64,000 nt of DNA from Myxococcota bacterium (lineage in GTDB: Bacteria > Myxococcota_A > UBA796). Of this stretch, positions 1 through 64,000 are shown one piece after another (position 1 is the stretch's first letter; every line of letters begins with the position of its first letter). The position numbers were made by a program, and so were the translations under genes. A model generated the notes under the pieces. That model was not told the DNA's origin and did not search any database. It saw only the letters and a list, made by a program, of their open reading frames with translations. Where the stretch lies: positions 30,651 through 94,650 of the forward strand of contig JAQXDW010000028.1 in the NCBI GenBank assembly GCA_029251165.1. Reading direction: 5' to 3'.

Positions 1-644
1 AGGATCTCCGCCCGGAGGATCGCCCCTGGAGCCTCTCCTGCAAAGCAGGTCTGCTCCAGCCAGTCGGTAATTGCTGCCCGACGCTGCTCTGGAAGCGGCA
101 CCCGGCAGGCCTCGTGCATCCACTGAAGCGCCGCGATCAGGGTGCGCTGCCAGCCCGCTATACAGCCGGTCGCCTCAATCACCGCGTCGAGCACCCCCTC
201 CATCCCACGGATGGAGATCGAGCCCGAGCGTCGTGCAGTGCGGATCTCGGTGAAGAGTCCCTGAAGCATGATGAGGTGCGCAGGGAGGCGCTCTGCTGCC
301 ATGAGGATCGCCGCCACCGAGCGTCCAGCCCGTGCCTCCCCCTCCCCGTCCGCCAGGAACTGCTCCAGGCTGAAGCCAGTCAGCGCGGTGTTGGCCACCG
401 ACAGCACCCCGCCATACCACGGCAGCACAGCGTGAAGCTGTCGCTCGACGAGGTCGAAGATCCGGCTCTCTCCAAGGATCTCTTCGACCTCTGGATCCCG
501 CGCGAGCTCTCGCTCGATCAGCACAGTGAGCTGCCCGGTGAGGGAATCGCGCACCGGCGCTAGCGGCGCCTCCCGGAGGAGGCTCATCAGGACCGGCCAG
601 GGATGGCTTCCTGCACCGACGCGCTGGTAGTCCTGTGCCCACAT
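1..644 (-). CDS. Hypothetical protein, 3' part beyond window edge
   Basis: The frame opens at ATG 644 on the minus strand and stays open to the left edge, so the first 214 residues are visible and the C-terminus is missing. The visible part is rich in Leu, Ala, Glu and Arg and looks all-helical (for example SLTGQLTVLIERELARDPEV near residue 37). There is no signal peptide, clear membrane span or motif I recognise. No strong ribosome binding site precedes the ATG. The residue pattern (amphipathic helices, conserved-looking Trp/Tyr pair in LPWYGG) is that of a real protein, and it beats the opposite-strand frame at 114-563. Function unknown; a TetR C-terminal domain or other helical bundle cannot be excluded. 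Confidence 0.6.
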   Translation of the reverse strand, partial: MWAQDYQRVGAGSHPWPVLMSLLREAPLAPVRDSLTGQLTVLIERELARDPEVEEILGESRIFDLVERQLHAVLPWYGGVLSVANTALTGFSLEQFLADGEGEARAGRSVAAILMAAERLPAHLIMLQGLFTEIRTARRSGSISIRGMEGVLDAVIEATGCIAGWQRTLIAALQWMHEACRVPLPEQRRAAITDWLEQTCFAGEAPGAILRAEI

Positions 645-816
645 GACTGAAGGGTAGCACCGTTGTCGCTTGGAGCGTGGTCTGGAGTGCCGGCTGGCTT
701 CATTGCGGCGAGCCCGTTCTCCGGTCGTGAGCGAGGGGCACAGGCGGCTCCGAGCCACTTAGAGCAGTGAATGGAGCCGCAGCCGAGGACCTCGCGCGCG
801 CAGAGAAGCTCAGGAC

Positions 817-3114
817 TCAATACCCCCGAAGCGCCGCCCAGCGATCACGGTGCCAGTCCGCCGTCCCGAAGGTCTCCGCAGCCACCCGTGCGCGCTTGAG
901 GAACATCCCGGCGTCGTGCTCGTCGGTCATGCCGATGCCGCCATGCAGCTGGATGGCCTCCAGCGCGGTGTGCTCGAACACCTCACTGCACCGCACCTTC
1001 GCCATCGAGGCATGCGCGGCGAGGTGCGCCGGCTCGGTGTCGGCGATCCGGGCCGCCGCGCCGACCGCTGCCCGGCACAGCTCGATGTCGATGTACAGCC
1101 GAGCCGCCCGGTGCTGGAGCGCCTGGAAGCTGCCGATGGGCCGCTTGAACTGCTGACGGGTCTTCAGGTAGCGCAGGGTCTCGGCAAAGATCGCCTGCAT
1201 TCCACCCAGCATCTCTGCGCACAGCGCGATCGTCGCGCGATCCCGTGCGGCGGGCAGCCGCCTGGCATCGACGGGCTGTCCGACAGCACCGCTCAGCACC
1301 ACCCGACCGCTGTCCCGGCCATCCAGCCGGCGCTCGGCGCGAACCGTGACCCCCTCGGCAGCCGCATCCACCAGCACCAGCACCGGCGCGCCGTCCGCAT
1401 CGATCGCGGTCACCAGAAACGCCGAGGCCGCCGCAGCATCGAGCACTGCGGACTTCTCACCGGTCAGGCTCAGCCCGCCGCTGGTCTCGACCGCAGCGGT
1501 CTCGTGGACGCCGCGTCGGGCGCGGGGCTCGTGGTCCGCCAGGGCGATGACCCTGCCCTCCACAATGGCCGCGAGCTGCGCGGGATCGTGGCCGAACACT
1601 TCGGTCGAGAGAGCGACGGAGAGGATGGGGCTCGGGGTGAGGCGTGCGCCGAGGTGCTCGCAGACCAGGGCCAGCTCCGTCATCCCCAGGCCAAACCCGC
1701 CAGCGTCCTCTCCGACCAACAGCGCCGACCATCCCAGCTCGACCATCTGCGCCCACAGCGCCGGGTCGTGCGGCGTTGCGGCGTCTCGCATGGCGCGCGC
1801 GAGCGCGATCGGGGCGCTGCTGGCGAGGAAGTCGCGCGCAGCACCTTGGATCATCTCCTGCTCTTCGGTCAGGAGGCTGGCGGCAGCCGGGGCACTTCCG
1901 GCGGGAGTGACCTTGCCGGAGGAGGACAGCCGGGGAAGTCCGAGGACAGTGGTGGCGATGATGTTGAGCTGCACCTCCGAGGTGCCGCCCTCGATGGTGT
2001 TTCCGCGAGAGCGCAGCCAGGTGCGCGCCAGCGCGTGGTCAGTGGGAGAATCACTCTCCCAGTAGAGCCCCTCCAAGCCGAGGATGCGCTGCGCGAGGGT
2101 CCAGCGCTCCTGGTTCAGCTCGGTGCCGAACACCTTGACGATGCTTGTCTCCGGACCGGGGCTTCCGCCGCGCTGGAGGGTCTCCCGGATCCGAGCGAGG
2201 GTGAGCCGGCCGATCCGGCGGGTGATCTCATGGTCCGCCACTGCTGCCCGAAGGATCGGATCGGCCAGCTTGCCGGAGGCGTCGACACCGATGCGGTCGA
2301 TGGCGTGGTCTCTCAGCGAGAAGCTGGCGAGGATCGTCGGCCGAGAGCCGCCGTTGATGATCGCCTCGCCGATCGAGTCGCGCTCGTGCCCGAGCAGCGC
2401 CCGGGCGACCTGCCAGCCGGCATTGATCTCGCCGACCACGTTGGCCACGGGCACCCGCACGTCGGTGAGGAAAGTCTCGCAGAACGGCGAGGAGCCGCTG
2501 ATCAGCTCGATGGGACGGACCTCAATGCCGGGAGTGGAGATGTCGATGAGCAGGAACGTGATGCCGCTGTGCTTGGTCGGTGCGGTGCGCACGAGGCAGA
2601 AGATCCAGTCGGCCTTGTCCGCGAAGCTCGTCCAGATCTTCTGTCCGTTGACCACGAAGTGATCGCCGTCCCGCTCCGCTCGGCACGCCAGGGCCGCCAG
2701 ATCCGAGCCCGCGCCCGGCTCGGAGTACCCCTGGCACCAGCGGACCTTGCCCCGCGCGATGGCTGTGAGGTGCCTCAGCTTTTGCGCCTCGTTGCCATAA
2801 TTGAGGATGATCGGCCCGATCATGGACAGCCCAAAGCCCACCAGCGGGCGGGGAATTCCGCGCTGGTTCAGCTCGGCGTTCAGGATCGCGCCCTGCTCAC
2901 GGGTCAGCCCGCCGCCGCCATACGCGACCGGCCAGGTCGGCGCGGTCCAGCCCCTCTGGAGCGCAGCCTCAAACCACGCGATGTGGTCGGCAGAGGAGTA
3001 GCCGGAGTCCTGACCGCCCCAGTGCCCCTGGAACGGTGAGGTCGCCGTGCCCCACAGCGCGCGCGGCGCATGCGCCTCGATGAATGCCACCACCTCAGCC
3101 CGGAAGTCGCTCAT
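817..3114 (-). CDS. Fused double acyl-CoA dehydrogenase (two ACAD domains)
   Basis: A 765-residue flavoprotein made of two complete acyl-CoA dehydrogenase domains, about 1-395 and 412-765. It should oxidise acyl-CoA to 2-enoyl-CoA using FAD. Domain 1 carries the FAD/substrate motif CQGYSEPGAGSDLAAL (127-142) and the catalytic-type Glu375 in NTIEGGTSEVQ. Domain 2 ends in the family signature LHGGIGMTDEHD but lacks an equivalent EGG motif, so it probably completes FAD sites without its own base. In actinobacterial steroid degradation such pairs (ChsE/FadE) are separate genes forming alpha2beta2 enzymes; here they are fused. The start MSDFRAEVV is preferred to an ORF running 80 codons further upstream because that extension overlaps the dehydrogenase upstream and looks non-coding. 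It is the last gene of a leftward operon, 13 nt after the KstD-like gene. Confidence 0.9.
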   Translation of the reverse strand: MSDFRAEVVAFIEAHAPRALWGTATSPFQGHWGGQDSGYSSADHIAWFEAALQRGWTAPTWPVAYGGGGLTREQGAILNAELNQRGIPRPLVGFGLSMIGPIILNYGNEAQKLRHLTAIARGKVRWCQGYSEPGAGSDLAALACRAERDGDHFVVNGQKIWTSFADKADWIFCLVRTAPTKHSGITFLLIDISTPGIEVRPIELISGSSPFCETFLTDVRVPVANVVGEINAGWQVARALLGHERDSIGEAIINGGSRPTILASFSLRDHAIDRIGVDASGKLADPILRAAVADHEITRRIGRLTLARIRETLQRGGSPGPETSIVKVFGTELNQERWTLAQRILGLEGLYWESDSPTDHALARTWLRSRGNTIEGGTSEVQLNIIATTVLGLPRLSSSGKVTPAGSAPAAASLLTEEQEMIQGAARDFLASSAPIALARAMRDAATPHDPALWAQMVELGWSALLVGEDAGGFGLGMTELALVCEHLGARLTPSPILSVALSTEVFGHDPAQLAAIVEGRVIALADHEPRARRGVHETAAVETSGGLSLTGEKSAVLDAAAASAFLVTAIDADGAPVLVLVDAAAEGVTVRAERRLDGRDSGRVVLSGAVGQPVDARRLPAARDRATIALCAEMLGGMQAIFAETLRYLKTRQQFKRPIGSFQALQHRAARLYIDIELCRAAVGAAARIADTEPAHLAAHASMAKVRCSEVFEHTALEAIQLHGGIGMTDEHDAGMFLKRARVAAETFGTADWHRDRWAALRGY

Positions 3115-3127
3115 GTCTGCTCTCTGT

Positions 3128-4798
3128 CTATGAATTGTCCGCTGCGGCCTCGGCAGCCAGGAAGCCAACCACCAGCGCCGGGCCGATGGTTCCCCCGGCG
3201 CCGGGGTAGGTCTTGCCCATGACCGGGGCGGCGCAGTTTCCGGCCGCGTACAGGCCGGGGATCGGGGCATCGGCGGCATCGAGCACGCGGCCTCGGGTGT
3301 CGACCACCAGGCCGCCCTTGGTGCCGAGATCGCCAGGATAGACCCGGACGGCATAGAAAGGCGGGGTCTCTAGGCGACCGAGGCAGGGGTTGGGGGTGAC
3401 CCGTGGATCGCCGTAGTAGCGATCCGACAGGCTCACGCCGCGACTGAAGTCCGTGTCGATGCCGGTGTCCGCCATGCCGTTGAACCGCTCGACGGTGCCC
3501 AGGAGGGCCTGAGCGGGCACCTCACAGGCCTCCGCGAGCCCAGCGAGGGTGTCCGACTTCTTGAGGAAGCCACGGATGAACTTCTTGCTGACCCGCTTGT
3601 CCGGCACGGCGTAGCCTGGCGCGAGCGGACCGACCGGGTAGTTGCGGCGGAAGGTGGCGTCGAAGACCAGCCATGCCGGTGCAGAGTCCGCAGCGTACAT
3701 GCCCTCCACCACGTCGAGGTAGGGAGCGGCCTCGTTGGTGAAGCGCTGCCCGGAGTCGTTGACCATCATCGAGTGCGGCAGGTTCTTCTCCACCACGATC
3801 ACCCAGGCCAGCTCCTGCCGGGGGATGCGAATGGTCGGGGTCCACCACGCCTTGTCCATGTGGACCAGCCGCCCCCCGGCAGACACGCCCATGCGGTGAC
3901 CGTCGCCGAGGCTGCGGAGGTTGCCGGCGCTCCACTCATCGGTGATCGGAGCGGGCTGGTGCGCTTCTCGCATCGCCTTGTTGCGAGAGAAGCCGCCGGC
4001 CGACAGCAGCACACCCTTGCGGGCACCGATGCGCAGTGTCTCGCCGTCTTTCTCGGCGACGACGCCAACCACTCGACCATCCTCGACGATGAGATCCGTC
4101 ACGGTAGTGGACAGGCTGAGCTCGACATTGCGGTCCTGCAGGGAGCGTCGCAGCCGGGCGATCAGGGCATTTCCAGCCGTCAGCCGGGGATCCCGCCCCC
4201 ACTTCCGGCGGGCCAGGAGGCTGAGGCCCGCCGACAGCAGGCGCTTGACCAGCAGCAGCTTGCTCTGCCAGGTGTTCGCCAGGAGCGTGTGGGCCTCGCG
4301 CGCGGTGAGTCCGAAGATGCCCATGACCTGCGACTGGGGATGTGGTGGGCGAATGCGGCGGAATTCCTCGCCGAGCTCGCGCCCATCAAACGGGGTGCAC
4401 TCCATCGAGCGCCCCCCCGGCTTGCCGCCCGCGACCTCCGGGTAGTAGTCGCAGTATTTCTCCAGCGCCTCGAACCGGACCGCAGTCTTCTCCTCCAGGT
4501 ACTCCACCATCCGGCGAGACTCGGTGACGTAGCCCCGGAGAATCTCATCGGGGGTGGAGTCGCCGACGATGTTGCGCAGGTAGGTCAGGGCGTCTTCGGG
4601 GCTGTCAGTGACCCCCCGGCCGGCCATGTGCGGGTTGTTCGGTACCCAGCAGACCCCACCAGACATCGCGGTAGAGCCGCCGTAGCAATCGGTGGCCTCT
4701 AAGAGAAGCGCCTCGAGTCCGAGGTCTGCGGCGCGGAGGCCAGCGGCCATTGCTGCAGCACCGCTGCCGATGGCGATGAAGTCGACAGTGCGGTCCAT
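3128..4798 (-). CDS. 3-ketosteroid delta1-dehydrogenase-like FAD enzyme (KstD family)
   Basis: A 556-residue FAD-binding-2 flavoprotein. The N-terminal Rossmann motif is GSGAAAMAAG (11-20), followed by YGGSTAMSGG. Residues that match the catalytic set described for KstD (Tyr119, Tyr318, Tyr487, Gly491 in Rhodococcus) are visible: DYYPE with Tyr118/119, the Tyr in RFTNEAAPY, and Tyr531/Gly535 in YPGAGGTIGP. That supports 1(2)-dehydrogenation of a 3-ketosteroid A ring, although a delta4-(5alpha)-dehydrogenase or another 3-keto substrate is possible. The ATG overlaps the upstream hydratase stop (TAATG), so translation is probably coupled. It lies between an enoyl-CoA hydratase and a fused acyl-CoA dehydrogenase and faces a Rieske oxygenase. 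This is the classic pairing of KstD with 9alpha-hydroxylase for opening ring B. Confidence 0.85.
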   Translation of the reverse strand: MDRTVDFIAIGSGAAAMAAGLRAADLGLEALLLEATDCYGGSTAMSGGVCWVPNNPHMAGRGVTDSPEDALTYLRNIVGDSTPDEILRGYVTESRRMVEYLEEKTAVRFEALEKYCDYYPEVAGGKPGGRSMECTPFDGRELGEEFRRIRPPHPQSQVMGIFGLTAREAHTLLANTWQSKLLLVKRLLSAGLSLLARRKWGRDPRLTAGNALIARLRRSLQDRNVELSLSTTVTDLIVEDGRVVGVVAEKDGETLRIGARKGVLLSAGGFSRNKAMREAHQPAPITDEWSAGNLRSLGDGHRMGVSAGGRLVHMDKAWWTPTIRIPRQELAWVIVVEKNLPHSMMVNDSGQRFTNEAAPYLDVVEGMYAADSAPAWLVFDATFRRNYPVGPLAPGYAVPDKRVSKKFIRGFLKKSDTLAGLAEACEVPAQALLGTVERFNGMADTGIDTDFSRGVSLSDRYYGDPRVTPNPCLGRLETPPFYAVRVYPGDLGTKGGLVVDTRGRVLDAADAPIPGLYAAGNCAAPVMGKTYPGAGGTIGPALVVGFLAAEAAADNS

Positions 4799-5592
4799 TA
4801 CTTCCCCTTGAACACCGGCTTGCGCTTCTCGGCGAAGGCGCGCGCGCCCTCCCGGGCATCTTCAGACTTGAACACCGGCCAGCCCAGCTTCAGCTCGTGG
4901 GCCAGCCCGTCCGCCTCAGTCATCTCGGCAGTCTCGACGATGGACTTCTTGATCGCCTGGACCGCCAGCGGGCCATTCCCGGCGATGATCTTCGCCAGAC
5001 GCTTCGCCTCGCTGAGGGCCTCTCCAGCATTCACCACCCGACCAATGAGCCCCATCTCCAGAGCCTCCTGGGCAGAGAACCGCTCGCCGAGCAGCAAGAC
5101 CTCCATCGCCTTTGTGAACGACACCTGGCGCTGGAGCCGCACCGTGGAGCCCCCCAGCGGGAACAGCCCGAGCCTCGCCTCGGTCAGCCCGAACTGCGCG
5201 CTGCGACCGGCGACCCGGATGTCAGTGGCCTGGAGGATCTCGGTCCCGCCAGCCAGGGCGAACCCCTCCACCGCCGCGATGATCGGCTTGGTGACGCGAT
5301 GCCCCCGCAGCATCGCCTTCCAGTGCAGCTCCGGATCGGCCTTGAACCGATTCTTCCAGGGGTCTTCTTCGTTGTCCTGGTGCATCATCTTGAGGTCTGA
5401 GCCCGCACAGAAGCTGCTGCCGGCACCAGTGAGGATGCAGACGAAGATCTCGGGATCGTCGTTGACCTGCTCCCAGGCATCCGCGAGGCGCGCCATCATC
5501 TCCAGCGACCAGGCGTTCCTCGCCTCAGGGCGGTTCATGGTGATGGTGAGGATGGATCCGTCGCGGTCGAGCAGCAGGTGGGGTTCAGCCAA
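4798..5592 (-). CDS. Enoyl-CoA hydratase/isomerase (crotonase family)
   Basis: A 264-residue crotonase. Oxyanion-hole regions are seen in GAGSSFCAGSDL and EGFALAGGTE. Both hydratase glutamates appear to be present: FGLTEARLGLFPLGG (E144-type) and KAMEVLLLG (E164-type), so hydration of 2-enoyl-CoA is likely rather than a side activity. I choose TTG at 5592 because it follows AGAGGA by 6 nt. The longer frame, opening with GTG at 5628, has no such site and lies inside the operator. It is the first gene of the leftward operon with the KstD-like and acyl-CoA dehydrogenase genes, transcribed from the divergent promoter shared with the Rieske gene. Role inferred: beta-oxidation of a steroid side chain or ring fragment. 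Confidence 0.88.
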   Translation of the reverse strand: MAEPHLLLDRDGSILTITMNRPEARNAWSLEMMARLADAWEQVNDDPEIFVCILTGAGSSFCAGSDLKMMHQDNEEDPWKNRFKADPELHWKAMLRGHRVTKPIIAAVEGFALAGGTEILQATDIRVAGRSAQFGLTEARLGLFPLGGSTVRLQRQVSFTKAMEVLLLGERFSAQEALEMGLIGRVVNAGEALSEAKRLAKIIAGNGPLAVQAIKKSIVETAEMTEADGLAHELKLGWPVFKSEDAREGARAFAEKRKPVFKGK

Positions 5593-5619
5593 GGCAAATC
5601 CTCTGGTTTCAGGTGGGAA

Positions 5620-5648
5620 GTAGAACACGTTTCACAACCGGTGGACAA
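5620..5648 (-). promoter_or_regulatory. Putative promoter of the hydratase-KstD-ACAD operon
   Basis: On the minus strand TTGTCC (5648-5643) and TTCTAC (5625-5620) are 17 nt apart, a plausible sigma-70 -35/-10 pair. The -10 lies inside the left KstR-like operator, so a bound repressor would block it. The elements are moderate matches only. Confidence 0.4.
5621..5634. promoter_or_regulatory. KstR-like operator, left copy
   Basis: TAGAACACGTTTCA fits the published KstR consensus TnnAACnnGTTnnA at every fixed position. With two flanking bases (5619-5634) it forms a perfect 16-bp inverted repeat with the copy at 5656-5671. It lies in the leader and -10 region of the leftward hydratase operon. KstR is the TetR-family repressor of cholesterol catabolism in mycobacteria and rhodococci; the cognate regulator is not in this window. 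Confidence 0.7.
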
Positions 5649-5670
5649 CCGAAAATGAAACGTGTTCTAC
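5642..5670 (+). promoter_or_regulatory. Putative promoter of the Rieske oxygenase gene
   Basis: TGGACA (5642-5647) and TTCTAC (5665-5670) are separated by 17 nt. The layout mirrors the minus-strand promoter, and the two -35 elements overlap. The -10 is covered by the right KstR-like operator. Confidence 0.4.
5656..5669. promoter_or_regulatory. KstR-like operator, right copy
   Basis: TGAAACGTGTTCTA fits TnnAACnnGTTnnA. It is the inverted partner of the 5621-5634 site, and the 16-bp repeats are separated by 21 bp. It lies 28 bp upstream of the Rieske start codon. Confidence 0.7.
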
Positions 5671-5697
5671 TCTGGGGCAATCGTGAGGAGAGCAAGC

Positions 5698-6633
5698 ATG
5701 AGCGATCGATTCCCGTTTCCTATTCCCAACGGCTGGTTTCAGGTGGAGTGGTCTCATGAGCTGAAGGCCGGAGACGTCAAGCCGCTGAAGTACTTCGGCA
5801 AGGACCTCGTGCTGTTTCGCGATGAAGACGGCGCTGCACACCTCCTCGACGCCTTCTGTCCGCACCTCGGGGCTCACCTCGGCCACGGCGGAACGGTGGA
5901 CGGTAAGAACATCGTCTGCCCGTTCCATGCTTGGAAATTCAACGGAAGCGGTACCTGCTCGGCGATCCCATATGCCGACAAGATCCCGAAGCAGGCAAAG
6001 CTGAAGGCATGGACCATCGTCGAGCGCAACGGAATGATTGTTGCTTGGCATCACGGCGACGGAGCACCGCCGCAGTGGGAGGTGCCGACGTTTCCTGAGC
6101 TTGGCGATTCGGACTGGAGCGATCCAGACCATCGGATGTGGACGGTCGGAACCTGCAACCAAGAGATGGCAGAGAACGCTGTGGACACCGCGCACTTCTT
6201 CTACCTGCACGGCACCGCAGAGATGCCGAAGTCCGAGGCGAAGATCATCGACCAGCACACCCTCCATGTTGTGGCGCAGACGGTGATGGCCACCAAGCAC
6301 GGTCCGGTCCCCGGTCAGATCGACGTGTACGAGTACGGCTTCGGAATCAACACGACGCGCTTCACCGGCCTCGTCGAGACGTTCCTGATGTCGAGCAACA
6401 CGCCGATCGATGAGAACTCGTGCGATCTGCGGTTCACGTTTGTGGTGAAGAAGTTCGGAAACAACGACATCACGCGCGGGATCGGTCGGGCATATGTGAA
6501 GGAGATTGCCCGGCAGCTGGAGCAGGACATCCCGGTCTGGGAGAACAAGAGGTACCTGCCGCGGCCGGTTCTGGTGGCGGAAGACGGGCCGATCGGGCTG
6601 TTCCGAACGTGGGCAAAGGGGCAGTACTCCTGA
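5698..6633 (+). CDS. Rieske non-haem iron oxygenase, KshA-like
   Basis: A 311-residue terminal oxygenase. The Rieske [2Fe-2S] ligands are Cys54-x-His56 and Cys74-x2-His77 (CPH...CPFHAW). The mononuclear iron site is N160-x2-D163-x2-H166-x4-H171 (ENAVDTAHFFYLHG), with a likely third ligand Asp in QDIPVWENK. The HFFYLH block is close to that of 3-ketosteroid 9alpha-hydroxylase oxygenase (KshA), but this protein is shorter than typical KshA, mainly in the C-terminal domain. ATG 5698 is used because GAGGAGA sits just upstream; the longer frame begins inside the operator. No ferredoxin reductase (KshB) is encoded nearby, so electrons must come from elsewhere. Divergent from the KstD operon and under a paired KstR-like site. 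Confidence 0.85.
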   Translation: MSDRFPFPIPNGWFQVEWSHELKAGDVKPLKYFGKDLVLFRDEDGAAHLLDAFCPHLGAHLGHGGTVDGKNIVCPFHAWKFNGSGTCSAIPYADKIPKQAKLKAWTIVERNGMIVAWHHGDGAPPQWEVPTFPELGDSDWSDPDHRMWTVGTCNQEMAENAVDTAHFFYLHGTAEMPKSEAKIIDQHTLHVVAQTVMATKHGPVPGQIDVYEYGFGINTTRFTGLVETFLMSSNTPIDENSCDLRFTFVVKKFGNNDITRGIGRAYVKEIARQLEQDIPVWENKRYLPRPVLVAEDGPIGLFRTWAKGQYS

Positions 6634-6730
6634 GCGGCTCCCCATTCGACACCCGACGTCGCTCCCTGGTGGGCTGCCGAGGAGGCGTGTAGAGGCCGGC
6701 GTACCCCGGCTGGAAGAGACCAGCAGCCCG

Positions 6731-8257
6731 CTACATCAGGCGCTTCAGCGGTGTCTTCCAGATCCACTGGATCGCCTTCTTCAGGTGCCCCTCCTTCTCG
6801 TTGGTGTACGGGTACCAGACGAACTCTTCCTTCTGACCAAACCGATCCGCGATCACCGGCTTGGCATGGCAGAATCCCCGCAGCCCAATCTCTCCGTTCA
6901 CCCGTCCGACGCCGCTGTGCTTCACCCCACCAAACGGCAGCTCCAGCGCCCCGTACGTGATCGATGAGTCGTTGATGATCACCGCGCCGGCCTCCAGGCG
7001 CTCGGCCAGCCGCTCCCCCTTCGCGCGGTCCTTCGTCCACAGCGTGGCGCCGAGGCCGAACCGGGTGTCGTTCGCCATCGCGATCGCCTCATCCTCATCG
7101 GCGACCACCATCACCGGCAGGATCGGCCCGAACGTCTCCTCGGTCATCACCTTCATCTCATGGGTCACCCCCACCAGCAGCGTCGGCTGGAAGAAGTGCT
7201 CGCCGACCGCGCTCCGACCGCCCCCGACCAGCGCCTTCGCGCCCCTCGCGACGGCATCGTTGACGTGGTCCTCGACGATCTCAAGCTGCCGGGTCGAGAT
7301 GAACGGACCGATGTCGTACTCCCCCTCATGCCCGACCTTCAGCGCCGCGACCTTCTCCGTGAGCTTGCCGATGAATTCTTCTGCGACCGCCTCCACCACG
7401 TAGATGCGCTCGGTCGAGGAGCAGAACTGGCCGCCGTTCATCATGCCGCCGAACACCGCCCCGCCGACCGCGCGGTCGATGTCTGCGTCGGCACAGACCA
7501 CCATCGGATCCTTACCGCCGAGCTCCAGGGTGCAGGGGATGAGGTTGTGACCACACGCCGCGCCGACCTTGCGGCCGGTGGCCACGCTGCCGGTGAACGA
7601 GATCTTGTCGACCCCCGAGTCGATCAGCGCCGCGCCGGTCTCGCCATCCCCGAGGAGGATCTGGACCAGACCATCCGGCAGCCCAGCCTCGGCGAACAAC
7701 TCGCCGACCAAGACGCCAGAGTCCGGGGTGACCTCTGAGGGCTTGATGAGGACGGCGTTGCCGGCCATTAGCGCCTGGACGGTGGGGTTGAGCGAGAGGA
7801 TGAACGGACCGTTCCAGGGGGTGATGACCCCGACAACGCCCAGCGGAGTGAAGGTGAGCTTCGCCCGCTTCATGCGGAGGAGGTGGAGCCCGACCGCGCG
7901 CGGACGCAGCATGCGCTCAGCCCGACGGGAGTAGAAGTTCAGCGAGTCGCAGGCGGCGAAGATCTCCATCATCGTCGTCTCCATCCGGCTGCGACCGGTC
8001 TCGGCGACGATGCGATCGATGAAGGCTTCCTGCTTCTCGATCAGGATCGCGAGGGCGCGCTGGAGGATGGCGGTGCGCTCAGGGAATGAAGTCTTCGCCC
8101 AGGCTGCCTGCGCTGTCCGCGCACGCTCCATCGCAACAGCGACGTCCGCAGCAGTGGTGACGTCGAACTCCTTGAGCACCCGGTGGCTGACCGGACAGCG
8201 GGTTCTGAGGCGGCGGTGGCCGCTCACGGACGGTTCAACGGACTCGACGAATGCCAC
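6731..8257 (-). CDS. NAD(P)-dependent aldehyde dehydrogenase
   Basis: A 508-residue aldehyde dehydrogenase superfamily enzyme that oxidises an aldehyde to the acid. The general-base Glu245 lies in LELGGKD and the nucleophile Cys279 in NGGQFCSST; the cofactor motif FTGSVATGR is intact. The start is GTG 8257, preceded by AGGAG at 7 nt. The gene stands alone and leftward, converging on the Rieske gene. A KstR-like palindrome lies 37 bp upstream, so I infer that it serves the same steroid pathway, perhaps oxidising an aldehyde made during side-chain or ring cleavage. The exact substrate cannot be read from sequence. Confidence 0.9.
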   Translation of the reverse strand: MAFVESVEPSVSGHRRLRTRCPVSHRVLKEFDVTTAADVAVAMERARTAQAAWAKTSFPERTAILQRALAILIEKQEAFIDRIVAETGRSRMETTMMEIFAACDSLNFYSRRAERMLRPRAVGLHLLRMKRAKLTFTPLGVVGVITPWNGPFILSLNPTVQALMAGNAVLIKPSEVTPDSGVLVGELFAEAGLPDGLVQILLGDGETGAALIDSGVDKISFTGSVATGRKVGAACGHNLIPCTLELGGKDPMVVCADADIDRAVGGAVFGGMMNGGQFCSSTERIYVVEAVAEEFIGKLTEKVAALKVGHEGEYDIGPFISTRQLEIVEDHVNDAVARGAKALVGGGRSAVGEHFFQPTLLVGVTHEMKVMTEETFGPILPVMVVADEDEAIAMANDTRFGLGATLWTKDRAKGERLAERLEAGAVIINDSSITYGALELPFGGVKHSGVGRVNGEIGLRGFCHAKPVIADRFGQKEEFVWYPYTNEKEGHLKKAIQWIWKTPLKRLM

Positions 8258-8293
8258 GGTCAGACTCCTGGGGCTGCCCCCGAGCTTATCGCG

Positions 8294-8315
8294 AAACTGA
8301 AACGTGTTTCAGTTT
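8294..8315. promoter_or_regulatory. KstR-like operator upstream of the aldehyde dehydrogenase
   Basis: Perfect 10-bp arms AAACTGAAAC and GTTTCAGTTT flank a GT centre. The core TGAAACGTGTTTCA fits TnnAACnnGTTnnA. This is the most symmetric of the three sites found at 5.6 and 8.3 kb. Confidence 0.72.
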
Positions 8316-8462
8316 TTGCACACCGGCAGCGCGCCCAGGGCCGCACAGCCGACAGGAGACGGCTCCGTCTGCTCCGCCGGCCGCGCATGCAGCGGCGTGA
8401 AAGTGGACTGTGCTGCCATCGGGACTGGTTGGCTATAGAGTGGTCCACCAAGGAGAGCCTCC

Positions 8463-9011
8463 ATGACCCCATTGCTGCTTGTGCTGACCGCCTCCGCTGG
8501 CTGGACCATCTCCACGGCGAGCAGCGGGTGTACGTTCTACGTCGGCGATCGTCAGGGCGACTACGCCCCGGTTCGCGCAGAGTGCGACTGGAGCATCGCT
8601 CCGGACACCCTTCATGCCATCATCGGAGACCTCACCGCACACAAGACGTACTTCAGCTCCGTCTCCGTCAGCGAGAAGGTCGGCGACGGCCGCTATCGGC
8701 AGGTCCACGTCGCCTCGGGAATCAGCGACCGCGAGCTGATCGTGGACATGGGCAGCGATCCAATCCCCAGCGGCATCCGCTACTGGTGGAAGAAGTCCGC
8801 CGACCAGACCGGCGCCTCTGGGAGCAACGTCGAGCCCAACCACAACGAGGGCAAGTGGGAGATCACGGCGGGTGAGGACGGCGGCTCGCACGTGGTCTAT
8901 GAGCTGTTCTACGATCCCGCGGGCTCCGTGCCCGGCTTCATGGTCCGCTGGTTTCAGACCGCCGGTGTCGAGCTTCTGGTGACCGAGCTGAAGACGAAGG
9001 CTGGTGCCTGA
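8463..9011 (+). CDS. Secreted START/SRPBCC-like protein
   Basis: A 182-residue protein with a short signal peptide (MTPLLLVLTASAGWTISTAS). The body resembles the START/SRPBCC helix-grip fold. The pattern includes an early YAPVRAECDWSIAPDTLHAII stretch, strands through YRQVHVASGIS and RYWWKKS, and a closing segment ending VPGFMVRWFQ followed by a C-terminal helix. Such folds bind hydrophobic ligands in a cavity. AAGGAGAG precedes the ATG. It sits next to the KstR-like operator region of the aldehyde dehydrogenase (148 bp from the palindrome), so a role in binding a sterol or lipid is attractive but unproven. The assignment rests on fold pattern, not on a diagnostic motif. Confidence 0.65.
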   Translation: MTPLLLVLTASAGWTISTASSGCTFYVGDRQGDYAPVRAECDWSIAPDTLHAIIGDLTAHKTYFSSVSVSEKVGDGRYRQVHVASGISDRELIVDMGSDPIPSGIRYWWKKSADQTGASGSNVEPNHNEGKWEITAGEDGGSHVVYELFYDPAGSVPGFMVRWFQTAGVELLVTELKTKAGA

Positions 9012-9018
9012 GCCCGGC

Positions 9019-10380
9019 CTACTTCCGCACGAACCGGGCGACCGCCTCGGTGTGGGGGGTCTGCGCGAACAGATCCACGCTCCACAGCGCCTCCAGCACC
9101 CAGCCGCCGGCCTCTAAGATCACGCGGTCCCGCCCCAGCGAGCCGGGGTTGCAGGCGACATAGACCAGCGCCTCGGCTTCCTGCGCTGCCAGGAACCGGG
9201 CGGCAGCGGGGTGCAGCCCGACACGGGGCGGATCGACGACGATCCACCGGGGTCCGTCGACCGCGAGCGTGGGGAGAATCGCCTCGACCTTCCCGGCATG
9301 CCACTCCCCATCGATGCCGTTTCGCGCAGCGTTCTCCTTCGCACACACGATGGAGGCCGGGTTCAGCTCGGCGCCGATGATCCGATCGAACCGATCCGCG
9401 AGGGCCATCCCGATCGCACCGACCCCGCAGTACAGGTCCAGCAGCGTCCCGCCGCCCGTGGGGGCGAGGGCCTCAGCGATGGTGTCGAACAAGAGCACGG
9501 CCCCGGCGGTGTTCACCTGGAAGAAGCCATCATATGGAATCCGGAAGGCGATGCCGGAGAGCGTGATGTCCAGCCAGGGCTGGCCATAGAGCACCTCGCG
9601 CAGATCGCCCTCAGCGACGTCGGAGAGCCGATCGGTCACCACCCACAGCACCCCGACCACGTCCGGCAGCGCGCTGATCTTCTCCCCGAGCCCACGGACC
9701 TGATCGGGATCGGCGCTGGAGGTGGTGACCAGGGTCACCAGGACCCCCTCCCCCTTCCGAATGACCACGTGCCGCCAGACCCCGGTGTGATCCTGGGTGT
9801 TCCAGGGCGGACCGGGCATGTTGTCGCGGACAACGGAGAGCACCGCGTTCATCTCGGGCTCTGCCAGGTGACAGGCCGACAGCGGCACGATCCGGGAGAA
9901 CCAGCCGGGGGGATGAAAGCCGAGGAAGCTGCCGGGCTTCTTGAGCTCTGGATCATCCTTGAGGGCTTCCGGCACGTACTGGTGTGGACCGAACGACAGC
10001 TCGATCTTGTTGCGGTAGTGGTAGCCGGCATCGGCGCTGCGCACGGAATGGACCGTCACGCCGTCCAGCTCGCCGACTGACCGGGAGACAAGGGCGCTCT
10101 TGTGGTGGCGCTGGTCGGCGACAGGCATGCGCTGGAACTGGCAGCCGCCGCAGAGGCCAAACGCCGGGCACTGCGGAGTCGTGGCGTCCGGGGCAAGGGC
10201 AGTGGTCGCGAAGATGCGTGCCTTGCCCTTGCGACCGGGCCAGGCCTGCACCGTCTCGCCGACCGCCGCCCCCCGCACGATCCATCGCTTGCCGTCGGCA
10301 TCGATGCCGCTGCTTCCCTTGAGTTCGAGCTGATCAACCACCAGCTCGACTGGCTTTCGCGTCTTCTTCCGTCTGGACAT
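9019..10380 (-). CDS. rlmD: 23S rRNA (uracil-5-)-methyltransferase, RlmD/TrmA family
   Basis: A 453-residue SAM-dependent RNA m5U methyltransferase. An N-terminal TRAM-type beta domain (about 8-65) is followed by the iron-sulfur motif CPAFGLCGGC, the SAM-binding loop LLDLYCGVGAIGMALA, the family motif VDPPRVGLHP, and the catalytic Cys in VYVACNPGSLGRD. The TRAM domain plus the Fe-S cysteines point to the RumA/RlmD branch (U1939 of 23S rRNA in E. coli) rather than TrmA. The exact target base is uncertain because paralogues exist. It starts at ATG 10380 and its 3' end faces the START-like gene with a 7-nt gap. Confidence 0.88.
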   Translation of the reverse strand: MSRRKKTRKPVELVVDQLELKGSSGIDADGKRWIVRGAAVGETVQAWPGRKGKARIFATTALAPDATTPQCPAFGLCGGCQFQRMPVADQRHHKSALVSRSVGELDGVTVHSVRSADAGYHYRNKIELSFGPHQYVPEALKDDPELKKPGSFLGFHPPGWFSRIVPLSACHLAEPEMNAVLSVVRDNMPGPPWNTQDHTGVWRHVVIRKGEGVLVTLVTTSSADPDQVRGLGEKISALPDVVGVLWVVTDRLSDVAEGDLREVLYGQPWLDITLSGIAFRIPYDGFFQVNTAGAVLLFDTIAEALAPTGGGTLLDLYCGVGAIGMALADRFDRIIGAELNPASIVCAKENAARNGIDGEWHAGKVEAILPTLAVDGPRWIVVDPPRVGLHPAAARFLAAQEAEALVYVACNPGSLGRDRVILEAGGWVLEALWSVDLFAQTPHTEAVARFVRK

Positions 10381-10544
10381 GGCCGGGGCTTATCTCGTCT
10401 TCTTTTTTCTGCCGGATCATCTCCGGGATCCGGCCCAATCATGACCGGTCATCTTCCAGAATCTTGAGGGCGAGACGGCCACCGGTCTCAGACCGCTCCG
10501 ATGGCCTCCTTACAGAAAGGATGCACGGCAGCGTTCTCGCATGC

Positions 10545-10582
10545 GACCCCGCCCGGCCTGCTGTTCCTGGCCGGACGGGGTC
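10545..10582 (-). terminator. Hairpin terminator after pckA
   Basis: Arms 10545-10558 (GACCCCGCCCGGCC) and 10569-10582 pair over 14 bp with one mismatch around a 10-nt loop. The hairpin starts 28 nt after the pckA stop. No T-tract follows, so termination may need help. Confidence 0.6.
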
Positions 10583-10609
10583 GGTGCTGGAGTCAGCGTC
10601 GTGCTGGAG

Positions 10610-12361
10610 TCAGCTGCAGATGGCGCTGATGATCGAGCTGTCGACCGCGTACTTCTCCAGGAAGGCACGGCGCTCGGACTTCATGCTCGTCACCCACTGC
10701 CGGTACTCAGCGGTGCGGCCAGACGCTGCGTAGTACTGAGCCGGTGAGAGGACCGCGAGGGGAACCTTCTCGATGAGCGCAGCGTTGTCGGGGTGCTCGA
10801 CATCGACGACGTCGTAGCCAAAGTCCGGATCCTGCTTCCAGACGATCTCGCCCTTCAGCATCGCCTCCAGCATCGCGCTGGAGTGACGGATCTTGACCTT
10901 GAAGCCGACCCCTTCCTTGACGCTGCGGGCATCACCGCCGACGAAGCCGGTGTTCATCATCCACATGTCGACGTGCGGCATGGTGGCTGCAAGCTCGGAG
11001 AAGCGCTTTGCCTGGAGGCCGAACTGCAGCGGGAAGAAGGGCTGGGTGAACGGAGAGCGGGTCTTGCCGACCTCCTTGCCAGCAGCCGAGGTCTTGGTGG
11101 TCTCGCCGAGCATGAAGAAGCCGGCGGCCTGAGCGGGAGAGGTGAACCGGATGATGCCTGGCGTGCAGGCGTCGGCGCCCTCGTCGCGGTTGAGGATGCC
11201 CATGTTGTGGACTTCGGGGATGTTGTGGAGGTCCGCAGCGTCCTTGATGGAGGACATCGGGATGATCGAGCGACCGTTTCCGCTCCACTTCACGAACTCC
11301 CAGCCATCCTTGAGCACACCGCTGTCATCGGAGACATCGGCGATGGACAGGTCACCAGAGATGTAGCGGTCGACGTTCTCGGCCGGCGCGCCGGTGGTGA
11401 TGAGCACCTCGCGGACCCGAGCGACCTCTGCCGGGCTCAGCTCGGACTTGAAGAAGTCGTAGGTGCCGTCTGCGTTGAGGTAGCTGTTCTCGACCCAGGC
11501 ATCCGACGACAGGGTGCCGCGGTAGATGACCGGCTCGGTCTTCTCGGTCAGCCCATAGGTCTTGGCAAAGCAGCCGTTCTCGGTGATCGAGAGCTCGCCG
11601 CCGGGCCAGATGGCGACCATGTCGTCCTGGATGGGCTGGGTGACCTCGCCCTGCTTGGAGAAGGTCGTGGTGGTCTTGCCGGTGCCAGAGAGTCCCATGA
11701 TGGTCATGGTCGAGCGCACACCGTCGATCTGGACGGACTTGGCACCGGCATGCAGCACCAGGCCGCCCTGCGCGAAGGCGTACTCGTTGAGCATGCGCAG
11801 CGCCGCCTTCTTGGACTCACCGAAGTAGTCCGGGCCGATGATGTAGGTGGTGTATGTGTTGAGGTCCACCAGGATGGCCTGACCACCTGGCATGTCATCC
11901 AGCTTGAGATCCGGGGTGTAGACCACGCGGAAGGTCGGCTTGAAGGCTTCTCCCTCGGCGAGGACCTCAGAGGTGGGGAAGCGGAGGATGGACTGCATCC
12001 CCGCGATGTTGGCGCCCTCCAGGGTGTACAGCCACTGCACACCGACGGCACGCTTGCCGAGTCCCAGGAAGCCCTGGACCTCGATCAGCTGCCCCTTCTC
12101 CTTGATGTAGGCCGCCTGCCGCTCGATGAGCTCTGCGGCCTTTGCCAGATCGATGAGGCTGTGGGAGTAGCGACTGGCGGTCTCCGGGGCATCGATGATG
12201 TAGGTGAACTTCGCCATCCGGGCCTTGTTCCGGCTGACCTTGTTCAGGTTGCCGCAGGCACTCTGAAAGACCAACGGGGTGTGCTCCGTTGTCAGGGACC
12301 GGAGGGTCTCCTGGTTGGGATTGGTCAGGTATTCGACTGGGTAGGGATGAAGATTGTTCAT
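10610..12361 (-). CDS. pckA: Phosphoenolpyruvate carboxykinase (ATP)
   Basis: A 583-residue enzyme that interconverts oxaloacetate + ATP and PEP + CO2 + ADP, in gluconeogenesis. The nucleotide-binding P-loop is GLSGTGKTTT, and the kinase-2/metal region is QDDMVAIWPGG followed by ENGCFAKTYGL, the ATP-PEPCK equivalent of EGGCYAKT. The start MNNLHPYPVE at 12361 is preferred. The frame extends further upstream, but that part is unlike the family, and a G-rich stretch precedes this ATG. It is monocistronic or loosely linked to trkAH, which ends 205 bp upstream. With the catabolic cluster to the left it would allow growth on C4 and acetyl-CoA-yielding substrates. Confidence 0.93.
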   Translation of the reverse strand: MNNLHPYPVEYLTNPNQETLRSLTTEHTPLVFQSACGNLNKVSRNKARMAKFTYIIDAPETASRYSHSLIDLAKAAELIERQAAYIKEKGQLIEVQGFLGLGKRAVGVQWLYTLEGANIAGMQSILRFPTSEVLAEGEAFKPTFRVVYTPDLKLDDMPGGQAILVDLNTYTTYIIGPDYFGESKKAALRMLNEYAFAQGGLVLHAGAKSVQIDGVRSTMTIMGLSGTGKTTTTFSKQGEVTQPIQDDMVAIWPGGELSITENGCFAKTYGLTEKTEPVIYRGTLSSDAWVENSYLNADGTYDFFKSELSPAEVARVREVLITTGAPAENVDRYISGDLSIADVSDDSGVLKDGWEFVKWSGNGRSIIPMSSIKDAADLHNIPEVHNMGILNRDEGADACTPGIIRFTSPAQAAGFFMLGETTKTSAAGKEVGKTRSPFTQPFFPLQFGLQAKRFSELAATMPHVDMWMMNTGFVGGDARSVKEGVGFKVKIRHSSAMLEAMLKGEIVWKQDPDFGYDVVDVEHPDNAALIEKVPLAVLSPAQYYAASGRTAEYRQWVTSMKSERRAFLEKYAVDSSIISAICS

Positions 12362-12566
12362 GGCGGCCCCCTGGGGATGAAAAGGTCGCAACACTAACCG
12401 GTCTTTCTCCGATGCGGGCCAGATTGAAGGGAGCGACACCACCAGAGTCTTCATTCAAAGCTTCAATCGACTGCTTTGGCGCTTGTGTCCGTTGCGTGTC
12501 AGCGGGAAGCTGCAGCGAGCGGTCGGCTCACGAGCCCGCGCGGTGACGGAACTCAACCGAGGCGCG

Positions 12567-14021
12567 TCACGATCTCCAGAAGCCCGGATAGAACAACACC
12601 AGCGTCGAGAACATCTCCAGCCGGCCCACCAGCATGTTTCCAGACAGGAACAGCTTGGTGAAGTCAGAGAACTGGGAAAAGTTCTCGGTCGGTCCGATGT
12701 CTCCCCAGCCCGGACCGATGTTCATCAGCGTCGCGACGATGCTGGAGAGCGCGGTGACGAGGTCGACGTCCTCGGCGAGGGTGACCACGAACCCGCCGCT
12801 GAGGATCATGAAGATGTTGACGATGAAGTATGCAAGAGCAAGGTGAACAACCCCGAGGTCTACCCGTCGCCCATTGAGCCGGATGGAGACAATCGAGAGC
12901 GGCTGGAAATACTGCCGCCGGATCTCCTGCACCATGAACTTGATGATCAGGACGTAGTGGACGACCTTGATGCCGCTGGTCGTGGAGCCGGCACAGGCAC
13001 CGATGAAGCAGGAGAACACCAAGAGCATCTGCGCCGACTGGGGCCACAGCTCGTAGTCGGCCGTGGCGAAGCCGGTCGTTGTCAGCAAGGAGAGCACCTG
13101 AAAGACAGCGTACTGGACCGACTTTAACGCTGGATAGGTACCATTCCACCATAGGATCACCGCGACACTACCGCACAGCAGTCCGGTGATGGAGAGGTAC
13201 CACCGCAGCTCGGTGTTGGCATGGATGGTCTTCCAGTCCCGCTGCCACAGTGAGAAGAACAGCAGGAAGGTCACGCCGCCGAGAAACATGAACAGGGAGA
13301 TCACCGCATCAAACCACAGGCTGTCGTAGTGTCCGATGCTGTCGTTGTAGGGAGAGTATCCTGAGGTCGATACGGTCCCGAAGGTGTGGCAGAGGCTGTC
13401 GAACAGCGGCATTCCTCCGGCCATCAGCAGCACCACCTGGGCGGCGTTGAGGGCGAGGTAGATGAGCCAGAGGGTGCGGATGGCGTCGCGGTTGCGGGGG
13501 AGGAAGCGCTCCCGGGTCACGACCTGCCCAGGGCTGGACTCTGCGCGGAACAGCCGGAGACCACCGAGACCATGCGGCAGGACGGTGACGGCGAGGGTGA
13601 CAAAGCCCATGCCGCCGATGAGGTGCGTCTCGCTGCGCCACAGCAGCAGCCCCTGAGGCAGCACCTCGATGTCGTTGAGGATGGTCGAGCCGGTCGTGGT
13701 GTAGCCGGACATCATCTCAAAGAAGGCGTCGACTGGCGAGGGGATGGCGCCATACACGATGAACGGGATCGCAGAGACTGCGGAGACGAAGATCCAGCCG
13801 AGGGTCGCGACCACGAAGGCATCACGGGCGGACAGCTCGCCTGGATTCCGCAGCCTCCACCGCAGTGGACCGCCGCAGCCAGCAGCAATCAAGGCACCGA
13901 GGGCGAGGGCGAGGGCGTCGCCTTCTCCGGTGCTCAGCGCCCAGCCCAGCGGCAGCAGCATTCCCACAGCCGTTGCCAGCAGGAGCGCACCGATCAGCGA
14001 CGAGATCGCGCGCCAATTCAC
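12567..14021 (-). CDS. trkH: Trk potassium uptake channel subunit TrkH
   Basis: A 484-residue integral membrane protein of the TrkH/KtrB superfamily. The four pore loops with selectivity-filter glycines are visible in order: TTTGST, STSGYS, TTTGFAT and MNIGPGWG. The terminal MLVGRLEMFSTLVLF helix is characteristic of TrkH. It conducts K+ inward with TrkA as regulatory gate. GTG 14021 overlaps the TGA of trkA by 4 nt (GTGA), so the two are translationally coupled, giving matched subunit synthesis. Confidence 0.95.
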   Translation of the reverse strand: MNWRAISSLIGALLLATAVGMLLPLGWALSTGEGDALALALGALIAAGCGGPLRWRLRNPGELSARDAFVVATLGWIFVSAVSAIPFIVYGAIPSPVDAFFEMMSGYTTTGSTILNDIEVLPQGLLLWRSETHLIGGMGFVTLAVTVLPHGLGGLRLFRAESSPGQVVTRERFLPRNRDAIRTLWLIYLALNAAQVVLLMAGGMPLFDSLCHTFGTVSTSGYSPYNDSIGHYDSLWFDAVISLFMFLGGVTFLLFFSLWQRDWKTIHANTELRWYLSITGLLCGSVAVILWWNGTYPALKSVQYAVFQVLSLLTTTGFATADYELWPQSAQMLLVFSCFIGACAGSTTSGIKVVHYVLIIKFMVQEIRRQYFQPLSIVSIRLNGRRVDLGVVHLALAYFIVNIFMILSGGFVVTLAEDVDLVTALSSIVATLMNIGPGWGDIGPTENFSQFSDFTKLFLSGNMLVGRLEMFSTLVLFYPGFWRS

Positions 14022-15397
14022 TTCAGGAACAGCTGCTGGAGGTCGCGGAGGTGCGGGGAGGTGCAGATGCAGACCACCCGCTCACCTGCTGCAATGCGGG
14101 TCTCGCCGGTCGCGACCCACCAGCGTCCATCACGAAACACCGCGCCGATCATGAGCTGGCCCTGGAGCAGGCCCAGATCCGCCAGGCGCGCCTTCGTGAT
14201 CGGCGACTCTTTGTCCGCCAGAAGCTCGACCACTTCGGCATCACAGCCATGAAGGTGAGCCACAGACAGGACGTGTCCGCGGCGGATGTAGCGAAGGATC
14301 CGGTTGCCCGCGAGGACCTTGGCGCTCACGGCAATGTCCGCTCCCATCGCGGTCGCCAGGGTGACGTACTCCTGACGGTTGACGCAGACAATGGACTTGC
14401 TGACCTGCCCTCCCGCAGAGCGGGTCGCGATGATGTGCTTGGCGAGCACCGCGCTCATGATGTTCGTCTCGTTGTCGCCGGTCGCGGTGATGATGGTGTC
14501 CATCCGAAGCAGCCCGGCGTTGAGCAGGGTCTCTCCGTTGGAGCCGTCGCCGTTGAGGCACTGGGTGCGCTTGAGCTTGTAGGACAGCTCCTCAGCACGC
14601 ACCTCGTCTCGCTCCAGCAGCCGCACAGGGTATCGCTCCTCCAGCAGCTCTGCAGTGCGGGTGCCGATGTTGCCTCCGCCGACGATCAGCAGCCGCTGTC
14701 GTACCGAATCCTTGATGCCCGCCAGCCGCATGATCCGAGGAATGTCCGCCCGGGTGGTCATCAGGTAGACGTGATCGTCGGGCCGGATGACGAAGGCCCC
14801 GTTGGGTATGAGGGTCTCGATTCCACGGGCTACACAGACAATTCGGAGCTGGAGCGACTTGTCCTCGGCGATGTCCTGGACGCGCTTGTTTGCCAGCAGC
14901 CCGCCGCTGCTGATGTGGGTGGCGACCACTTGCAGCGAGCCGTCTCCGATGTCGAGCACGACATTGCCCGATCGCATCATCAGCAGCCGCGCGATCTCCT
15001 GGGCCGCCAGCTCTGCGGGACGAATGACCAGATCGATCTTGAGGTCCTCTGCAGAGATCGGGGCATCTTCTTCCCAGATCCGCATCGAGCGGACCCGAGC
15101 GATCTTCTGGGGGATGCCGTAGGTGTCCGCGATGCGCGCGGCGAGAATGTTGACCGCATCGTCGTCGGTGACCGCGATGAGGTAGTCCATGTCGCGCGCC
15201 CGGACCGCCTCCCAGCAGTTGAAGTCCAGGGCGTCCCCGCGAACCAGGCGGGCGTCCAGCTCAGACTCTGCAGCCTGAATCAGCTCGCGATCCGTCTCGA
15301 TGACGGTGACAGAGTGGCCGTCAAAAGAAAGCCGTCGAGCCAGGTATCGACCGACGCCTCCCAGACCGAGCAGCAGAATGTTCTCCGAGCGCTTCAT
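14018..15397 (-). CDS. trkA: Trk system potassium uptake regulatory protein TrkA
   Basis: A 459-residue cytoplasmic protein with two RCK repeats. Each has an NAD-binding Rossmann start (LLLGLGGVGRYLARRL, and LLIVGGGNIGTRTAELLEER near residue 230) and a following TrkA-C domain. It gates TrkH in response to NAD(H)/nucleotides. MKRSENILL is chosen as the start because GAGGGAGCG lies just upstream; the frame reaches 10 codons further without a better site. It is the first gene of the trkA-trkH operon. Confidence 0.94.
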   Translation of the reverse strand: MKRSENILLLGLGGVGRYLARRLSFDGHSVTVIETDRELIQAAESELDARLVRGDALDFNCWEAVRARDMDYLIAVTDDDAVNILAARIADTYGIPQKIARVRSMRIWEEDAPISAEDLKIDLVIRPAELAAQEIARLLMMRSGNVVLDIGDGSLQVVATHISSGGLLANKRVQDIAEDKSLQLRIVCVARGIETLIPNGAFVIRPDDHVYLMTTRADIPRIMRLAGIKDSVRQRLLIVGGGNIGTRTAELLEERYPVRLLERDEVRAEELSYKLKRTQCLNGDGSNGETLLNAGLLRMDTIITATGDNETNIMSAVLAKHIIATRSAGGQVSKSIVCVNRQEYVTLATAMGADIAVSAKVLAGNRILRYIRRGHVLSVAHLHGCDAEVVELLADKESPITKARLADLGLLQGQLMIGAVFRDGRWWVATGETRIAAGERVVCICTSPHLRDLQQLFLK

Positions 15398-15724
15398 GAA
15401 ACTCGCTCCCTCTGCAAGAGGCCACAAGATGCTGTGGTGTGAGGGTCAATATGCTGTGGGGTGCGGTGTGTGCCAGATCAGGCCCCGTTGTGCGGAGAAC
15501 TCCAGACTCCTGCAAGAGCCCTCCCCCACCTCCAATCACCGGCATCACGTGTCCACACAGCCCCCGCAGGAAACATGGCGGCAGGAGGCGTCTGACCGCT
15601 CGACTGGGGCCGTGTCATTCCCTGAGCAGAACCGACAGCGCGACTCCCGGCAATCCATGATATCGATCCCCTTCATTCCCCCTGGAGGTGCTGCATTCGC
15701 TGGCTCAAGCGATGGCTGCTGAGG
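15398..15724. other. Divergent intergenic region trkA / PBP
   Basis: 327 bp between the two start codons with no convincing gene. It should hold both promoters, but I see no clear -35/-10 pair. A strong GGAGG (15684-15688) lies 6 nt before an ATT codon in frame with the PBP gene. Confidence 0.4.
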
Positions 15725-18091
15725 ATGCTCAAGCTCCTGTGGCTGAGTGCGCTGTTCGGCATCGCTGCAGCGGGCACCGCGTCGGTGTTCTTGTGGCCAA
15801 AGTGGCTCATCCTTCAGGCCGAGACCATCGAGATGGCCGAGCTGCACCGCAGCTACACCATCGCGCATCCCGGCTGGAGCTTCCCGGCGACGGTCTACTC
15901 TGACGCCTTCGACCTCGATCGCTCACCGGAGATGGTCGCGCTTCATGCCGAGGCCCGAGGCTATGAAGCGGCCTGTCCACCGACCGAGCCTGGCCAGTAT
16001 TGTCCCGATGATGGCGCGGTGGTCCCTCGAGGTGGTGTGTTCGCTGAGGGGCCACAGCCCGCTGGGACCACTGGCTGGAGCCGTCCCCTCGCCCTCGAGC
16101 CGGTCCGGCTGGGCATGCTGCTGGGGCCCGATGCGGAGGTTCGCTGGCACCTCCCGCTGTCCGAGGCCCCCGACAGCCTCATCGCTGCCATCATCGCCGC
16201 CGAGGATGAGGCATTCCGCACCCACCCCGGCGTCGACTTCATGGGCCTCGCCCGCGCGATCTGGATCAACTCGCAGGGCGGCTCGTACTCGCAGGGCGCC
16301 TCGACCCTGACCATGCAGGTCGTGCGCAACCTCAACCAGCAGAGAGAGAAGACCATCACGCGGAAGGTTCGCGAGATCGGTGCTGCGCTGGCGCTGGATG
16401 CGCACCTGGGCAAGGACGGGGTGCTCCAGATGTACCTCGACGCACCCTACCTCGGTCAGGCCGGCAGCCTGTCGATCTGCGGCTTCCGTGCCGCGTCGCT
16501 GTACTACTGGGGCAAGGACGTCGACGAGCTGACCCTCGCCCAGCAAGCCACCCTCGCCGCCATCCTGCCCGCGCCGGGTCGCTTCGCCCCCGACCGCAAC
16601 CCGGAGCTCACCCAGAGTCGGCGGGACATGGTGCTGCGTCGGATGGCGGATGCCGGCTGGGATGTCACCGCAGCCCTCGACGAGCCCATCACCACCGACC
16701 TCCAGGAGCCGATCCCCGAGCCGAGGCACCCCGCCTACCTCCAGGCCGCACGCGTGGCCGCAGAGCAGGCCCTGCCGGAGAGCGTGCTGTACGGTGCCGG
16801 GCTGTCGGTCTTCACCGCGCTCGACCTCGTCGCACAGGAGACCACCGAGTCACTGCTCGTGGAGAAGAGCGCCTACCTCAGCAAGATCATCCCCCGTCGA
16901 GAGGCCCCCCTGGAGGTCGCCGGGGTGCTCATCAAGCCCCAGACCGGCAACCTCGTGGCGGTCTACGGCGGCACTCAGCTCACCGCGACCGACTTCTCGC
17001 GGGCCACCCAGGCCCGACGCCAGCCCGGCTCCAGCTTCAAGCCGCTGGTCTACGCCATGGCGTTCTCTCAGCTCGATGACAGTGGCCTGCCCGCCTGGCG
17101 TCCCCACCACACCGTCAAGAACAACCGCCGGGTCTTCCCGAACACCGACGGCTGGACCCCCCGCAACATCAGCGGCGACTACTCCGCCATCACCACCCTC
17201 GCTCAGGGCCTCGCCTGGAGCCAGAACATCGCCGCGGCCTCGCTGCTGGAGGAGCTTGGCGGCCCCCGGGCGCTGATCGACTTCGCGACGACGCTCGGCT
17301 ACGAGACCCGCCACTTCCCAGAAGAGATGGGCCTTTCGCTGGGCCAGGGCGAGGTCACGCCGCTGGAGCAGGCCCGGTTCGTCGCCGCCGTGATCAACGG
17401 CGGCCACAAGGTCTCCGGCTCTCCGCTGGTTCTGATCAAGGACGTCGGCGACACGCTCCGCTGGCGCAGCCCCGCCATCGAGGAGCGGGTGATGACCGCA
17501 GAGTCCGCCGCGCTGACGCTGGGCCTCATGCGCCTCGTCATCATCAACGGCACCGGCGGAGCCTCTCGGGGTGGTGGTGGGTTTGCTGGCTATCAGGGGC
17601 CGGCAATCGGCAAGACCGGCACCACGGACATGGAGAAAGACCTCTGGTTCATTGGCGGCTCTCCCCTCTTTGCCTCCGCCCTGTGGCTTGGCTACGACCA
17701 GCCCGAGCGCATCGGCGGCTCCGCCAGCGATCTCGCGAGCCCGCTGTGGGGATGGTGGATGAAGTCACTGCACGACCCACGCGAGGTCCCTGAGCACTTC
17801 GAGATGTCCGTCGAGCTGACCGGTCGCGGGGTCTGCACCCTCTCGGGGCGCTACAGCAACGGATCCTGCCGAACCATCGGCGCCCCCTTTCTCCCCGACG
17901 ACAAGCCCGAGGGCGCATGCAGCATCCTCCACCCGCCGCCGGATCCTGAGAAGAAGAAGTACGAGGGGCTCTGGAAGCGTCGCCAGCGTGAGGCCGAAGA
18001 GCGGGAGGCCGACCGGCTCGCAGCAGAGCAGCAGGAGCAGGACGGTGCTGAGGCGGCACCAGAGGCCCCGGCGCCTGCCGACCGCGAGTAG
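15725..18091 (+). CDS. Class A penicillin-binding protein (PBP1B/1C-like)
   Basis: A 788-residue bifunctional murein synthase anchored by one N-terminal helix (LLWLSALFGIAAAGTASVFLW). A UB2H-like segment (HPGWSFPATVYSDAF) precedes the GT51 transglycosylase domain with catalytic AAEDEAFRTHPGVD and QGASTLTMQ. The transpeptidase domain has the SxxK Ser in QPGSSFKPL, SQN in LAWSQNIAAAS, and KTG in IGKTGTTDMEKD. The C-terminus is a charged, Ala/Pro-rich tail. It polymerises and crosslinks peptidoglycan in the periplasm. The start is uncertain. ATG 15725 has no proper Shine-Dalgarno sequence, whereas an in-frame ATT at 15695 is 6 nt after GGAGG and would add a basic leader (IRWLKRWLLR) suited to membrane insertion. 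Confidence 0.9.
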   Translation: MLKLLWLSALFGIAAAGTASVFLWPKWLILQAETIEMAELHRSYTIAHPGWSFPATVYSDAFDLDRSPEMVALHAEARGYEAACPPTEPGQYCPDDGAVVPRGGVFAEGPQPAGTTGWSRPLALEPVRLGMLLGPDAEVRWHLPLSEAPDSLIAAIIAAEDEAFRTHPGVDFMGLARAIWINSQGGSYSQGASTLTMQVVRNLNQQREKTITRKVREIGAALALDAHLGKDGVLQMYLDAPYLGQAGSLSICGFRAASLYYWGKDVDELTLAQQATLAAILPAPGRFAPDRNPELTQSRRDMVLRRMADAGWDVTAALDEPITTDLQEPIPEPRHPAYLQAARVAAEQALPESVLYGAGLSVFTALDLVAQETTESLLVEKSAYLSKIIPRREAPLEVAGVLIKPQTGNLVAVYGGTQLTATDFSRATQARRQPGSSFKPLVYAMAFSQLDDSGLPAWRPHHTVKNNRRVFPNTDGWTPRNISGDYSAITTLAQGLAWSQNIAAASLLEELGGPRALIDFATTLGYETRHFPEEMGLSLGQGEVTPLEQARFVAAVINGGHKVSGSPLVLIKDVGDTLRWRSPAIEERVMTAESAALTLGLMRLVIINGTGGASRGGGGFAGYQGPAIGKTGTTDMEKDLWFIGGSPLFASALWLGYDQPERIGGSASDLASPLWGWWMKSLHDPREVPEHFEMSVELTGRGVCTLSGRYSNGSCRTIGAPFLPDDKPEGACSILHPPPDPEKKKYEGLWKRRQREAEEREADRLAAEQQEQDGAEAAPEAPAPADRE

Positions 18092-18092
18092 C

Positions 18093-19589
18093 TCAGTCGC
18101 AGCCCCGCACCACCGCCACGGACTCCTGAGCATCCCGCCCAAACCCCCACGGGGCATAGGCGGGGATCGGCGGCTGCCCGGCGATGAGGAAGGCGTGGAG
18201 GTTGGCGGCACCCTGTGCGGTGTGGATCCGAGGACCGGGCCAGGCATCGGGGATGGTGAAGTCTGCGATGGGCTCGGTGCAAGATGGGGCCGGCTCCTGG
18301 GGCCAGGCGACCGCTGAGCGCGCCAGGAGAACACCAGACGGAACGGAGGCGTCCTCGTCGAGGGCCTGCCAGCCCGCAGCCTCCAGGTGGTGCTGCCAGC
18401 CCCAGTGTCCGACAAACAGGCCGGTGCCCATGGCGATGACCCGGTCTGCCGCCTGGCGCTGAGCGCGGGCCAGCTCCAGATCATCGAGGGCCAGGAGCAG
18501 CGACAGCGCCGGGGTGGTGACCACCGCGATCCGAACCAGCCGGGCGGGGGCATCTCGGAGCAGGAGCAAGACCGCCGGGGCAAAGAACGGCAGCCAGTAG
18601 CGGGCGGCAGTGAACCGCAGCTTGAGCAGGAAGACGAGCCCGCCGACCAGCCAGCAGGCCAGCCACACCGACCGCACATCCTCCCGACGCAGCGCAGCAG
18701 CGAGTACCGCACCCCCGGCACCGACTGCGATCACCGTCCCGATCAGCGGCAGGCCCGACTGTCCCATCGCGCCCCCTGCCACAGCCCCGAGGACAAAGCC
18801 CGCTCCAGCACGGATCGGCCATCTCCAGCACAGCACCGGCAGGGCCGCCGCACCGCCCAGCGCACCGAGCGCAGCAACCAGCTTGGCAGACACCTCACCG
18901 GGCGTGTCTGAGACCCCCTGAAAGCCGACCATCGCCAGAAGGTGCGGCTGCCCGTAGGCGTGGAGGTCGTGCAGGGTCAGCAGCCCAATCGGCACGACAG
19001 CAGCCAGTCCGCAGCGGAGCGCACTGCGGGTGTCTCGGTGCAGCAGCGGCCAGGCCACTGCCAGCGGGATGAGGGCGACCCCGCTGTAGCGAAACAGCGC
19101 GGCACACCCCGCCAGCAGTGCCCACGGCCAGCGACGCCCAGGGCGGGCCGTCACCAGCCCACCGAGACCTGCCAGGGTGCAGGCCAGCAGCGGAAGATCA
19201 GGCATCAGCGACTGCGACGCCAGCACCGCGATCGGAGCACCACACAGCAGCACCGCGCCAGCCTCGCCGCGCCCCGTCAGCGCGAGAGAGAGCCGATAAG
19301 CCCCCCACACCGCTGGCGGCAGCCACAGCAGCATCCACAGGTGCATCACCCACACCGGCGCATCCAGCACTGGCGCCAGCCACCAGGCAATGCCCGGCGG
19401 GTTGGAGAGCACGTCGAAGGCCCGCTCGGTCGTGCCCTGCCAGTTGATGCGCACCGCGTGGGGGCGCCAGAAGTCCTGACGAGCCCCCTGCGCCAGCGCG
19501 AGGAAGTTGGCGTCATCGAGGTGGACGGGCTTGCCGAGGAACGGCAGCGTCATGACTGCGATCAGCGAAAGGAGTACACCCTTCCTCAC
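18093..19589 (-). CDS. GT-C fold membrane glycosyltransferase-like protein
   Basis: A 498-residue polytopic membrane protein with about ten hydrophobic spans. An early HLDDANF acidic motif lies in the first extracytoplasmic loop, where ArnT/PMT (GT39/GT83) enzymes keep their catalytic Asp. The N-terminal Arg/Lys-rich end followed by a helix and the conserved-looking loop LSNPPGIAWW also fit that family. It would transfer a sugar from a polyprenyl-phosphate donor in the outer leaflet; acceptor unknown. I use GTG 19589, which overlaps the upstream TGA by 4 nt, in place of the frame's first start at 19625, because that extension lies inside the upstream gene. Its 3' end abuts the PBP gene tail to tail. 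Confidence 0.7.
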   Translation of the reverse strand: MRKGVLLSLIAVMTLPFLGKPVHLDDANFLALAQGARQDFWRPHAVRINWQGTTERAFDVLSNPPGIAWWLAPVLDAPVWVMHLWMLLWLPPAVWGAYRLSLALTGRGEAGAVLLCGAPIAVLASQSLMPDLPLLACTLAGLGGLVTARPGRRWPWALLAGCAALFRYSGVALIPLAVAWPLLHRDTRSALRCGLAAVVPIGLLTLHDLHAYGQPHLLAMVGFQGVSDTPGEVSAKLVAALGALGGAAALPVLCWRWPIRAGAGFVLGAVAGGAMGQSGLPLIGTVIAVGAGGAVLAAALRREDVRSVWLACWLVGGLVFLLKLRFTAARYWLPFFAPAVLLLLRDAPARLVRIAVVTTPALSLLLALDDLELARAQRQAADRVIAMGTGLFVGHWGWQHHLEAAGWQALDEDASVPSGVLLARSAVAWPQEPAPSCTEPIADFTIPDAWPGPRIHTAQGAANLHAFLIAGQPPIPAYAPWGFGRDAQESVAVVRGCD

Positions 19590-21112
19590 GACTCGACGAG
19601 CATGTCCACGGCGCTCTCCGCCCACTCGATGCTCGGGTGATGCGCCCAGTGGGTCGCCATGATCCGAATGCGATCGCTGGGTGACTCGATCCGCTGGGCA
19701 GCCTCGCGCAGCTTCTCAATGCTCTTCTTGAGCGCCTTGTTCTCCCACAGCAGCGCGCCGATGTAGACCCGGGTGCTCTTGAATTCCAGGGACGCGCTGT
19801 CGTGGTCGATACCAGACAGCGCGGTGTCGATCCGCTTGAGGGCCGAGACGATGTCCTTCTCCGCCTGCGCCAGCACCAGCTGATGCTCGGCATCCGCCAG
19901 CTCGCGCGCCGTGGCCTCAGAGACCTCGGCGTTGCCCCCCTCTCCGCTGGCAGCTTCCTGCTCGGTCTTCGCGGCCGCCAGCCGAGCCTGCGCGGCCTCG
20001 ATCTGCTTCGCGAGGGCTTCCTCACGCGCCGACTCCAAGGCCTCGGACTGCTGGGTGGCTTTTTCCTCTGTGGCGATGGCGATCTCGTTGAGCTTCGCAG
20101 TGCGCACCTTCAGCACGGCCTCCTTCGCCTCTTCACGCACGATCTCCTTCTGCAGGTCGAACTTCGCGCGCCCTCCGGCCCTCTTGAGGGCCTCGCGGAG
20201 ATCATGGAGGTGCTTGGTGCTCTTCTCGAGCGCATCCAGGGATGCCGCCGCTTCCTCCCGGTGCAGTACAGCCTGCGCGCTGATGGAGATGGTGGTGGCT
20301 TCCAGCTCGTGGGCCCTCGACTCGCTCTCCAGCCAGCCTTCCTGACAGGTGTCGGCGGCTTCCCATCGCGCCTCGACCTGCTGGGGGGTGACCACCGGCT
20401 TCGGCTTCGGCTTCGCCTCTGGAGCCGGCTTCTCTCGACGGGGCTTCGGACGCACGCGGCGGGTCCTCAGCTTCTTGTCCGGCTGGTCAGGCTGGGCCGC
20501 TGTGGACTTAGATGTGGCGGCAGCCTGTCGGGCTTTCTCTGCGCGCTTCTCGGCCCTGCGGTGCTTCAGCTCCTCGCGCTTGAGCTTGCGCTGGGCGTTC
20601 TGCTGCTCCTTGCGCTCCCGGACCACTGCGGCGAGCCGCTTCTTCTCCGTAGCGGCCTCTCGGGCGGTGCGCTCCTTGTCCTTCGGAGTGATGATGGTGA
20701 TCCGATCTTCACCGCCTGAGGTCATCATCCCGGTGGCCTTCTTGATCGCCTTGCGGATGTCACGACCGAACTTCAGCTTGTTCGCCTCGTTGATGTTTTT
20801 CTTGATGTAGAGGATGAGGAAGCCGGGCTTGGGACACTCGAACGTTCCGTTGAGGATCTCTCCAAACCGGGTGATGCCGCCCTGAAAGATGCCGCGATCG
20901 ACGGGTCCCTGAGGCTCCAGGATGAGAATCGGCCCCCCCACCGTCGCGTTCTTGCGCGCAAAGAAGAAATTTCCCTTTGTGCCAGCCCTTCGCACGCTCT
21001 GGTCGAATGGGATCATCAGCCGCTTCTTCTGAGCCTTCTCCTCAGAGGTCAGAGAGCGGGACTTGTCGAAGACGATCTTGACGTCAACATCGCTGCGGAA
21101 GAAGCTGGGCAT
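19586..21112 (-). CDS. Coiled-coil protein of unknown function
   Basis: A 508-residue soluble protein. The first 130 residues look globular, with beta-rich segments such as GGPILILEPQG and KPGFLILYIKK. Next comes a highly basic, Lys/Arg/Ala-rich region (about 150-225, including RRVRPKPRREKPAPEAK) and then a long coiled coil (about 250-470) rich in Glu, Ala, Lys and Leu. I do not recognise the family. A basic linker plus long coiled coil suggests binding to nucleic acid or to an acidic surface and a scaffold role. Its stop overlaps the GTG start of the GT-C glycosyltransferase (GTGA), so the two are co-translated. It is divergent from the DUF72 gene by 58 bp. Function not assignable. Confidence 0.75.
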   Translation of the reverse strand: MPSFFRSDVDVKIVFDKSRSLTSEEKAQKKRLMIPFDQSVRRAGTKGNFFFARKNATVGGPILILEPQGPVDRGIFQGGITRFGEILNGTFECPKPGFLILYIKKNINEANKLKFGRDIRKAIKKATGMMTSGGEDRITIITPKDKERTAREAATEKKRLAAVVRERKEQQNAQRKLKREELKHRRAEKRAEKARQAAATSKSTAAQPDQPDKKLRTRRVRPKPRREKPAPEAKPKPKPVVTPQQVEARWEAADTCQEGWLESESRAHELEATTISISAQAVLHREEAAASLDALEKSTKHLHDLREALKRAGGRAKFDLQKEIVREEAKEAVLKVRTAKLNEIAIATEEKATQQSEALESAREEALAKQIEAAQARLAAAKTEQEAASGEGGNAEVSEATARELADAEHQLVLAQAEKDIVSALKRIDTALSGIDHDSASLEFKSTRVYIGALLWENKALKKSIEKLREAAQRIESPSDRIRIMATHWAHHPSIEWAESAVDMLVES

Positions 21113-21170
21113 AACTGCATCCTATATCGAGCCAACCAGGATATACCCTCGGCTTGCATGGAGGGCACCG

Positions 21171-22034
21171 ATGCGGTTCCGGTTGGGCTGCGCAGTATGG
21201 GGATTTCAGGGCTGGCGAGGAGCCTTCTTCCCTGCCGACGCTCCGCAGCACAGCATGCTGGGCCTGTACAGCCGTCGGATGATGGCGGTGGAGGGCAACT
21301 CGGTGTTCTACGGGATTCCTTCCTCAGAGGTCCTCTCGAAGTGGTGCGCGCAGACCCCCGAAAGCTTCCGGTTCTGTCCCAAGATCCCAAAGGTCATCAG
21401 CCACGAGGGCGACCTGACACCAGAGATTCCACAGGCGCAGCGGTTCTTTGACCACATGCACCGTGGCCTCGGCGCCCGACTTGGCCCCATCTTCCTCCAG
21501 CTCCCCCCCGGCTACAGCCCCCACCTCGGTCCAGATCTCGCCCGGTTCCTGAACGCCTGGCGTCGTCACACCGCCCATCCCCTGCTCGTCGAGGTCCGGC
21601 ATCCACGCTGGTACACCGACGGCCCCGCCGCCCGGCTGGACACCCTGCTCGACCGCCTCTCGCTGGGGCGGGTGGTCCTGGACACTCGAGCGATCTACTC
21701 TGGAAGCGACGATCCCCAGGCAGACAATCCCCGCAAGAAGCCAAAGCTGCCGCTGCATGCGGTCGCGGTGGGAAGCCTGGCGATGGTGCGCTTCATCAGC
21801 CACCCAGATCCGGATCGAAACCGCCATCTGCTCCATCAGTGGGCCACCACCATCCATCGCTGGCTCACCGCTGGCACAGAGGTCTATTTCTTCATGCACT
21901 GCCCAAGAGAAGAATTCTCCCCGGCGAACGCTCGCATGCTCCAGCGGATGCTGGAGGAGCAGGGCGCTCCCGTCTCCCCGCTGCCGTGGGACAGCCTGCC
22001 GCCAGAGCCCCATCAGGTGGGGATGTTTCGATGA
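21171..22034 (+). CDS. DUF72 family protein (YecE-like)
   Basis: A 287-residue DUF72 TIM-barrel-like protein. Features typical of the family: N-terminal LGCAVWGFQGWRGAFFP, the EGNSVFYGIPS strand, RFCPKIPKVISH, FLQLPPGYSP, and LLVEVRHPRWY. The family's function is unknown and it is often linked loosely to nucleic-acid metabolism. ATG 21171 follows GGAGGG by 5 nt. The stop overlaps the ATG of the next gene (ATGA), so it forms a coupled pair with the RsmC-like methyltransferase, hinting at an RNA-related role. It is slightly longer than typical members because of an insert around SGSDDPQADNPRKKPK. Confidence 0.88.
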   Translation: MRFRLGCAVWGFQGWRGAFFPADAPQHSMLGLYSRRMMAVEGNSVFYGIPSSEVLSKWCAQTPESFRFCPKIPKVISHEGDLTPEIPQAQRFFDHMHRGLGARLGPIFLQLPPGYSPHLGPDLARFLNAWRRHTAHPLLVEVRHPRWYTDGPAARLDTLLDRLSLGRVVLDTRAIYSGSDDPQADNPRKKPKLPLHAVAVGSLAMVRFISHPDPDRNRHLLHQWATTIHRWLTAGTEVYFFMHCPREEFSPANARMLQRMLEEQGAPVSPLPWDSLPPEPHQVGMFR

Positions 22035-23074
22035 GCGCGCTGACATCAAGAGAAGACGGCCGAGACAACGCCGCCACCGAGGTCCTCATCGATGCCCTGC
22101 CCCCGATCGAGCCCGGCGGCTCGGTGCTGGTCATCGATGACCGCACCGGCACCGTCGGACGAGAGCTGACCGGACGCAGCCTGAGTGTGACGTCCTGGTC
22201 CCGGCTCGCGCGCGGCAGCCGTGCTGGCCTGGCATGGCCAGAAGAAGGGGCCTACGACGCCGCAACCCTCCGTCTTCCCCGAAGCAAAGAAGCACTGGAG
22301 CTGGCCCTGCACGCGGCGGCATGCCGGCTGCGTCCGGGCGCACCGCTGTGGATCTATGGCGCGAACGACGAGGGCATCAAGTCCGCCCACAAGCGGATCT
22401 CTCCGCTGCTCGGCCCGGTCAACGTGCTCGATGCTCGCCGCCACTGTCGGGTCATCGAGGCCACGCGTCCGGAGTCCGCCGATGGGCTGAGCACCAGCCT
22501 CGAAGCCTTCAAGCGCACCCTCACCCTCACCCTGCCCGACGGCGAGCGCGACGTGGTCAGCTACCCCGGCGTGTTCGCCAAGGGCCGCCTGGATCCCGGC
22601 ACAGCGATGCTGCTTGGCGCGCTGCCGCCCCTCGAGGACGGCGCCCGGGTGCTCGACTTCGCCTGCGGTGCCGGCATCATCGCCGGGTTTGTCGCACGCA
22701 AGCATCCCGAGGTGGCGCTGTGGATGACCGATGCCGATGCCATTGCGCTGGCTGCTGCCGTCGAGAATGCTCCCACGGCGACCGCGCTGTGTGGTGACCG
22801 CTGGGGAAGCATCCAGGGCAGCCGGCAGTTCGATCGCATCCTCTCCAACCCTCCGATTCATGAGGGCAAGGGGCGGACCTATGATGTGCTGAACGAGCTC
22901 ATCTCGGGGGCGCCGGCTCGGCTGCGCCCCGGCGGGCAGCTCTGGCTCGTTGTCCAGCGGCAGATTCCAGCGGACAAGGTAATGGAGGAGACCTTCCGGA
23001 AGGTCTCCCTGGCCGCAGAGAATACCCGGTTCCGGGTCTGGTGTGGACAGGGTCGGAAGCGACAGCAGCGCTGA
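22031..23074 (+). CDS. rsmC: RsmC-like 16S rRNA (guanine-N2) methyltransferase
   Basis: A 347-residue protein, close to E. coli RsmC in length. An N-terminal degenerate methyltransferase-like domain is followed by a catalytic Rossmann domain with VLDFACGAGIIAGFVARKHP and the N2-guanine motif SNPPIHEGKGRTYDV. RsmC methylates G1207 of 16S rRNA; RlmG (23S G1835) shares the architecture, so the target is not certain. ATG 22031 lies in the overlap ATGA with the DUF72 gene. It converges on the kinase gene, which ends 81 bp away. Confidence 0.82.
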   Translation: MSALTSREDGRDNAATEVLIDALPPIEPGGSVLVIDDRTGTVGRELTGRSLSVTSWSRLARGSRAGLAWPEEGAYDAATLRLPRSKEALELALHAAACRLRPGAPLWIYGANDEGIKSAHKRISPLLGPVNVLDARRHCRVIEATRPESADGLSTSLEAFKRTLTLTLPDGERDVVSYPGVFAKGRLDPGTAMLLGALPPLEDGARVLDFACGAGIIAGFVARKHPEVALWMTDADAIALAAAVENAPTATALCGDRWGSIQGSRQFDRILSNPPIHEGKGRTYDVLNELISGAPARLRPGGQLWLVVQRQIPADKVMEETFRKVSLAAENTRFRVWCGQGRKRQQR

Positions 23075-23155
23075 CCACGACGGCATCCGGTGGTGACTCA
23101 GGATGCTCCTGTGGAGCGTCGCTTGTGAGACACCGCTGCCACCGCACCAGGGCCC

Positions 23156-25006
23156 TCAGCGGGAGGCGCTCCACTGGAACGCCTTGCCCTTGCGGCCCCT
23201 CTTGTAGGTTCCCGACAGGGTGCTGCCGGAGAGGCGTCCCTGGAAGCTGAGGCCCTCGGCGGTGCTGGTGACCTGGAAGACCCCGGTCACCGGGTCGAAG
23301 GTTCCGCTGGCGATGATCGTGCGCTGGGTGTTGCCGAGCAGGAACGAGTACTCAGCGCGGATGCTGCCGTCGGTGTCGGTGATGCGCAGCTGGAGAGGTC
23401 GCTGGTCGGCGATGCCGCTCCACAGCCCCGACAGGTCGACGCTGGAAGCCTCTGGAGCGGGCTCGGCCTCGGGGTCGGCCTCGCCGTCAAGCGCTGCGAC
23501 CGCCGCGGACTCCGAGCCCAGATCATCGCTGGCGGGATCGGCGGTGACCTCAGGATCAGCGGGAAGCTCCGGTTCGGCGGTGGCCTCGGGATCGGCGATG
23601 GCCTCGGGATCGGCGGGAAGCTCCAGCTCGGCGGTGGCCTCGGAATCGACGGGAAGCTCCGGCTCGGCCGGATCGGCGGGAACCTCAGGATCAGCCGCCT
23701 CCGCGCTGCCCTCTGCCGCTGCGCTGGCGTCGTTCTCGGCGGCTTCCGCCGCTGCGCCGGCCTCCGCCTCATCCAGTGCGACCACCACATCGACCGGCGG
23801 ACGCTCTGCCTCTGGAGAGGGCACCGGGACAATGACGACCTCTGTCGGTGGGATCACTGACGGGGCCTGGACCACTGCCGCTTGTTGGTTGAGGTACCAG
23901 ACCACGCCGCCGCTGATCAACCCGACCAGCAGGAGCGCAGCGAGAACGAGCGGAGCGACCACCAGCGCCTTGAGGCCGCTCTCCGTCGTGCTGGTCGTAC
24001 TGGTCGTACTGGTCGTGCTGTGGATGCTGCCGGACTGCGTGTTGAACGATGGGAGACCGGAGTCGGTCAGCGGCAGGAGGGTTGGGTCGGTGGAGGCTTG
24101 GGTCTGTGGCGACGGGATGAGATCAAGAGAGAAGTTGCTGGAGAGCTGCTGGCGATCCACCAGCGCCAGCAGCCGGGGATGCTCGGCGAACAGCGCACGG
24201 GCGAGGCTTCGGCAGTCGGGGAACCGCTCGTCGCGCTCTCGGGACATCGCGGTCTGGACCGCATCGCTGAGGTACTCCGGACAGTCTGGACTCCGCTCGC
24301 GGAGGGTGGGCGGCGTAAAGTCGATGGACTCTCGGGCGCTGGTGGCGTCGATGACCTCCGGGAACGCACGCTCTCCGGAGAGAACCTCGTAGAGCATCAC
24401 CCCCAGCGCGTAGATGTCGGCGCGCTGATCGACGGCCCCTGAATCGAGCACCTGCTCCGGAGCGAGGTAGCCGGGACTGCCCATCAGCGAGCCAATGGCG
24501 GTGGCATTTCGGGCCATGTCCTCGACGACAACCTTGGCGATTCCAAAGTCCGCGACCTTGGGCAGCAGCCCGCCCGACATCCGCGCGAGCAAGACATTGG
24601 CCGGCTTGAGATCGCGGTGCAGCACTCCGGCATCGTGGGCCGCAGTGATCGCAGCGATGACCGGGGCAATCAGGGAGAGGGCATCGTCGGTTGGCAGGGC
24701 ACCGCGCTGGCGGAGGTAGTGCTCCATGGTCGGACCGTCGATGTACTCCATCAGCAGACCGCAGCGGCCATCGTGCCGGACCACATCGGTGACCGCGACG
24801 ACATTGGGGTGGCGGATCTGTGCCTGGATCCGCCCCTCGAGGAGGATGCGCTCGATGAGGCTCTGGCGACGCCAGACGAGGAGCTTCAGGGCGTGAACGC
24901 TGTTGAGCTCCCGGTGACGCACCCGAAACACTTCTGCGAGCCCGCCCTGTCCCAAACGCGCCTCGACGATGTAGCGCTCGTCGATGATCTCGCCAGGCTT
25001 CAACAC
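23156..25006 (-). CDS. Transmembrane Ser/Thr protein kinase (PknB type)
   Basis: A 616-residue Hanks-type kinase. The Gly-rich loop is GQGGLAEVF, with the ATP Lys41 in ALKLL, the catalytic loop HRDLKPANVLL (Asp132) and DFG (Asp153); the activation and APE-like segment is GSPGYLAPEQ. After the kinase domain (about 1-270) comes a Ser/Thr-rich juxtamembrane segment, one helix at about 345-370, a long Ala/Pro/Glu/Asp repeat linker, and a small C-terminal beta domain (LSGLWSGIADQRPLQLRITD onward) that may sense a ligand outside the membrane. GTG 25006 is used; it follows GGGAGG at 11 nt, with an in-frame TTG next to it. It is the last gene of a three-gene operon, 7 nt after the barrel-like protein. 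Confidence 0.92.
   Translation of the reverse strand: MLKPGEIIDERYIVEARLGQGGLAEVFRVRHRELNSVHALKLLVWRRQSLIERILLEGRIQAQIRHPNVVAVTDVVRHDGRCGLLMEYIDGPTMEHYLRQRGALPTDDALSLIAPVIAAITAAHDAGVLHRDLKPANVLLARMSGGLLPKVADFGIAKVVVEDMARNATAIGSLMGSPGYLAPEQVLDSGAVDQRADIYALGVMLYEVLSGERAFPEVIDATSARESIDFTPPTLRERSPDCPEYLSDAVQTAMSRERDERFPDCRSLARALFAEHPRLLALVDRQQLSSNFSLDLIPSPQTQASTDPTLLPLTDSGLPSFNTQSGSIHSTTSTTSTTSTTESGLKALVVAPLVLAALLLVGLISGGVVWYLNQQAAVVQAPSVIPPTEVVIVPVPSPEAERPPVDVVVALDEAEAGAAAEAAENDASAAAEGSAEAADPEVPADPAEPELPVDSEATAELELPADPEAIADPEATAEPELPADPEVTADPASDDLGSESAAVAALDGEADPEAEPAPEASSVDLSGLWSGIADQRPLQLRITDTDGSIRAEYSFLLGNTQRTIIASGTFDPVTGVFQVTSTAEGLSFQGRLSGSTLSGTYKRGRKGKAFQWSASR
23535..23695 (-). repeat. Degenerate tandem repeats encoding the kinase linker
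   Basis: Imperfect repeats built from units such as GGGAAGCTCC and GCCTCGGGATCGGC encode ELPADPEA(I/T)ADPEA-type peptides. They form the acidic, Pro-rich spacer outside the membrane. Such DNA is prone to length variation. Confidence 0.65.
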
Positions 25007-25013
25007 AGCGTGC

Positions 25014-25946
25014 TCAGCCTCCCGCTGGCTGGTTGATGCTCAGGCCGATCGAGACCAGCGTGACATCAGTGGGGTTGTTCATCGCCGCGATGGTTCTCAA
25101 GGCGCCGAAGGTGAAGGCGAGGTTGTCGGGGCTGTCGGATGTGACCGTTCGCACAATCACTGACCCGCCGACCTGCACATTGTAGACACGAAGCGCGGAG
25201 AACCGATCGGTGTCGGTGAGGTCCAGCTCATACCAATCCAGTCCACCCGGACGCCACAACCCGCTAACCATCGGGCCTACAGCCAGCCACGCCGAGGGCG
25301 CCCACAGGATCCCAGCATCTCCAAACACCTCGCCGCCGGGCACGGCCTCAGGCGCGCCTGGGTAGGCATCGGTGTTGGCGAACCGGTATCGGTAGCCCCC
25401 CTGGAGCATCGCGCTGCTGTAGCCGCTGCCGGTTCCAATGCTGCGTCCAATGGCAGCGGTCGGCCCGATGTCGAAGGTGCCCTCGCCGATGTTGGTGATC
25501 CGCTCCCGATCGGGTGCCGTGAACATGCCGTACCGGGCCTCTCCCCCGAGCGAGAGGCTCACCGGACTGCCATACAGCTCGTCGAGGAGCAGCCCCTTGC
25601 CGGAGACCGAGATGATTCCGATGCCCTGCGTGGTCCGGCAGGCTCCCATCCCCAGCGCACCGCACAGCTCATGATCGGTGCGGTTGGCCTGGACCCGGTA
25701 CCACGGCACAGCGACCGTCAGATCCATCCGAGGGCGGACGCCATAGGTGAAGAGCCCCTTGGCCCCAAACGTGCTCAGCCCCTCGCCGACATCGATGACC
25801 TCCGTGGTGTTCGCGGAGGTCTCAATGGACAGCTTCGTGAGCCGCTGGGACTCCAGAGCAAAGAAGGCATCTCGGCTACCAGAGCCGATGACCCAAGGAC
25901 CGGAGCCAGCATTCGCAAGCCCCATAGTAAGGAATCCAATCAGCAC
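25014..25946 (-). CDS. Secreted beta-barrel-like outer membrane protein
   Basis: A 310-residue exported protein with a short signal peptide (MLIGFLTMGLANA). The rest alternates polar and hydrophobic residues with Gly/Tyr/aromatic-rich strands (GGYRYRFANTDAY, YGVRPRMDLTVAVPWY, LWRPGGLDWYELDLTD). That pattern is typical of an outer membrane barrel such as OmpW or MetA-pathway/transporter-like channels, but no diagnostic motif is seen. GTG 25946 is chosen because GGAGGG lies 6 nt upstream and the codon overlaps the upstream stop as TAGTG. It sits between the HEAT/Gly-rich protein and the kinase, so the three are co-expressed. Function unknown. Confidence 0.7.
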   Translation of the reverse strand: MLIGFLTMGLANAGSGPWVIGSGSRDAFFALESQRLTKLSIETSANTTEVIDVGEGLSTFGAKGLFTYGVRPRMDLTVAVPWYRVQANRTDHELCGALGMGACRTTQGIGIISVSGKGLLLDELYGSPVSLSLGGEARYGMFTAPDRERITNIGEGTFDIGPTAAIGRSIGTGSGYSSAMLQGGYRYRFANTDAYPGAPEAVPGGEVFGDAGILWAPSAWLAVGPMVSGLWRPGGLDWYELDLTDTDRFSALRVYNVQVGGSVIVRTVTSDSPDNLAFTFGALRTIAAMNNPTDVTLVSIGLSINQPAGG

Positions 25947-28039
25947 TACCAACCCTCCACGGCAATCCCGATGGTCATACCGGACTCCTCACTGTCGATA
26001 ACTGCCGGGGCAGAAGCGAGGCGTACGGTCGGGAGCCGCTGCGCACGTGGGAGCCACTCCGAGCCATAGCGCTGCTCCATGCCAATGCCAACTGCAACGC
26101 CCGCAACACTGCCGATCAGGGCACCGGTGGTGATGGACTGGGGATCGGGGACAAACAGCGCGGTCCCGAGCGAGCCAATGACCGCGCCGCCGACACCGCC
26201 GAGCTGCGGCAGGACCGTGGCGCGGGGGCTAAGTCCGACGCGGTCGGTCTGTGAGATCGCCGCGGCAGCCATGAAGACGTTGCTGGTCCCGGTGATCACG
26301 AGGACGAGATCCTCTGCCTCTCCCTCCAGTCCAATCGCCACCGGAATGAGCCCGCCGTAGAACATGCCCCAGCCCGCTGCCGAGGCGACCAGGAGGGGCT
26401 CAGCGGGGGAGAGGTCGACGTACTGACTGGCGAGTCCCAGCCCTGACAGGCTCGCACCAGTGGCGGTCAGGATGAGACCGCCGCCGCGATCAAAGCCGGT
26501 CTTCTCAGAGAGCACATAGGAGAGCGCGCTGGCTTCCGCAGTGATCAGGGTGCTGCCGACCGCGACGAAGCTGGCGTCTCCCGTAGTGAACGCACCGTCG
26601 CCATACAGCACACCGCCCGCTGCCAGGCCGCCGAGGCCGCCGATGAGCGCGCCGGCTGCGACCTGATTGTCGTCGGGTGCGTCGAGCAGCAGCAAGGGGA
26701 CGCCGAGGCCGAGGAAGTTGCCTGCGACAAACCCATAGTCTGCCGCCAGGATCCGGTCGGCGGGGATCGGCACGGACTGGCTGACGGCGCTGGCCGCGAG
26801 CATGGAGACCGGGATGGCGGTCTGGATGATGCCATCGGGCTCATCGTTCTTCAGCACAAGCGGCGCGACCCCGCCGAGCCAGCCACCGACCACGCCGGCG
26901 CTGGAGATGAGGACGCGATCGTCTCGATCGAGGCTGAAGGCGTCTCGAAGGAACAGGGCGCTCGCGCCGCCGAGGCTCTGACCGACCATGCCAGCCCCGA
27001 CCTGCTGCTTGTCCGTGCCGGCTGCCCACCGCGCGGCACCGGAGAAGGCCATGTAGCCCAGCGACATCGCCCCGACCGTCTCGGTGATGTCTTCCACGGT
27101 GGGGTCAAGCCGACTCATCGCCGCCAGGCCGACCCCTGAGCCGAGCGCGCTGCCGAGGGTTGTGAGGTAGAGGGGCTGATCGACCTCGGTGAGGAAGACC
27201 GTCTGGGCACCGTAGATCATGCCGATGCCGGTCGCGGTGCTGTACTGAAGCGCCTGCTCGATGGTGAGGTTGTTCGAGCGCGCGTAGACCACGCCGACCC
27301 CGGTGCCGATCATCAGGCCGCCGAAGGCACCGATGCTCGGGCCCGCGTCGGTCTGCCCGAGCTGACCCACGGTGGCGAGCATCAGCGAGCCCGTCACCCC
27401 GCTGGTCAGCGCGAACACGCTCGCGCCCGCAATGCTATCGGGAGCCGCCTCCAGCTGAACGCCGCCCTGGGCCGCCAGGAACTCGGCGTGGTTCGCCGCC
27501 AGCTGCGCGGCAGCAGCAGACGTGATGACCTCAGGCTCGCTGCGGCTGCCGGCGAGGGCCATGAGGATCTCCGGCGTGCCCGGGACACGCACAGCATCGA
27601 GGGCGATCAGGGCGTCGAGACGGACCGCCTCGGGCTGGCGGGGCTCCAGGAGATCGACGACCATCTGGTGGATGCGCACATCTCCAGGGAACGATGAGGC
27701 TGCCGAGAGCAGCGCACGCTTGAGCACCACATGCTCGCGCCCTGCAGCCAGGACGAAGAAGGGCACCGCGCGGGGATCCTGAAGCTCAGCGAGCAGCCCA
27801 ACAGCAGCGAGCTTGTCGGCCTCTGCTGCGGTGGCATCGGTGAGGCTCGAGACGGCGGAGATCAAGTCATCGAGTCTCGCTGCTGCTGCCGCATGCCCAG
27901 CGCTCTCTTCGCGGGCAGCAGCCAGCTCCGCCTGAAGGCGGGCAAGCGCGGGCTCTGGAGCAGCGGCCTCGGCAGGAGGCTCCTGGGCGACAGCCACAGG
28001 AGCAGACAGGGCGAGTGCAGTCACAAAAACACTTCTCAT
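25946..28039 (-). CDS. Large exported protein: HEAT-like N-terminus, Gly-rich hydrophobic repeats
   Basis: A 697-residue protein with a cleavable signal peptide (VFVTALALSAPVAVAQ). A coiled-coil stretch (about 30-70) is followed by a HEAT-like helical region (about 75-185, including LLAELQDPRAVPFFVLAAG and DALIALDAVRVPGTPEIL). The last 500 residues are made of hydrophobic Gly/Ala-rich hairpins (GGLMIGTGVGVVYARS, GALIGGLGGLAAGGVLYG, GALIGSVAGVAVGIG) resembling repeated glycine-zipper pairs. I do not recognise the family. ATG 28039 is used because it starts directly at the signal peptide; a start at 28069 would add ten residues. It is the first gene of the operon with the barrel-like protein and the kinase. 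A membrane-associated assembly is the most I would infer. Confidence 0.7.
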   Translation of the reverse strand: MRSVFVTALALSAPVAVAQEPPAEAAAPEPALARLQAELAAAREESAGHAAAAARLDDLISAVSSLTDATAAEADKLAAVGLLAELQDPRAVPFFVLAAGREHVVLKRALLSAASSFPGDVRIHQMVVDLLEPRQPEAVRLDALIALDAVRVPGTPEILMALAGSRSEPEVITSAAAAQLAANHAEFLAAQGGVQLEAAPDSIAGASVFALTSGVTGSLMLATVGQLGQTDAGPSIGAFGGLMIGTGVGVVYARSNNLTIEQALQYSTATGIGMIYGAQTVFLTEVDQPLYLTTLGSALGSGVGLAAMSRLDPTVEDITETVGAMSLGYMAFSGAARWAAGTDKQQVGAGMVGQSLGGASALFLRDAFSLDRDDRVLISSAGVVGGWLGGVAPLVLKNDEPDGIIQTAIPVSMLAASAVSQSVPIPADRILAADYGFVAGNFLGLGVPLLLLDAPDDNQVAAGALIGGLGGLAAGGVLYGDGAFTTGDASFVAVGSTLITAEASALSYVLSEKTGFDRGGGLILTATGASLSGLGLASQYVDLSPAEPLLVASAAGWGMFYGGLIPVAIGLEGEAEDLVLVITGTSNVFMAAAAISQTDRVGLSPRATVLPQLGGVGGAVIGSLGTALFVPDPQSITTGALIGSVAGVAVGIGMEQRYGSEWLPRAQRLPTVRLASAPAVIDSEESGMTIGIAVEGW

Positions 28040-28116
28040 TGGAACCACCGCCCCCTTCTCAAGCGGCATCTGCGCGGAGGCTCCCCCTCAACAGTGCCAC
28101 AAGGTGTGTATCTCAA

Positions 28117-28145
28117 ATACAACATTTAACGTATCAAGACATCAA
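28117..28145 (-). promoter_or_regulatory. Putative sigma-70 promoter of the HEAT/barrel/kinase operon
   Basis: On the minus strand TTGATG (28145-28140) and TTGTAT (28122-28117) are separated by 17 nt, within a locally AT-rich stretch upstream of the start at 28039. Confidence 0.4.
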
Positions 28146-28332
28146 ACTCACATCCCATAAATTCGAGACCTCTGGGCACCAATTCAGGGAGCGTTCGCAG
28201 TCCCCTTCGGCACGGAGCCTCAGCCAGCTCTCGGGCCCCGGTGCCCCGTGCCGCATCGCACCAGAACCCGCTGTCGGCTCCAGACTGCGATCCTCAGCCC
28301 AGCGGACAGCCGACCGCGCTGGACGTTATTCG

Positions 28333-28367
28333 TGCTCGCAAGGGCTTCCAGCAGAGATCTGCGAGCA
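28333..28367 (+). promoter_or_regulatory. Leader hairpin before the coiled-coil membrane protein
   Basis: TGCTCGCA (28333-28340) and TGCGAGCA (28360-28367) pair over 8 bp with a 19-nt loop. The hairpin ends a few bases upstream of the GAGGAG ribosome binding site, so it could affect translation. Confidence 0.35.
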
Positions 28368-28386
28368 ACGCCCTGAGGAGAACCCC

Positions 28387-28857
28387 ATGTCCGAGATTTC
28401 CGCTGAGAGCACCACGGCACCCCAGCCACCCGTCGCGCTCGGGAAGGTAAAGTCGACGTACATGGCCGTCGGCCTCCTGCTCGGCCTGCTCAGCGGCGGC
28501 GCGGGTGCACTCTGGGTCTACATAGATGCCTCCAGCACGATCGCAGCGATGGAGCGCGCCGCTGCCATCGCGCATGAGCGAGACAGCGCGCTGCAGGCCC
28601 GCGCCGCGGTCGCTGCGGCAGAGACCGCGCTGGAGTCACAGGACGTCGACAGCGCACGCAAGCACCTCGACGTCGCCAGGCTCAAGCTGTCCGAGACCAG
28701 CAGCACCGGCAGCCACCTCGACGCCGGGGTTATGGCGACCATCAGCGAGCGCCTGGCGGCGGTGAGCCTCTCCGCTGCCAAGGAGATCGAGCGCGCCGAC
28801 ACGGTCCTCGATGAGATCGGTCTCGCGCTGGACCGAGAGCTGATCCGCTCGAACTGA
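28387..28857 (+). CDS. Single-span membrane protein with periplasmic coiled coil
   Basis: A 156-residue protein. A short cytoplasmic N-terminus is followed by one transmembrane helix with a Gly-rich core (YMAVGLLLGLLSGGAGALWVY, about 26-46). The remainder is Ala/Glu/Arg-rich and predicted helical (ERAAAIAHERDSALQARAAV and onward), probably a coiled coil. GAGGAG precedes the ATG. No family recognised. It converges on the PEGA/propeller lipoprotein gene with an 11-bp gap and is divergent from the HEAT/barrel/kinase operon. Confidence 0.7.
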   Translation: MSEISAESTTAPQPPVALGKVKSTYMAVGLLLGLLSGGAGALWVYIDASSTIAAMERAAAIAHERDSALQARAAVAAAETALESQDVDSARKHLDVARLKLSETSSTGSHLDAGVMATISERLAAVSLSAAKEIERADTVLDEIGLALDRELIRSN

Positions 28858-28868
28858 GCCGCGCGCCG

Positions 28869-30368
28869 CTACTTGCGAAGTTCTCTGCGGTAGACGTCTG
28901 CGCGCCCTCCGCCGCCGGACAGCAGCACCTCCAGCGGCGGGATCGCATAGACGCTGATGCGGTCGTCGAGCATGTCGGAGTAGGCCAGGAAGCCACCATC
29001 GTCAGAGACGTCCAGCGCGGTCGGCTGGTTTCCCGCGACGATCGCATCGAGCAGCTCACCGGTCAGGGCGTCAAACACCAGCACCGAGCCCCACCTCGGC
29101 CCCGGCTTGTAGTAGGACTCCCGGTTGTTCGCCCCCCGACAGGACACGAACAGCAGCCGCCCATCAGGGGTGAGGTCGATGGTGTTGGGGTTGGCGTCGG
29201 TGCGGGCAAGGGTGGTGGCCTGCCAGGTCTTCATGTCGAGCAGCCAGATGATGCCCTTGCGCATGTCGGAGATGTACATGCGCTCTCGCTCCGCATCGGC
29301 GACCACGTGCCGCAGCACCGCGCCGCCGGAGAACAGCGGCTCCTGACGGCCAGTCTCGATGTTGATCCGGACCAGCTCTCCGCTGCCAAAAGAGACGACG
29401 TACAGCCACTCTCCAGACGGATCCATCCACAGCCCGCGGGGGGTGTCGACGGTGTCCATCTCTCGGAGGACCTCCCCGGTGGTCAGATCCAGCTCGGTGA
29501 TGTCGCTGCTGACCCAGTTGGAGACGTACAGCCGATCCCCTGCCGGGTTGAGGGCCATGATCTTGCTCCAGGTGGCCTTCGTGCGGAGCTGTCGCAGCAG
29601 CTGACCGGAGCCCCGATCGATCTCATAGACGCTGGCGGTCTCCATCTGGCTGGCGAAGACCCGCTCGCCGTCGTGGGAGTAGATGATCTCGACCGCGCCG
29701 TGCTTGCCGAGGGTGAGGCGGTGGAGGCGCTCACCGGTTGCAGCATCGTAGCCATCAACCGAGGGAGGACCGCCGAGAAAGGAGGCCCAGATCTGGCTGC
29801 CGTCGGGCGAGAAGCGCAGACCCTTGGGGTGGTGTCCGCTGCGGAACTCCAGGACTTTCTGGAGCAGCTGCCCCTCTCGGTCCATCCAGTACGCCGCAGC
29901 GTGATCGGCGTCGATGAACGCCTCGACGGTGCGGGTCTGGAGGCGCTCACCAGACAGGGTGAGGCGCGTCGGGCCGGCGAGCACCTCGCCGGCGTAGTCA
30001 CCGGTTCCCGAGATGGTCTGCCCGTCTGCGCTCTGGAGGCTCCAGGCGGTGCGCGGAGGCTGCACGGTGAAGGAGAGGGCCTGCGGCTGCGGCTCCAGCG
30101 TGAACGACAGCGCGGTCGGCTCCGCACCCGGCTCCAGCGGCGGCAGGCTGACCACGGAGGACTGCATCGCGAAGCCCCGGCGGGCGATGCTGAGGGGGTA
30201 GTCGCCCGGCGACAGGATCAGGGTTTCGCCGCTGAGGCGCTGACCGCCGAGGACCACCGCAGCATCCGCAGGGGTCACGGAGACGGTCAGGCGCGCCTCT
30301 GGCGGCGGCGACGGAGGCGCCAGTGGAGCGGAAGGAGCAGGGGTGCAGCTCAAGAGGAATGGCAGCAT
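28869..30368 (-). CDS. PEGA-domain beta-propeller lipoprotein
   Basis: A 499-residue lipoprotein. The signal peptide ends in the lipobox LLSC with Cys8, so the processed protein is lipid-anchored. A Pro-rich spacer leads to a PEGA-like domain (about 28-70: LTVSVTPADAAVVLGGQ...LSPGDYPLSIARRGF). A seven-bladed YVTN-type propeller follows (about 165-485), with blade signatures such as PKGLRFSPDGSQIWASF, PAGDRLYVSNWVSSDITELD and LTPDGRLLFVSCRG. Such proteins bind partners or polysaccharide at the envelope; no enzymatic residues are evident. It is monocistronic. The region upstream (30369-30901) is long and non-coding. Confidence 0.85.
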   Translation of the reverse strand: MLPFLLSCTPAPSAPLAPPSPPPEARLTVSVTPADAAVVLGGQRLSGETLILSPGDYPLSIARRGFAMQSSVVSLPPLEPGAEPTALSFTLEPQPQALSFTVQPPRTAWSLQSADGQTISGTGDYAGEVLAGPTRLTLSGERLQTRTVEAFIDADHAAAYWMDREGQLLQKVLEFRSGHHPKGLRFSPDGSQIWASFLGGPPSVDGYDAATGERLHRLTLGKHGAVEIIYSHDGERVFASQMETASVYEIDRGSGQLLRQLRTKATWSKIMALNPAGDRLYVSNWVSSDITELDLTTGEVLREMDTVDTPRGLWMDPSGEWLYVVSFGSGELVRINIETGRQEPLFSGGAVLRHVVADAERERMYISDMRKGIIWLLDMKTWQATTLARTDANPNTIDLTPDGRLLFVSCRGANNRESYYKPGPRWGSVLVFDALTGELLDAIVAGNQPTALDVSDDGGFLAYSDMLDDRISVYAIPPLEVLLSGGGGRADVYRRELRK

Positions 30369-30901
30369 CTACAGGACTTATTTTTTTCTGGCGCTCTGGT
30401 CGACCTTCCCTGCCACGAACCCGCTCCGATACGATCGCCCCAGTGTCCGATGCCCGCCTCCGCTGGCTACACGATGGTCTCCGCCCCGACGACATCGCAG
30501 GACTCCCGATCGGCACCCCCTCGCGGGCTGAAGGCCGAGGGGCCCCCCGCAGTCCCCCTCGCCGGCCAGCCCGTTCCCTGACGACATGCGCTGGCGCGGC
30601 TGCGTCCGCCCGAGCTTGTCGGCGGTGAGGCGCGGTGTGCAGCGGTCAGCATGCAGTAGATGGTCGGTCGGAGCCTTCAGCGTCTGCTCTCGACCAGCGC
30701 TGAGTCGGCCGCGCTGGGGGGCTGCTGGATTCGCAGGATGCCCATGACGGTGCCAGCGCTGGGCGAGCTGGAGTGCTGGCCACACGCAGGCGTCGGCTCG
30801 ACGCTCGGAGAGCGTCCCGCCGGCGCTGTTCAGCGAGACGGTGTGGACCATCGACACGCTCCACCAGCAGCATGCAGTGCGGTCGCGTTAAATCGTCCCC
30901 C
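30369..30901. other. Long GC-rich non-coding region upstream of mnmG
   Basis: 533 bp without a credible gene. The minus-strand frame across it gives a low-complexity, Arg-rich translation and is rejected. It contains the extended hairpin at 30525-30572 and a smaller one (GACGCT/AGCGTC) near 30809. It separates the divergent lipoprotein and mnmG genes. No tRNA, tmRNA or RNase P signature was recognised. Confidence 0.5.
30525..30572. other. Extended hairpin in the mnmG upstream region
   Basis: Nested pairing: GGGCT (30525-30529) with AGCCC (30568-30572), GGCC (30533-30536) with GGCC (30564-30567), and GAGGGG (30537-30542) with CCCCTC (30555-30560). No T-run follows on either strand. It could be RNA structure or simply GC-rich chance pairing. 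Confidence 0.4.
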
Positions 30902-32737
<1,836 letters not shown>

Positions 32738-33355
32738 CACACGAGAGGGGAAAAAAGAAGGCGAGCACCATGGTGCTCGCCTGGAGTGGCCGTGCGATGG
32801 AGCTGGGCTCTCAGCCGTTGCGAGAGGCGTCCAGGTCTCCAAGACTGCAAAGCCCGGGGTATGGTTACTGTCGAGAGTGCTTTGACCGACCCTTATTCCG
32901 TATAAACGGTAGTGGCCCACAGTGGTCATTTATGACGAGTAGTCACTTGACGTGTGCGACCCTTGTTGGGGGGTCCGAGTCGGCGGTTTAAGACTCTGAC
33001 AGGTGTCTCAATCGGGGTGGATCATCTTCCATCTCAGGAAGACCTCCTTGACTGAAGTTAGAAGCTTTGGAAGCACTAAACGGTCATTTTAACATCTATC
33101 ATCGATAGCGTCGGTTACCGTCGAGAGACTCTGCGCGCAGATGTTTCCATTAACAAGGCAGTTGAGTATGTAAAGAACAGCGACGCTTAAAGTAGCTGTG
33201 TCCCTTCAAAATGCTTCGGCGGGTCGTCTTCCATTTGGAAGCCTCCTTTTGGCTGCATTGTCTACAATTGTTGTAGCACAACTGTTGATTTCAAAACCAC
33301 TTTTTTTTGATTTTTTCGTCCCGCCTTTCAACATAGACGATAAGCCCACCCGCCG
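32738..33355. other. Low-GC non-coding region, possible minus-strand RNA gene
   Basis: 618 bp with a clear drop in GC against the rest of the window, including T-rich runs near 33300. No ORF with protein-like composition was found. It carries a near-repeat, GGTTACTGTCGAGAG (from about 32868) and GGTTACCGTCGAGAG (from about 33112). At its left end is an intrinsic terminator oriented for minus-strand transcription. No gene on that strand accounts for this terminator, so a small RNA is possible. Sequence motifs for 6S, SRP or tmRNA were not recognised. Confidence 0.4.
32750..32781 (-). terminator. Intrinsic terminator, minus-strand orientation
   Basis: A perfect 10-bp stem (GGCGAGCACC at 32760-32769, GGTGCTCGCC at 32772-32781) is followed, on the minus strand, by TTCTTTTTT. 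On the plus strand the A-tract precedes the stem and no T-run follows. It would therefore end leftward transcripts better than it would end mnmG, whose stop is 12 nt away. Confidence 0.75.
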
Positions 33356-34357
33356 ATGGTACCGGGCCCCTCTGAACAAACCGCGCTGCAAGTGCGCTTT
33401 CCGAATGTCGTGATTCCGCGGGTGCCGCTGGGCTGCTGGCCGGGGCCGATCTCCCTGCTCACCGGAGCGGTTTTCGTCCTCGACGAGGGTGCGTGCAGTC
33501 CGGAGTATGGGGGGAACAAGGTACGAAAGTTGGAGCACATCCTCGCCAGCACGGTCGGTGCTGACGTCGTCACCATGGGGGCCGCAGGCTCGCACCATGT
33601 CCTCGCCACCGCCATCCACAGCGCCCGGCAGGGGCTGGCGACCCACGCCCTGCTCGTCTCCCAGCCCGACACCGCCCACGTCCGGGCCACCCTGCGCCGA
33701 AGCGTGGCTCGCTGCGCCTCGCTCACCCCCGTTACCCCCGCCGCCCTGCTGCCCGAGCTGCACGCCCTGTCTCGTCGACTGCACCGGAAGACCGGAGTGC
33801 GTCCGCTGATCGTGCCGGTCGGAGGCTCCAGCCTGGCGGGCATCCTCGGCTGGATCTCCGGCGGCCTGGAGATCGCCGCAGCGATCCGCGCGGGACGCCT
33901 CCCTGCAGACATCCGTGTCTTCGCGCCCCTCGGAAGCGGCGGGACGGTCGCTGGTGTGCTCGCGGGGCTGCGGCTGGCGGGGCTGCGCACGCCCGTGGTC
34001 GGGGTTCGGGTCGTTGACCGTCCCCTCGGACACTCCTGGCAGGTTCGAGCGCTGGCCCACGGGGCCCTCCAGCACCTCCGGCTCGCTGGTGCGCGGCTCC
34101 CCAGCATGCGCCTGAGCGGGCTGACGGTCGCGGAGGGCTGGCGTGAGGGCGGCTATGGCGTGGTCACCCCACGGCTTGAGGCGGTCGTCGCCCGGGCCGC
34201 AGACCTCGACATCCCGGTCGAGACGACCTACACCGCCCGCTGCCTCGGCGCTGCCCTCGCCGCGCGCGGCCCTGTCCTGCTCATCCAGACCGCCAGCACC
34301 ATCGACCTTCCCCCCGGTCCGCCCATCCCTCCCGAACTCAGACGGCTCCTGACATGA
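33356..34357 (+). CDS. PLP-dependent D-cysteine desulfhydrase / ACC deaminase family enzyme
   Basis: A 333-residue fold-type II PLP enzyme. The Schiff-base Lys is in YGGNKVRKLE (the GGNK motif of D-cysteine desulfhydrase and ACC deaminase). The phosphate-binding loop is GSGGTVAG, and substrate-loop residues GAAGSHH follow the lysine. The second residue group SHHVLATA matches desulfhydrase (SNHVRQTA) better than ACC deaminase. The reaction is probably deamination/desulfhydration of a D-amino acid. ATG 33356 has no clear ribosome binding site, and an in-frame GTG at 33392 (start VRFPNVVIPRVPL) would match the usual N-terminus of the family as well. It overlaps rsmG by 4 nt (ATGA). Confidence 0.82.
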   Translation: MVPGPSEQTALQVRFPNVVIPRVPLGCWPGPISLLTGAVFVLDEGACSPEYGGNKVRKLEHILASTVGADVVTMGAAGSHHVLATAIHSARQGLATHALLVSQPDTAHVRATLRRSVARCASLTPVTPAALLPELHALSRRLHRKTGVRPLIVPVGGSSLAGILGWISGGLEIAAAIRAGRLPADIRVFAPLGSGGTVAGVLAGLRLAGLRTPVVGVRVVDRPLGHSWQVRALAHGALQHLRLAGARLPSMRLSGLTVAEGWREGGYGVVTPRLEAVVARAADLDIPVETTYTARCLGAALAARGPVLLIQTASTIDLPPGPPIPPELRRLLT

Positions 34358-34890
34358 ACCTCCTCCCAGCAGAAGATGCCCACCTCCAGCTCCTCACCCG
34401 CTGGCGAGGCGCGATGGACCTCGTCGGTCCCGGTCCGCTTGATCCCCACTTCATCGATGCTGTCGAGGCCGTCGAGGGCCTCACCGTCTCCGGTCGCTGG
34501 GCGGACCTCGGCAGCGGCGCGGGCTTCCCAGGCATCAGCCTCGCCGCGCGACACCCCGACGCGGAGGTCCTGCTCGTCGAGAGCCGGCAGAAGCGCGCGG
34601 TGTTCCTCAACCAGGTCCTCGCAGCCGCGGAGCTGAAGAATGCTGCCGTCCTGCGGCAGCGGGTCGAGACGCTGGAGGTCGGACTCGACGGCGTGATCAG
34701 CCGGGCCTTCAAGCCGCCGCTGTCCTACCTTGAGGATGCTGAGCGCCTGCTGCGTCCGGGCGGTCAGGCAGTGGTGATGCTCGGAGACGGGGTCACTGTG
34801 GCGCTGCCGGCAGCGTGGGAGGCTGTGGAGCGGCATCGGTATCGGGTTCCGGACGGCTGGCGGGTGCGGCTGGTGGTGCGCCTCCGCTGA
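34354..34890 (+). CDS. rsmG: 16S rRNA (guanine527-N7)-methyltransferase RsmG (GidB)
   Basis: A 178-residue SAM-dependent methyltransferase, somewhat shorter than the typical 200-215 residues. It has the RsmG signature ADLGSGAGFPGISLA, then VLLVESRQKRAVFLNQV and the SRAF motif (GVISRAFKPPLSYL). It methylates N7 of G527 in 16S rRNA; loss of it is known to cause low-level streptomycin resistance. ATG overlaps the upstream stop. Its last 98 bp overlap, tail to tail, the 3' end of the TPR protein gene on the other strand. Confidence 0.93.
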   Translation: MNLLPAEDAHLQLLTRWRGAMDLVGPGPLDPHFIDAVEAVEGLTVSGRWADLGSGAGFPGISLAARHPDAEVLLVESRQKRAVFLNQVLAAAELKNAAVLRQRVETLEVGLDGVISRAFKPPLSYLEDAERLLRPGGQAVVMLGDGVTVALPAAWEAVERHRYRVPDGWRVRLVVRLR

Positions 34891-36151
34891 GGCAGGCGCT
34901 CCGCATCGTCTCCGCCTCGTCCACCCGCTCGACCAGCGCATTCCGCAGCAGCGCGGTCCGCTCCGCCAGCTGAGTGTGCACGCGCGCGGTGACCGTGGCG
35001 TGATCGGACGCAAGCATCGCGATGATGCCCTCCCCCACCGAGTCCACCCAGTCCGGAGACTGCGACGCGGCAAGCGCCTGCTCCTGCGCGATCCGATCCA
35101 TCCGGTAGATGGTTCCGACGAGCGACTGGTCGCGAAGGAGACGAGAGAAGAACGACGCCGGCAGGGCTGGTGCGCTGGTGGTGGCATCGCCAAACCACCC
35201 ATCCCACAGCTCCGCGCCGCTCATGGACGGAGTGCGAGCCAGCTCATCGAGGACAGGACGGTGGGCATCGAGGACGTCGGTGAGGATCGGCAGCGCCGCT
35301 GGGCAGCCGCCAGACTGTAGGGCCGCGCTGGCCGCGAGCACCTCCCCTTCCGGCAGGTACGCCGCCGTCGATGCTTGGAGGCCACGGCGCATCGCTGCGG
35401 CGGTGTCCCCCAGCATGAGCGCCGCCCAGCCGCTCTCCAGGTCCGCGACCGACCGCCAGGGGGTGTCGTCTGCGACCTGCGCATACAGCACGACCGCATC
35501 CTCATAGCGGCCCGCAGCGTAGTACAGCCGGGCGAGGTCGAGCTGCGCGAGGGCCTGGACCGCCTCAGCGTCCGTCTTCTGAAGCCGGGTACCGACCGGC
35601 GCGGTTCGGATCAGGTCGACCAGGACATCCCGGGCTGCGGTGGGCTCGCCGGACGTCGCCTGCACGACCGACAGCCGCAGCCGAGCAGAGAAGTACCGCG
35701 GGGTGCCGTACGAGACGGCCTGGTACGACACGGCAGCCTCCGCGAGCGCGCCCTGGTTGTGGTGATGGACCCCCTGGAGGTAGTGCAGGGTGCTGGCGAC
35801 CGGAGCGGGAAAGCGCTCTGGACGCAGCGCGGCGGCCATCGCCACGAGATCGGCGTCGTCTCCGATGACGGCCGACAGCGCCACCAGGGCGATCAGTGCC
35901 TCATCTCGCCACCGGCTCTCGCCAGCCTCGACCACTGCGCGATAGTACCGCTGCGCGGTGTGGTAGAGCCCGATGCGCTGGAAGCTCTGCGCCATCCAGT
36001 AGCGGAGCTGAAGCTCCTGAGCAGCGTCGGCGTCCGCCATCATGTCGTACAGCAGCATCGAGGTCGCCCGAGGCTTTCGCCGGACCAGCCGTGCGTTCTG
36101 CTCCTCGATGTCCTCCGCCTGGGCCGCTGCGAGCAGCGCGATGATGAGCAT
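34793..36151 (-). CDS. Exported TPR-repeat protein
   Basis: A 452-residue protein with a short hydrophobic N-terminus (MLIIALLAAAQA) that looks like a signal peptide. Helical TPR-like repeats run from about 45 to 300 (for example YWMAQSFQRIGLYHTAQRYY, LDLARLYYAAGRYEDAVVLY). The C-terminal domain is unassigned, and the Pro/Ala-rich tail is encoded antisense to rsmG. ATG 36151 has GGGGGGACAAG just upstream. No family beyond TPR is recognised; a scaffold role in the periplasm is likely. It is divergent from the beta-lactamase-fold lipoprotein gene by 99 bp. Confidence 0.75.
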   Translation of the reverse strand: MLIIALLAAAQAEDIEEQNARLVRRKPRATSMLLYDMMADADAAQELQLRYWMAQSFQRIGLYHTAQRYYRAVVEAGESRWRDEALIALVALSAVIGDDADLVAMAAALRPERFPAPVASTLHYLQGVHHHNQGALAEAAVSYQAVSYGTPRYFSARLRLSVVQATSGEPTAARDVLVDLIRTAPVGTRLQKTDAEAVQALAQLDLARLYYAAGRYEDAVVLYAQVADDTPWRSVADLESGWAALMLGDTAAAMRRGLQASTAAYLPEGEVLAASAALQSGGCPAALPILTDVLDAHRPVLDELARTPSMSGAELWDGWFGDATTSAPALPASFFSRLLRDQSLVGTIYRMDRIAQEQALAASQSPDWVDSVGEGIIAMLASDHATVTARVHTQLAERTALLRNALVERVDEAETMRSACLSGGAPPAAPASRPEPDTDAAPQPPTLPAAPQ

Positions 36152-36210
36152 CTTGTCCCCCCGGGAGAGGTGTACCGCACTGGTGAGTCAGCGGTACCCA
36201 CAGTCAATAA

Positions 36211-36232
36211 AGTCTACAGCCCGTCGTAGACT
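36211..36232. promoter_or_regulatory. Inverted repeat in the divergent promoter region
   Basis: AGTCTAC (36211-36217) and GTAGACT (36226-36232) form perfect 7-bp arms around 8 nt. They lie 19 bp upstream of the lipoprotein start and could be an operator or a leader hairpin. Confidence 0.4.
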
Positions 36233-36250
36233 CCTTGCCATGGAGGCTGC

Positions 36251-37861
36251 ATGCAGTTCGCGTCCCTGATCCTGGTGCTCGCCTGCAACGGCGACACGGC
36301 GAAAGATGACACAGCCCCTGCTGTCGATGACACCGGAGACACTGCCGACACCACAGGAGAGCGTCCTCCCGACCACCTCCGCTGTCCCGCAGCGCCTGAC
36401 GCCCGCTTCGATGCCCTCGCTGAGACCCTCGACAGCGAGCGGACCAGCCTCGGTGCGCCCGGTCTCGCGGTGGCGATTGTGGAGGACGGCGCTGTGGTCT
36501 GGTGTGCTGGGTTCGGCGACAAGCACCCCGAGGATGGCGGAGACGTCCTGCCGACGACCCTGTTCCGCATGGGCTCGGTCAACAAGATGATGACCGCCAC
36601 CGCGCTGCTCCAGCAGGTCGATGCCGGAGCCGTCTCGCTCTCCGAGCACGCCACCACCTACCTGCCCGGCTTCCAGCTCGACTACTCGCCGGACTACACC
36701 GACATCACCGTGGAGCACCTGCTGACCCACCAGGGCGGCTTCTACGACTACCTGACCATCGACGATGATCACGACGACAGCGCCCTGGAGGATGCTGTAG
36801 AGGGCTGGTTTGCGACCACCGAGGTCCTCATCTCGCCGCCTGGAGCGTTCTGGAACTACGCCAACCCCAACTGGTACCTCGCAGGCCGCATCGTCGAGGC
36901 CATCGATGGTCGCTTCTACCGCGAGTACATGGCCGATGAGGTCTTCGCGCCGCTGTGGATGTCCCGCACCGTGTTCACCGGCGAGGCGGTCCTGGCAGAC
37001 GGCGACTATGCCAGCGGCGCGACGTACGACTGGACCGGCGCGACCACCGCACCAGACATCGCCGAGCCCGACAGCTACGACAACGCCTGGGCCCGTCCTG
37101 CGGGCTACGCCTGGACCAGCGCCGAGGAGCTGGCTCGGTTCTCGATCTTCTTGATGGAGGGCAACGACGCAGTGCTCTCCGATGCGCTTCGCGGCGAGAT
37201 GATGTCTGAGCAGGTCGACCTGAGCTACGTGCCCGGCCTCCAACACTACGGCTACGGCGTGTTCAGCGATCGGGGAGTGTACCTGTCGTCTGACGACTTC
37301 CGACCGATCAACCTTGTCTACCATGGGGGTGACATCAACGGATTTGCCGCCGACCTCTACATGGTGCCCGACCAGGGCTTCGCGATGGCGGTTCTCGCCA
37401 ACACCGACGCAGCCCATGTCAGCGACAGCCTGCTGGAGGCGCTGTCGCTGGTGGTGACGCTGCCAGAGTCCGAGGCTGGGCCCGACCTCTCTCCGGCCGA
37501 GGACGTCAGCGTCTTCGTCGGTGCGTACAGCGAGCCCTGGAACATCGTCGGCGACTTCTCGCTGTCCGAGGAAGAGGACGGCACGCTGACCATCGAGATG
37601 CCGGTGCTCGATGCCCATGGCTTTGCCTACGAACCAACCGTCACGCCCTACATCGGCGACTCATTCCTGCTCAGCATCACCCAGACTCCGATCCTGGTGA
37701 CCTTCATCGAGGTCGACGGGGTGATGTACGCCCGCTCCCGGATCTTCGTCGGCACTGGTGTCGGGGAGCCGGCCGTCGCTCCTCCCCACGCCCGCGCCTT
37801 CGATCCCGCTCGCCTCCGGGCTGCGCTCCGGGATGCTCCCCCACTGCGGCGGCTGCGGTAG
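36251..37861 (+). CDS. Serine hydrolase lipoprotein, class C beta-lactamase fold
   Basis: A 536-residue lipoprotein. The lipobox is LVLACN with Cys12, then an Asp/Thr/Gly-rich linker (DDTGDTADTTG) of a kind common in myxobacterial surface lipoproteins. The catalytic domain (about 50-410) has the nucleophile Ser109 in S-V-N-K, the second motif Y203-A-N, and the third motif HGG in LVYHGGDING. These are the class C beta-lactamase/DD-peptidase/esterase triad motifs. A C-terminal beta domain (about 415-510, DUF3471-like in position) follows. It likely acts as a D-aminopeptidase or esterase at the cell surface; resistance to beta-lactams cannot be inferred. Confidence 0.88.
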   Translation: MQFASLILVLACNGDTAKDDTAPAVDDTGDTADTTGERPPDHLRCPAAPDARFDALAETLDSERTSLGAPGLAVAIVEDGAVVWCAGFGDKHPEDGGDVLPTTLFRMGSVNKMMTATALLQQVDAGAVSLSEHATTYLPGFQLDYSPDYTDITVEHLLTHQGGFYDYLTIDDDHDDSALEDAVEGWFATTEVLISPPGAFWNYANPNWYLAGRIVEAIDGRFYREYMADEVFAPLWMSRTVFTGEAVLADGDYASGATYDWTGATTAPDIAEPDSYDNAWARPAGYAWTSAEELARFSIFLMEGNDAVLSDALRGEMMSEQVDLSYVPGLQHYGYGVFSDRGVYLSSDDFRPINLVYHGGDINGFAADLYMVPDQGFAMAVLANTDAAHVSDSLLEALSLVVTLPESEAGPDLSPAEDVSVFVGAYSEPWNIVGDFSLSEEEDGTLTIEMPVLDAHGFAYEPTVTPYIGDSFLLSITQTPILVTFIEVDGVMYARSRIFVGTGVGEPAVAPPHARAFDPARLRAALRDAPPLRRLR

Positions 37862-38183
37862 CCCGAACGACCGCTGCCAGCTCGCGCCGACCGGGGTGAC
37901 CGGGCCAGCCCCCTCCGGAGCACCGACCTGCACGCACCTCATCGGCCCAGTCGCACATGCAGTCGGGGCTGAAGAAGGGCAGCGGAGTGGCGCGGGCATC
38001 GCCGGAGGCCGCTCAGTCGTGCCGGCGGACCGTCATCGAGAGGACGCTGACCGGAGGGGCGTCCAGCGCAGGGTGCGCCGTCGGCGCGTCGGCCGCAGTG
38101 TAGATGGTGCGGTGGGCTCATCCGAAGCACACCGCAGGGGCCGGGAAGCGACTGCGAGCAGCACGCTCCGCAGTGAAGCAGGA
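37862..38183. other. Non-coding region between convergent genes
   Basis: 322 bp between the stops of the lipoprotein gene and the winged-helix-like gene. Frames here give low-complexity, Arg-rich translations on both strands. I see no gene, RNA or clear terminator. Confidence 0.4.
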
Positions 38184-38723
38184 CTACTCCTCGCCGAGGA
38201 GAGTCCCCCTGTCGTGCGCTGCGTCCTCGTCGGTCACCGAAGCAGCGGGGAGGTCGTCGCTCAGGCGGGGTCCCATCTCGGCCTCGACAAGGGACTTGAT
38301 CCGCCGAGCGAGGACCTCAAGGCTCGTGCGATCGATCTCGCCGTTGATGTCGCGGTGGAGAACCACCCGCAGGCCAGCATCGTCCCAGACGACCTTGAGG
38401 CCGACGTGCTTGCGGTAGCTCTCGCCACGGTCAAGGGAGGAGAGGCGGTAGAGCTGGGTCTGGTTGCCCTCATCGAGCCCCAGGACGCCCGCCCCGACGA
38501 TCTTCCAGCCCTCGTCAACCAGCTCCTTGATCCGGTGGCTGGCGCGGTTGCTGCCGATGCGCTCGCAGATCTCCGCGTGGCTGATGGAGCCGGGGTAGAC
38601 CTCAAAGAACACCTGGAGCACCCGGGCCTTCTGGGTGTCGGCAACGGCAGAGCCCCGGATCCGAGCCGCATCGCCCGAATCGATAGAGGCTCCGGTGAAC
38701 AGATCGCGGGGCTTTCCTTTCAT
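38184..38723 (-). CDS. Winged-helix-like protein, hypothetical
   Basis: A 179-residue cytoplasmic protein. Residues about 30-95 look like a winged helix: TQKARVLQVFFEVYPGSISHAEICERIGSN...RASHRIKELVDEGW, then the wing GAGVLGLDEGNQTQLYRL. This resembles helix-turn-helix domains used to decide on restart by MarR/phage-type regulators. The rest is mixed and unassigned, with an acidic C-terminus. It starts at ATG 38723, 9 nt after the DUF4340 gene stop, so it is the distal gene of the gld-like operon. It may be a regulator of that system, but no direct evidence exists. Confidence 0.65.
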   Translation of the reverse strand: MKGKPRDLFTGASIDSGDAARIRGSAVADTQKARVLQVFFEVYPGSISHAEICERIGSNRASHRIKELVDEGWKIVGAGVLGLDEGNQTQLYRLSSLDRGESYRKHVGLKVVWDDAGLRVVLHRDINGEIDRTSLEVLARRIKSLVEAEMGPRLSDDLPAASVTDEDAAHDRGTLLGEE

Positions 38724-38732
38724 GGAACGACT

Positions 38733-39857
38733 CTACTCCTCGAGGAGCCCGTCCACATCCTCGGCCAGCGAAGCCGTCGGCCCCTTCAGCAGCTTGATGA
38801 GTCCGCGTGTGTGCTCGCTTCGGCCCCACCAGTCGCCGTCCTCACCCTCTCGCAGCACCTCCAGCGTCTCGAATTCGCCCCCTTCAGTGGTCAGCGTGAG
38901 GGAGAACTGCGTGACGAGGCCCTCGGGGGGCGTGTCGGGGGAGGCATAGGTCGAGCCCTTGAGCTTCATCGCCTGGGTCATCCAGGTGTTGAGCTGCTCG
39001 TCCTCCTCGATCGGAGATGCGGCGCGGATCCAGACTGCGTTGGCATCGTCATCGGCGTTCTTCTGGCCGATCGCGAGGGTCTGCCCCAGGGGGCCGGCCA
39101 GAGACGCCGAGGCAACCTTCTTGCGCTCGATGGAGTAGAGCGTGCGGTCGGGGAGCCGGGTGCGGGCGTACTTGAGCGGACGGATGGTCTCGTCATCGAC
39201 GAGGTAGATCGCGCCGTCCTCGACATCTCGGAGGTAGACATCTCGGGTGCCGAAGGCCTCACCGCCGACGTCGAGGGTGGCGGTTCGACCCTTGCGAGTG
39301 ACCACCATCTGGCCCGAGGGCTCGGTCAGGCCGATGCTCTCCAGCTTCTCTGCATCCACACCCTCCAGGCGACGGATCGCCATCATCGGCGAGAGGCTGG
39401 CGAGCAGCTCTGTGCCCTTCTCACCAGCCTTGAACGCCTGGTTCTCCGCGACGCGCTCGACCACCGGCTCTGGAATTTCTTCAGCGGGGGCTTCTTCGCC
39501 GGCCTCCGCAGGGACATCCTCGGCGGGGGCTTCTTCGCCCGCCTCGGCAGGAGCATCCTCGACGGGAGCCGCTTCGCCGTCCTCAGCGGGAGCCTCCTCG
39601 GGCAGCGCGACCGGCTTCTGCTCGGTCCACTTCGTGTGGTTGACCCACAGGTAGCTTCCGCGCTCATCGGACTTCTGCTCGATGACCGACTCGGAGTCCT
39701 CGGTCTTCCAGATGATGGTCTCGATGTCCTCTGCATCCCCCTGGAGCAGGACGATCTGGCCATCCAGATCTGGCGCCGGCTCGGCGGTCCAGCGCACCCA
39801 GGCGACCCCGAGGGTGAGGGTCAGCAGTCCGCCATACATCAATACTGAGCGAATCAT
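38733..39857 (-). CDS. DUF4340 membrane-anchored protein of the Gld-like ABC system
   Basis: A 374-residue protein with one N-terminal span (LMYGGLLTLTLGVAWVRW). A 13-residue tandem repeat (EDAPAEAGEEAPA type) gives an acidic spacer, followed by a DUF4340 domain (about 140-370) with repeated strands such as GQMVVTRKGRTATLDVGGEA, RDVYLRDVEDGAIYLVDD and LYSIERKKVAS. DUF4340 proteins accompany GldA/F/G-type ABC transporters. The start MIRSVLMYG at 39857 is chosen; the frame extends upstream into the GldG gene with no site. It lies 1 nt after the gldG stop, so it is co-translated. Confidence 0.8.
   Translation of the reverse strand: MIRSVLMYGGLLTLTLGVAWVRWTAEPAPDLDGQIVLLQGDAEDIETIIWKTEDSESVIEQKSDERGSYLWVNHTKWTEQKPVALPEEAPAEDGEAAPVEDAPAEAGEEAPAEDVPAEAGEEAPAEEIPEPVVERVAENQAFKAGEKGTELLASLSPMMAIRRLEGVDAEKLESIGLTEPSGQMVVTRKGRTATLDVGGEAFGTRDVYLRDVEDGAIYLVDDETIRPLKYARTRLPDRTLYSIERKKVASASLAGPLGQTLAIGQKNADDDANAVWIRAASPIEEDEQLNTWMTQAMKLKGSTYASPDTPPEGLVTQFSLTLTTEGGEFETLEVLREGEDGDWWGRSEHTRGLIKLLKGPTASLAEDVDGLLEE
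39484..39561 (-). repeat. 39-bp tandem repeat within the DUF4340 gene
   Basis: Two copies with a 39-bp period: the segment GCGGGGGCTTCTTCGCC occurs at 39484 and 39523. It encodes the 13-residue Glu/Ala/Pro unit and can expand or contract in frame. Confidence 0.7.
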
Positions 39858-39858
39858 G

Positions 39859-41694
39859 TCAGTTCCTCTTCTGGCGCGTACGCACCCGGGCCAGGCCGCC
39901 GACGAGCAGCAGCAGGGGGAGAAGGAAGGTCGTGCTGTAGAAGATCCAGCCCTGGCCTTCCTTGGTGTGCTGGATCTTGACGTCCTTCTCGTTGTTGACG
40001 GTGCCAGCAGCGGACTCATCGTCGATGAGCCAGGAGAGGGTGTCGATAAGCAGCTGGGCGTTGCCCTTGTTCTGGAGCAGCAGGAAGTCGCTGACCCAGG
40101 TGGCATCTGCGGTGACCACGACCCGGAACTCCTGCTCACCGGTCGAGGGGCCCGAGGTCGCGATGGCCAGCGGCCACTCCTTGCGCTCCTCAGCACCTGG
40201 TGTCGTCTCGCCCTCCGCCGGAGCCGGCAGGGTCGCGTCGAACTTGAGGTTGCTGTTGTAGTCCGCCCAGGTCGCCGCCAGGGTGCGCATCGTGGTGTTG
40301 TTCTTGCCGGTGGCTGGCTCCAGCTTCTCGATGACACTCGCCGCCGGGGTGATGACGAAGGCCGCCTTGGAGTTGCGGGAGAGGGTCGTGACCGAGCCAT
40401 GCGACGAGAACTTGTTGGTCGCGATGTTCACCCGATCCAGCGGACCGTTGTACAGCGGGATGAAGTTGGCGTCGATGGCGAGGGTCGCGGCGGGATCGTA
40501 GCCGACACCGACCGGGGTGAGCAGCTCGGTGAGCGCCGGGCCGCCCGGATCAAGGGCGATGAGCATCGCGCCGCCACGCTCGCGGTAGGCGTTGAGCGCG
40601 GTGATCTCCTCGTCGAGCAGCGCGCTCTCTGGAGAGAGGACGATGACGACCGTGGCATCCTCAGGGACCTCAGCGGCGAGGCCGTTGGTGAGGCCGAGCT
40701 CCCGGACCGTGAAGTTGAGCTGGCGGAGGACCTTCTTGAGGTCATTGATCTTGCGATCTGGCGACAGGTCCGAGCTCCAGTACATCTCGCCGTGGCCGAC
40801 GGTCAGGTAGGCGACCCGAGGGCCACGGGCGACCTTGAGCAGCGCCTCGTAGACCTCGCCGTCGAGCTTCTTGAGCGTGCGCTTGGCGGTGTCGAAGGTC
40901 TCTCCCACCTTGATGCGCTCGATCTGCTGCTCGTCGCCCTCGCCGCGAACGAACACGACGTAGCCGTTGTTGCGGACCTTCAGCTCCTTGGCGAGCTCCG
41001 GGTCGAGCGCGTGATCGACGTACTCCACCGTGAGGTTCCCGCCCTCGACCTGATCAAAGTAGACCTGGACCTCCTCGGTGACGTCCGAGGCGGCCGGGAA
41101 GAACAGGTACGCGGTGACCGGAACCTCCAGGCTGCCGATGACCCCGAGGGTCGCGGTGCCGGGCTCTGCGGTCTTGAAGTAGCCCAGCTCCCAGCGCTCG
41201 TTGGTGTCGGAGGCGATGAAGTTCAGCGGGAACAGCAGCGCGAGGGCGAAGGCGGCGGACAGCCAGCCCAGCGACAGCTCACGGACCCGAGACGACACCA
41301 CAGCGACGGGGCTCTCAGCCAGGGCACGATCGATGGCGACGAACGGCATGGAGCCGGCCAGCCAGACGATCGGCCACAGCGCAGAGAGCGCAACCACCAG
41401 GCGATGCTCGCCGTCTTCGGACAGGGTCATCTTGTCGATGATGAGATCCGTCGAGCACAGGTAGAGCAGCAGCGAGACCACACCGACCGCACCGAAGATG
41501 AGCTGCAGCTGGTGGGCACCCTTCTGATCAGGAGGGGCGGCGGCCATGTCGCGGAAGCTCATGCCGAGCGCGGCGAGCACGAGCAGCACGCCGCCGCCAG
41601 ACAGCACGAGGTGCATCTGTCCGGTCCCGAGAACGCGCTCGCCGAGGAGCAGGGCGATCATCCCGCCGAGGTAGAGGTAGGACTGCACCCTCAT
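39859..41694 (-). CDS. GldG-like auxiliary component of ABC transporter
   Basis: A 611-residue protein. Several N-terminal membrane spans (about 5-165) are followed by an extracytoplasmic GldG/ABC_transp_aux domain (about 185-520) with the typical VTAYLFFPAASD, VEYVDHALDPELAKEL and GHGEMYWSSDLSPDRKINDLKKVL segments, and a final helix (STTFLLPLLLLVGGLARVR) with a basic C-terminus. In Bacteroidota GldG works with GldA and GldF in gliding; in other phyla the same set is of unknown role. Start and stop overlap its neighbours by 4 nt (GldF) and 1-nt spacing (DUF4340), a tight operon. Confidence 0.85.
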   Translation of the reverse strand: MRVQSYLYLGGMIALLLGERVLGTGQMHLVLSGGGVLLVLAALGMSFRDMAAAPPDQKGAHQLQLIFGAVGVVSLLLYLCSTDLIIDKMTLSEDGEHRLVVALSALWPIVWLAGSMPFVAIDRALAESPVAVVSSRVRELSLGWLSAAFALALLFPLNFIASDTNERWELGYFKTAEPGTATLGVIGSLEVPVTAYLFFPAASDVTEEVQVYFDQVEGGNLTVEYVDHALDPELAKELKVRNNGYVVFVRGEGDEQQIERIKVGETFDTAKRTLKKLDGEVYEALLKVARGPRVAYLTVGHGEMYWSSDLSPDRKINDLKKVLRQLNFTVRELGLTNGLAAEVPEDATVVIVLSPESALLDEEITALNAYRERGGAMLIALDPGGPALTELLTPVGVGYDPAATLAIDANFIPLYNGPLDRVNIATNKFSSHGSVTTLSRNSKAAFVITPAASVIEKLEPATGKNNTTMRTLAATWADYNSNLKFDATLPAPAEGETTPGAEERKEWPLAIATSGPSTGEQEFRVVVTADATWVSDFLLLQNKGNAQLLIDTLSWLIDDESAAGTVNNEKDVKIQHTKEGQGWIFYSTTFLLPLLLLVGGLARVRTRQKRN

Positions 41695-42416
41695 GACAGC
41701 CTCCGAGACTGTAGAATTCGTGTCGCCAGCAGCAGCGGCGCGAAGGTCATCGAGCCGTAGTAGACGAGGCTCTCGGTGTTGATGCGTCCGCGCATGAACG
41801 GCTGGAAGTGGCGGTCCCAGATGGCGGAGTAGGCCATGACGTCCGAGATGGGGGGCTCAGTGGTCCGCGCGCCGAGCCAGCCAAGGACGAACAGCACCAG
41901 GATGACCCCGCCGAGCACTGCGGCGAGCAGCTGGTTCTTCGCCAGCGCGCTGCCCAGCGTTCCGATCGCAACCGCCGCAGAGCCGAGCGCGAGCAGGCCG
42001 AGGTAGCCGGCGCCGACGTGGCCCCAGCTCACCTTACCGTTGACCAGGACCAGCAGCGGCATGTAGGCCGTCAGTCCGATGATCAGCGCCAGGAAGCTGA
42101 ACGCTCCGAGGAACTTGCCGATCACGATCTGCACCGGGCTGATCGGGGCCGTGCGCAGCAGCGTCATGGTGCCCTGCTGGCGCTCCTCTGCGATGAGGCG
42201 CATGGTCAGCAGCACGCCGGTGATCATCACCACGCCAGAGGAGTGCTCGAAGAACTTCTCCAGGACGTCCGAGGAGAACTTGGCGACATCGCCCAGCGCC
42301 CAGACGTTGAACAGAAGCCCGTTGATGAGCAACGCGCCGGCGAGGATCATCACCCCCCAGCTTGTGCTCATGTAGGCCGCCAATTCTCGGCGGGCGAGAA
42401 GGAAGATGGTGTTCAT
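41691..42416 (-). CDS. ABC-2 type permease, GldF-like
   Basis: A 241-residue membrane protein with about six spans, starting MNTIFLLARRELAAYMSTSWG. The ABC-2 core motif RLIAEERQQGTMTLLRTAPI lies at about 75-95. It forms the channel used by the ATPase encoded just upstream. Start and stop both overlap adjacent genes by 4 nt (ATGA), as expected for subunits of one complex. Confidence 0.9.
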   Translation of the reverse strand: MNTIFLLARRELAAYMSTSWGVMILAGALLINGLLFNVWALGDVAKFSSDVLEKFFEHSSGVVMITGVLLTMRLIAEERQQGTMTLLRTAPISPVQIVIGKFLGAFSFLALIIGLTAYMPLLVLVNGKVSWGHVGAGYLGLLALGSAAVAIGTLGSALAKNQLLAAVLGGVILVLFVLGWLGARTTEPPISDVMAYSAIWDRHFQPFMRGRINTESLVYYGSMTFAPLLLATRILQSRRLS

Positions 42417-43345
42417 GCGGCGGTCTCTTTGGTGAGGTTGAGGAAGATGCGCTCCAGCTCGCTGCGGGTCTCGCTGACCAGCCGCACGCCGATCCCGGCA
42501 CCGACCAGCTTGGCGATCAAAGCCTCCCGCTCGTCACGGAGCAGGCGGACATGGGCGATCATGAGGTCGTCGCCGTCAGAGACCAGCTCGAAGGTCTCGA
42601 GACCGGGGAGACCGGAGATGGCACCGTGAATTTCCTGGGGATCGCCGCGCAGGGTGAGATCCAGCTCCACGCTGGTTCCGCCGCCGCCGGACAGCTGCTC
42701 CTCGGTGCCCTGGGCGACCAGCCGACCAGCCCCGAGGACTAAGAGGCGATCACAGGTCTGAGAGATCTCAGAGAGGATGTGGCTGGAGACGAGCACCGTC
42801 GCTTCTGCCGACAGGCCCTTGATGACCTCACGCATCTCGACGATCTGGTAGGGATCCAGGCCAGAGATCGGCTCGTCGAGGATGACGAGGCGGGGGCTGT
42901 GGATGATCGCCTGGGCAATTCCAACCCGCTTGCGGTAGCCATGGGACAGCTCGTTGATGACCCGATGCTCCTGCCCCGAGAGCTGACAGAGGGTGATGAC
43001 TCCTGGCAGCCTCGCCTTGATTGCGCTGCTGGACATGCCACGGAGGCCGCCGAGGAACCGAAGGTACTCGGTGACGGTCATCTCCTTGTACAGCGGTGGC
43101 TCCTCAGGGAGGTAGCCGATGCGCGCTCGGAACGAGGTCGGCGCGGTGGAGACGTCCACCCCATCGACGATGACGGTGCCCGATGACGGCGGCAGCAGGC
43201 CAGCGATCACCTTCAGGGTGGTGGACTTGCCCGCCCCGTTGAGACCAAGAAAGCCGACAACCTCGTTGGCAGCGATGGAGAAAGTGACGTCTTTGACTGC
43301 CTGATGGCTGCCGTAGAAGCGACTGAGAGACTGGACCTCGATCAC
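42413..43345 (-). CDS. ABC transporter ATP-binding protein, GldA-like
   Basis: A 310-residue ATPase. Walker A is GLNGAGKST, the Q-loop is YLPEEPPLY, the signature LSHGYRKRV, Walker B LVILDEPISGLDP, and the switch His is in VSSHILSE. A C-terminal domain of about 80 residues (LTLRGDPQEIHGAI onward) follows, as in GldA/NatA-type proteins. I place the start at GTG 43345, which has GGGAGGATCC before it; the frame opens much further upstream without support. It is the first gene of the ATPase-permease-GldG-DUF4340-winged-helix operon. Confidence 0.92.
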   Translation of the reverse strand: MIEVQSLSRFYGSHQAVKDVTFSIAANEVVGFLGLNGAGKSTTLKVIAGLLPPSSGTVIVDGVDVSTAPTSFRARIGYLPEEPPLYKEMTVTEYLRFLGGLRGMSSSAIKARLPGVITLCQLSGQEHRVINELSHGYRKRVGIAQAIIHSPRLVILDEPISGLDPYQIVEMREVIKGLSAEATVLVSSHILSEISQTCDRLLVLGAGRLVAQGTEEQLSGGGGTSVELDLTLRGDPQEIHGAISGLPGLETFELVSDGDDLMIAHVRLLRDEREALIAKLVGAGIGVRLVSETRSELERIFLNLTKETAA

Positions 43346-43454
43346 GGATCCTCCCGGGAATGGAGGCACCCGTATACATCTACCGGGGGTTGTCAAGGCC
43401 ACCGCCTGACACGCTGTGTTCGAAATCCCGCCGCACGGTGGATAAGCTGAGTCG

Positions 43455-44774
43455 ATGCTGAACCTCGTCTTGCTCCTCGCCTGCCCCAAGCCGACCTCTC
43501 CCGACGCCTCGCCGACGGGCACCCCAGTCCAGCTCGCGCTCGATCCGACGATGCCCTCGCTGTGCATCTCACAGGTCCCAGAGTCCGGCCGCCTCAAGGG
43601 CGGGTCTGCCGCCTGGGCCGCCGCCACCGAGCACCTCATCAGCGGCGATCTCGCTCAAGCTTCTGCGATGCTCTCGGACGCCGGAGCCCACGCGGGCCTC
43701 GACTCCGCCCGCGTCGCGCTGGCGATCCTGGAGAACCGCATTGAGGATGCGCGCGCCCTGTCCAGAGATCTGGTCAATGCCTGGCCGTCAGACCCCTGCC
43801 TCAACCAGACCGCCGCGCTGATCTACCTGTACGTGCGAGAGCCGGCGCTCGCCCGCACCCACGCCACCGATGCCTGGCGGCTGGCGCCAGAAGATCCCGA
43901 TGTCCAGTACCTCTACGGACTCACTCAGCTCGCAGCTGGAGAGTCCGACAAGGCCCTCACGGCGATGCGTGGGGTCATCACCAGCAACCCCGGCCACCCC
44001 GGCGCCAGCTACCTGCTGGGCTCCGAGTACCTCTCGCGCGGCCACACCGACCTCGCCCTGCCGCTGCTGGAGGATGCACTCGCTGGCGGCATCAACGTCA
44101 CCGGTCCGCTGGCCGAGGCGTACTACCGAGACGGCCACACCGGCGCCTATGTGCGCATCGCCTCGATGGTCGGCTGGCCGATGGGCGATGGCGGGAGCAT
44201 CGCAGCGTCTGAGGATCCGCTGGCGACCTGGAAGACCCTCCTCGGACTCGGTGAGGAAGGGCAGCTCATCGCCACCTTCGTCACCTCGAGGGGTGAGATC
44301 GACTGCACGCTGTTCTGGGAGTCCGCCCCGCTGACCGTCTCCAGCTTCGTCGGGCTGTCCACCGGTCGCATTGGGTGGCTCGACCCCGCTACCGGCGCGG
44401 TCCGGCAGACTCCGCTGTACTCCGGAACCATCTTCCACCGCGTCATTCCGGAGTTCATGATCCAGGGCGGCGATCCCGAGGGCGTCGGCTCGGGCGGGCC
44501 AGGGTACCGGTTCCACGACGAGATCGATCCGACCCGCAGCTTTGACCGCCCTGGAGTGCTGGCGATGGCAAACTCCGGCCCGAACACCAACGGCAGCCAA
44601 TTCTTCATCACCGAGGTCCCCGTTCCACACCTCGACGGGCGGCACACAATCTTTGGTCAGTGCGATGGCGCACAGCTGGGGGTCATCAAAGAGATCGCGC
44701 GGGTCGAGAAGGGCGACGGCGACGTGCCCATCGAGCCTGTGGTGCTGGAGGAGGTTCGGGTGGTCGGTCGCTGA
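43455..44774 (+). CDS. TPR-cyclophilin fusion lipoprotein (peptidyl-prolyl isomerase)
   Basis: A 439-residue lipoprotein. The lipobox is LLLAC with Cys10, so it is lipid-anchored. TPR-like helices (about 50-240, including YLYGLTQLAAGESDKALTAM and YLLGSEYLSRGHTDLALPLL) are followed by a cyclophilin domain (about 265-435). Active-site blocks are FHRVIPEFMIQGGDPEG, MANSGPNTNGSQFFIT and HLDGRHTIFGQ, with the catalytic Arg in FHRV. It likely assists folding of exported proteins at the envelope, using the TPR part to bind clients or partners. Divergent from the gldA-like operon by 109 bp. Confidence 0.9.
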   Translation: MLNLVLLLACPKPTSPDASPTGTPVQLALDPTMPSLCISQVPESGRLKGGSAAWAAATEHLISGDLAQASAMLSDAGAHAGLDSARVALAILENRIEDARALSRDLVNAWPSDPCLNQTAALIYLYVREPALARTHATDAWRLAPEDPDVQYLYGLTQLAAGESDKALTAMRGVITSNPGHPGASYLLGSEYLSRGHTDLALPLLEDALAGGINVTGPLAEAYYRDGHTGAYVRIASMVGWPMGDGGSIAASEDPLATWKTLLGLGEEGQLIATFVTSRGEIDCTLFWESAPLTVSSFVGLSTGRIGWLDPATGAVRQTPLYSGTIFHRVIPEFMIQGGDPEGVGSGGPGYRFHDEIDPTRSFDRPGVLAMANSGPNTNGSQFFITEVPVPHLDGRHTIFGQCDGAQLGVIKEIARVEKGDGDVPIEPVVLEEVRVVGR

Positions 44775-44837
44775 CGCGCGCGGACTCCGTCGAGGGCCGG
44801 CCGCAGCACGCGGAGCGAACCATGCCGTCACGCAGCC

Positions 44838-45569
44838 ATGCGGCCCGCTATGCTCGGTGAGATGCCCGAGTCCCTCACCCCACTCCTGAGACGGCTGCGA
44901 CTGGAGCGCGCCCTGGCGGCGCACGATCCCGTGGTGGTCGGGGCGCGGGCGCTGCAGCTTCGGAGAGACGGACCGGTGGTGATCCTCTGCCGCTCGGGGC
45001 GGGGATTCTTCGAGCGACTTCGAGCCGTCTACGGTGACTACAGCGGCTTCACCATGCTGTCGGAGGAGGGGGTCGAGGGCTGCACCTTCACCCTGATGGA
45101 CACCCCCATCCAGATCGTCGGTCGCCCACAGGCGGTGCGGCGGCAGCGAGAATTCCGTGTCTTCCGGCTCCAGGTGCACCTGCTGCGCCTCATCGGCACG
45201 CCGCTCCAGGAGCAGCTCCAGGCCGCGCTGACAAAGACCCGCTCGCTGGAGACGGCGTTTGCCCGCGTGATGGGTGTCGCCGAGCTGCTGAGCTTAGAGC
45301 GGCGTCCGCCGGTGGTGCTCAGGGCGCAGTGGGAGGAGGCACGCCGACGCCCCGTGCCTGTGTCCACGCCGCCCGTCTCGACCCCGATTCCCGAGGCCGC
45401 TCCAGCGGAAGAGGGCAGCGACCTGCTCCGTCAGCCCGATCCGCTGCTCAAGGAGCGCCGGGTGACGTGGCTCGATCCCGGTCGAATGCTGCCAGTTCAG
45501 CGGCTCGACCTGCCCGCCCCTCAGCGCCCAGCAAACCGACCACTCCCGCGGCCGCCTAAGAAGCCCTGA
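44838..45569 (+). CDS. DUF4269-like protein with degenerate nucleotidyltransferase site
   Basis: A 243-residue protein. The order of motifs follows DUF4269: RALAAHDPVVVGA, an FxLMDTPIQIVGRPQAVRRQ block, the helix FRLQVHLL, and SLETAFARVMGV near residue 150. In that family a GT...SDLD nucleotidyltransferase-like motif follows the first strand; here it reads LRRDGP, so the metal-binding acids appear lost. The C-terminal 80 residues are Pro-rich and probably disordered. The start could also be ATG 44850 or 44862; none has a good ribosome binding site. Its 3' end overlaps the opposite small gene by 14 bp. Confidence 0.65.
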   Translation: MRPAMLGEMPESLTPLLRRLRLERALAAHDPVVVGARALQLRRDGPVVILCRSGRGFFERLRAVYGDYSGFTMLSEEGVEGCTFTLMDTPIQIVGRPQAVRRQREFRVFRLQVHLLRLIGTPLQEQLQAALTKTRSLETAFARVMGVAELLSLERRPPVVLRAQWEEARRRPVPVSTPPVSTPIPEAAPAEEGSDLLRQPDPLLKERRVTWLDPGRMLPVQRLDLPAPQRPANRPLPRPPKKP

Positions 45570-45759
45570 GGGCCTGCCGCGCACGGTAGCGGGTGTACTC
45601 ATGGGCCACGCCGATCAGGCAGAGCAGGTGGTGAGCCCCCAGCCAAGCCAGCCCCCGGATTCCCAGCCGAGGCCCGAAGACCACGCTCAGCCCGATGGCC
45701 ACCAGGACCCAGGTGACCGCCAGCACTGCACCGATGTCGAACGTCCGACGCCTGCTCAT
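45556..45759 (-). CDS. Small two-span membrane protein
   Basis: A 67-residue protein with two hydrophobic helices (IGAVLAVTWVLVAIGLSVVFG and LAWLGAHHLLCLIGVAH), an Arg-rich cytoplasmic N-terminus (MSRRRTF) and a basic C-terminus (RYRARQALRAS). ATG 45759 is chosen because the basic start suits the topology; the frame begins at TTG 45783. No family is recognised. Support is moderate: composition is protein-like but the gene is short and lacks a clear ribosome binding site. Confidence 0.5.
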   Translation of the reverse strand: MSRRRTFDIGAVLAVTWVLVAIGLSVVFGPRLGIRGLAWLGAHHLLCLIGVAHEYTRYRARQALRAS

Positions 45760-45782
45760 CAACCACAGGATAGCCCACAGCA

Positions 45783-46736
45783 ATGATCGCGCGGAGTATC
45801 TACATCAGCAAGAGCGGTGACGGAAGGCGAGTGGACGTCTACCTGACCGCCCGGTTTCCGATCTTCTCCCGCTCGGCATATGCCCGGTGGCTGAAGGAAG
45901 GACTGGTCATGCGCGACGGGCGGCCGCTCAAGCCATCCTCGATCCTGCGACTCGGCGACGTCATCCACATCTACATCCCCAGCATCGCCCCCGACACTCC
46001 AGAGCCACCGGTCCCGCACATCATTCACGAGGACGACCGGCTCATCGCTGTCTCCAAGCCCTCAGGCATGCTCTGTCATCCATCCGGGCACCGGTTCGCC
46101 TGGGGACTCATCGGGATCATGAAGCGCGCCCGCCCCAAGAGCAAGGTCGACCTTGTTCACCGACTCGACCGCGAGACCAGCGGGGTGATGCTGCTGAGCA
46201 AGGATCGCGAGGCGAACGCCTGGATGAAGAAAGTCTTCCGAGAGCGAAGGGCTCGAAAGATCTACAAGGCGATCGCGAGGGGCATCATTCCGTGGGACGA
46301 GAAAGAGGTCAACGTCCCCATCGGGCTGGTTCCCGGCAGCGAGGTCAACCTCCGACGCGGGGTCAACCACGACGACGGTGCGCCCTCCAAGACAGTCGTC
46401 AAGGTTCTCCAGCGGCTGGAGCAGCACACCCTCGTCTCCTGCCGAATCTTCACCGGCCGCACCCACCAGATCCGGGTCCACATGGACCACATCGGCTTCC
46501 CGCTGCTGGGCGACAAGCTCTACGGACAGCCCGATGCGGTCTTTATCCACCACCTCGACCACGGCGACGACGCGTGGGTCCGTCAGCGGGTCGGCTTTCC
46601 CCGGCACGCCCTGCACGCCTGGACCCTGAGCGTTCCGCACCTCAACAACCAGCTGCTCACCATGCGCGCGCCGCTGCCAGACGACATGGTCGAGATCGTG
46701 GAGGGCGAGCGACCGGCGTGGGCGGGTGAGGAGTGA
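45783..46736 (+). CDS. RluA-family 23S rRNA pseudouridine synthase
   Basis: A 317-residue enzyme. An N-terminal S4-like RNA-binding domain (about 14-75, RRVDVYLTARFPIFSRSAYARWL) precedes the catalytic domain with motif II HRLDRETSGVMLL containing the catalytic Asp, motif KIYKAIARG, and motif III FTGRTHQIRVHM. It converts uridine to pseudouridine in rRNA or tRNA. RluC/RluD-like by architecture; the exact sites cannot be read. The lead region is short and no operon partner is apparent. Confidence 0.92.
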   Translation: MIARSIYISKSGDGRRVDVYLTARFPIFSRSAYARWLKEGLVMRDGRPLKPSSILRLGDVIHIYIPSIAPDTPEPPVPHIIHEDDRLIAVSKPSGMLCHPSGHRFAWGLIGIMKRARPKSKVDLVHRLDRETSGVMLLSKDREANAWMKKVFRERRARKIYKAIARGIIPWDEKEVNVPIGLVPGSEVNLRRGVNHDDGAPSKTVVKVLQRLEQHTLVSCRIFTGRTHQIRVHMDHIGFPLLGDKLYGQPDAVFIHHLDHGDDAWVRQRVGFPRHALHAWTLSVPHLNNQLLTMRAPLPDDMVEIVEGERPAWAGEE

Positions 46737-46835
46737 GGTCGCCTTGAAGACCACGGGCGGATAATTTGACTACAGTCCAGGGTAGATGCGTCTGCTCCGG
46801 CCGCAATCGGCTACCGTTCCAATCGGAGGCTTGAG

Positions 46836-47669
46836 ATGACCCCCCTTCTCCTCACCGCATGGTCCGTCGTCGCTGCTCAGGACATCCCTGAGCGCGCTCC
46901 CCAGTCCGCAGAGGACGACGCCCCCCTCGCCCTTCCGGTCGACGAGGTCCGCACGCCAGGACCCGATACTCCAGCGCGGCAGCCGGGCACCGCTCCGGAG
47001 CGGCCGCTGGCCATTCCCCGCAGCGGGACGGCACCGCCGCAGCGCTCCGCCGCCCACCTCCAGGCCCTCAAGCAGTACCAACGCGAGCGGGTCAGCGTCG
47101 GCACAGAGCTGGCCTTTCACAGCAGCGGTGCGCCCGTCCGGGTCGGCTTCGGAGGACCATGGTACGGCATGAGCTGGGGCATGTTTGTCGCCAATCCAGC
47201 CATCTACACCTCTCGCACCGATGCTGTCTACAAGGGCGCCATCCGGCTGGACATGCCCGACTTCCTCGGCACCGTCGGCGCACGAGACCTGCGCGCAGAT
47301 CTGGAGCAAGACATCCTGAGGGCGAACCGGTCTTCGGCAGTCTGGAACACCGTCGCCGGGCTCGGGATTGCCGGGGTCGTCGTCGGATCGTTTGGATACG
47401 CTGAGGCAGAGTATCAGCGAGATCGCGACGCCATGATCTACTACAACAGCATCGCCTTGGGCGGGCTCACAGCGACCATCAGCGGGCTCATCGGCAGCTC
47501 GATGACCAGCTCCCGCTCCTTCCGACTTCGCCGGAACCCGTCGTACTCTGTCGGCTTCAGCGAGGCAGAGCGTCTGGCGGAGGAGCACAACGAGCGGCTG
47601 CGCCAGGGACTCGGCCTGACAGCGGATGATGTGTGGGGAGTCGAGAGCCAGGGGCGGACGAGCCGCTAA
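46836..47669 (+). CDS. Exported hypothetical protein with C-terminal membrane hairpin
   Basis: A 277-residue protein. It has a signal peptide (MTPLLLTAWSVVAAQ), a Pro/Ala-rich disordered region to about residue 80, a central domain (about 90-150), and two hydrophobic helices (TVAGLGIAGVVVGSFGYAEAEY and SIALGGLTATISGLIGSS, about 170-225) in a Gly-rich hairpin similar in style to those in the HEAT-like protein at 26-28 kb. No family recognised. It ends 4 bp into the opposite-strand gene. An envelope location is likely. Confidence 0.65.
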   Translation: MTPLLLTAWSVVAAQDIPERAPQSAEDDAPLALPVDEVRTPGPDTPARQPGTAPERPLAIPRSGTAPPQRSAAHLQALKQYQRERVSVGTELAFHSSGAPVRVGFGGPWYGMSWGMFVANPAIYTSRTDAVYKGAIRLDMPDFLGTVGARDLRADLEQDILRANRSSAVWNTVAGLGIAGVVVGSFGYAEAEYQRDRDAMIYYNSIALGGLTATISGLIGSSMTSSRSFRLRRNPSYSVGFSEAERLAEEHNERLRQGLGLTADDVWGVESQGRTSR

Positions 47670-48634
47670 CGGACCGGCCCCGTTCGCCACAGCGCCAGGG
47701 TCTCCGCGCAGCACTCCAGCCAGCTCCACTCACAGGCCGTTCGATAGACAACCTCAGCCCGCTCTCGCAGCAGGTCCTCCCAGGACAGGCGCCGATCATG
47801 CCGGCGCAGCCGGTGCAGCTCCAGCATCATCCGACGCAGGAGGATCTCGGGAGGCGGGGGCTCTGGCAGGCTCAGCGCAGCCGCCAGCCACCAGCCACCA
47901 TCGAGGAGCGGGGTGGCCCGGCCAATCACGACCGCGCCTTCAGGCAGCGCGACATGCAGGCGGGGACGCGTCCCACAGAACAGCCCCGCCTGGCGGGGAC
48001 CAAGGGGCAGGAGCGGAGCCAGCCCCTCAGCAGTCTTGTGCCAGACCATCACCGGCGCGCGGGCGATGGAGCGGATCGGAGAGGACAGAGCAGTGGGCGG
48101 GCGGGGCTTCTGGTAGATGACCCGGGCCACAGGCATCACGCCACCACGAATCATCGGCGCGAAGCCCATGACCGCACCAGCGATGCGGTGGATGTAGCGG
48201 GGAAGGGCGTGCTCAGAGAGCGGACCGAGCACCCGATCCGGCGCGACCACGCCGATGTCTGGGACCTGATCCTCTGACATCTCGGCGAGGATGTCGTCGG
48301 AGATGTACTGAAGCGCCTCGTTCGGCGGGCGGCTGTCGTGGCGGATCGGGGCATCAACCGCCAGAGCGGCGACGACCTCAGCCTCCGAACCCCACGGGGC
48401 AGTGCCATCGAGTATCTCTCGATACAGCCGACGAAACGCTGCGTCTGCCTCGTCATACTCAGCCTCAGAGAGCGTGTGGGATGCTGCGGAGAACCGCGTG
48501 TAGTTCTCGTAGCTGCCCGGCTGCATCTCGATCTCGTCGCCCGCCCACGGGTCGTAGGGAGCGAGGAAGTCGGGGGTCGCGCCGCGAAGGTGAGTCGGCG
48601 GCTTCAGCAGGCTCTTGCGCCAGCGGTTGCTCAT
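47666..48634 (-). CDS. Hypothetical protein co-transcribed with the WYL regulator
   Basis: A 322-residue cytoplasmic protein with no signal peptide. Acidic, aromatic-rich N-terminal part (PDFLAPYDPWAGDEIEMQPG), a middle with APRYIH-type helices, and a C-terminal helical part with many Leu/Arg (LLRRMMLELHRLRRHDRR). GGAGGG precedes the ATG. I cannot name a family. It starts 38 nt after the stop of the WYL regulator gene on the same strand, so the two are probably one transcript. Confidence 0.6.
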   Translation of the reverse strand: MSNRWRKSLLKPPTHLRGATPDFLAPYDPWAGDEIEMQPGSYENYTRFSAASHTLSEAEYDEADAAFRRLYREILDGTAPWGSEAEVVAALAVDAPIRHDSRPPNEALQYISDDILAEMSEDQVPDIGVVAPDRVLGPLSEHALPRYIHRIAGAVMGFAPMIRGGVMPVARVIYQKPRPPTALSSPIRSIARAPVMVWHKTAEGLAPLLPLGPRQAGLFCGTRPRLHVALPEGAVVIGRATPLLDGGWWLAAALSLPEPPPPEILLRRMMLELHRLRRHDRRLSWEDLLRERAEVVYRTACEWSWLECCAETLALWRTGPVR

Positions 48635-48672
48635 GTTGGAGTGCCCTCCGGGCAGGGGCTCCAGGCCACGCC

Positions 48673-49653
48673 TTAGCGACTCTGCTCGAGAGCTTCTTTG
48701 TGCAGGCGGCGGATCTGGTCAGCCAGCTCCGGCGGAGAGAGCACCTGGACACCGGGGCCAAAGCCCATGATCCAGCTGGTCAGCTCCGGGGCGAGTCCGA
48801 CCCGCATGCGCAGGATGACGCCGCCATCTCGGGCTGCCTCCATGACCTGACTGTGGTGCCAGATGCGCTCACGGATGTAGGGTGCGGCAGAGCGGCGGAA
48901 GCGAAGGACGACGTCCTTGACGGAGCCACCGGTGATGCCGAAGGCATCCTTGACGAGCTCCTCGGGATCGTAGCCATCGGGAAACTCAAAGTGCTCGTGA
49001 CGGTCGCGCTCGAAGGCCCGGAAGCGGTCGAGGGCAAAGGTCTTGATCTTCTCGCTCTCGACGTCAAAGGCGAACAGATAGAGCCCCTGCCGGAAGGTGA
49101 CCAGGGTGTAGGGGTGCAGCAAGTACTGCCGGGTCGGGCCTGTCAGCCGGGCGTAGAAGGCACGCGCAGGGTTCTGGTAGAGCAGCGCGGTGAGGATGTC
49201 GTCGACGATCTCAGAGGTGCGGGTATGATCCTTGGCATGCTCAGGCACCGCCATGAACTTCCGGCTGAGATGCTCGGTGAGCTGCGCGGAGCGATCACCA
49301 GAGAGCGTCGAGAGACGCTCCAGTGCATCGTCCATATCCTGGGCAAAGCTGGTGCCCTTGAGGAAGTCAAACAGGGTCCGCCCGAAGTGCAGCGAGACCA
49401 GCTCCAGCAGCGACAGCTGAACACCCTGGCGACGATAATTCGGATCCATCCAGAGCCGGCGACGTGCGCCGCGGCCCTCCGAGTGGATGGGCAGCTCGAT
49501 GTTTCTGAGATCAGAAAGATAGCGCCGCAGTGTGCGATCATCAAGTTCGAAGCGGCTCATCAACTCAGAGGCGGTGACCCCTTCGTGGCGCTGAAGCAGC
49601 TCGAGTACGCGAACGAACTTTTGAGACTTGTTGAGTTTGGTGTCGTCGACCAT
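48673..49653 (-). CDS. WYL-domain transcriptional regulator (HTH-WYL)
   Basis: A 326-residue regulator. An N-terminal HTH (about 10-65: LNKSQKFVRVLELLQRHEGVTASELMSRFELDDRTLRRYL) is followed by a WYL domain (about 155-235) with the WYL-equivalent run RQGLYLFAFDVESEKIKTFALDRF, the Arg of the ligand pocket conserved. A C-terminal WCX-like tail follows (about 245-320). WYL proteins sense nucleic acid or nucleotide ligands and often regulate DNA damage or defence genes. No DNA-repair or phage-defence genes are visible next to it; the nearest partner is the hypothetical protein downstream. Confidence 0.9.
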   Translation of the reverse strand: MVDDTKLNKSQKFVRVLELLQRHEGVTASELMSRFELDDRTLRRYLSDLRNIELPIHSEGRGARRRLWMDPNYRRQGVQLSLLELVSLHFGRTLFDFLKGTSFAQDMDDALERLSTLSGDRSAQLTEHLSRKFMAVPEHAKDHTRTSEIVDDILTALLYQNPARAFYARLTGPTRQYLLHPYTLVTFRQGLYLFAFDVESEKIKTFALDRFRAFERDRHEHFEFPDGYDPEELVKDAFGITGGSVKDVVLRFRRSAAPYIRERIWHHSQVMEAARDGGVILRMRVGLAPELTSWIMGFGPGVQVLSPPELADQIRRLHKEALEQSR

Positions 49654-49745
49654 GGTCCGATGGGGGCTGGCAGGTGGCTATCCTATCGAGGAGACACCCG
49701 ACGCGGAGAGAACACCTGGCATTTTTTGTCCGGCTGGAGAACAGG

Positions 49746-51008
49746 ATGCAGTATGACGTCGTAATTATCGGAGCGGGCTCAGCAGGAGCATCCACCGCGC
49801 TGTCGTGTGCCCGTCGGGGTCTTCGAACCCTCTGCCTTGACGCACGACACCTCTCGCGGGCTGGGGCTTCCTGGATCAACGCCATCCCACGACATTGCTT
49901 TACCGCTGCCGGGATCACACCACCGTTCGGCGCAGAGCACGTCAGCGAGGGCGCACCGTTCTACCTCATCGCGGGCTGGGAGGGGCCATCGTTCCGCATC
50001 CCCAGCGACGGACTCATCGAGGTAGACATGCGCCAGCTGGTCGATCGCCTCCAGAGAGAAGCGATTGAGGCTGGCGCAGAGCTTCGGGGCAGGGTCGCCG
50101 TACGTGGACTCACTGAGGATGGCGTGGCCGTGGACGGCGAAGAGCTGAAGGCGCGCGTGGTCGTCGATGCCTCCGGGATGAAGGGGGCTCGGCTGCTCGC
50201 GGGCCCAGAGACCCCCACCGCTCGCACCTGCATCGCCGCACAGGCAGTTCACCGCATCGCCGACCCTCAGGCCGCCGCAGCGTTCTTCACCAGCCGTGGG
50301 CACCGTCCTGGCGATGTCATGGTGTTTACGGGAATTGCCGGTGGCTACTCCATCGTCAACATCACCCTGCACGGGGACCGGGTCGGCATCCTCACCGGCT
50401 CGATTCCAGGCCTCGGGTTTCCCTCCGGTACACGGCTTCTTCGAGAGTTTGTCGCTCAGCAGGACTGGGTCGGTGAGCGGCTGTCTGGCGGAGCAGGTGC
50501 AATTCCCCTCGCAGCACCGTTTGTCCTCGCGCGGGATCGAGTGGCCCTGGTCGGAGACGCAGGCAGTCAGGTCTATGCGATGCACGGCTCTGGTGTCGGC
50601 GCAGGACTCGTCGCCGGCAGCATCCTCGCCGAGACCCTCGCCAACGGCGGCACCCCTGAGGACTACGCGACCCGATGGATGCGGGACCATGGCGGAAACT
50701 TTGCCCGGGCGTTTTTGTTTGCGATGCTCTCCTCCACCCTCAGCATCGACGAGCTGACCGCGCTGATGGGAAGCGGCCTGATGACCCCAGGCCTGCTCGC
50801 TGATGGCCTCGCCCAGCGAACCCCTCGCCTCCGCCCTCGAGAGCTGCCAGCGCTGCTCACGGGAGTGGCCCGGCAGCGGCATCTCATCCGCAAGCTCGCC
50901 CCGCTCCTCGCCAAGATGGCGGCCGCAGAGGCGCTCTACGCCACCACCCCAGCCCGACGAGGGCGTGAGGCCTGGGAGCAGCAGGTGAGCCGACTGCTCA
51001 ATGGATGA
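49746..51008 (+). CDS. FAD-dependent oxidoreductase, geranylgeranyl-reductase-like
   Basis: A 420-residue flavoprotein. The FAD-binding motif is VVIIGAGSAGASTALSCARRGLRT at the N-terminus. The second FAD block is RVALVGDAGSQVYAMHGSGVGAGLVAG (GD...G), typical of the geranylgeranyl reductase/halogenase branch of this family. It may reduce prenyl double bonds in a lipid or quinone, though the substrate is not evident. ATG 49746 follows GGAG by 6 nt. Divergent from the WYL regulator with about 90 bp between starts. Confidence 0.85.
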   Translation: MQYDVVIIGAGSAGASTALSCARRGLRTLCLDARHLSRAGASWINAIPRHCFTAAGITPPFGAEHVSEGAPFYLIAGWEGPSFRIPSDGLIEVDMRQLVDRLQREAIEAGAELRGRVAVRGLTEDGVAVDGEELKARVVVDASGMKGARLLAGPETPTARTCIAAQAVHRIADPQAAAAFFTSRGHRPGDVMVFTGIAGGYSIVNITLHGDRVGILTGSIPGLGFPSGTRLLREFVAQQDWVGERLSGGAGAIPLAAPFVLARDRVALVGDAGSQVYAMHGSGVGAGLVAGSILAETLANGGTPEDYATRWMRDHGGNFARAFLFAMLSSTLSIDELTALMGSGLMTPGLLADGLAQRTPRLRPRELPALLTGVARQRHLIRKLAPLLAKMAAAEALYATTPARRGREAWEQQVSRLLNG

Positions 51009-51216
51009 GCGGCCAGACCCCAGGGACAGCGACAGCCCTCGAGCACCAGAGCCTCCACATCCACACACCAGCTCATCCGACAGCCCAGGAAGCCAGCCAG
51101 CGCGCCTCCTCAAAAGCACACCAACAAAAACCACTTTAGCCGCCTGCTAATCGCCACTGGTTGAGTCCTTCTTAAAAAAGGAAGAAAGATTCCCGGAATA
51201 AATGGCTCTGATTTAA

Positions 51217-51234
51217 GTCTTGTATTGTCAAGAC
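51217..51234. repeat. Inverted repeat
   Basis: GTCTTG (51217-51222), TATTGT spacer, CAAGAC (51229-51234). Operator or terminator-like; no T-run follows. Confidence 0.35.
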
Positions 51235-51282
51235 CGATCTTAAAGTCATGGATGATCGGCAATCAAGCCTGATCATCACCGC

Positions 51283-51301
51283 CCGGACAACAAGTGTCCG
51301 G
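51283..51301. promoter_or_regulatory. Inverted repeat upstream of the small membrane gene
   Basis: CCGGACA (51283-51289) and TGTCCGG (51295-51301) form perfect 7-bp arms around ACAAG, 73 bp upstream of the start. Candidate operator. Confidence 0.4.
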
Positions 51302-51373
51302 CATGGCGCATGGCATTCTGAACACAAAGCCAGTATAGTCTGTACAGTTGTTCAGGACTCACGGGAGAAATTC

Positions 51374-51616
51374 ATGCTGGAACTCATGCTCAACCCTGCC
51401 ACTATTGAGCTGATCTGGACTCTGTCCGTAACCACCCTCCTCATGGTGGCTGGTGGGCTAACTATCTTGATTATGCCCTGGAAAGATGATGAGATCATGG
51501 CGGTTCACCGAACGGTCTCATCCGTTGCAGCAGCGCACCTCCCCGTTCCGTTGGCCACCGCGACCATGCCATCCAATCAGGCCGCTCACACCCGTCGCTC
51601 GCTTGCCTCTACCTGA
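51374..51616 (+). CDS. Small single-span membrane protein
   Basis: An 80-residue protein. One strong membrane helix (IWTLSVTTLLMVAGGLTILIM, about residues 14-34) is preceded by a short acidic N-terminus. The tail is Ser/Ala/Pro-rich and ends in AHTRRSLAST. GGGAG lies 6 nt before ATG 51374, a good ribosome binding site, which supports translation. The longer frame starting at 51248 has no such site. No family recognised. The gene lies in a low-GC pocket with two inverted repeats upstream. Confidence 0.55.
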   Translation: MLELMLNPATIELIWTLSVTTLLMVAGGLTILIMPWKDDEIMAVHRTVSSVAAAHLPVPLATATMPSNQAAHTRRSLAST

Positions 51617-51713
51617 GCTTCTCACAGCAGCCTCTGGTCAGACCAACGAGGCTGGCCCTGGCCAGACCGGCGAAGCAAACGACAGGGTGAATGATGAGAG
51701 ATAAGGTGAGCCT

Positions 51714-52094
51714 GTGTTTTGGCTCCTTCTCTCCTGCGGCGAAATCAACGACTGCGCTCTTCAGAGCCAGGTCGAGGCATGGACTCCAGACTGCGGTACC
51801 GCAGAGCTGGTCCGCTACGACGGTGAGAGCCGGCTGGCGGTAGGCGGCTTTGGTGGTGTGCTGACGCTGTATTTGCCCGAAGACATCACGGCAGGCACCA
51901 CCTATGGCGGCATGACCGGCAACCCGCTGCTGGCGGTGCTGGCGCTGACTGCGGGTGACGAGACCGCATTTGGCCGGACCTCGACAATGACCCTCGCGCA
52001 GCTCGGCCCCTCGGAGGCTGAGCTGCAGCTGACCCTCGACTTCGACAGCGGCGCAGTGTCTGGCCCCCTGGTGGTGCCGGTCAGCAGTCCGTAA
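51714..52094 (+). CDS. Small lipoprotein, hypothetical
   Basis: A 126-residue lipoprotein. It has an 8-residue signal peptide with lipobox LLSC (Cys8), then a Cys-containing beta-rich domain (ALQSQVEAWTPDCGTAELVRYDGESR...GGFGGVLTLYLPEDITAG). GTG 51714 is used; AAGGTGAG lies just upstream. No family recognised. The very short signal peptide is the same type as in the PEGA and cyclophilin lipoproteins of this window, which supports real expression. Confidence 0.65.
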   Translation: MFWLLLSCGEINDCALQSQVEAWTPDCGTAELVRYDGESRLAVGGFGGVLTLYLPEDITAGTTYGGMTGNPLLAVLALTAGDETAFGRTSTMTLAQLGPSEAELQLTLDFDSGAVSGPLVVPVSSP

Positions 52095-52371
52095 GCACAA
52101 GAATCAGCCCTGTGTCATCGCGCTTCAGGGGTGCTCACACTGCCTCCGGCGCTTCACCGGCCCCGGAAGGCACCCGCTACGCTGGCATGCTCAGACTCAC
52201 CATCGGGGCCATCGATCTGGTGTCCTTGCTCTGCATCTTGGGGACCGTCTGCATCCCTCGGGTCTGACCACTGACGCTTCCTCCCGCATCCTGCATGCGT
52301 GTACACCGCGCGCGGAGACCAGCACGCAGCGGAGGGTCGGGTTAGGGCCGATGCCCCGGAGAGGATGACCC

Positions 52372-54924
<2,553 letters not shown>

Positions 54925-54952
54925 CCCCCTCGAGACACCTCACGAGGACGCC

Positions 54953-55558
54953 GTGCCCTGCATGATTCCCGAAAACCACCTGGTGCTTGCTGGGCTGGTC
55001 TGGTGTGAGCCAGTGACGGTGATCACGGACGGGATGCTGACGCTGCTCTGTCTGGCGCTGCTTCCCCGGCACCGAGGGATGGCACGGGGCTTCTTTGCCC
55101 TCGCCGCAGCCGCGTTCGCCCTCGGCGGGCTGCGGCACCTCGTGGGCGCGGAGTGGCCGGGGCTGGTGCCAGGACTCAGCCGTGCCAGCAACACCGCCAA
55201 TTCGCTGTCCCTCGCGCTGCTCCTGCTGGTCATGGTGCCGTGGGGCCGGAGTGGTCGAGCGGTGATCGTAGCGGGGACCGGTGCGGTGATCATCGGACAC
55301 CTGTGGCTGGATCACTTCATGCTCTCCGTCCTCCACAGCGCCTCAGTCTTCATCGCCATCCTGGCGGCCTCGCTGCAAAGGCCGGGTTGCTTCCACTGGT
55401 TCTACGGCTCCTTCGTGCTCTCGCTCTTCGCCGGAATCACCTTCGGGCTGGTGCTGGCCCCAGCCACCTTCTTCAACCACAACGACCTCGCCCACCTGCT
55501 GCTGATGGGCGCCTATGTCGCACTCCATCGCCAGCTGAGGGTTACGTCGGCAGGATGA
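54953..55558 (+). CDS. Polytopic membrane protein, hypothetical
   Basis: A 201-residue protein with about seven hydrophobic spans. The N-terminal helix starts after EPVTVITDGMLTLLCLALL, where the acidic Asp and Glu stand at the membrane edge. Further charged or His residues lie within spans (LWLDHFMLSVLHSASVF, FFNHNDLAHLLLMGAYVALH). The pattern of His/Asp residues in successive helices resembles membrane hydrolases or ceramidase-like proteins, but I cannot assign one. GTG 54953 has GAGG at 5 nt; ATG 54962 is an alternative. The stop overlaps the hflX start by 4 nt (ATGA), so it is coupled to hflX. Confidence 0.7.
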   Translation: MPCMIPENHLVLAGLVWCEPVTVITDGMLTLLCLALLPRHRGMARGFFALAAAAFALGGLRHLVGAEWPGLVPGLSRASNTANSLSLALLLLVMVPWGRSGRAVIVAGTGAVIIGHLWLDHFMLSVLHSASVFIAILAASLQRPGCFHWFYGSFVLSLFAGITFGLVLAPATFFNHNDLAHLLLMGAYVALHRQLRVTSAG

Positions 55559-56889
55559 CAAAGAAGATCGCCATGCGCGCAGTGCTCGTCGGAATCCAGA
55601 CCCAGCAGGTCAGCGACGAAGACTTCACCAGCTCGCTCGATGAGCTGGCCCGGCTGGCGAAGACCCTCGGGGTGATCGTCATTGCCCGGCTGGTGCAGAA
55701 GCGCGATCGAATCGACGGGGCAGTGCTCGGGCGCGGCAAGCGCATCGAGCTGGCTCGACTGACCGGCGGTACCGGTGTCTCTCCGCGCGGTCCACAGGAG
55801 CAGCGTAAGAAAGCGAGCGCAGATGCCAAGGAGGCAATGAGCGAGCTGCTGAGCACCCTCGGAGCCCCCGAAGAGACCGCCGACCTCGTCATCGTCGATG
55901 CCAGCCTCACCCCCGCCCAGATCCGCAACCTCAGCACCGCCGCCGGGGTCGAGGTCACCGATCGTTCGGGCATCATCATCGACATCTTCCACCGGCACGC
56001 ATCAACCCGAGAGGCACGCCTCCAGGTGGAGATTGCCCGGCTGAAGTACCAAGCACCTCGGATGCGGGCCAGCGGCGGCCCCAGCGAGCGTCAGGCAGGC
56101 AAGGGTGCTGGAGAGTCAAGTCTGGAGCTGGATCGCCGCAAGGTCCGAGATCGCATCGCGCAGCTGAGCCGCGAGCTGCAGGGCATCGAGAGCGAGTCAA
56201 GGGTCCGCCGCACCCGGCGTCAGGACACCCTGCGCGTGGCCCTCGTCGGCTACACCAACGCCGGAAAGTCCTCCTGGATGCGTCGGCTGACCACCTCCTC
56301 GGTGCTCGTCGAAGACAAGCTGTTCGCGACCCTCGACACCACCGTTCGCTCCCTCCACCCTCAGGCCACTCCGCCGATTCTCGTCTCGGACACCGTCGGA
56401 TTCATCCAGCAGCTCCCCCACGATCTCGTCGCCTCGTTCCGCTCGACCCTGGAAGAAGCCAAGGAAGCGAGCCTGCTGCTGCACGTCGTCGATGCCTCTG
56501 ACTCGGCGTTCGTTGCGCAGCTTCAGGTCACCCGAGAGGTCCTCGGAGAGCTCGGAGCGCTGGAGGGACGCAGCATGCTGGTGCTCAACAAGATCGACCG
56601 CTGCTCGCCAGAGCGCATCGCGCAGCTGTCGGCGGACTACCCTGACGCAGTCCAGGTCTCCGCAAAGCGTGACGAAGACGTCGCCCGACTTCACCGCCTC
56701 ATCGTCGATGACTTCGCCGGAGCGCTGGAGGATGTATCCCTCATCGTTCCCTACGGAAAGTCCGCGCTCATCGGCGAGATCCACAAGCGCGCGCGGGTAC
56801 TCTCGGAGCGGTTTGAGGACGACGGGATTCACTACCAGCTCAAGATGAGCCCCCTCGAAGCGAGCCGCATGCGAGAGCTGCTGGACTAA
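55555..56889 (+). CDS. hflX: GTPase HflX
   Basis: A 444-residue ribosome-binding GTPase that splits stalled or hibernating ribosomes. The N-terminal HflX domain (about 1-200) has SLDELARLAKTLG, GRGKRIELA and the family segment GKGAGESSLELDRR. The G domain has G1 GYTNAGKSS, G2 LFATLDTTVR, G3 VSDTVGFI and G4 NKID. The usual GPGETQLE is altered to GAGESSLE. An insert of about 15 residues (SPRGPQEQRKKASADAKEAM) sits in the N-terminal domain. ATG 55555 overlaps the upstream stop; the longer frame covering the membrane protein gene is rejected. Confidence 0.94.
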   Translation: MTKKIAMRAVLVGIQTQQVSDEDFTSSLDELARLAKTLGVIVIARLVQKRDRIDGAVLGRGKRIELARLTGGTGVSPRGPQEQRKKASADAKEAMSELLSTLGAPEETADLVIVDASLTPAQIRNLSTAAGVEVTDRSGIIIDIFHRHASTREARLQVEIARLKYQAPRMRASGGPSERQAGKGAGESSLELDRRKVRDRIAQLSRELQGIESESRVRRTRRQDTLRVALVGYTNAGKSSWMRRLTTSSVLVEDKLFATLDTTVRSLHPQATPPILVSDTVGFIQQLPHDLVASFRSTLEEAKEASLLLHVVDASDSAFVAQLQVTREVLGELGALEGRSMLVLNKIDRCSPERIAQLSADYPDAVQVSAKRDEDVARLHRLIVDDFAGALEDVSLIVPYGKSALIGEIHKRARVLSERFEDDGIHYQLKMSPLEASRMRELLD

Positions 56890-56913
56890 CCGCACGGCAC
56901 CTCATCCAGAGAC

Positions 56914-57066
56914 TTCTCCACAGGCGAGCCCGGCCATCCAGGCCATGACTTCTTCTCAGGGTTTTGTGAGTAATCCTGTGGAAGTCATGATTAGAGGCTA
57001 ATCTCGACAAGTTATCACTAACTTCTCCACGAAGTTATCCACAGGTTTGTCAACATCTGTGGATAC
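56914..57066. other. DnaA-box cluster in AT-rich gap (candidate replication origin or DnaA-regulated promoter)
   Basis: TTATCCACA (57035-57043) is a perfect DnaA box. TGTGGATAC (57058-57066) is a one-mismatch box on the other strand, and TTCTCCACA (56914-56922) and TTCTCCACG (57023-57031) differ by one and two bases. TGTGGAAGT (56977-56985) is a weaker reverse site. AT-rich sequence (TATAAAATCACTTTA region, 57068-57082) follows the cluster. The gap of 289 bp lies between hflX and the SMI1/TPR/HEAT gene. Confidence 0.5.
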
Positions 57067-57178
57067 CTATAAAATCACTTTAGGGTTGGTGTTGACATGC
57101 CAATATTAAGGTCGCTCACAACCCGATGCTCAATCTGGAGCAGCATGCGTTAGACTGGTTTCAATCAAAGGGCTTGTC

Positions 57179-60115
57179 ATGTCAACACCTCAGGCATCGA
57201 TCGAACCAGCCATCGATCCCCTCCACCCTCTGCTTCGTATCGTCGCGCGCTATCGACGAGATGTCCATCAGCTCCAGCCACCTCCAAGCGAGGAGGCTGT
57301 GGACAGCGCCGAGGTGCACATCTCGCGTGCGCTGCCTCCAGGTCTCGCGGTCTTTCTCCGACGCTACAACGGCGCGACCCTGTTCCGGGGTGCCCTGACT
57401 GTCCGCTCGCTCGCTCAGCTCGCCCCGGCTTCCGCTGACGCTCGCTCGGTGATCGTGTTCGCTGATGGTCCAGCACCCACCGATCGGTGGGCGTTCGTCA
57501 CGGGTCCGACCGGCGGCGATCTGTTCGGGCGCTGGATTGATGAGCGGTTCGAGCCGCTGCATGAGCGGTTCATGCCCTGGCTGATGGGCACCGTTCGCAT
57601 CCTCGACGAGAACCTCTCGGATCCCGAGGCGATGCTGGCTGCTCGCCTCGATGCCGACCCGGAGGGGGCCTGGCTGCTGATCCAGGAGGCCCTGGCTCAC
57701 CTCTCTGCCGGCGATCCCGATCGGGCGACGATCGGCCTCCAGCGCGCCGTCGCCCTGGAGCCTGGCGCGGTGATCGGCTGGACGCGCCTGGGCGATGCTC
57801 AGCTCGGTGAGGACGACGCCGCCGCACGGTGGTCGTACCTCAAGGCCCTTCGCAACATCCGCTTCCCCCAGGACTGGCCGACGCACTATCCTCCAGAGCC
57901 CTCCCTGGTCCGCACCCTCGGGCGTCTGTTTCCTGCCGGAGATGATGCCTGGGAGCGAGAGCTCTCGACGTTTCTCTCCGAGCGGGTCGAGGACGTCTGC
58001 TTGGTAGACGAGCTGGCGATGGTCGAGGCAGCCACCCTGGAGCTGTCCAGGGTGCTCATCAGCCGCGGAGAGCGTGAGTCCGCTCGCCTGATGCTCACCG
58101 CTCAGCTTGAGCGAATCGCAGGCTATGCTCTGGGCGCGTCTTCTCACCCTCTCAGCCTCGCCCTGGCCCGCATCGAGACGGACCTGGGGCACCACGACGA
58201 CGCGGAGCGCCGCCTCCGCAGCCTTCGCAGCGCACCGCCAGAGCACGCCGCCCGGGCCATGCTGATCCTGGGGCGCATCGCGATGATGCGTCTGGAGCCG
58301 TGGGCCGAGGAGATCCTCACCGAGGCACTGCACGGGCTGACCCGCTCCGACGAGCAGGCCGAGGCCGTGCTCCTGCTCGCCGAGCGCCACCTTCGCATGC
58401 AGGATCTCTCTCGTGCAGAGTCTGTCTTGAGCCGGGCCGAGGGCCTCGCTCGACAGTCTGGGCGTGAGCCCCTCATCGCTCAAGCACACCTGCTCCAGGG
58501 AGATCTCGCCTGGCAGCGTCGGGACACCCCGACCGCTCAAGAGCACTACCAGCTCGCCCGCAAGCGCGCGGGAGACAGCCCGGAGCTGCTTCAGCGAATC
58601 CTCATCCGGCGGGGGAGACTCTACGAGAAGCTCGCTGAGGACCCCGACCGCGCACGAGAGGACTACCGTCGGGCGGCTGAGGAGTTCGCCGCGCTGTCGC
58701 TGCCCATCCGAGAAGGCTGGGCCTGGATCGCCGCAGCACAGGTCGGACTCGACGGGGCCGCCGAGGCCGCACGCTCGCTGTTCAAGGCTGCCGATCTCGC
58801 AGCCGGCGTCGCGGCGGCTGATGCCGTGCTCGGAGACCCCGCAGCCAGCCTGAGCTGGCACCTGGAGCGCACCGCCGAGCATGCCCGAGACTGCATCAAC
58901 GCCCGCCGCGCACGGCCACCGCTCATTCGCGCCGATGCCGACCGCCCCGAGCGTCGCATCGGGGCTCACCGTGCCGCCATCGCAGCCTGCAGGATCTCCA
59001 TCGTTCACGCCCTCGCCGCTCACTTAGAGGGCTGCGTGCGGGCGCTGGAGCGAGCAAGCAACCGGCCGACCGATCCCAACCTCACCCGCTACGTCGCCGC
59101 AGTGAACCTGCTCGCCGCGCACCGCTCCTATGAGGCTGCCGAGGTCCTGCTCGCGCAGCTCGCTGGACGCTGGGTCTCCGGGGCTGCCGGTCGAGCCCTC
59201 ATCGGTGCGATGGCACGCTCCAGCAACACCGCACTGGTCGACGGCCTCCTGGAGACCCTGGAGAAGGGTGGAGAGTCCAGCCGACTGGCCGCCGCAGCGG
59301 AGGTCCTCGGCTGGCGCAAGGAGTCCGCAGCGGTCGAGATTCTCTGCACCCACGCCGCACCCGGAACCTCACCGTTCGTGCGCAAGGCTGCGATCATCGC
59401 CTTGGGGCGCATCGGAGACACCCGCGCAATCGAGGTGCTGCTGCCGGCACTGGATGAGCCAGAGCTTGCGGAGGTCGCGGCCGTCGGCCTGCTGCTGCTC
59501 GGAGTGTGGCGAGGCTTGGACGATCAGGCCCAGGCACTGGCAACCCAGCGCGGTGGCTCCAGTCGCTCTCTGGGCGAGATCGTCGGACGCTACGGCGGCC
59601 CCAACTACCTGCTGCTGATGATGCGGACCGCTGAAGTCGACGGACCTGCGGGCCTCGGAGCCCTCTCCGGACTCGGCTACCTCGGCGCACCCCGGGTCGT
59701 CGATCGGCTCATCGAGGCCACCGCCAGCCGCGACCCCCAGCGTGCTCAGGTCGCATCCGGTGCCCTCGAGGTCCTCACCGGCCACCACGAGTCCACCGAG
59801 GAATCTCTGCTGCGCAACCGCTGGCTGGACTGGTGGGAGAAGAACAGCGATCAGTTCGACACCGGTCAGCGCTATCGTGGCGGCGAGCCGATGAGCCCCG
59901 GCCTGCTGATTGCCCGCATGGGCCACGACGATCCGCTCGTCCGGCGGACCTGCTACGACGAGCTGGTCATCTCCACCGGCGTGAGGCTTCCGTTCGATCC
60001 GGACGGCCCCTGGCGAGTCCAGGTCGCCCACCTCGCGGCATGGCGCGCCTGGTGGAGCAAGGAAGGCGCAGAGAGCATCGGGCGCTGGACCTTCCACGGC
60101 GAGCAGATTGGTTGA
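57179..60115 (+). CDS. Large SMI1/KNR4-TPR-HEAT repeat protein
   Basis: A 978-residue soluble protein. An SMI1/KNR4-like N-terminal domain (about 15-130) shows PPPSEEAVDSAEVHISRALP, LAVFLRRYNGATLF and GDLFGRWIDERFEPL. TPR-like helical repeats follow (about 145-560, for example EALAHLSAGDPDRATIGLQRA and LLAERHLRMQDLSRAESVLSRA). HEAT-type repeats run from about 640 to 870 (RKAAIIALGRIGDTRAIEVLLPAL, LSGLGYLGAPRVVDRLIEA). SMI1/KNR4 domains are known as toxin-immunity or signalling scaffolds; here one is fused to long solenoids. AAAGGG lies 7 nt before the ATG. No membrane spans. It is transcribed away from the DnaA-box gap; function is unknown. Confidence 0.8.
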   Translation: MSTPQASIEPAIDPLHPLLRIVARYRRDVHQLQPPPSEEAVDSAEVHISRALPPGLAVFLRRYNGATLFRGALTVRSLAQLAPASADARSVIVFADGPAPTDRWAFVTGPTGGDLFGRWIDERFEPLHERFMPWLMGTVRILDENLSDPEAMLAARLDADPEGAWLLIQEALAHLSAGDPDRATIGLQRAVALEPGAVIGWTRLGDAQLGEDDAAARWSYLKALRNIRFPQDWPTHYPPEPSLVRTLGRLFPAGDDAWERELSTFLSERVEDVCLVDELAMVEAATLELSRVLISRGERESARLMLTAQLERIAGYALGASSHPLSLALARIETDLGHHDDAERRLRSLRSAPPEHAARAMLILGRIAMMRLEPWAEEILTEALHGLTRSDEQAEAVLLLAERHLRMQDLSRAESVLSRAEGLARQSGREPLIAQAHLLQGDLAWQRRDTPTAQEHYQLARKRAGDSPELLQRILIRRGRLYEKLAEDPDRAREDYRRAAEEFAALSLPIREGWAWIAAAQVGLDGAAEAARSLFKAADLAAGVAAADAVLGDPAASLSWHLERTAEHARDCINARRARPPLIRADADRPERRIGAHRAAIAACRISIVHALAAHLEGCVRALERASNRPTDPNLTRYVAAVNLLAAHRSYEAAEVLLAQLAGRWVSGAAGRALIGAMARSSNTALVDGLLETLEKGGESSRLAAAAEVLGWRKESAAVEILCTHAAPGTSPFVRKAAIIALGRIGDTRAIEVLLPALDEPELAEVAAVGLLLLGVWRGLDDQAQALATQRGGSSRSLGEIVGRYGGPNYLLLMMRTAEVDGPAGLGALSGLGYLGAPRVVDRLIEATASRDPQRAQVASGALEVLTGHHESTEESLLRNRWLDWWEKNSDQFDTGQRYRGGEPMSPGLLIARMGHDDPLVRRTCYDELVISTGVRLPFDPDGPWRVQVAHLAAWRAWWSKEGAESIGRWTFHGEQIG

Positions 60116-60124
60116 CGGTGTCTT

Positions 60125-60156
60125 CCCCCGCATCCGATCACTGGATGCCCGGGGGG
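60125..60156 (+). terminator. Hairpin after the SMI1/TPR/HEAT gene
   Basis: CCCCCGCATCC (60125-60135) pairs with GGATGC (60143-60148) and, past a two-base bulge, GGGGG (60151-60155). It begins 9 nt after the stop. No T-run follows. Confidence 0.5.
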
Positions 60157-60252
60157 CAAGCCCTCACAGGCCATACGCTGGATGACAGGGACGGAGAGGG
60201 TGCTTGTGTGCGGCCGTGTGTGGATCAGGTCGCGCCTTGAGAGCCACCCTCC

Positions 60253-60822
60253 TCAGAGAATCCGAAGCTTGTACGGGTTCTTCTCTTTCTTGACCGCCTT
60301 GTTGTCCGCATCCTTCGCCTTCTCCATCCACTCCTTGAAGACCTCGTTGTCCGGCTCGAACTGGAGCGCGAACTTGATGTTGGTCATGCAGGAGGTGAAA
60401 TTGTTCTCGCGGTAAGCACGCAGAGCGAGCTTCCAGAACTTCTCAGAGTTGGGGTGGGTGGCAGCCTGCTCGGGATCGTCTGAGCCGCTGGCCTGATCTC
60501 CACTGCGCAGCGCAGTGTCAGCACTGCGGATGTTTCCGCTGGCCAGCTCCTGATCGTACTGGAGTCGGGCGCTGGGCTCCTTGAGCGTCCGAAACGCTTC
60601 GTTGATCGCAGTGAAGATGTAGTTGGCCTGATCCTTGAGCTTGGCATCACCGAGGCTCGCGGTTCGGTCAGGGTGAAGCCGACGGCTCTCCCGACGGTAT
60701 GCAGTGCCGATGTCTTCCTGCGCGCACTGCTCATCGAGCTTGAGCAGCCGGTAGTAGTTCAGCTCATCGACCAGACCATACAGGGTCTGGATCTCCACAC
60801 GGGTACGCAGTCGGGGGTCCAT
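60253..60822 (-). CDS. J-domain co-chaperone (DnaJ-like)
   Basis: A 189-residue protein. The J domain occupies about 20-92, with HPD in RRESRRLHPDRTASLG and the LNYYRLLKLDEQ helix start. It is followed by a Ser/Asp-rich linker and a C-terminal helical segment with a TPR-like look (WKLALRAYRENNFTSCMTNIKFAL). There is no Gly/Phe or zinc-finger region, so it is a type III J protein. It probably stimulates the ATPase of the Hsp70 encoded 36 nt upstream. GAGGAG precedes the ATG. Confidence 0.9.
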   Translation of the reverse strand: MDPRLRTRVEIQTLYGLVDELNYYRLLKLDEQCAQEDIGTAYRRESRRLHPDRTASLGDAKLKDQANYIFTAINEAFRTLKEPSARLQYDQELASGNIRSADTALRSGDQASGSDDPEQAATHPNSEKFWKLALRAYRENNFTSCMTNIKFALQFEPDNEVFKEWMEKAKDADNKAVKKEKNPYKLRIL

Positions 60823-60858
60823 CGGAGCTCCTCAGGGGGTGCCAGTATACCGCCGAGA

Positions 60859-62421
<1,563 letters not shown>

Positions 62422-62431
62422 ATCTGCTCCA

Positions 62432-63256
62432 TCACGCCGGAGGAATTCGCCTGGATATTAACCCGGAGAGGATGCGAGTCATCTCTGTATGAATTTGCCC
62501 GTTGGTGGCAAGCACCCGAGGGGCGTTGATGTCGAGCGGGCTTCCAGACATGTCGGTGACGACACCACCCGCCTCTTCCACCAGCAGCACTCCAGCAGAG
62601 ACATCCCAGGGAGACAGACCGAACTCCCAGAACCCATCCGCCCGGCCAGCAGCGATGTGGGCGAAGTCCAGAGCCGCCGCTCCAGCACGTCGGAGACCAC
62701 GGCACTGCTCCAGGAAAGCCTGCACGATGCGAAGGTACGCTGCGGCATGCTGCTGGCGGTCGTAGGGAAAGCCCGTAAGCAGGAGAGCGTCGCCCAGGCT
62801 GCTGGTGGTGGAGACCCGAAGTCGCTCACCGTTGCAGGCCGCTCCCCCACCACGGGTGGCGGTGTAGAGGTGATCGCGGAGGGGATCGTAGATGCAGCCC
62901 GCCTCCATGACACCATCGACCTGAAGTCCGATAGAGACGGCATAGGCTGGAAAGCCATGCACGAAGTTGGTTGTGCCATCGAGCGGATCGACGATCCAGC
63001 GAGTCGTCTCGGCTCGGGCGCCGCCGCTCTCCTCAGCGAGGATGGGAATGTCCGGCGTCCGCGCCGTGAGCACGGCCTGGATCGCAGCCTCGGCAGCGAG
63101 ATCGATCCGGGTGACGAGGTCGATGGCGCCCTTGTGGGAGATCCGCGCACCGTCGGCGAAGTCAGCGGGCAGGGTCGGCGGAGAGATGCCGCTGCCGGCG
63201 GCCTCCTGGATGATCGCACCGGCGGCACGGGCCGCCTGCACCGCGATCGCGATCAC
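62432..63256 (-). CDS. Inositol monophosphatase family protein
   Basis: A 274-residue Mg-dependent phosphatase. The catalytic motif WIVDPLDGTTNFVHG carries the metal-binding Asp residues; the second motif is WDVSAGVLLVEEAGG, and Glu70-type residues lie in ILAEESGG. It hydrolyses inositol phosphate or a related sugar phosphate; some members are SuhB-like and also act in RNA metabolism. Start GTG 63256 overlaps the upstream TGA by 4 nt. It sits between a Pro-rich membrane protein and the Hsp70 gene. Confidence 0.92.
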   Translation of the reverse strand: MIAIAVQAARAAGAIIQEAAGSGISPPTLPADFADGARISHKGAIDLVTRIDLAAEAAIQAVLTARTPDIPILAEESGGARAETTRWIVDPLDGTTNFVHGFPAYAVSIGLQVDGVMEAGCIYDPLRDHLYTATRGGGAACNGERLRVSTTSSLGDALLLTGFPYDRQQHAAAYLRIVQAFLEQCRGLRRAGAAALDFAHIAAGRADGFWEFGLSPWDVSAGVLLVEEAGGVVTDMSGSPLDINAPRVLATNGQIHTEMTRILSGLISRRIPPA

Positions 63257-64000
63257 TGACAGCCCACCGTTCCACCAGACTCCGTGCAGGTAATGGTGGC
63301 GGCAGTGCTGGCCTGGAACACGCCACGAGAATCGCCGATGTCGACCCGGCAGGTGGTGACCGTGTCGAAGGTCATGCGCGTGGTGCCGACAAAGGTTCGG
63401 ACCTGGCCATCTCCGCAGCGCAGGGTCGCCTCAGCCCCTTGCGAGATGACCTTGACGACCATCGGTCCGCTGTCCGGCTCCGGCTCCGGCTCCGGTGGAG
63501 GCGGCGGCGGCGGCGGCGGCGACGGTCGAGTCGTGGTTCCAGATGAGCTGGAGCCGGACGAGTGCCCCTGTGGCTTGGTCTGCGGAGGCGGCTCCTCCAG
63601 GGGCTCCGGCGGAGGCGGCTCCTCTATGGGCTCCTCAGGGGGGATCTCAATGACCCCGGCGTCCGACTCCACGGGAAGCGGTTCCTCAACGAGCGTGGGC
63701 TCGATGCTCGTGTCTGTCGCGATGGGTGTATCGGACTGGAGGTAGAAGAACAGCGCGACCGCGCCGCCACCACCACAGGCCAGAAACAGCACCGCACCGA
63801 GGGCAACGACGACCTTCAGCAGGCCACTGCTGCTGTCCGACTCTGGCGCTGTGTCCGTGACCGGCTGGCGAGACTCGACCCCATTGGTGGCGACAGGCCC
63901 CCGGATGTTGAGCGGCTGCGAAGGAGCCTGAGGCGGCGGCTCTGAGCGGGGCGGCGGCCCTGAGCGGGGCGGCGGCTCTGCGCGAGGCGGCGGCTCTGCG
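63253..64000 (-). CDS. Pro-rich membrane protein, 5' part beyond window edge
   Basis: The frame is open to the right edge, so the N-terminus is missing. Visible are hexapeptide-like repeats (EPPPRA, EPPPRS, GPPPRS, EPPPQA), then a Gly/Asn-containing stretch and one membrane helix (VVVALGAVLFLACGGGGAVAL). A long Pro/Glu-rich segment with a run of nine prolines is followed by a C-terminal beta domain with two or more Cys (TLRCGDGQVRTFVG, TTCRVDIGDSRG, TITCTESGG). This layout (cytoplasmic domain, helix, Pro-rich stalk, small beta domain) is the same as in the Ser/Thr kinase at 23-25 kb, so the missing part may be a kinase or FHA domain; this is inference. Confidence 0.75.
   Translation of the reverse strand, partial: AEPPPRAEPPPRSGPPPRSEPPPQAPSQPLNIRGPVATNGVESRQPVTDTAPESDSSSGLLKVVVALGAVLFLACGGGGAVALFFYLQSDTPIATDTSIEPTLVEEPLPVESDAGVIEIPPEEPIEEPPPPEPLEEPPPQTKPQGHSSGSSSSGTTTRPSPPPPPPPPPEPEPEPDSGPMVVKVISQGAEATLRCGDGQVRTFVGTTRMTFDTVTTCRVDIGDSRGVFQASTAATITCTESGGTVGCQ
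63928..63996 (-). repeat. 18-bp tandem repeat encoding EPPPR hexapeptides
   Basis: Units at 63979-63996, 63961-63978 and 63943-63960 and a partial unit at 63928-63942, each near GAGCCGCCGCC plus a variable CGCTCA-type end. Encodes Glu/Gly-Pro-Pro-Pro-Arg-Ser/Ala. It may continue beyond the window. Confidence 0.75.

Follow-up and report, generated by a model that had tools for sequence, protein, structure and literature searches.

The textbook switch for the use of cholesterol by bacteria is KstR, which has been described in actinobacteria. The window analyzed here, a stretch of 64,000 nucleotides from a Myxococcota bacterium, carries two KstR-like sites between divergent catabolic genes, and raises the question of whether these sites are operators of a KstR-type system, which repressor acts on them and how far its control extends. 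A preliminary description had proposed that a TetR-type repressor controls a steroid-type operon at this locus in a bacterium other than an actinobacterium. The analysis indicated that the locus is very probably a KstR-type operator pair over a divergent promoter and the predicted target of a KstR-like TetR protein encoded on contig C91.

The 16-bp arms of the repeat, AGTAGAACACGTTTCA (5619-5634) and TGAAACGTGTTCTACT (5656-5671), were exact reverse complements separated by 21 bp, and the perfect repeat with two sites was as first described, exact to the base. The left arm holds the KstR-type site TAGAACACGTTTCA (5621-5634) facing the leftward gene, and the right arm holds TGAAACGTGTTCTA (5656-5669) facing the rightward gene. 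A third site, TGAAACGTGTTTCA (8298-8311), was located 40 bp upstream of the GTG start of an aldehyde dehydrogenase gene (6731-8257, minus strand). Against the three sites found in the window, 0.09 would be expected, and 0 of 100 shuffles reached three.

The rightward gene (5698-6633, plus strand; ATG start, preceded by GAGGAG at 5685-5690) encodes a KshA-like Rieske oxygenase of the 3-ketosteroid 9alpha-hydroxylase type, with 127.5 bits to KshA_C (cut-off 23.3) and KshA proteins as its top three PDB sequence matches (best 4qdc, E 8e-50). The leftward gene (4798-5592, minus strand; probable TTG start) encodes an EchA19-like enoyl-CoA hydratase that passed PRK07799 (380.6 bits, cut-off 316) and stayed below the cut-off of EchA19 (361.6 bits, cut-off 400). 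It is followed on the minus strand by genes for a KstD-like 3-oxosteroid 1-dehydrogenase (3128-4798; NCBIfam 594.7 bits, below the cut-off of 789; PDB 7p18, E 1e-141) and a fused two-domain acyl-CoA dehydrogenase (817-3111; start uncertain, as the ORF reaches 3354). The N half of the latter resembles 4x28/6wy9 and the C half 6wy8_A; the halves of this ORF (817-3354) match Tcur3483 and Tcur3481, which are separate chains of the solved complex 6wy8.

The 8.0-Mb genome was then searched with the word TnnAACnnGTTnnA and its tight form TRRAACRYGTTYYA, with the reversed pattern as control. The loose pattern gave 42 sites against 16 in the control, and the tight form 18 against 0, which excluded chance frequency as the explanation of the motif. 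Allowing two mismatches gave 151 sites versus 206 in the control, so that weaker sites were indistinguishable from noise. A perfect inverted repeat sitting between two divergent genes might be suspected of being a palindrome arisen by chance, a hairpin of a terminator or a repetitive element, but each half is a conserved 14-bp word in excess both in the window and genome-wide, a terminator is needless between divergent genes, and 0 of 20 control regions from relatives (see below) contained a tight site; the probability of this explanation is practically negligible.

Gene context was judged for the 18 tight sites and one looser site (C147:83209) out of the 42 loose ones; the loose-site regions on C58, C101, C39 and C43 lay outside the gene assignment, and one loose site on C45 lay inside an ORF. 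The tight sites fell in 14 intergenic regions; 17 of the 18 sites preceded catabolic-type genes and the remaining one the TetR gene on C91. The search for the word upstream of catabolic genes thus showed that other steroid-type genes also bear it. On the window's contig, C2, sites preceded thiolase-FadB-like genes (C2:4099), a short-chain dehydrogenase (SDR) gene (C2:26930), a FadD3 gene (C2:30600; 724.2 bits, cut-off 657), the divergent EchA19-like and KshA-like genes, and the aldehyde dehydrogenase gene (C2:38948, corresponding to 8298 in the window). On C105 they were found at a KstD-like flavoprotein gene (15668), between an amidohydrolase-HsaA-HsaC-HsaD-like run and a second KshA-like gene (23299, 23316 and 23465), at EchA20-IpdAB-like genes (26321), and at an IpdC-like gene and an Ech gene (29539). 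Two sites at C49:28990 and 29013 preceded a P450 gene whose nearest solved structures were steroid C26-monooxygenase (8a6w, E 4e-87) and CYP142 (2xkr, E 5e-87), followed closely by the CYP125MRCA chain (E 1e-85); the E values of other CYP125 chains were approximately 1e-55. The remaining sites belonged to a nitronate-monooxygenase-like gene (C23:36731, with C23:36708, one mismatch beyond the loose pattern, taken as its partner), a GMC oxidoreductase gene (C27:19691), an acyl-CoA ligase gene (C147:83280) and the TetR gene (C91:4001), while the looser site C147:83209 faces an SCP2-ChsH-thiolase-ligase run.

These sites adjoin KshA-, KstD-, HsaA/C/D-, FadD3-, IpdA- and CYP142-like genes, the joint signature of the 9,10-seco pathway, which argues against a regulon for other substrates such as bile acids, hopanoids or methyl-branched lipids. 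That such a regulon is nevertheless conceivable follows from many of the enzyme assignments being best-family matches below equivalog cut-offs. HsaA and HsaD were the best families of their respective genes at 405.0 bits (cut-off 450) and 185.6 bits (cut-off 400); for the HsaC-like gene, HsaC (218.9 bits, cut-off 450) was second to biphenyl-2,3-diol 1,2-dioxygenase (274.6 bits, cut-off 366). The IpdB-like gene, named from its position, matched none of the families searched, several other enzyme names denote resemblance below family cut-offs, and the SDR, aldehyde dehydrogenase, GMC and nitronate monooxygenase targets are general-type enzymes. Mycobacterial KstR may also govern other lipid genes, according to the available part of one source (PMC6678751). 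On balance, we considered a regulon for substrates other than sterols quite unlikely. A sterol biosynthesis context was rejected, as squalene epoxidase (PF08491) had no match in the genome (assembly 90.75% complete); PF08491 is a broad family, because the control search also gave matches in E. coli and Caulobacter.

The preliminary description had called for a search for a TetR gene bearing the same word, and one was present on C91, KstR-like by both sequence and predicted fold. Its product was the sole strong KstR-family match in the genome and scored 104.8 bits against the KstR family NF033703 of NCBIfam, the best family by 65 bits; as this is below the curated NCBI cut-off of 280, the protein is called KstR-like and was not filed as KstR. 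It matched the Pfam domains TetR_N (48.7 bits, cut-off 24) and TetR_C_20, a ligand domain (32.3 bits, cut-off 26.5), the latter of which we take to be a mark of KstR. KstR was also the best-fitting structure for the predicted model, which showed the KstR fold. The gene is preceded, 61 bp ahead of its first ATG, by the site TGGAACACGTTTCA, which deviates from the commonest form. As the assembly is fragmented, with 7.75% contamination, a contaminating contig was considered as the source of the TetR gene and rejected, since the 4-mer make-up of C91 matches the window, although a contig of a close relative would also fit. The 4-mer correlation with the window was 0.942 for C91, 0.933-0.974 for 13 other stretches of the genome and 0.70-0.85 for ten relatives' loci; at the shorter length of those loci, 6.6 kb, pieces of C91 gave 0.919 and 0.873 versus 0.910-0.961 for pieces of the window. 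The composition agreed across the regulon contigs.

The predicted binding mode is a single dimer of the C91 protein at each site; when bound, the protein would likely block RNA polymerase until released by a steroid-CoA intermediate. Binding, repression, the ligand and the joint control of side chain, rings A/B and rings C/D by a single repressor are what we infer from these data.

The relationship between repressor and sites was examined across 58 genomes of the order, including this one, with a threshold of E 1e-15 or better for the repressor, which was present in eight. At least two tight sites were found in seven of these eight genomes versus two of the 50 others (p 9e-7; the two-site cut-off was chosen after the counts were known, and a cut-off of six or more gave p 2e-4). 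The exceptions bear on the possibility that the sites are operators of another TetR-type protein and the C91 protein is a bystander relative. Genomes G006 (26 sites, 97% complete) and G041 (6 sites, 85%) had many sites and a KstR-like gene undetected even by a more sensitive alignment search, and G022, G032 and G027 carried the TetR gene with 3, 2 and 1 sites, respectively, the single site of G027 equaling its control, and no KshA match at E 1e-60. Against this, the C91 protein is alone in its genome as a strong family match and bears the site itself, repressor presence and site number correlate across genomes, and a repressor gene stands at the corresponding place in four related loci (L048, L055, L098 and L103). 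Another TetR-type regulator is thus very improbable, and the KstR-like protein remained the predicted regulator.

Named records were scanned for further repressor loci, of which 80, the best 80 of 124, were taken. Of these best 80 of 124, 64 came from records titled Myxococcota, Deltaproteobacteria or their subgroups, including Nannocystis, and a repressor 94% identical to the present one was annotated as Myxococcota, in agreement with the earlier view of the host as apparently no actinobacterium. Among the same best 80 of 124, a tight site within -200 to +40 of the repressor match was found at 47 loci, versus 0 for the reversed pattern and 1 for a downstream window, and was absent nearby at 33; a KshA-like gene directly followed the repressor at 13. 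In the four loci mentioned above, the order was EchA19-like gene, sites and repressor-KshA, that is, the divergent slot of the window with the repressor included. The aldehyde dehydrogenase gene follows KshA in five related loci (L046, L047, L048, L055 and L103).

Homologous clusters in three relatives also bore the same word, a point on which the preliminary description had made its proposal depend. Sites were examined in G035 (30 of 30), G010 (14 of 14) and G006 (18 of 26, namely 16 listed and two in a fetched region). Homologues of the present regulon occurred in 12 of 16, 6 of 8 and 6 of 7 of the fetched site regions, respectively, leaving 7 of 31 with none. They comprised KstD, HsaA/C, HsaD, EchA19, FadD3, Ech-FadE-FadA6, FadA-FadB and P450, as well as SCP2-ChsH-thiolase, EchA20-IpdAB, IpdC and KshA. 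A regulon homologue lay directly downstream of 22 of 30, 11 of 14 and 12 of 18 sites, giving 45 of 62 in total, and 17 of 62 sites had none in that position. Twenty 8-kb control regions elsewhere in the same genomes contained neither regulon homologues nor tight sites. Taken together, the comparisons indicate that the KstR-type regulon is real and is conserved among Myxococcota-type genomes, with a predicted merged wiring.

The promoter part of the observation is the weaker half when compared with the operator part. The predicted -35-like hexamers TGGACA (5642-5647, plus strand) and TTGTCC (5643-5648, minus strand) overlap by 5 bp at the centre, as had been described for the divergent promoters. 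With a spacer of 18, a -10-like TCTACT covers the gene-proximal (outer) end of each operator (5666-5671 on the plus strand for the rightward promoter, overlapping the operator, and 5619-5624 on the minus strand for the leftward one). These hexamers are imperfect, and TCTACT is weak, with 4/6 of TATAAT. In the own genome, a TTGACA-like hexamer (at least 4/6) at -14 from the operator was found at 2 of 20 oriented sites, both belonging to the window pair, and on the mirror side other offsets gave 2 or 3 of 20, indicating no enrichment. In the relatives, such a hexamer started at -13 in 11 of the 47 repressor loci versus 1 on the mirror side, and at -14 in 8 of 45 regulon sites versus 1, these offsets being the peaks among 25 tried; a few sites were counted in both sets because L103 and L168 are one genome and L047 and L158 another. 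The offset in relatives would therefore place the -10 over the gene-proximal half of the operator, in agreement with mycobacterial KstR as given in the available text of PMC1995591. In the flanks of the 14-bp word, position -2 was commonly A and position +15 commonly T, extending the operator to a symmetric 18 bp. A sigma-54 promoter was rejected on inspection, as TGGC-like bases upstream of the relatives' sites were not accompanied by the -12 GC.

Whether the two operators work as two independent blocks or as one unit, with side-by-side dimers or a loop, depends on their spacing. Among 27 distinct pairs less than 60 bp apart, start-to-start spacings of 20-23 bp occurred 16 times and of 34-36 bp seven times; 20-23 bp is approximately two helix turns and would put both dimers on the same face, and pairs also precede single genes, for example the P450 gene. 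The window pair, however, is spaced by 35 bp, approximately 3.3 turns, and its dimers would therefore sit on different faces; moreover, each of the two sites goes with a separate predicted promoter and gene, and many regulon genes have a single site. A single unit is accordingly possible but unlikely here, and two separately acting operators are preferred.

The arrangement resembles that of mycobacterial KstR (Rv3574), for which the available text of Kendall 2007 (PMC1995591) describes the 14-bp palindrome TnnAACnnGTTnnA, self-repression from a site in the repressor's own promoter, partial overlap with the -10, a double site within a single intergenic region (there Rv3570c/Rv3571), and side-chain and ring A/B genes as targets. 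It differs in the phylum, in the repressor score below the KstR cut-off, in the ring-C/D-type genes bearing the KstR-type motif, and in the window's divergent slot, where no repressor gene stands beside the operators. In actinobacteria, fadD3, ipdAB, ipdC, echA20 and fadA6 belong to the KstR2 regulon, according to the accessible parts of Kendall 2010 (PMC3068626) and Crowe 2017 (PMC5380842). The same kind of targets was found here, but the fadD3-, echA20-ipdAB- and ipdC-like genes have the KstR-type motif directly upstream. KstR2-type control of the ring-C/D genes was rejected, since the KstR2 motif AnCAAGnnCTTGnT showed no enrichment (6 matches versus 3 in the reversed control); the matches were on C25, C30, C70, C111, C125 and C134, with none on the tight-site contigs C2, C105, C91, C49, C147, C23 and C27. 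In Gram-negative bacteria, pathways of this kind, namely the proteobacterial 9,10-seco pathways, are regulated by TesR and others, but these regulators differ, and the KstR-type palindrome is undescribed there in the consulted portion of PMC6678751.

The 18 sites, together with a repressor carrying its own copy, suggest one predicted switch over nearly the whole pathway, so that the regulon is wider than the single operon first proposed, and predicted control of steroid-type genes by a TetR-type repressor was supported. We favor, with moderate confidence, a KstR-type repressor in Myxococcota aerobic sterol degraders holding side-chain entry (CYP142-type P450), rings A/B and rings C/D under one switch. 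If true, one repressor spans both halves of a pathway whose control mycobacteria divide between KstR and KstR2, which raises the question of whether the mycobacterial two-repressor arrangement split from a single one or the present one merged. The 14-bp word alone could serve as a search key for steroid-type genes in uncultured genomes.

Myxococcota were counted as Deltaproteobacteria in 2018, and hence among the Proteobacteria. Given that classification, the present lineage with actinobacterial-type control is new without contradicting the survey of that year. The survey (Holert 2018, PMC5790920) found steroid degraders among Actinobacteria and Proteobacteria only and cites earlier data suggesting that sterol degradation is restricted to Actinobacteria; its main text, as available, contains neither "Deltaproteobacteria" nor "Myxococc". 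Sterolibacterium is an oxygen-independent sterol degrader outside Actinobacteria, according to the part of PMC11061730 at hand. A literature search, covering open-licence papers mostly as listings, found no description of KstR or its operator in Myxococcota. The apparent novelty thus lies in the lineage and in the putative merged regulon, with KstR2-type targets bearing a KstR-type site.

Several repressor loci had unexpected titles or arrangements. A metagenome-assembled record titled Klebsiella pneumoniae isolate LH-05nov19-24 (L094, also G022:C5) carries a KstR-like TetR gene; G022 is a genome of the window's order, and the record is probably mislabelled. Records under the names Candidatus Dadabacteria, Rhodobacterales and Spirochaeta (L064, L046 and L108, respectively) had a KstR-like TetR gene with a nearby tight site, which in L046 lay between the TetR and KshA genes; these are either misnamed bins or cases of transfer to other phyla. 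The genome 336R_metabinner_62 (L066 and L075) contained two KstR-like repressors, each adjoining an operator and a KshA-like gene, and may have duplicated regulons. In six Nannocystis loci (L054, L077, L081, L085, L086 and L091), tight sites were located approximately 1.45-1.5 kb upstream of the TetR gene and not at its promoter; in five of these loci they formed pairs spaced 20 bp apart. The gene-side ends of the sites were mostly GTTTCA at repressor-proximal sites (47 TetR loci) and mostly GTTCTA at catabolic sites, and the two central bases were mostly GT or AC in the own genome and mostly AT in G035, G010 and G006; such end and centre variants could possibly give graded affinities.
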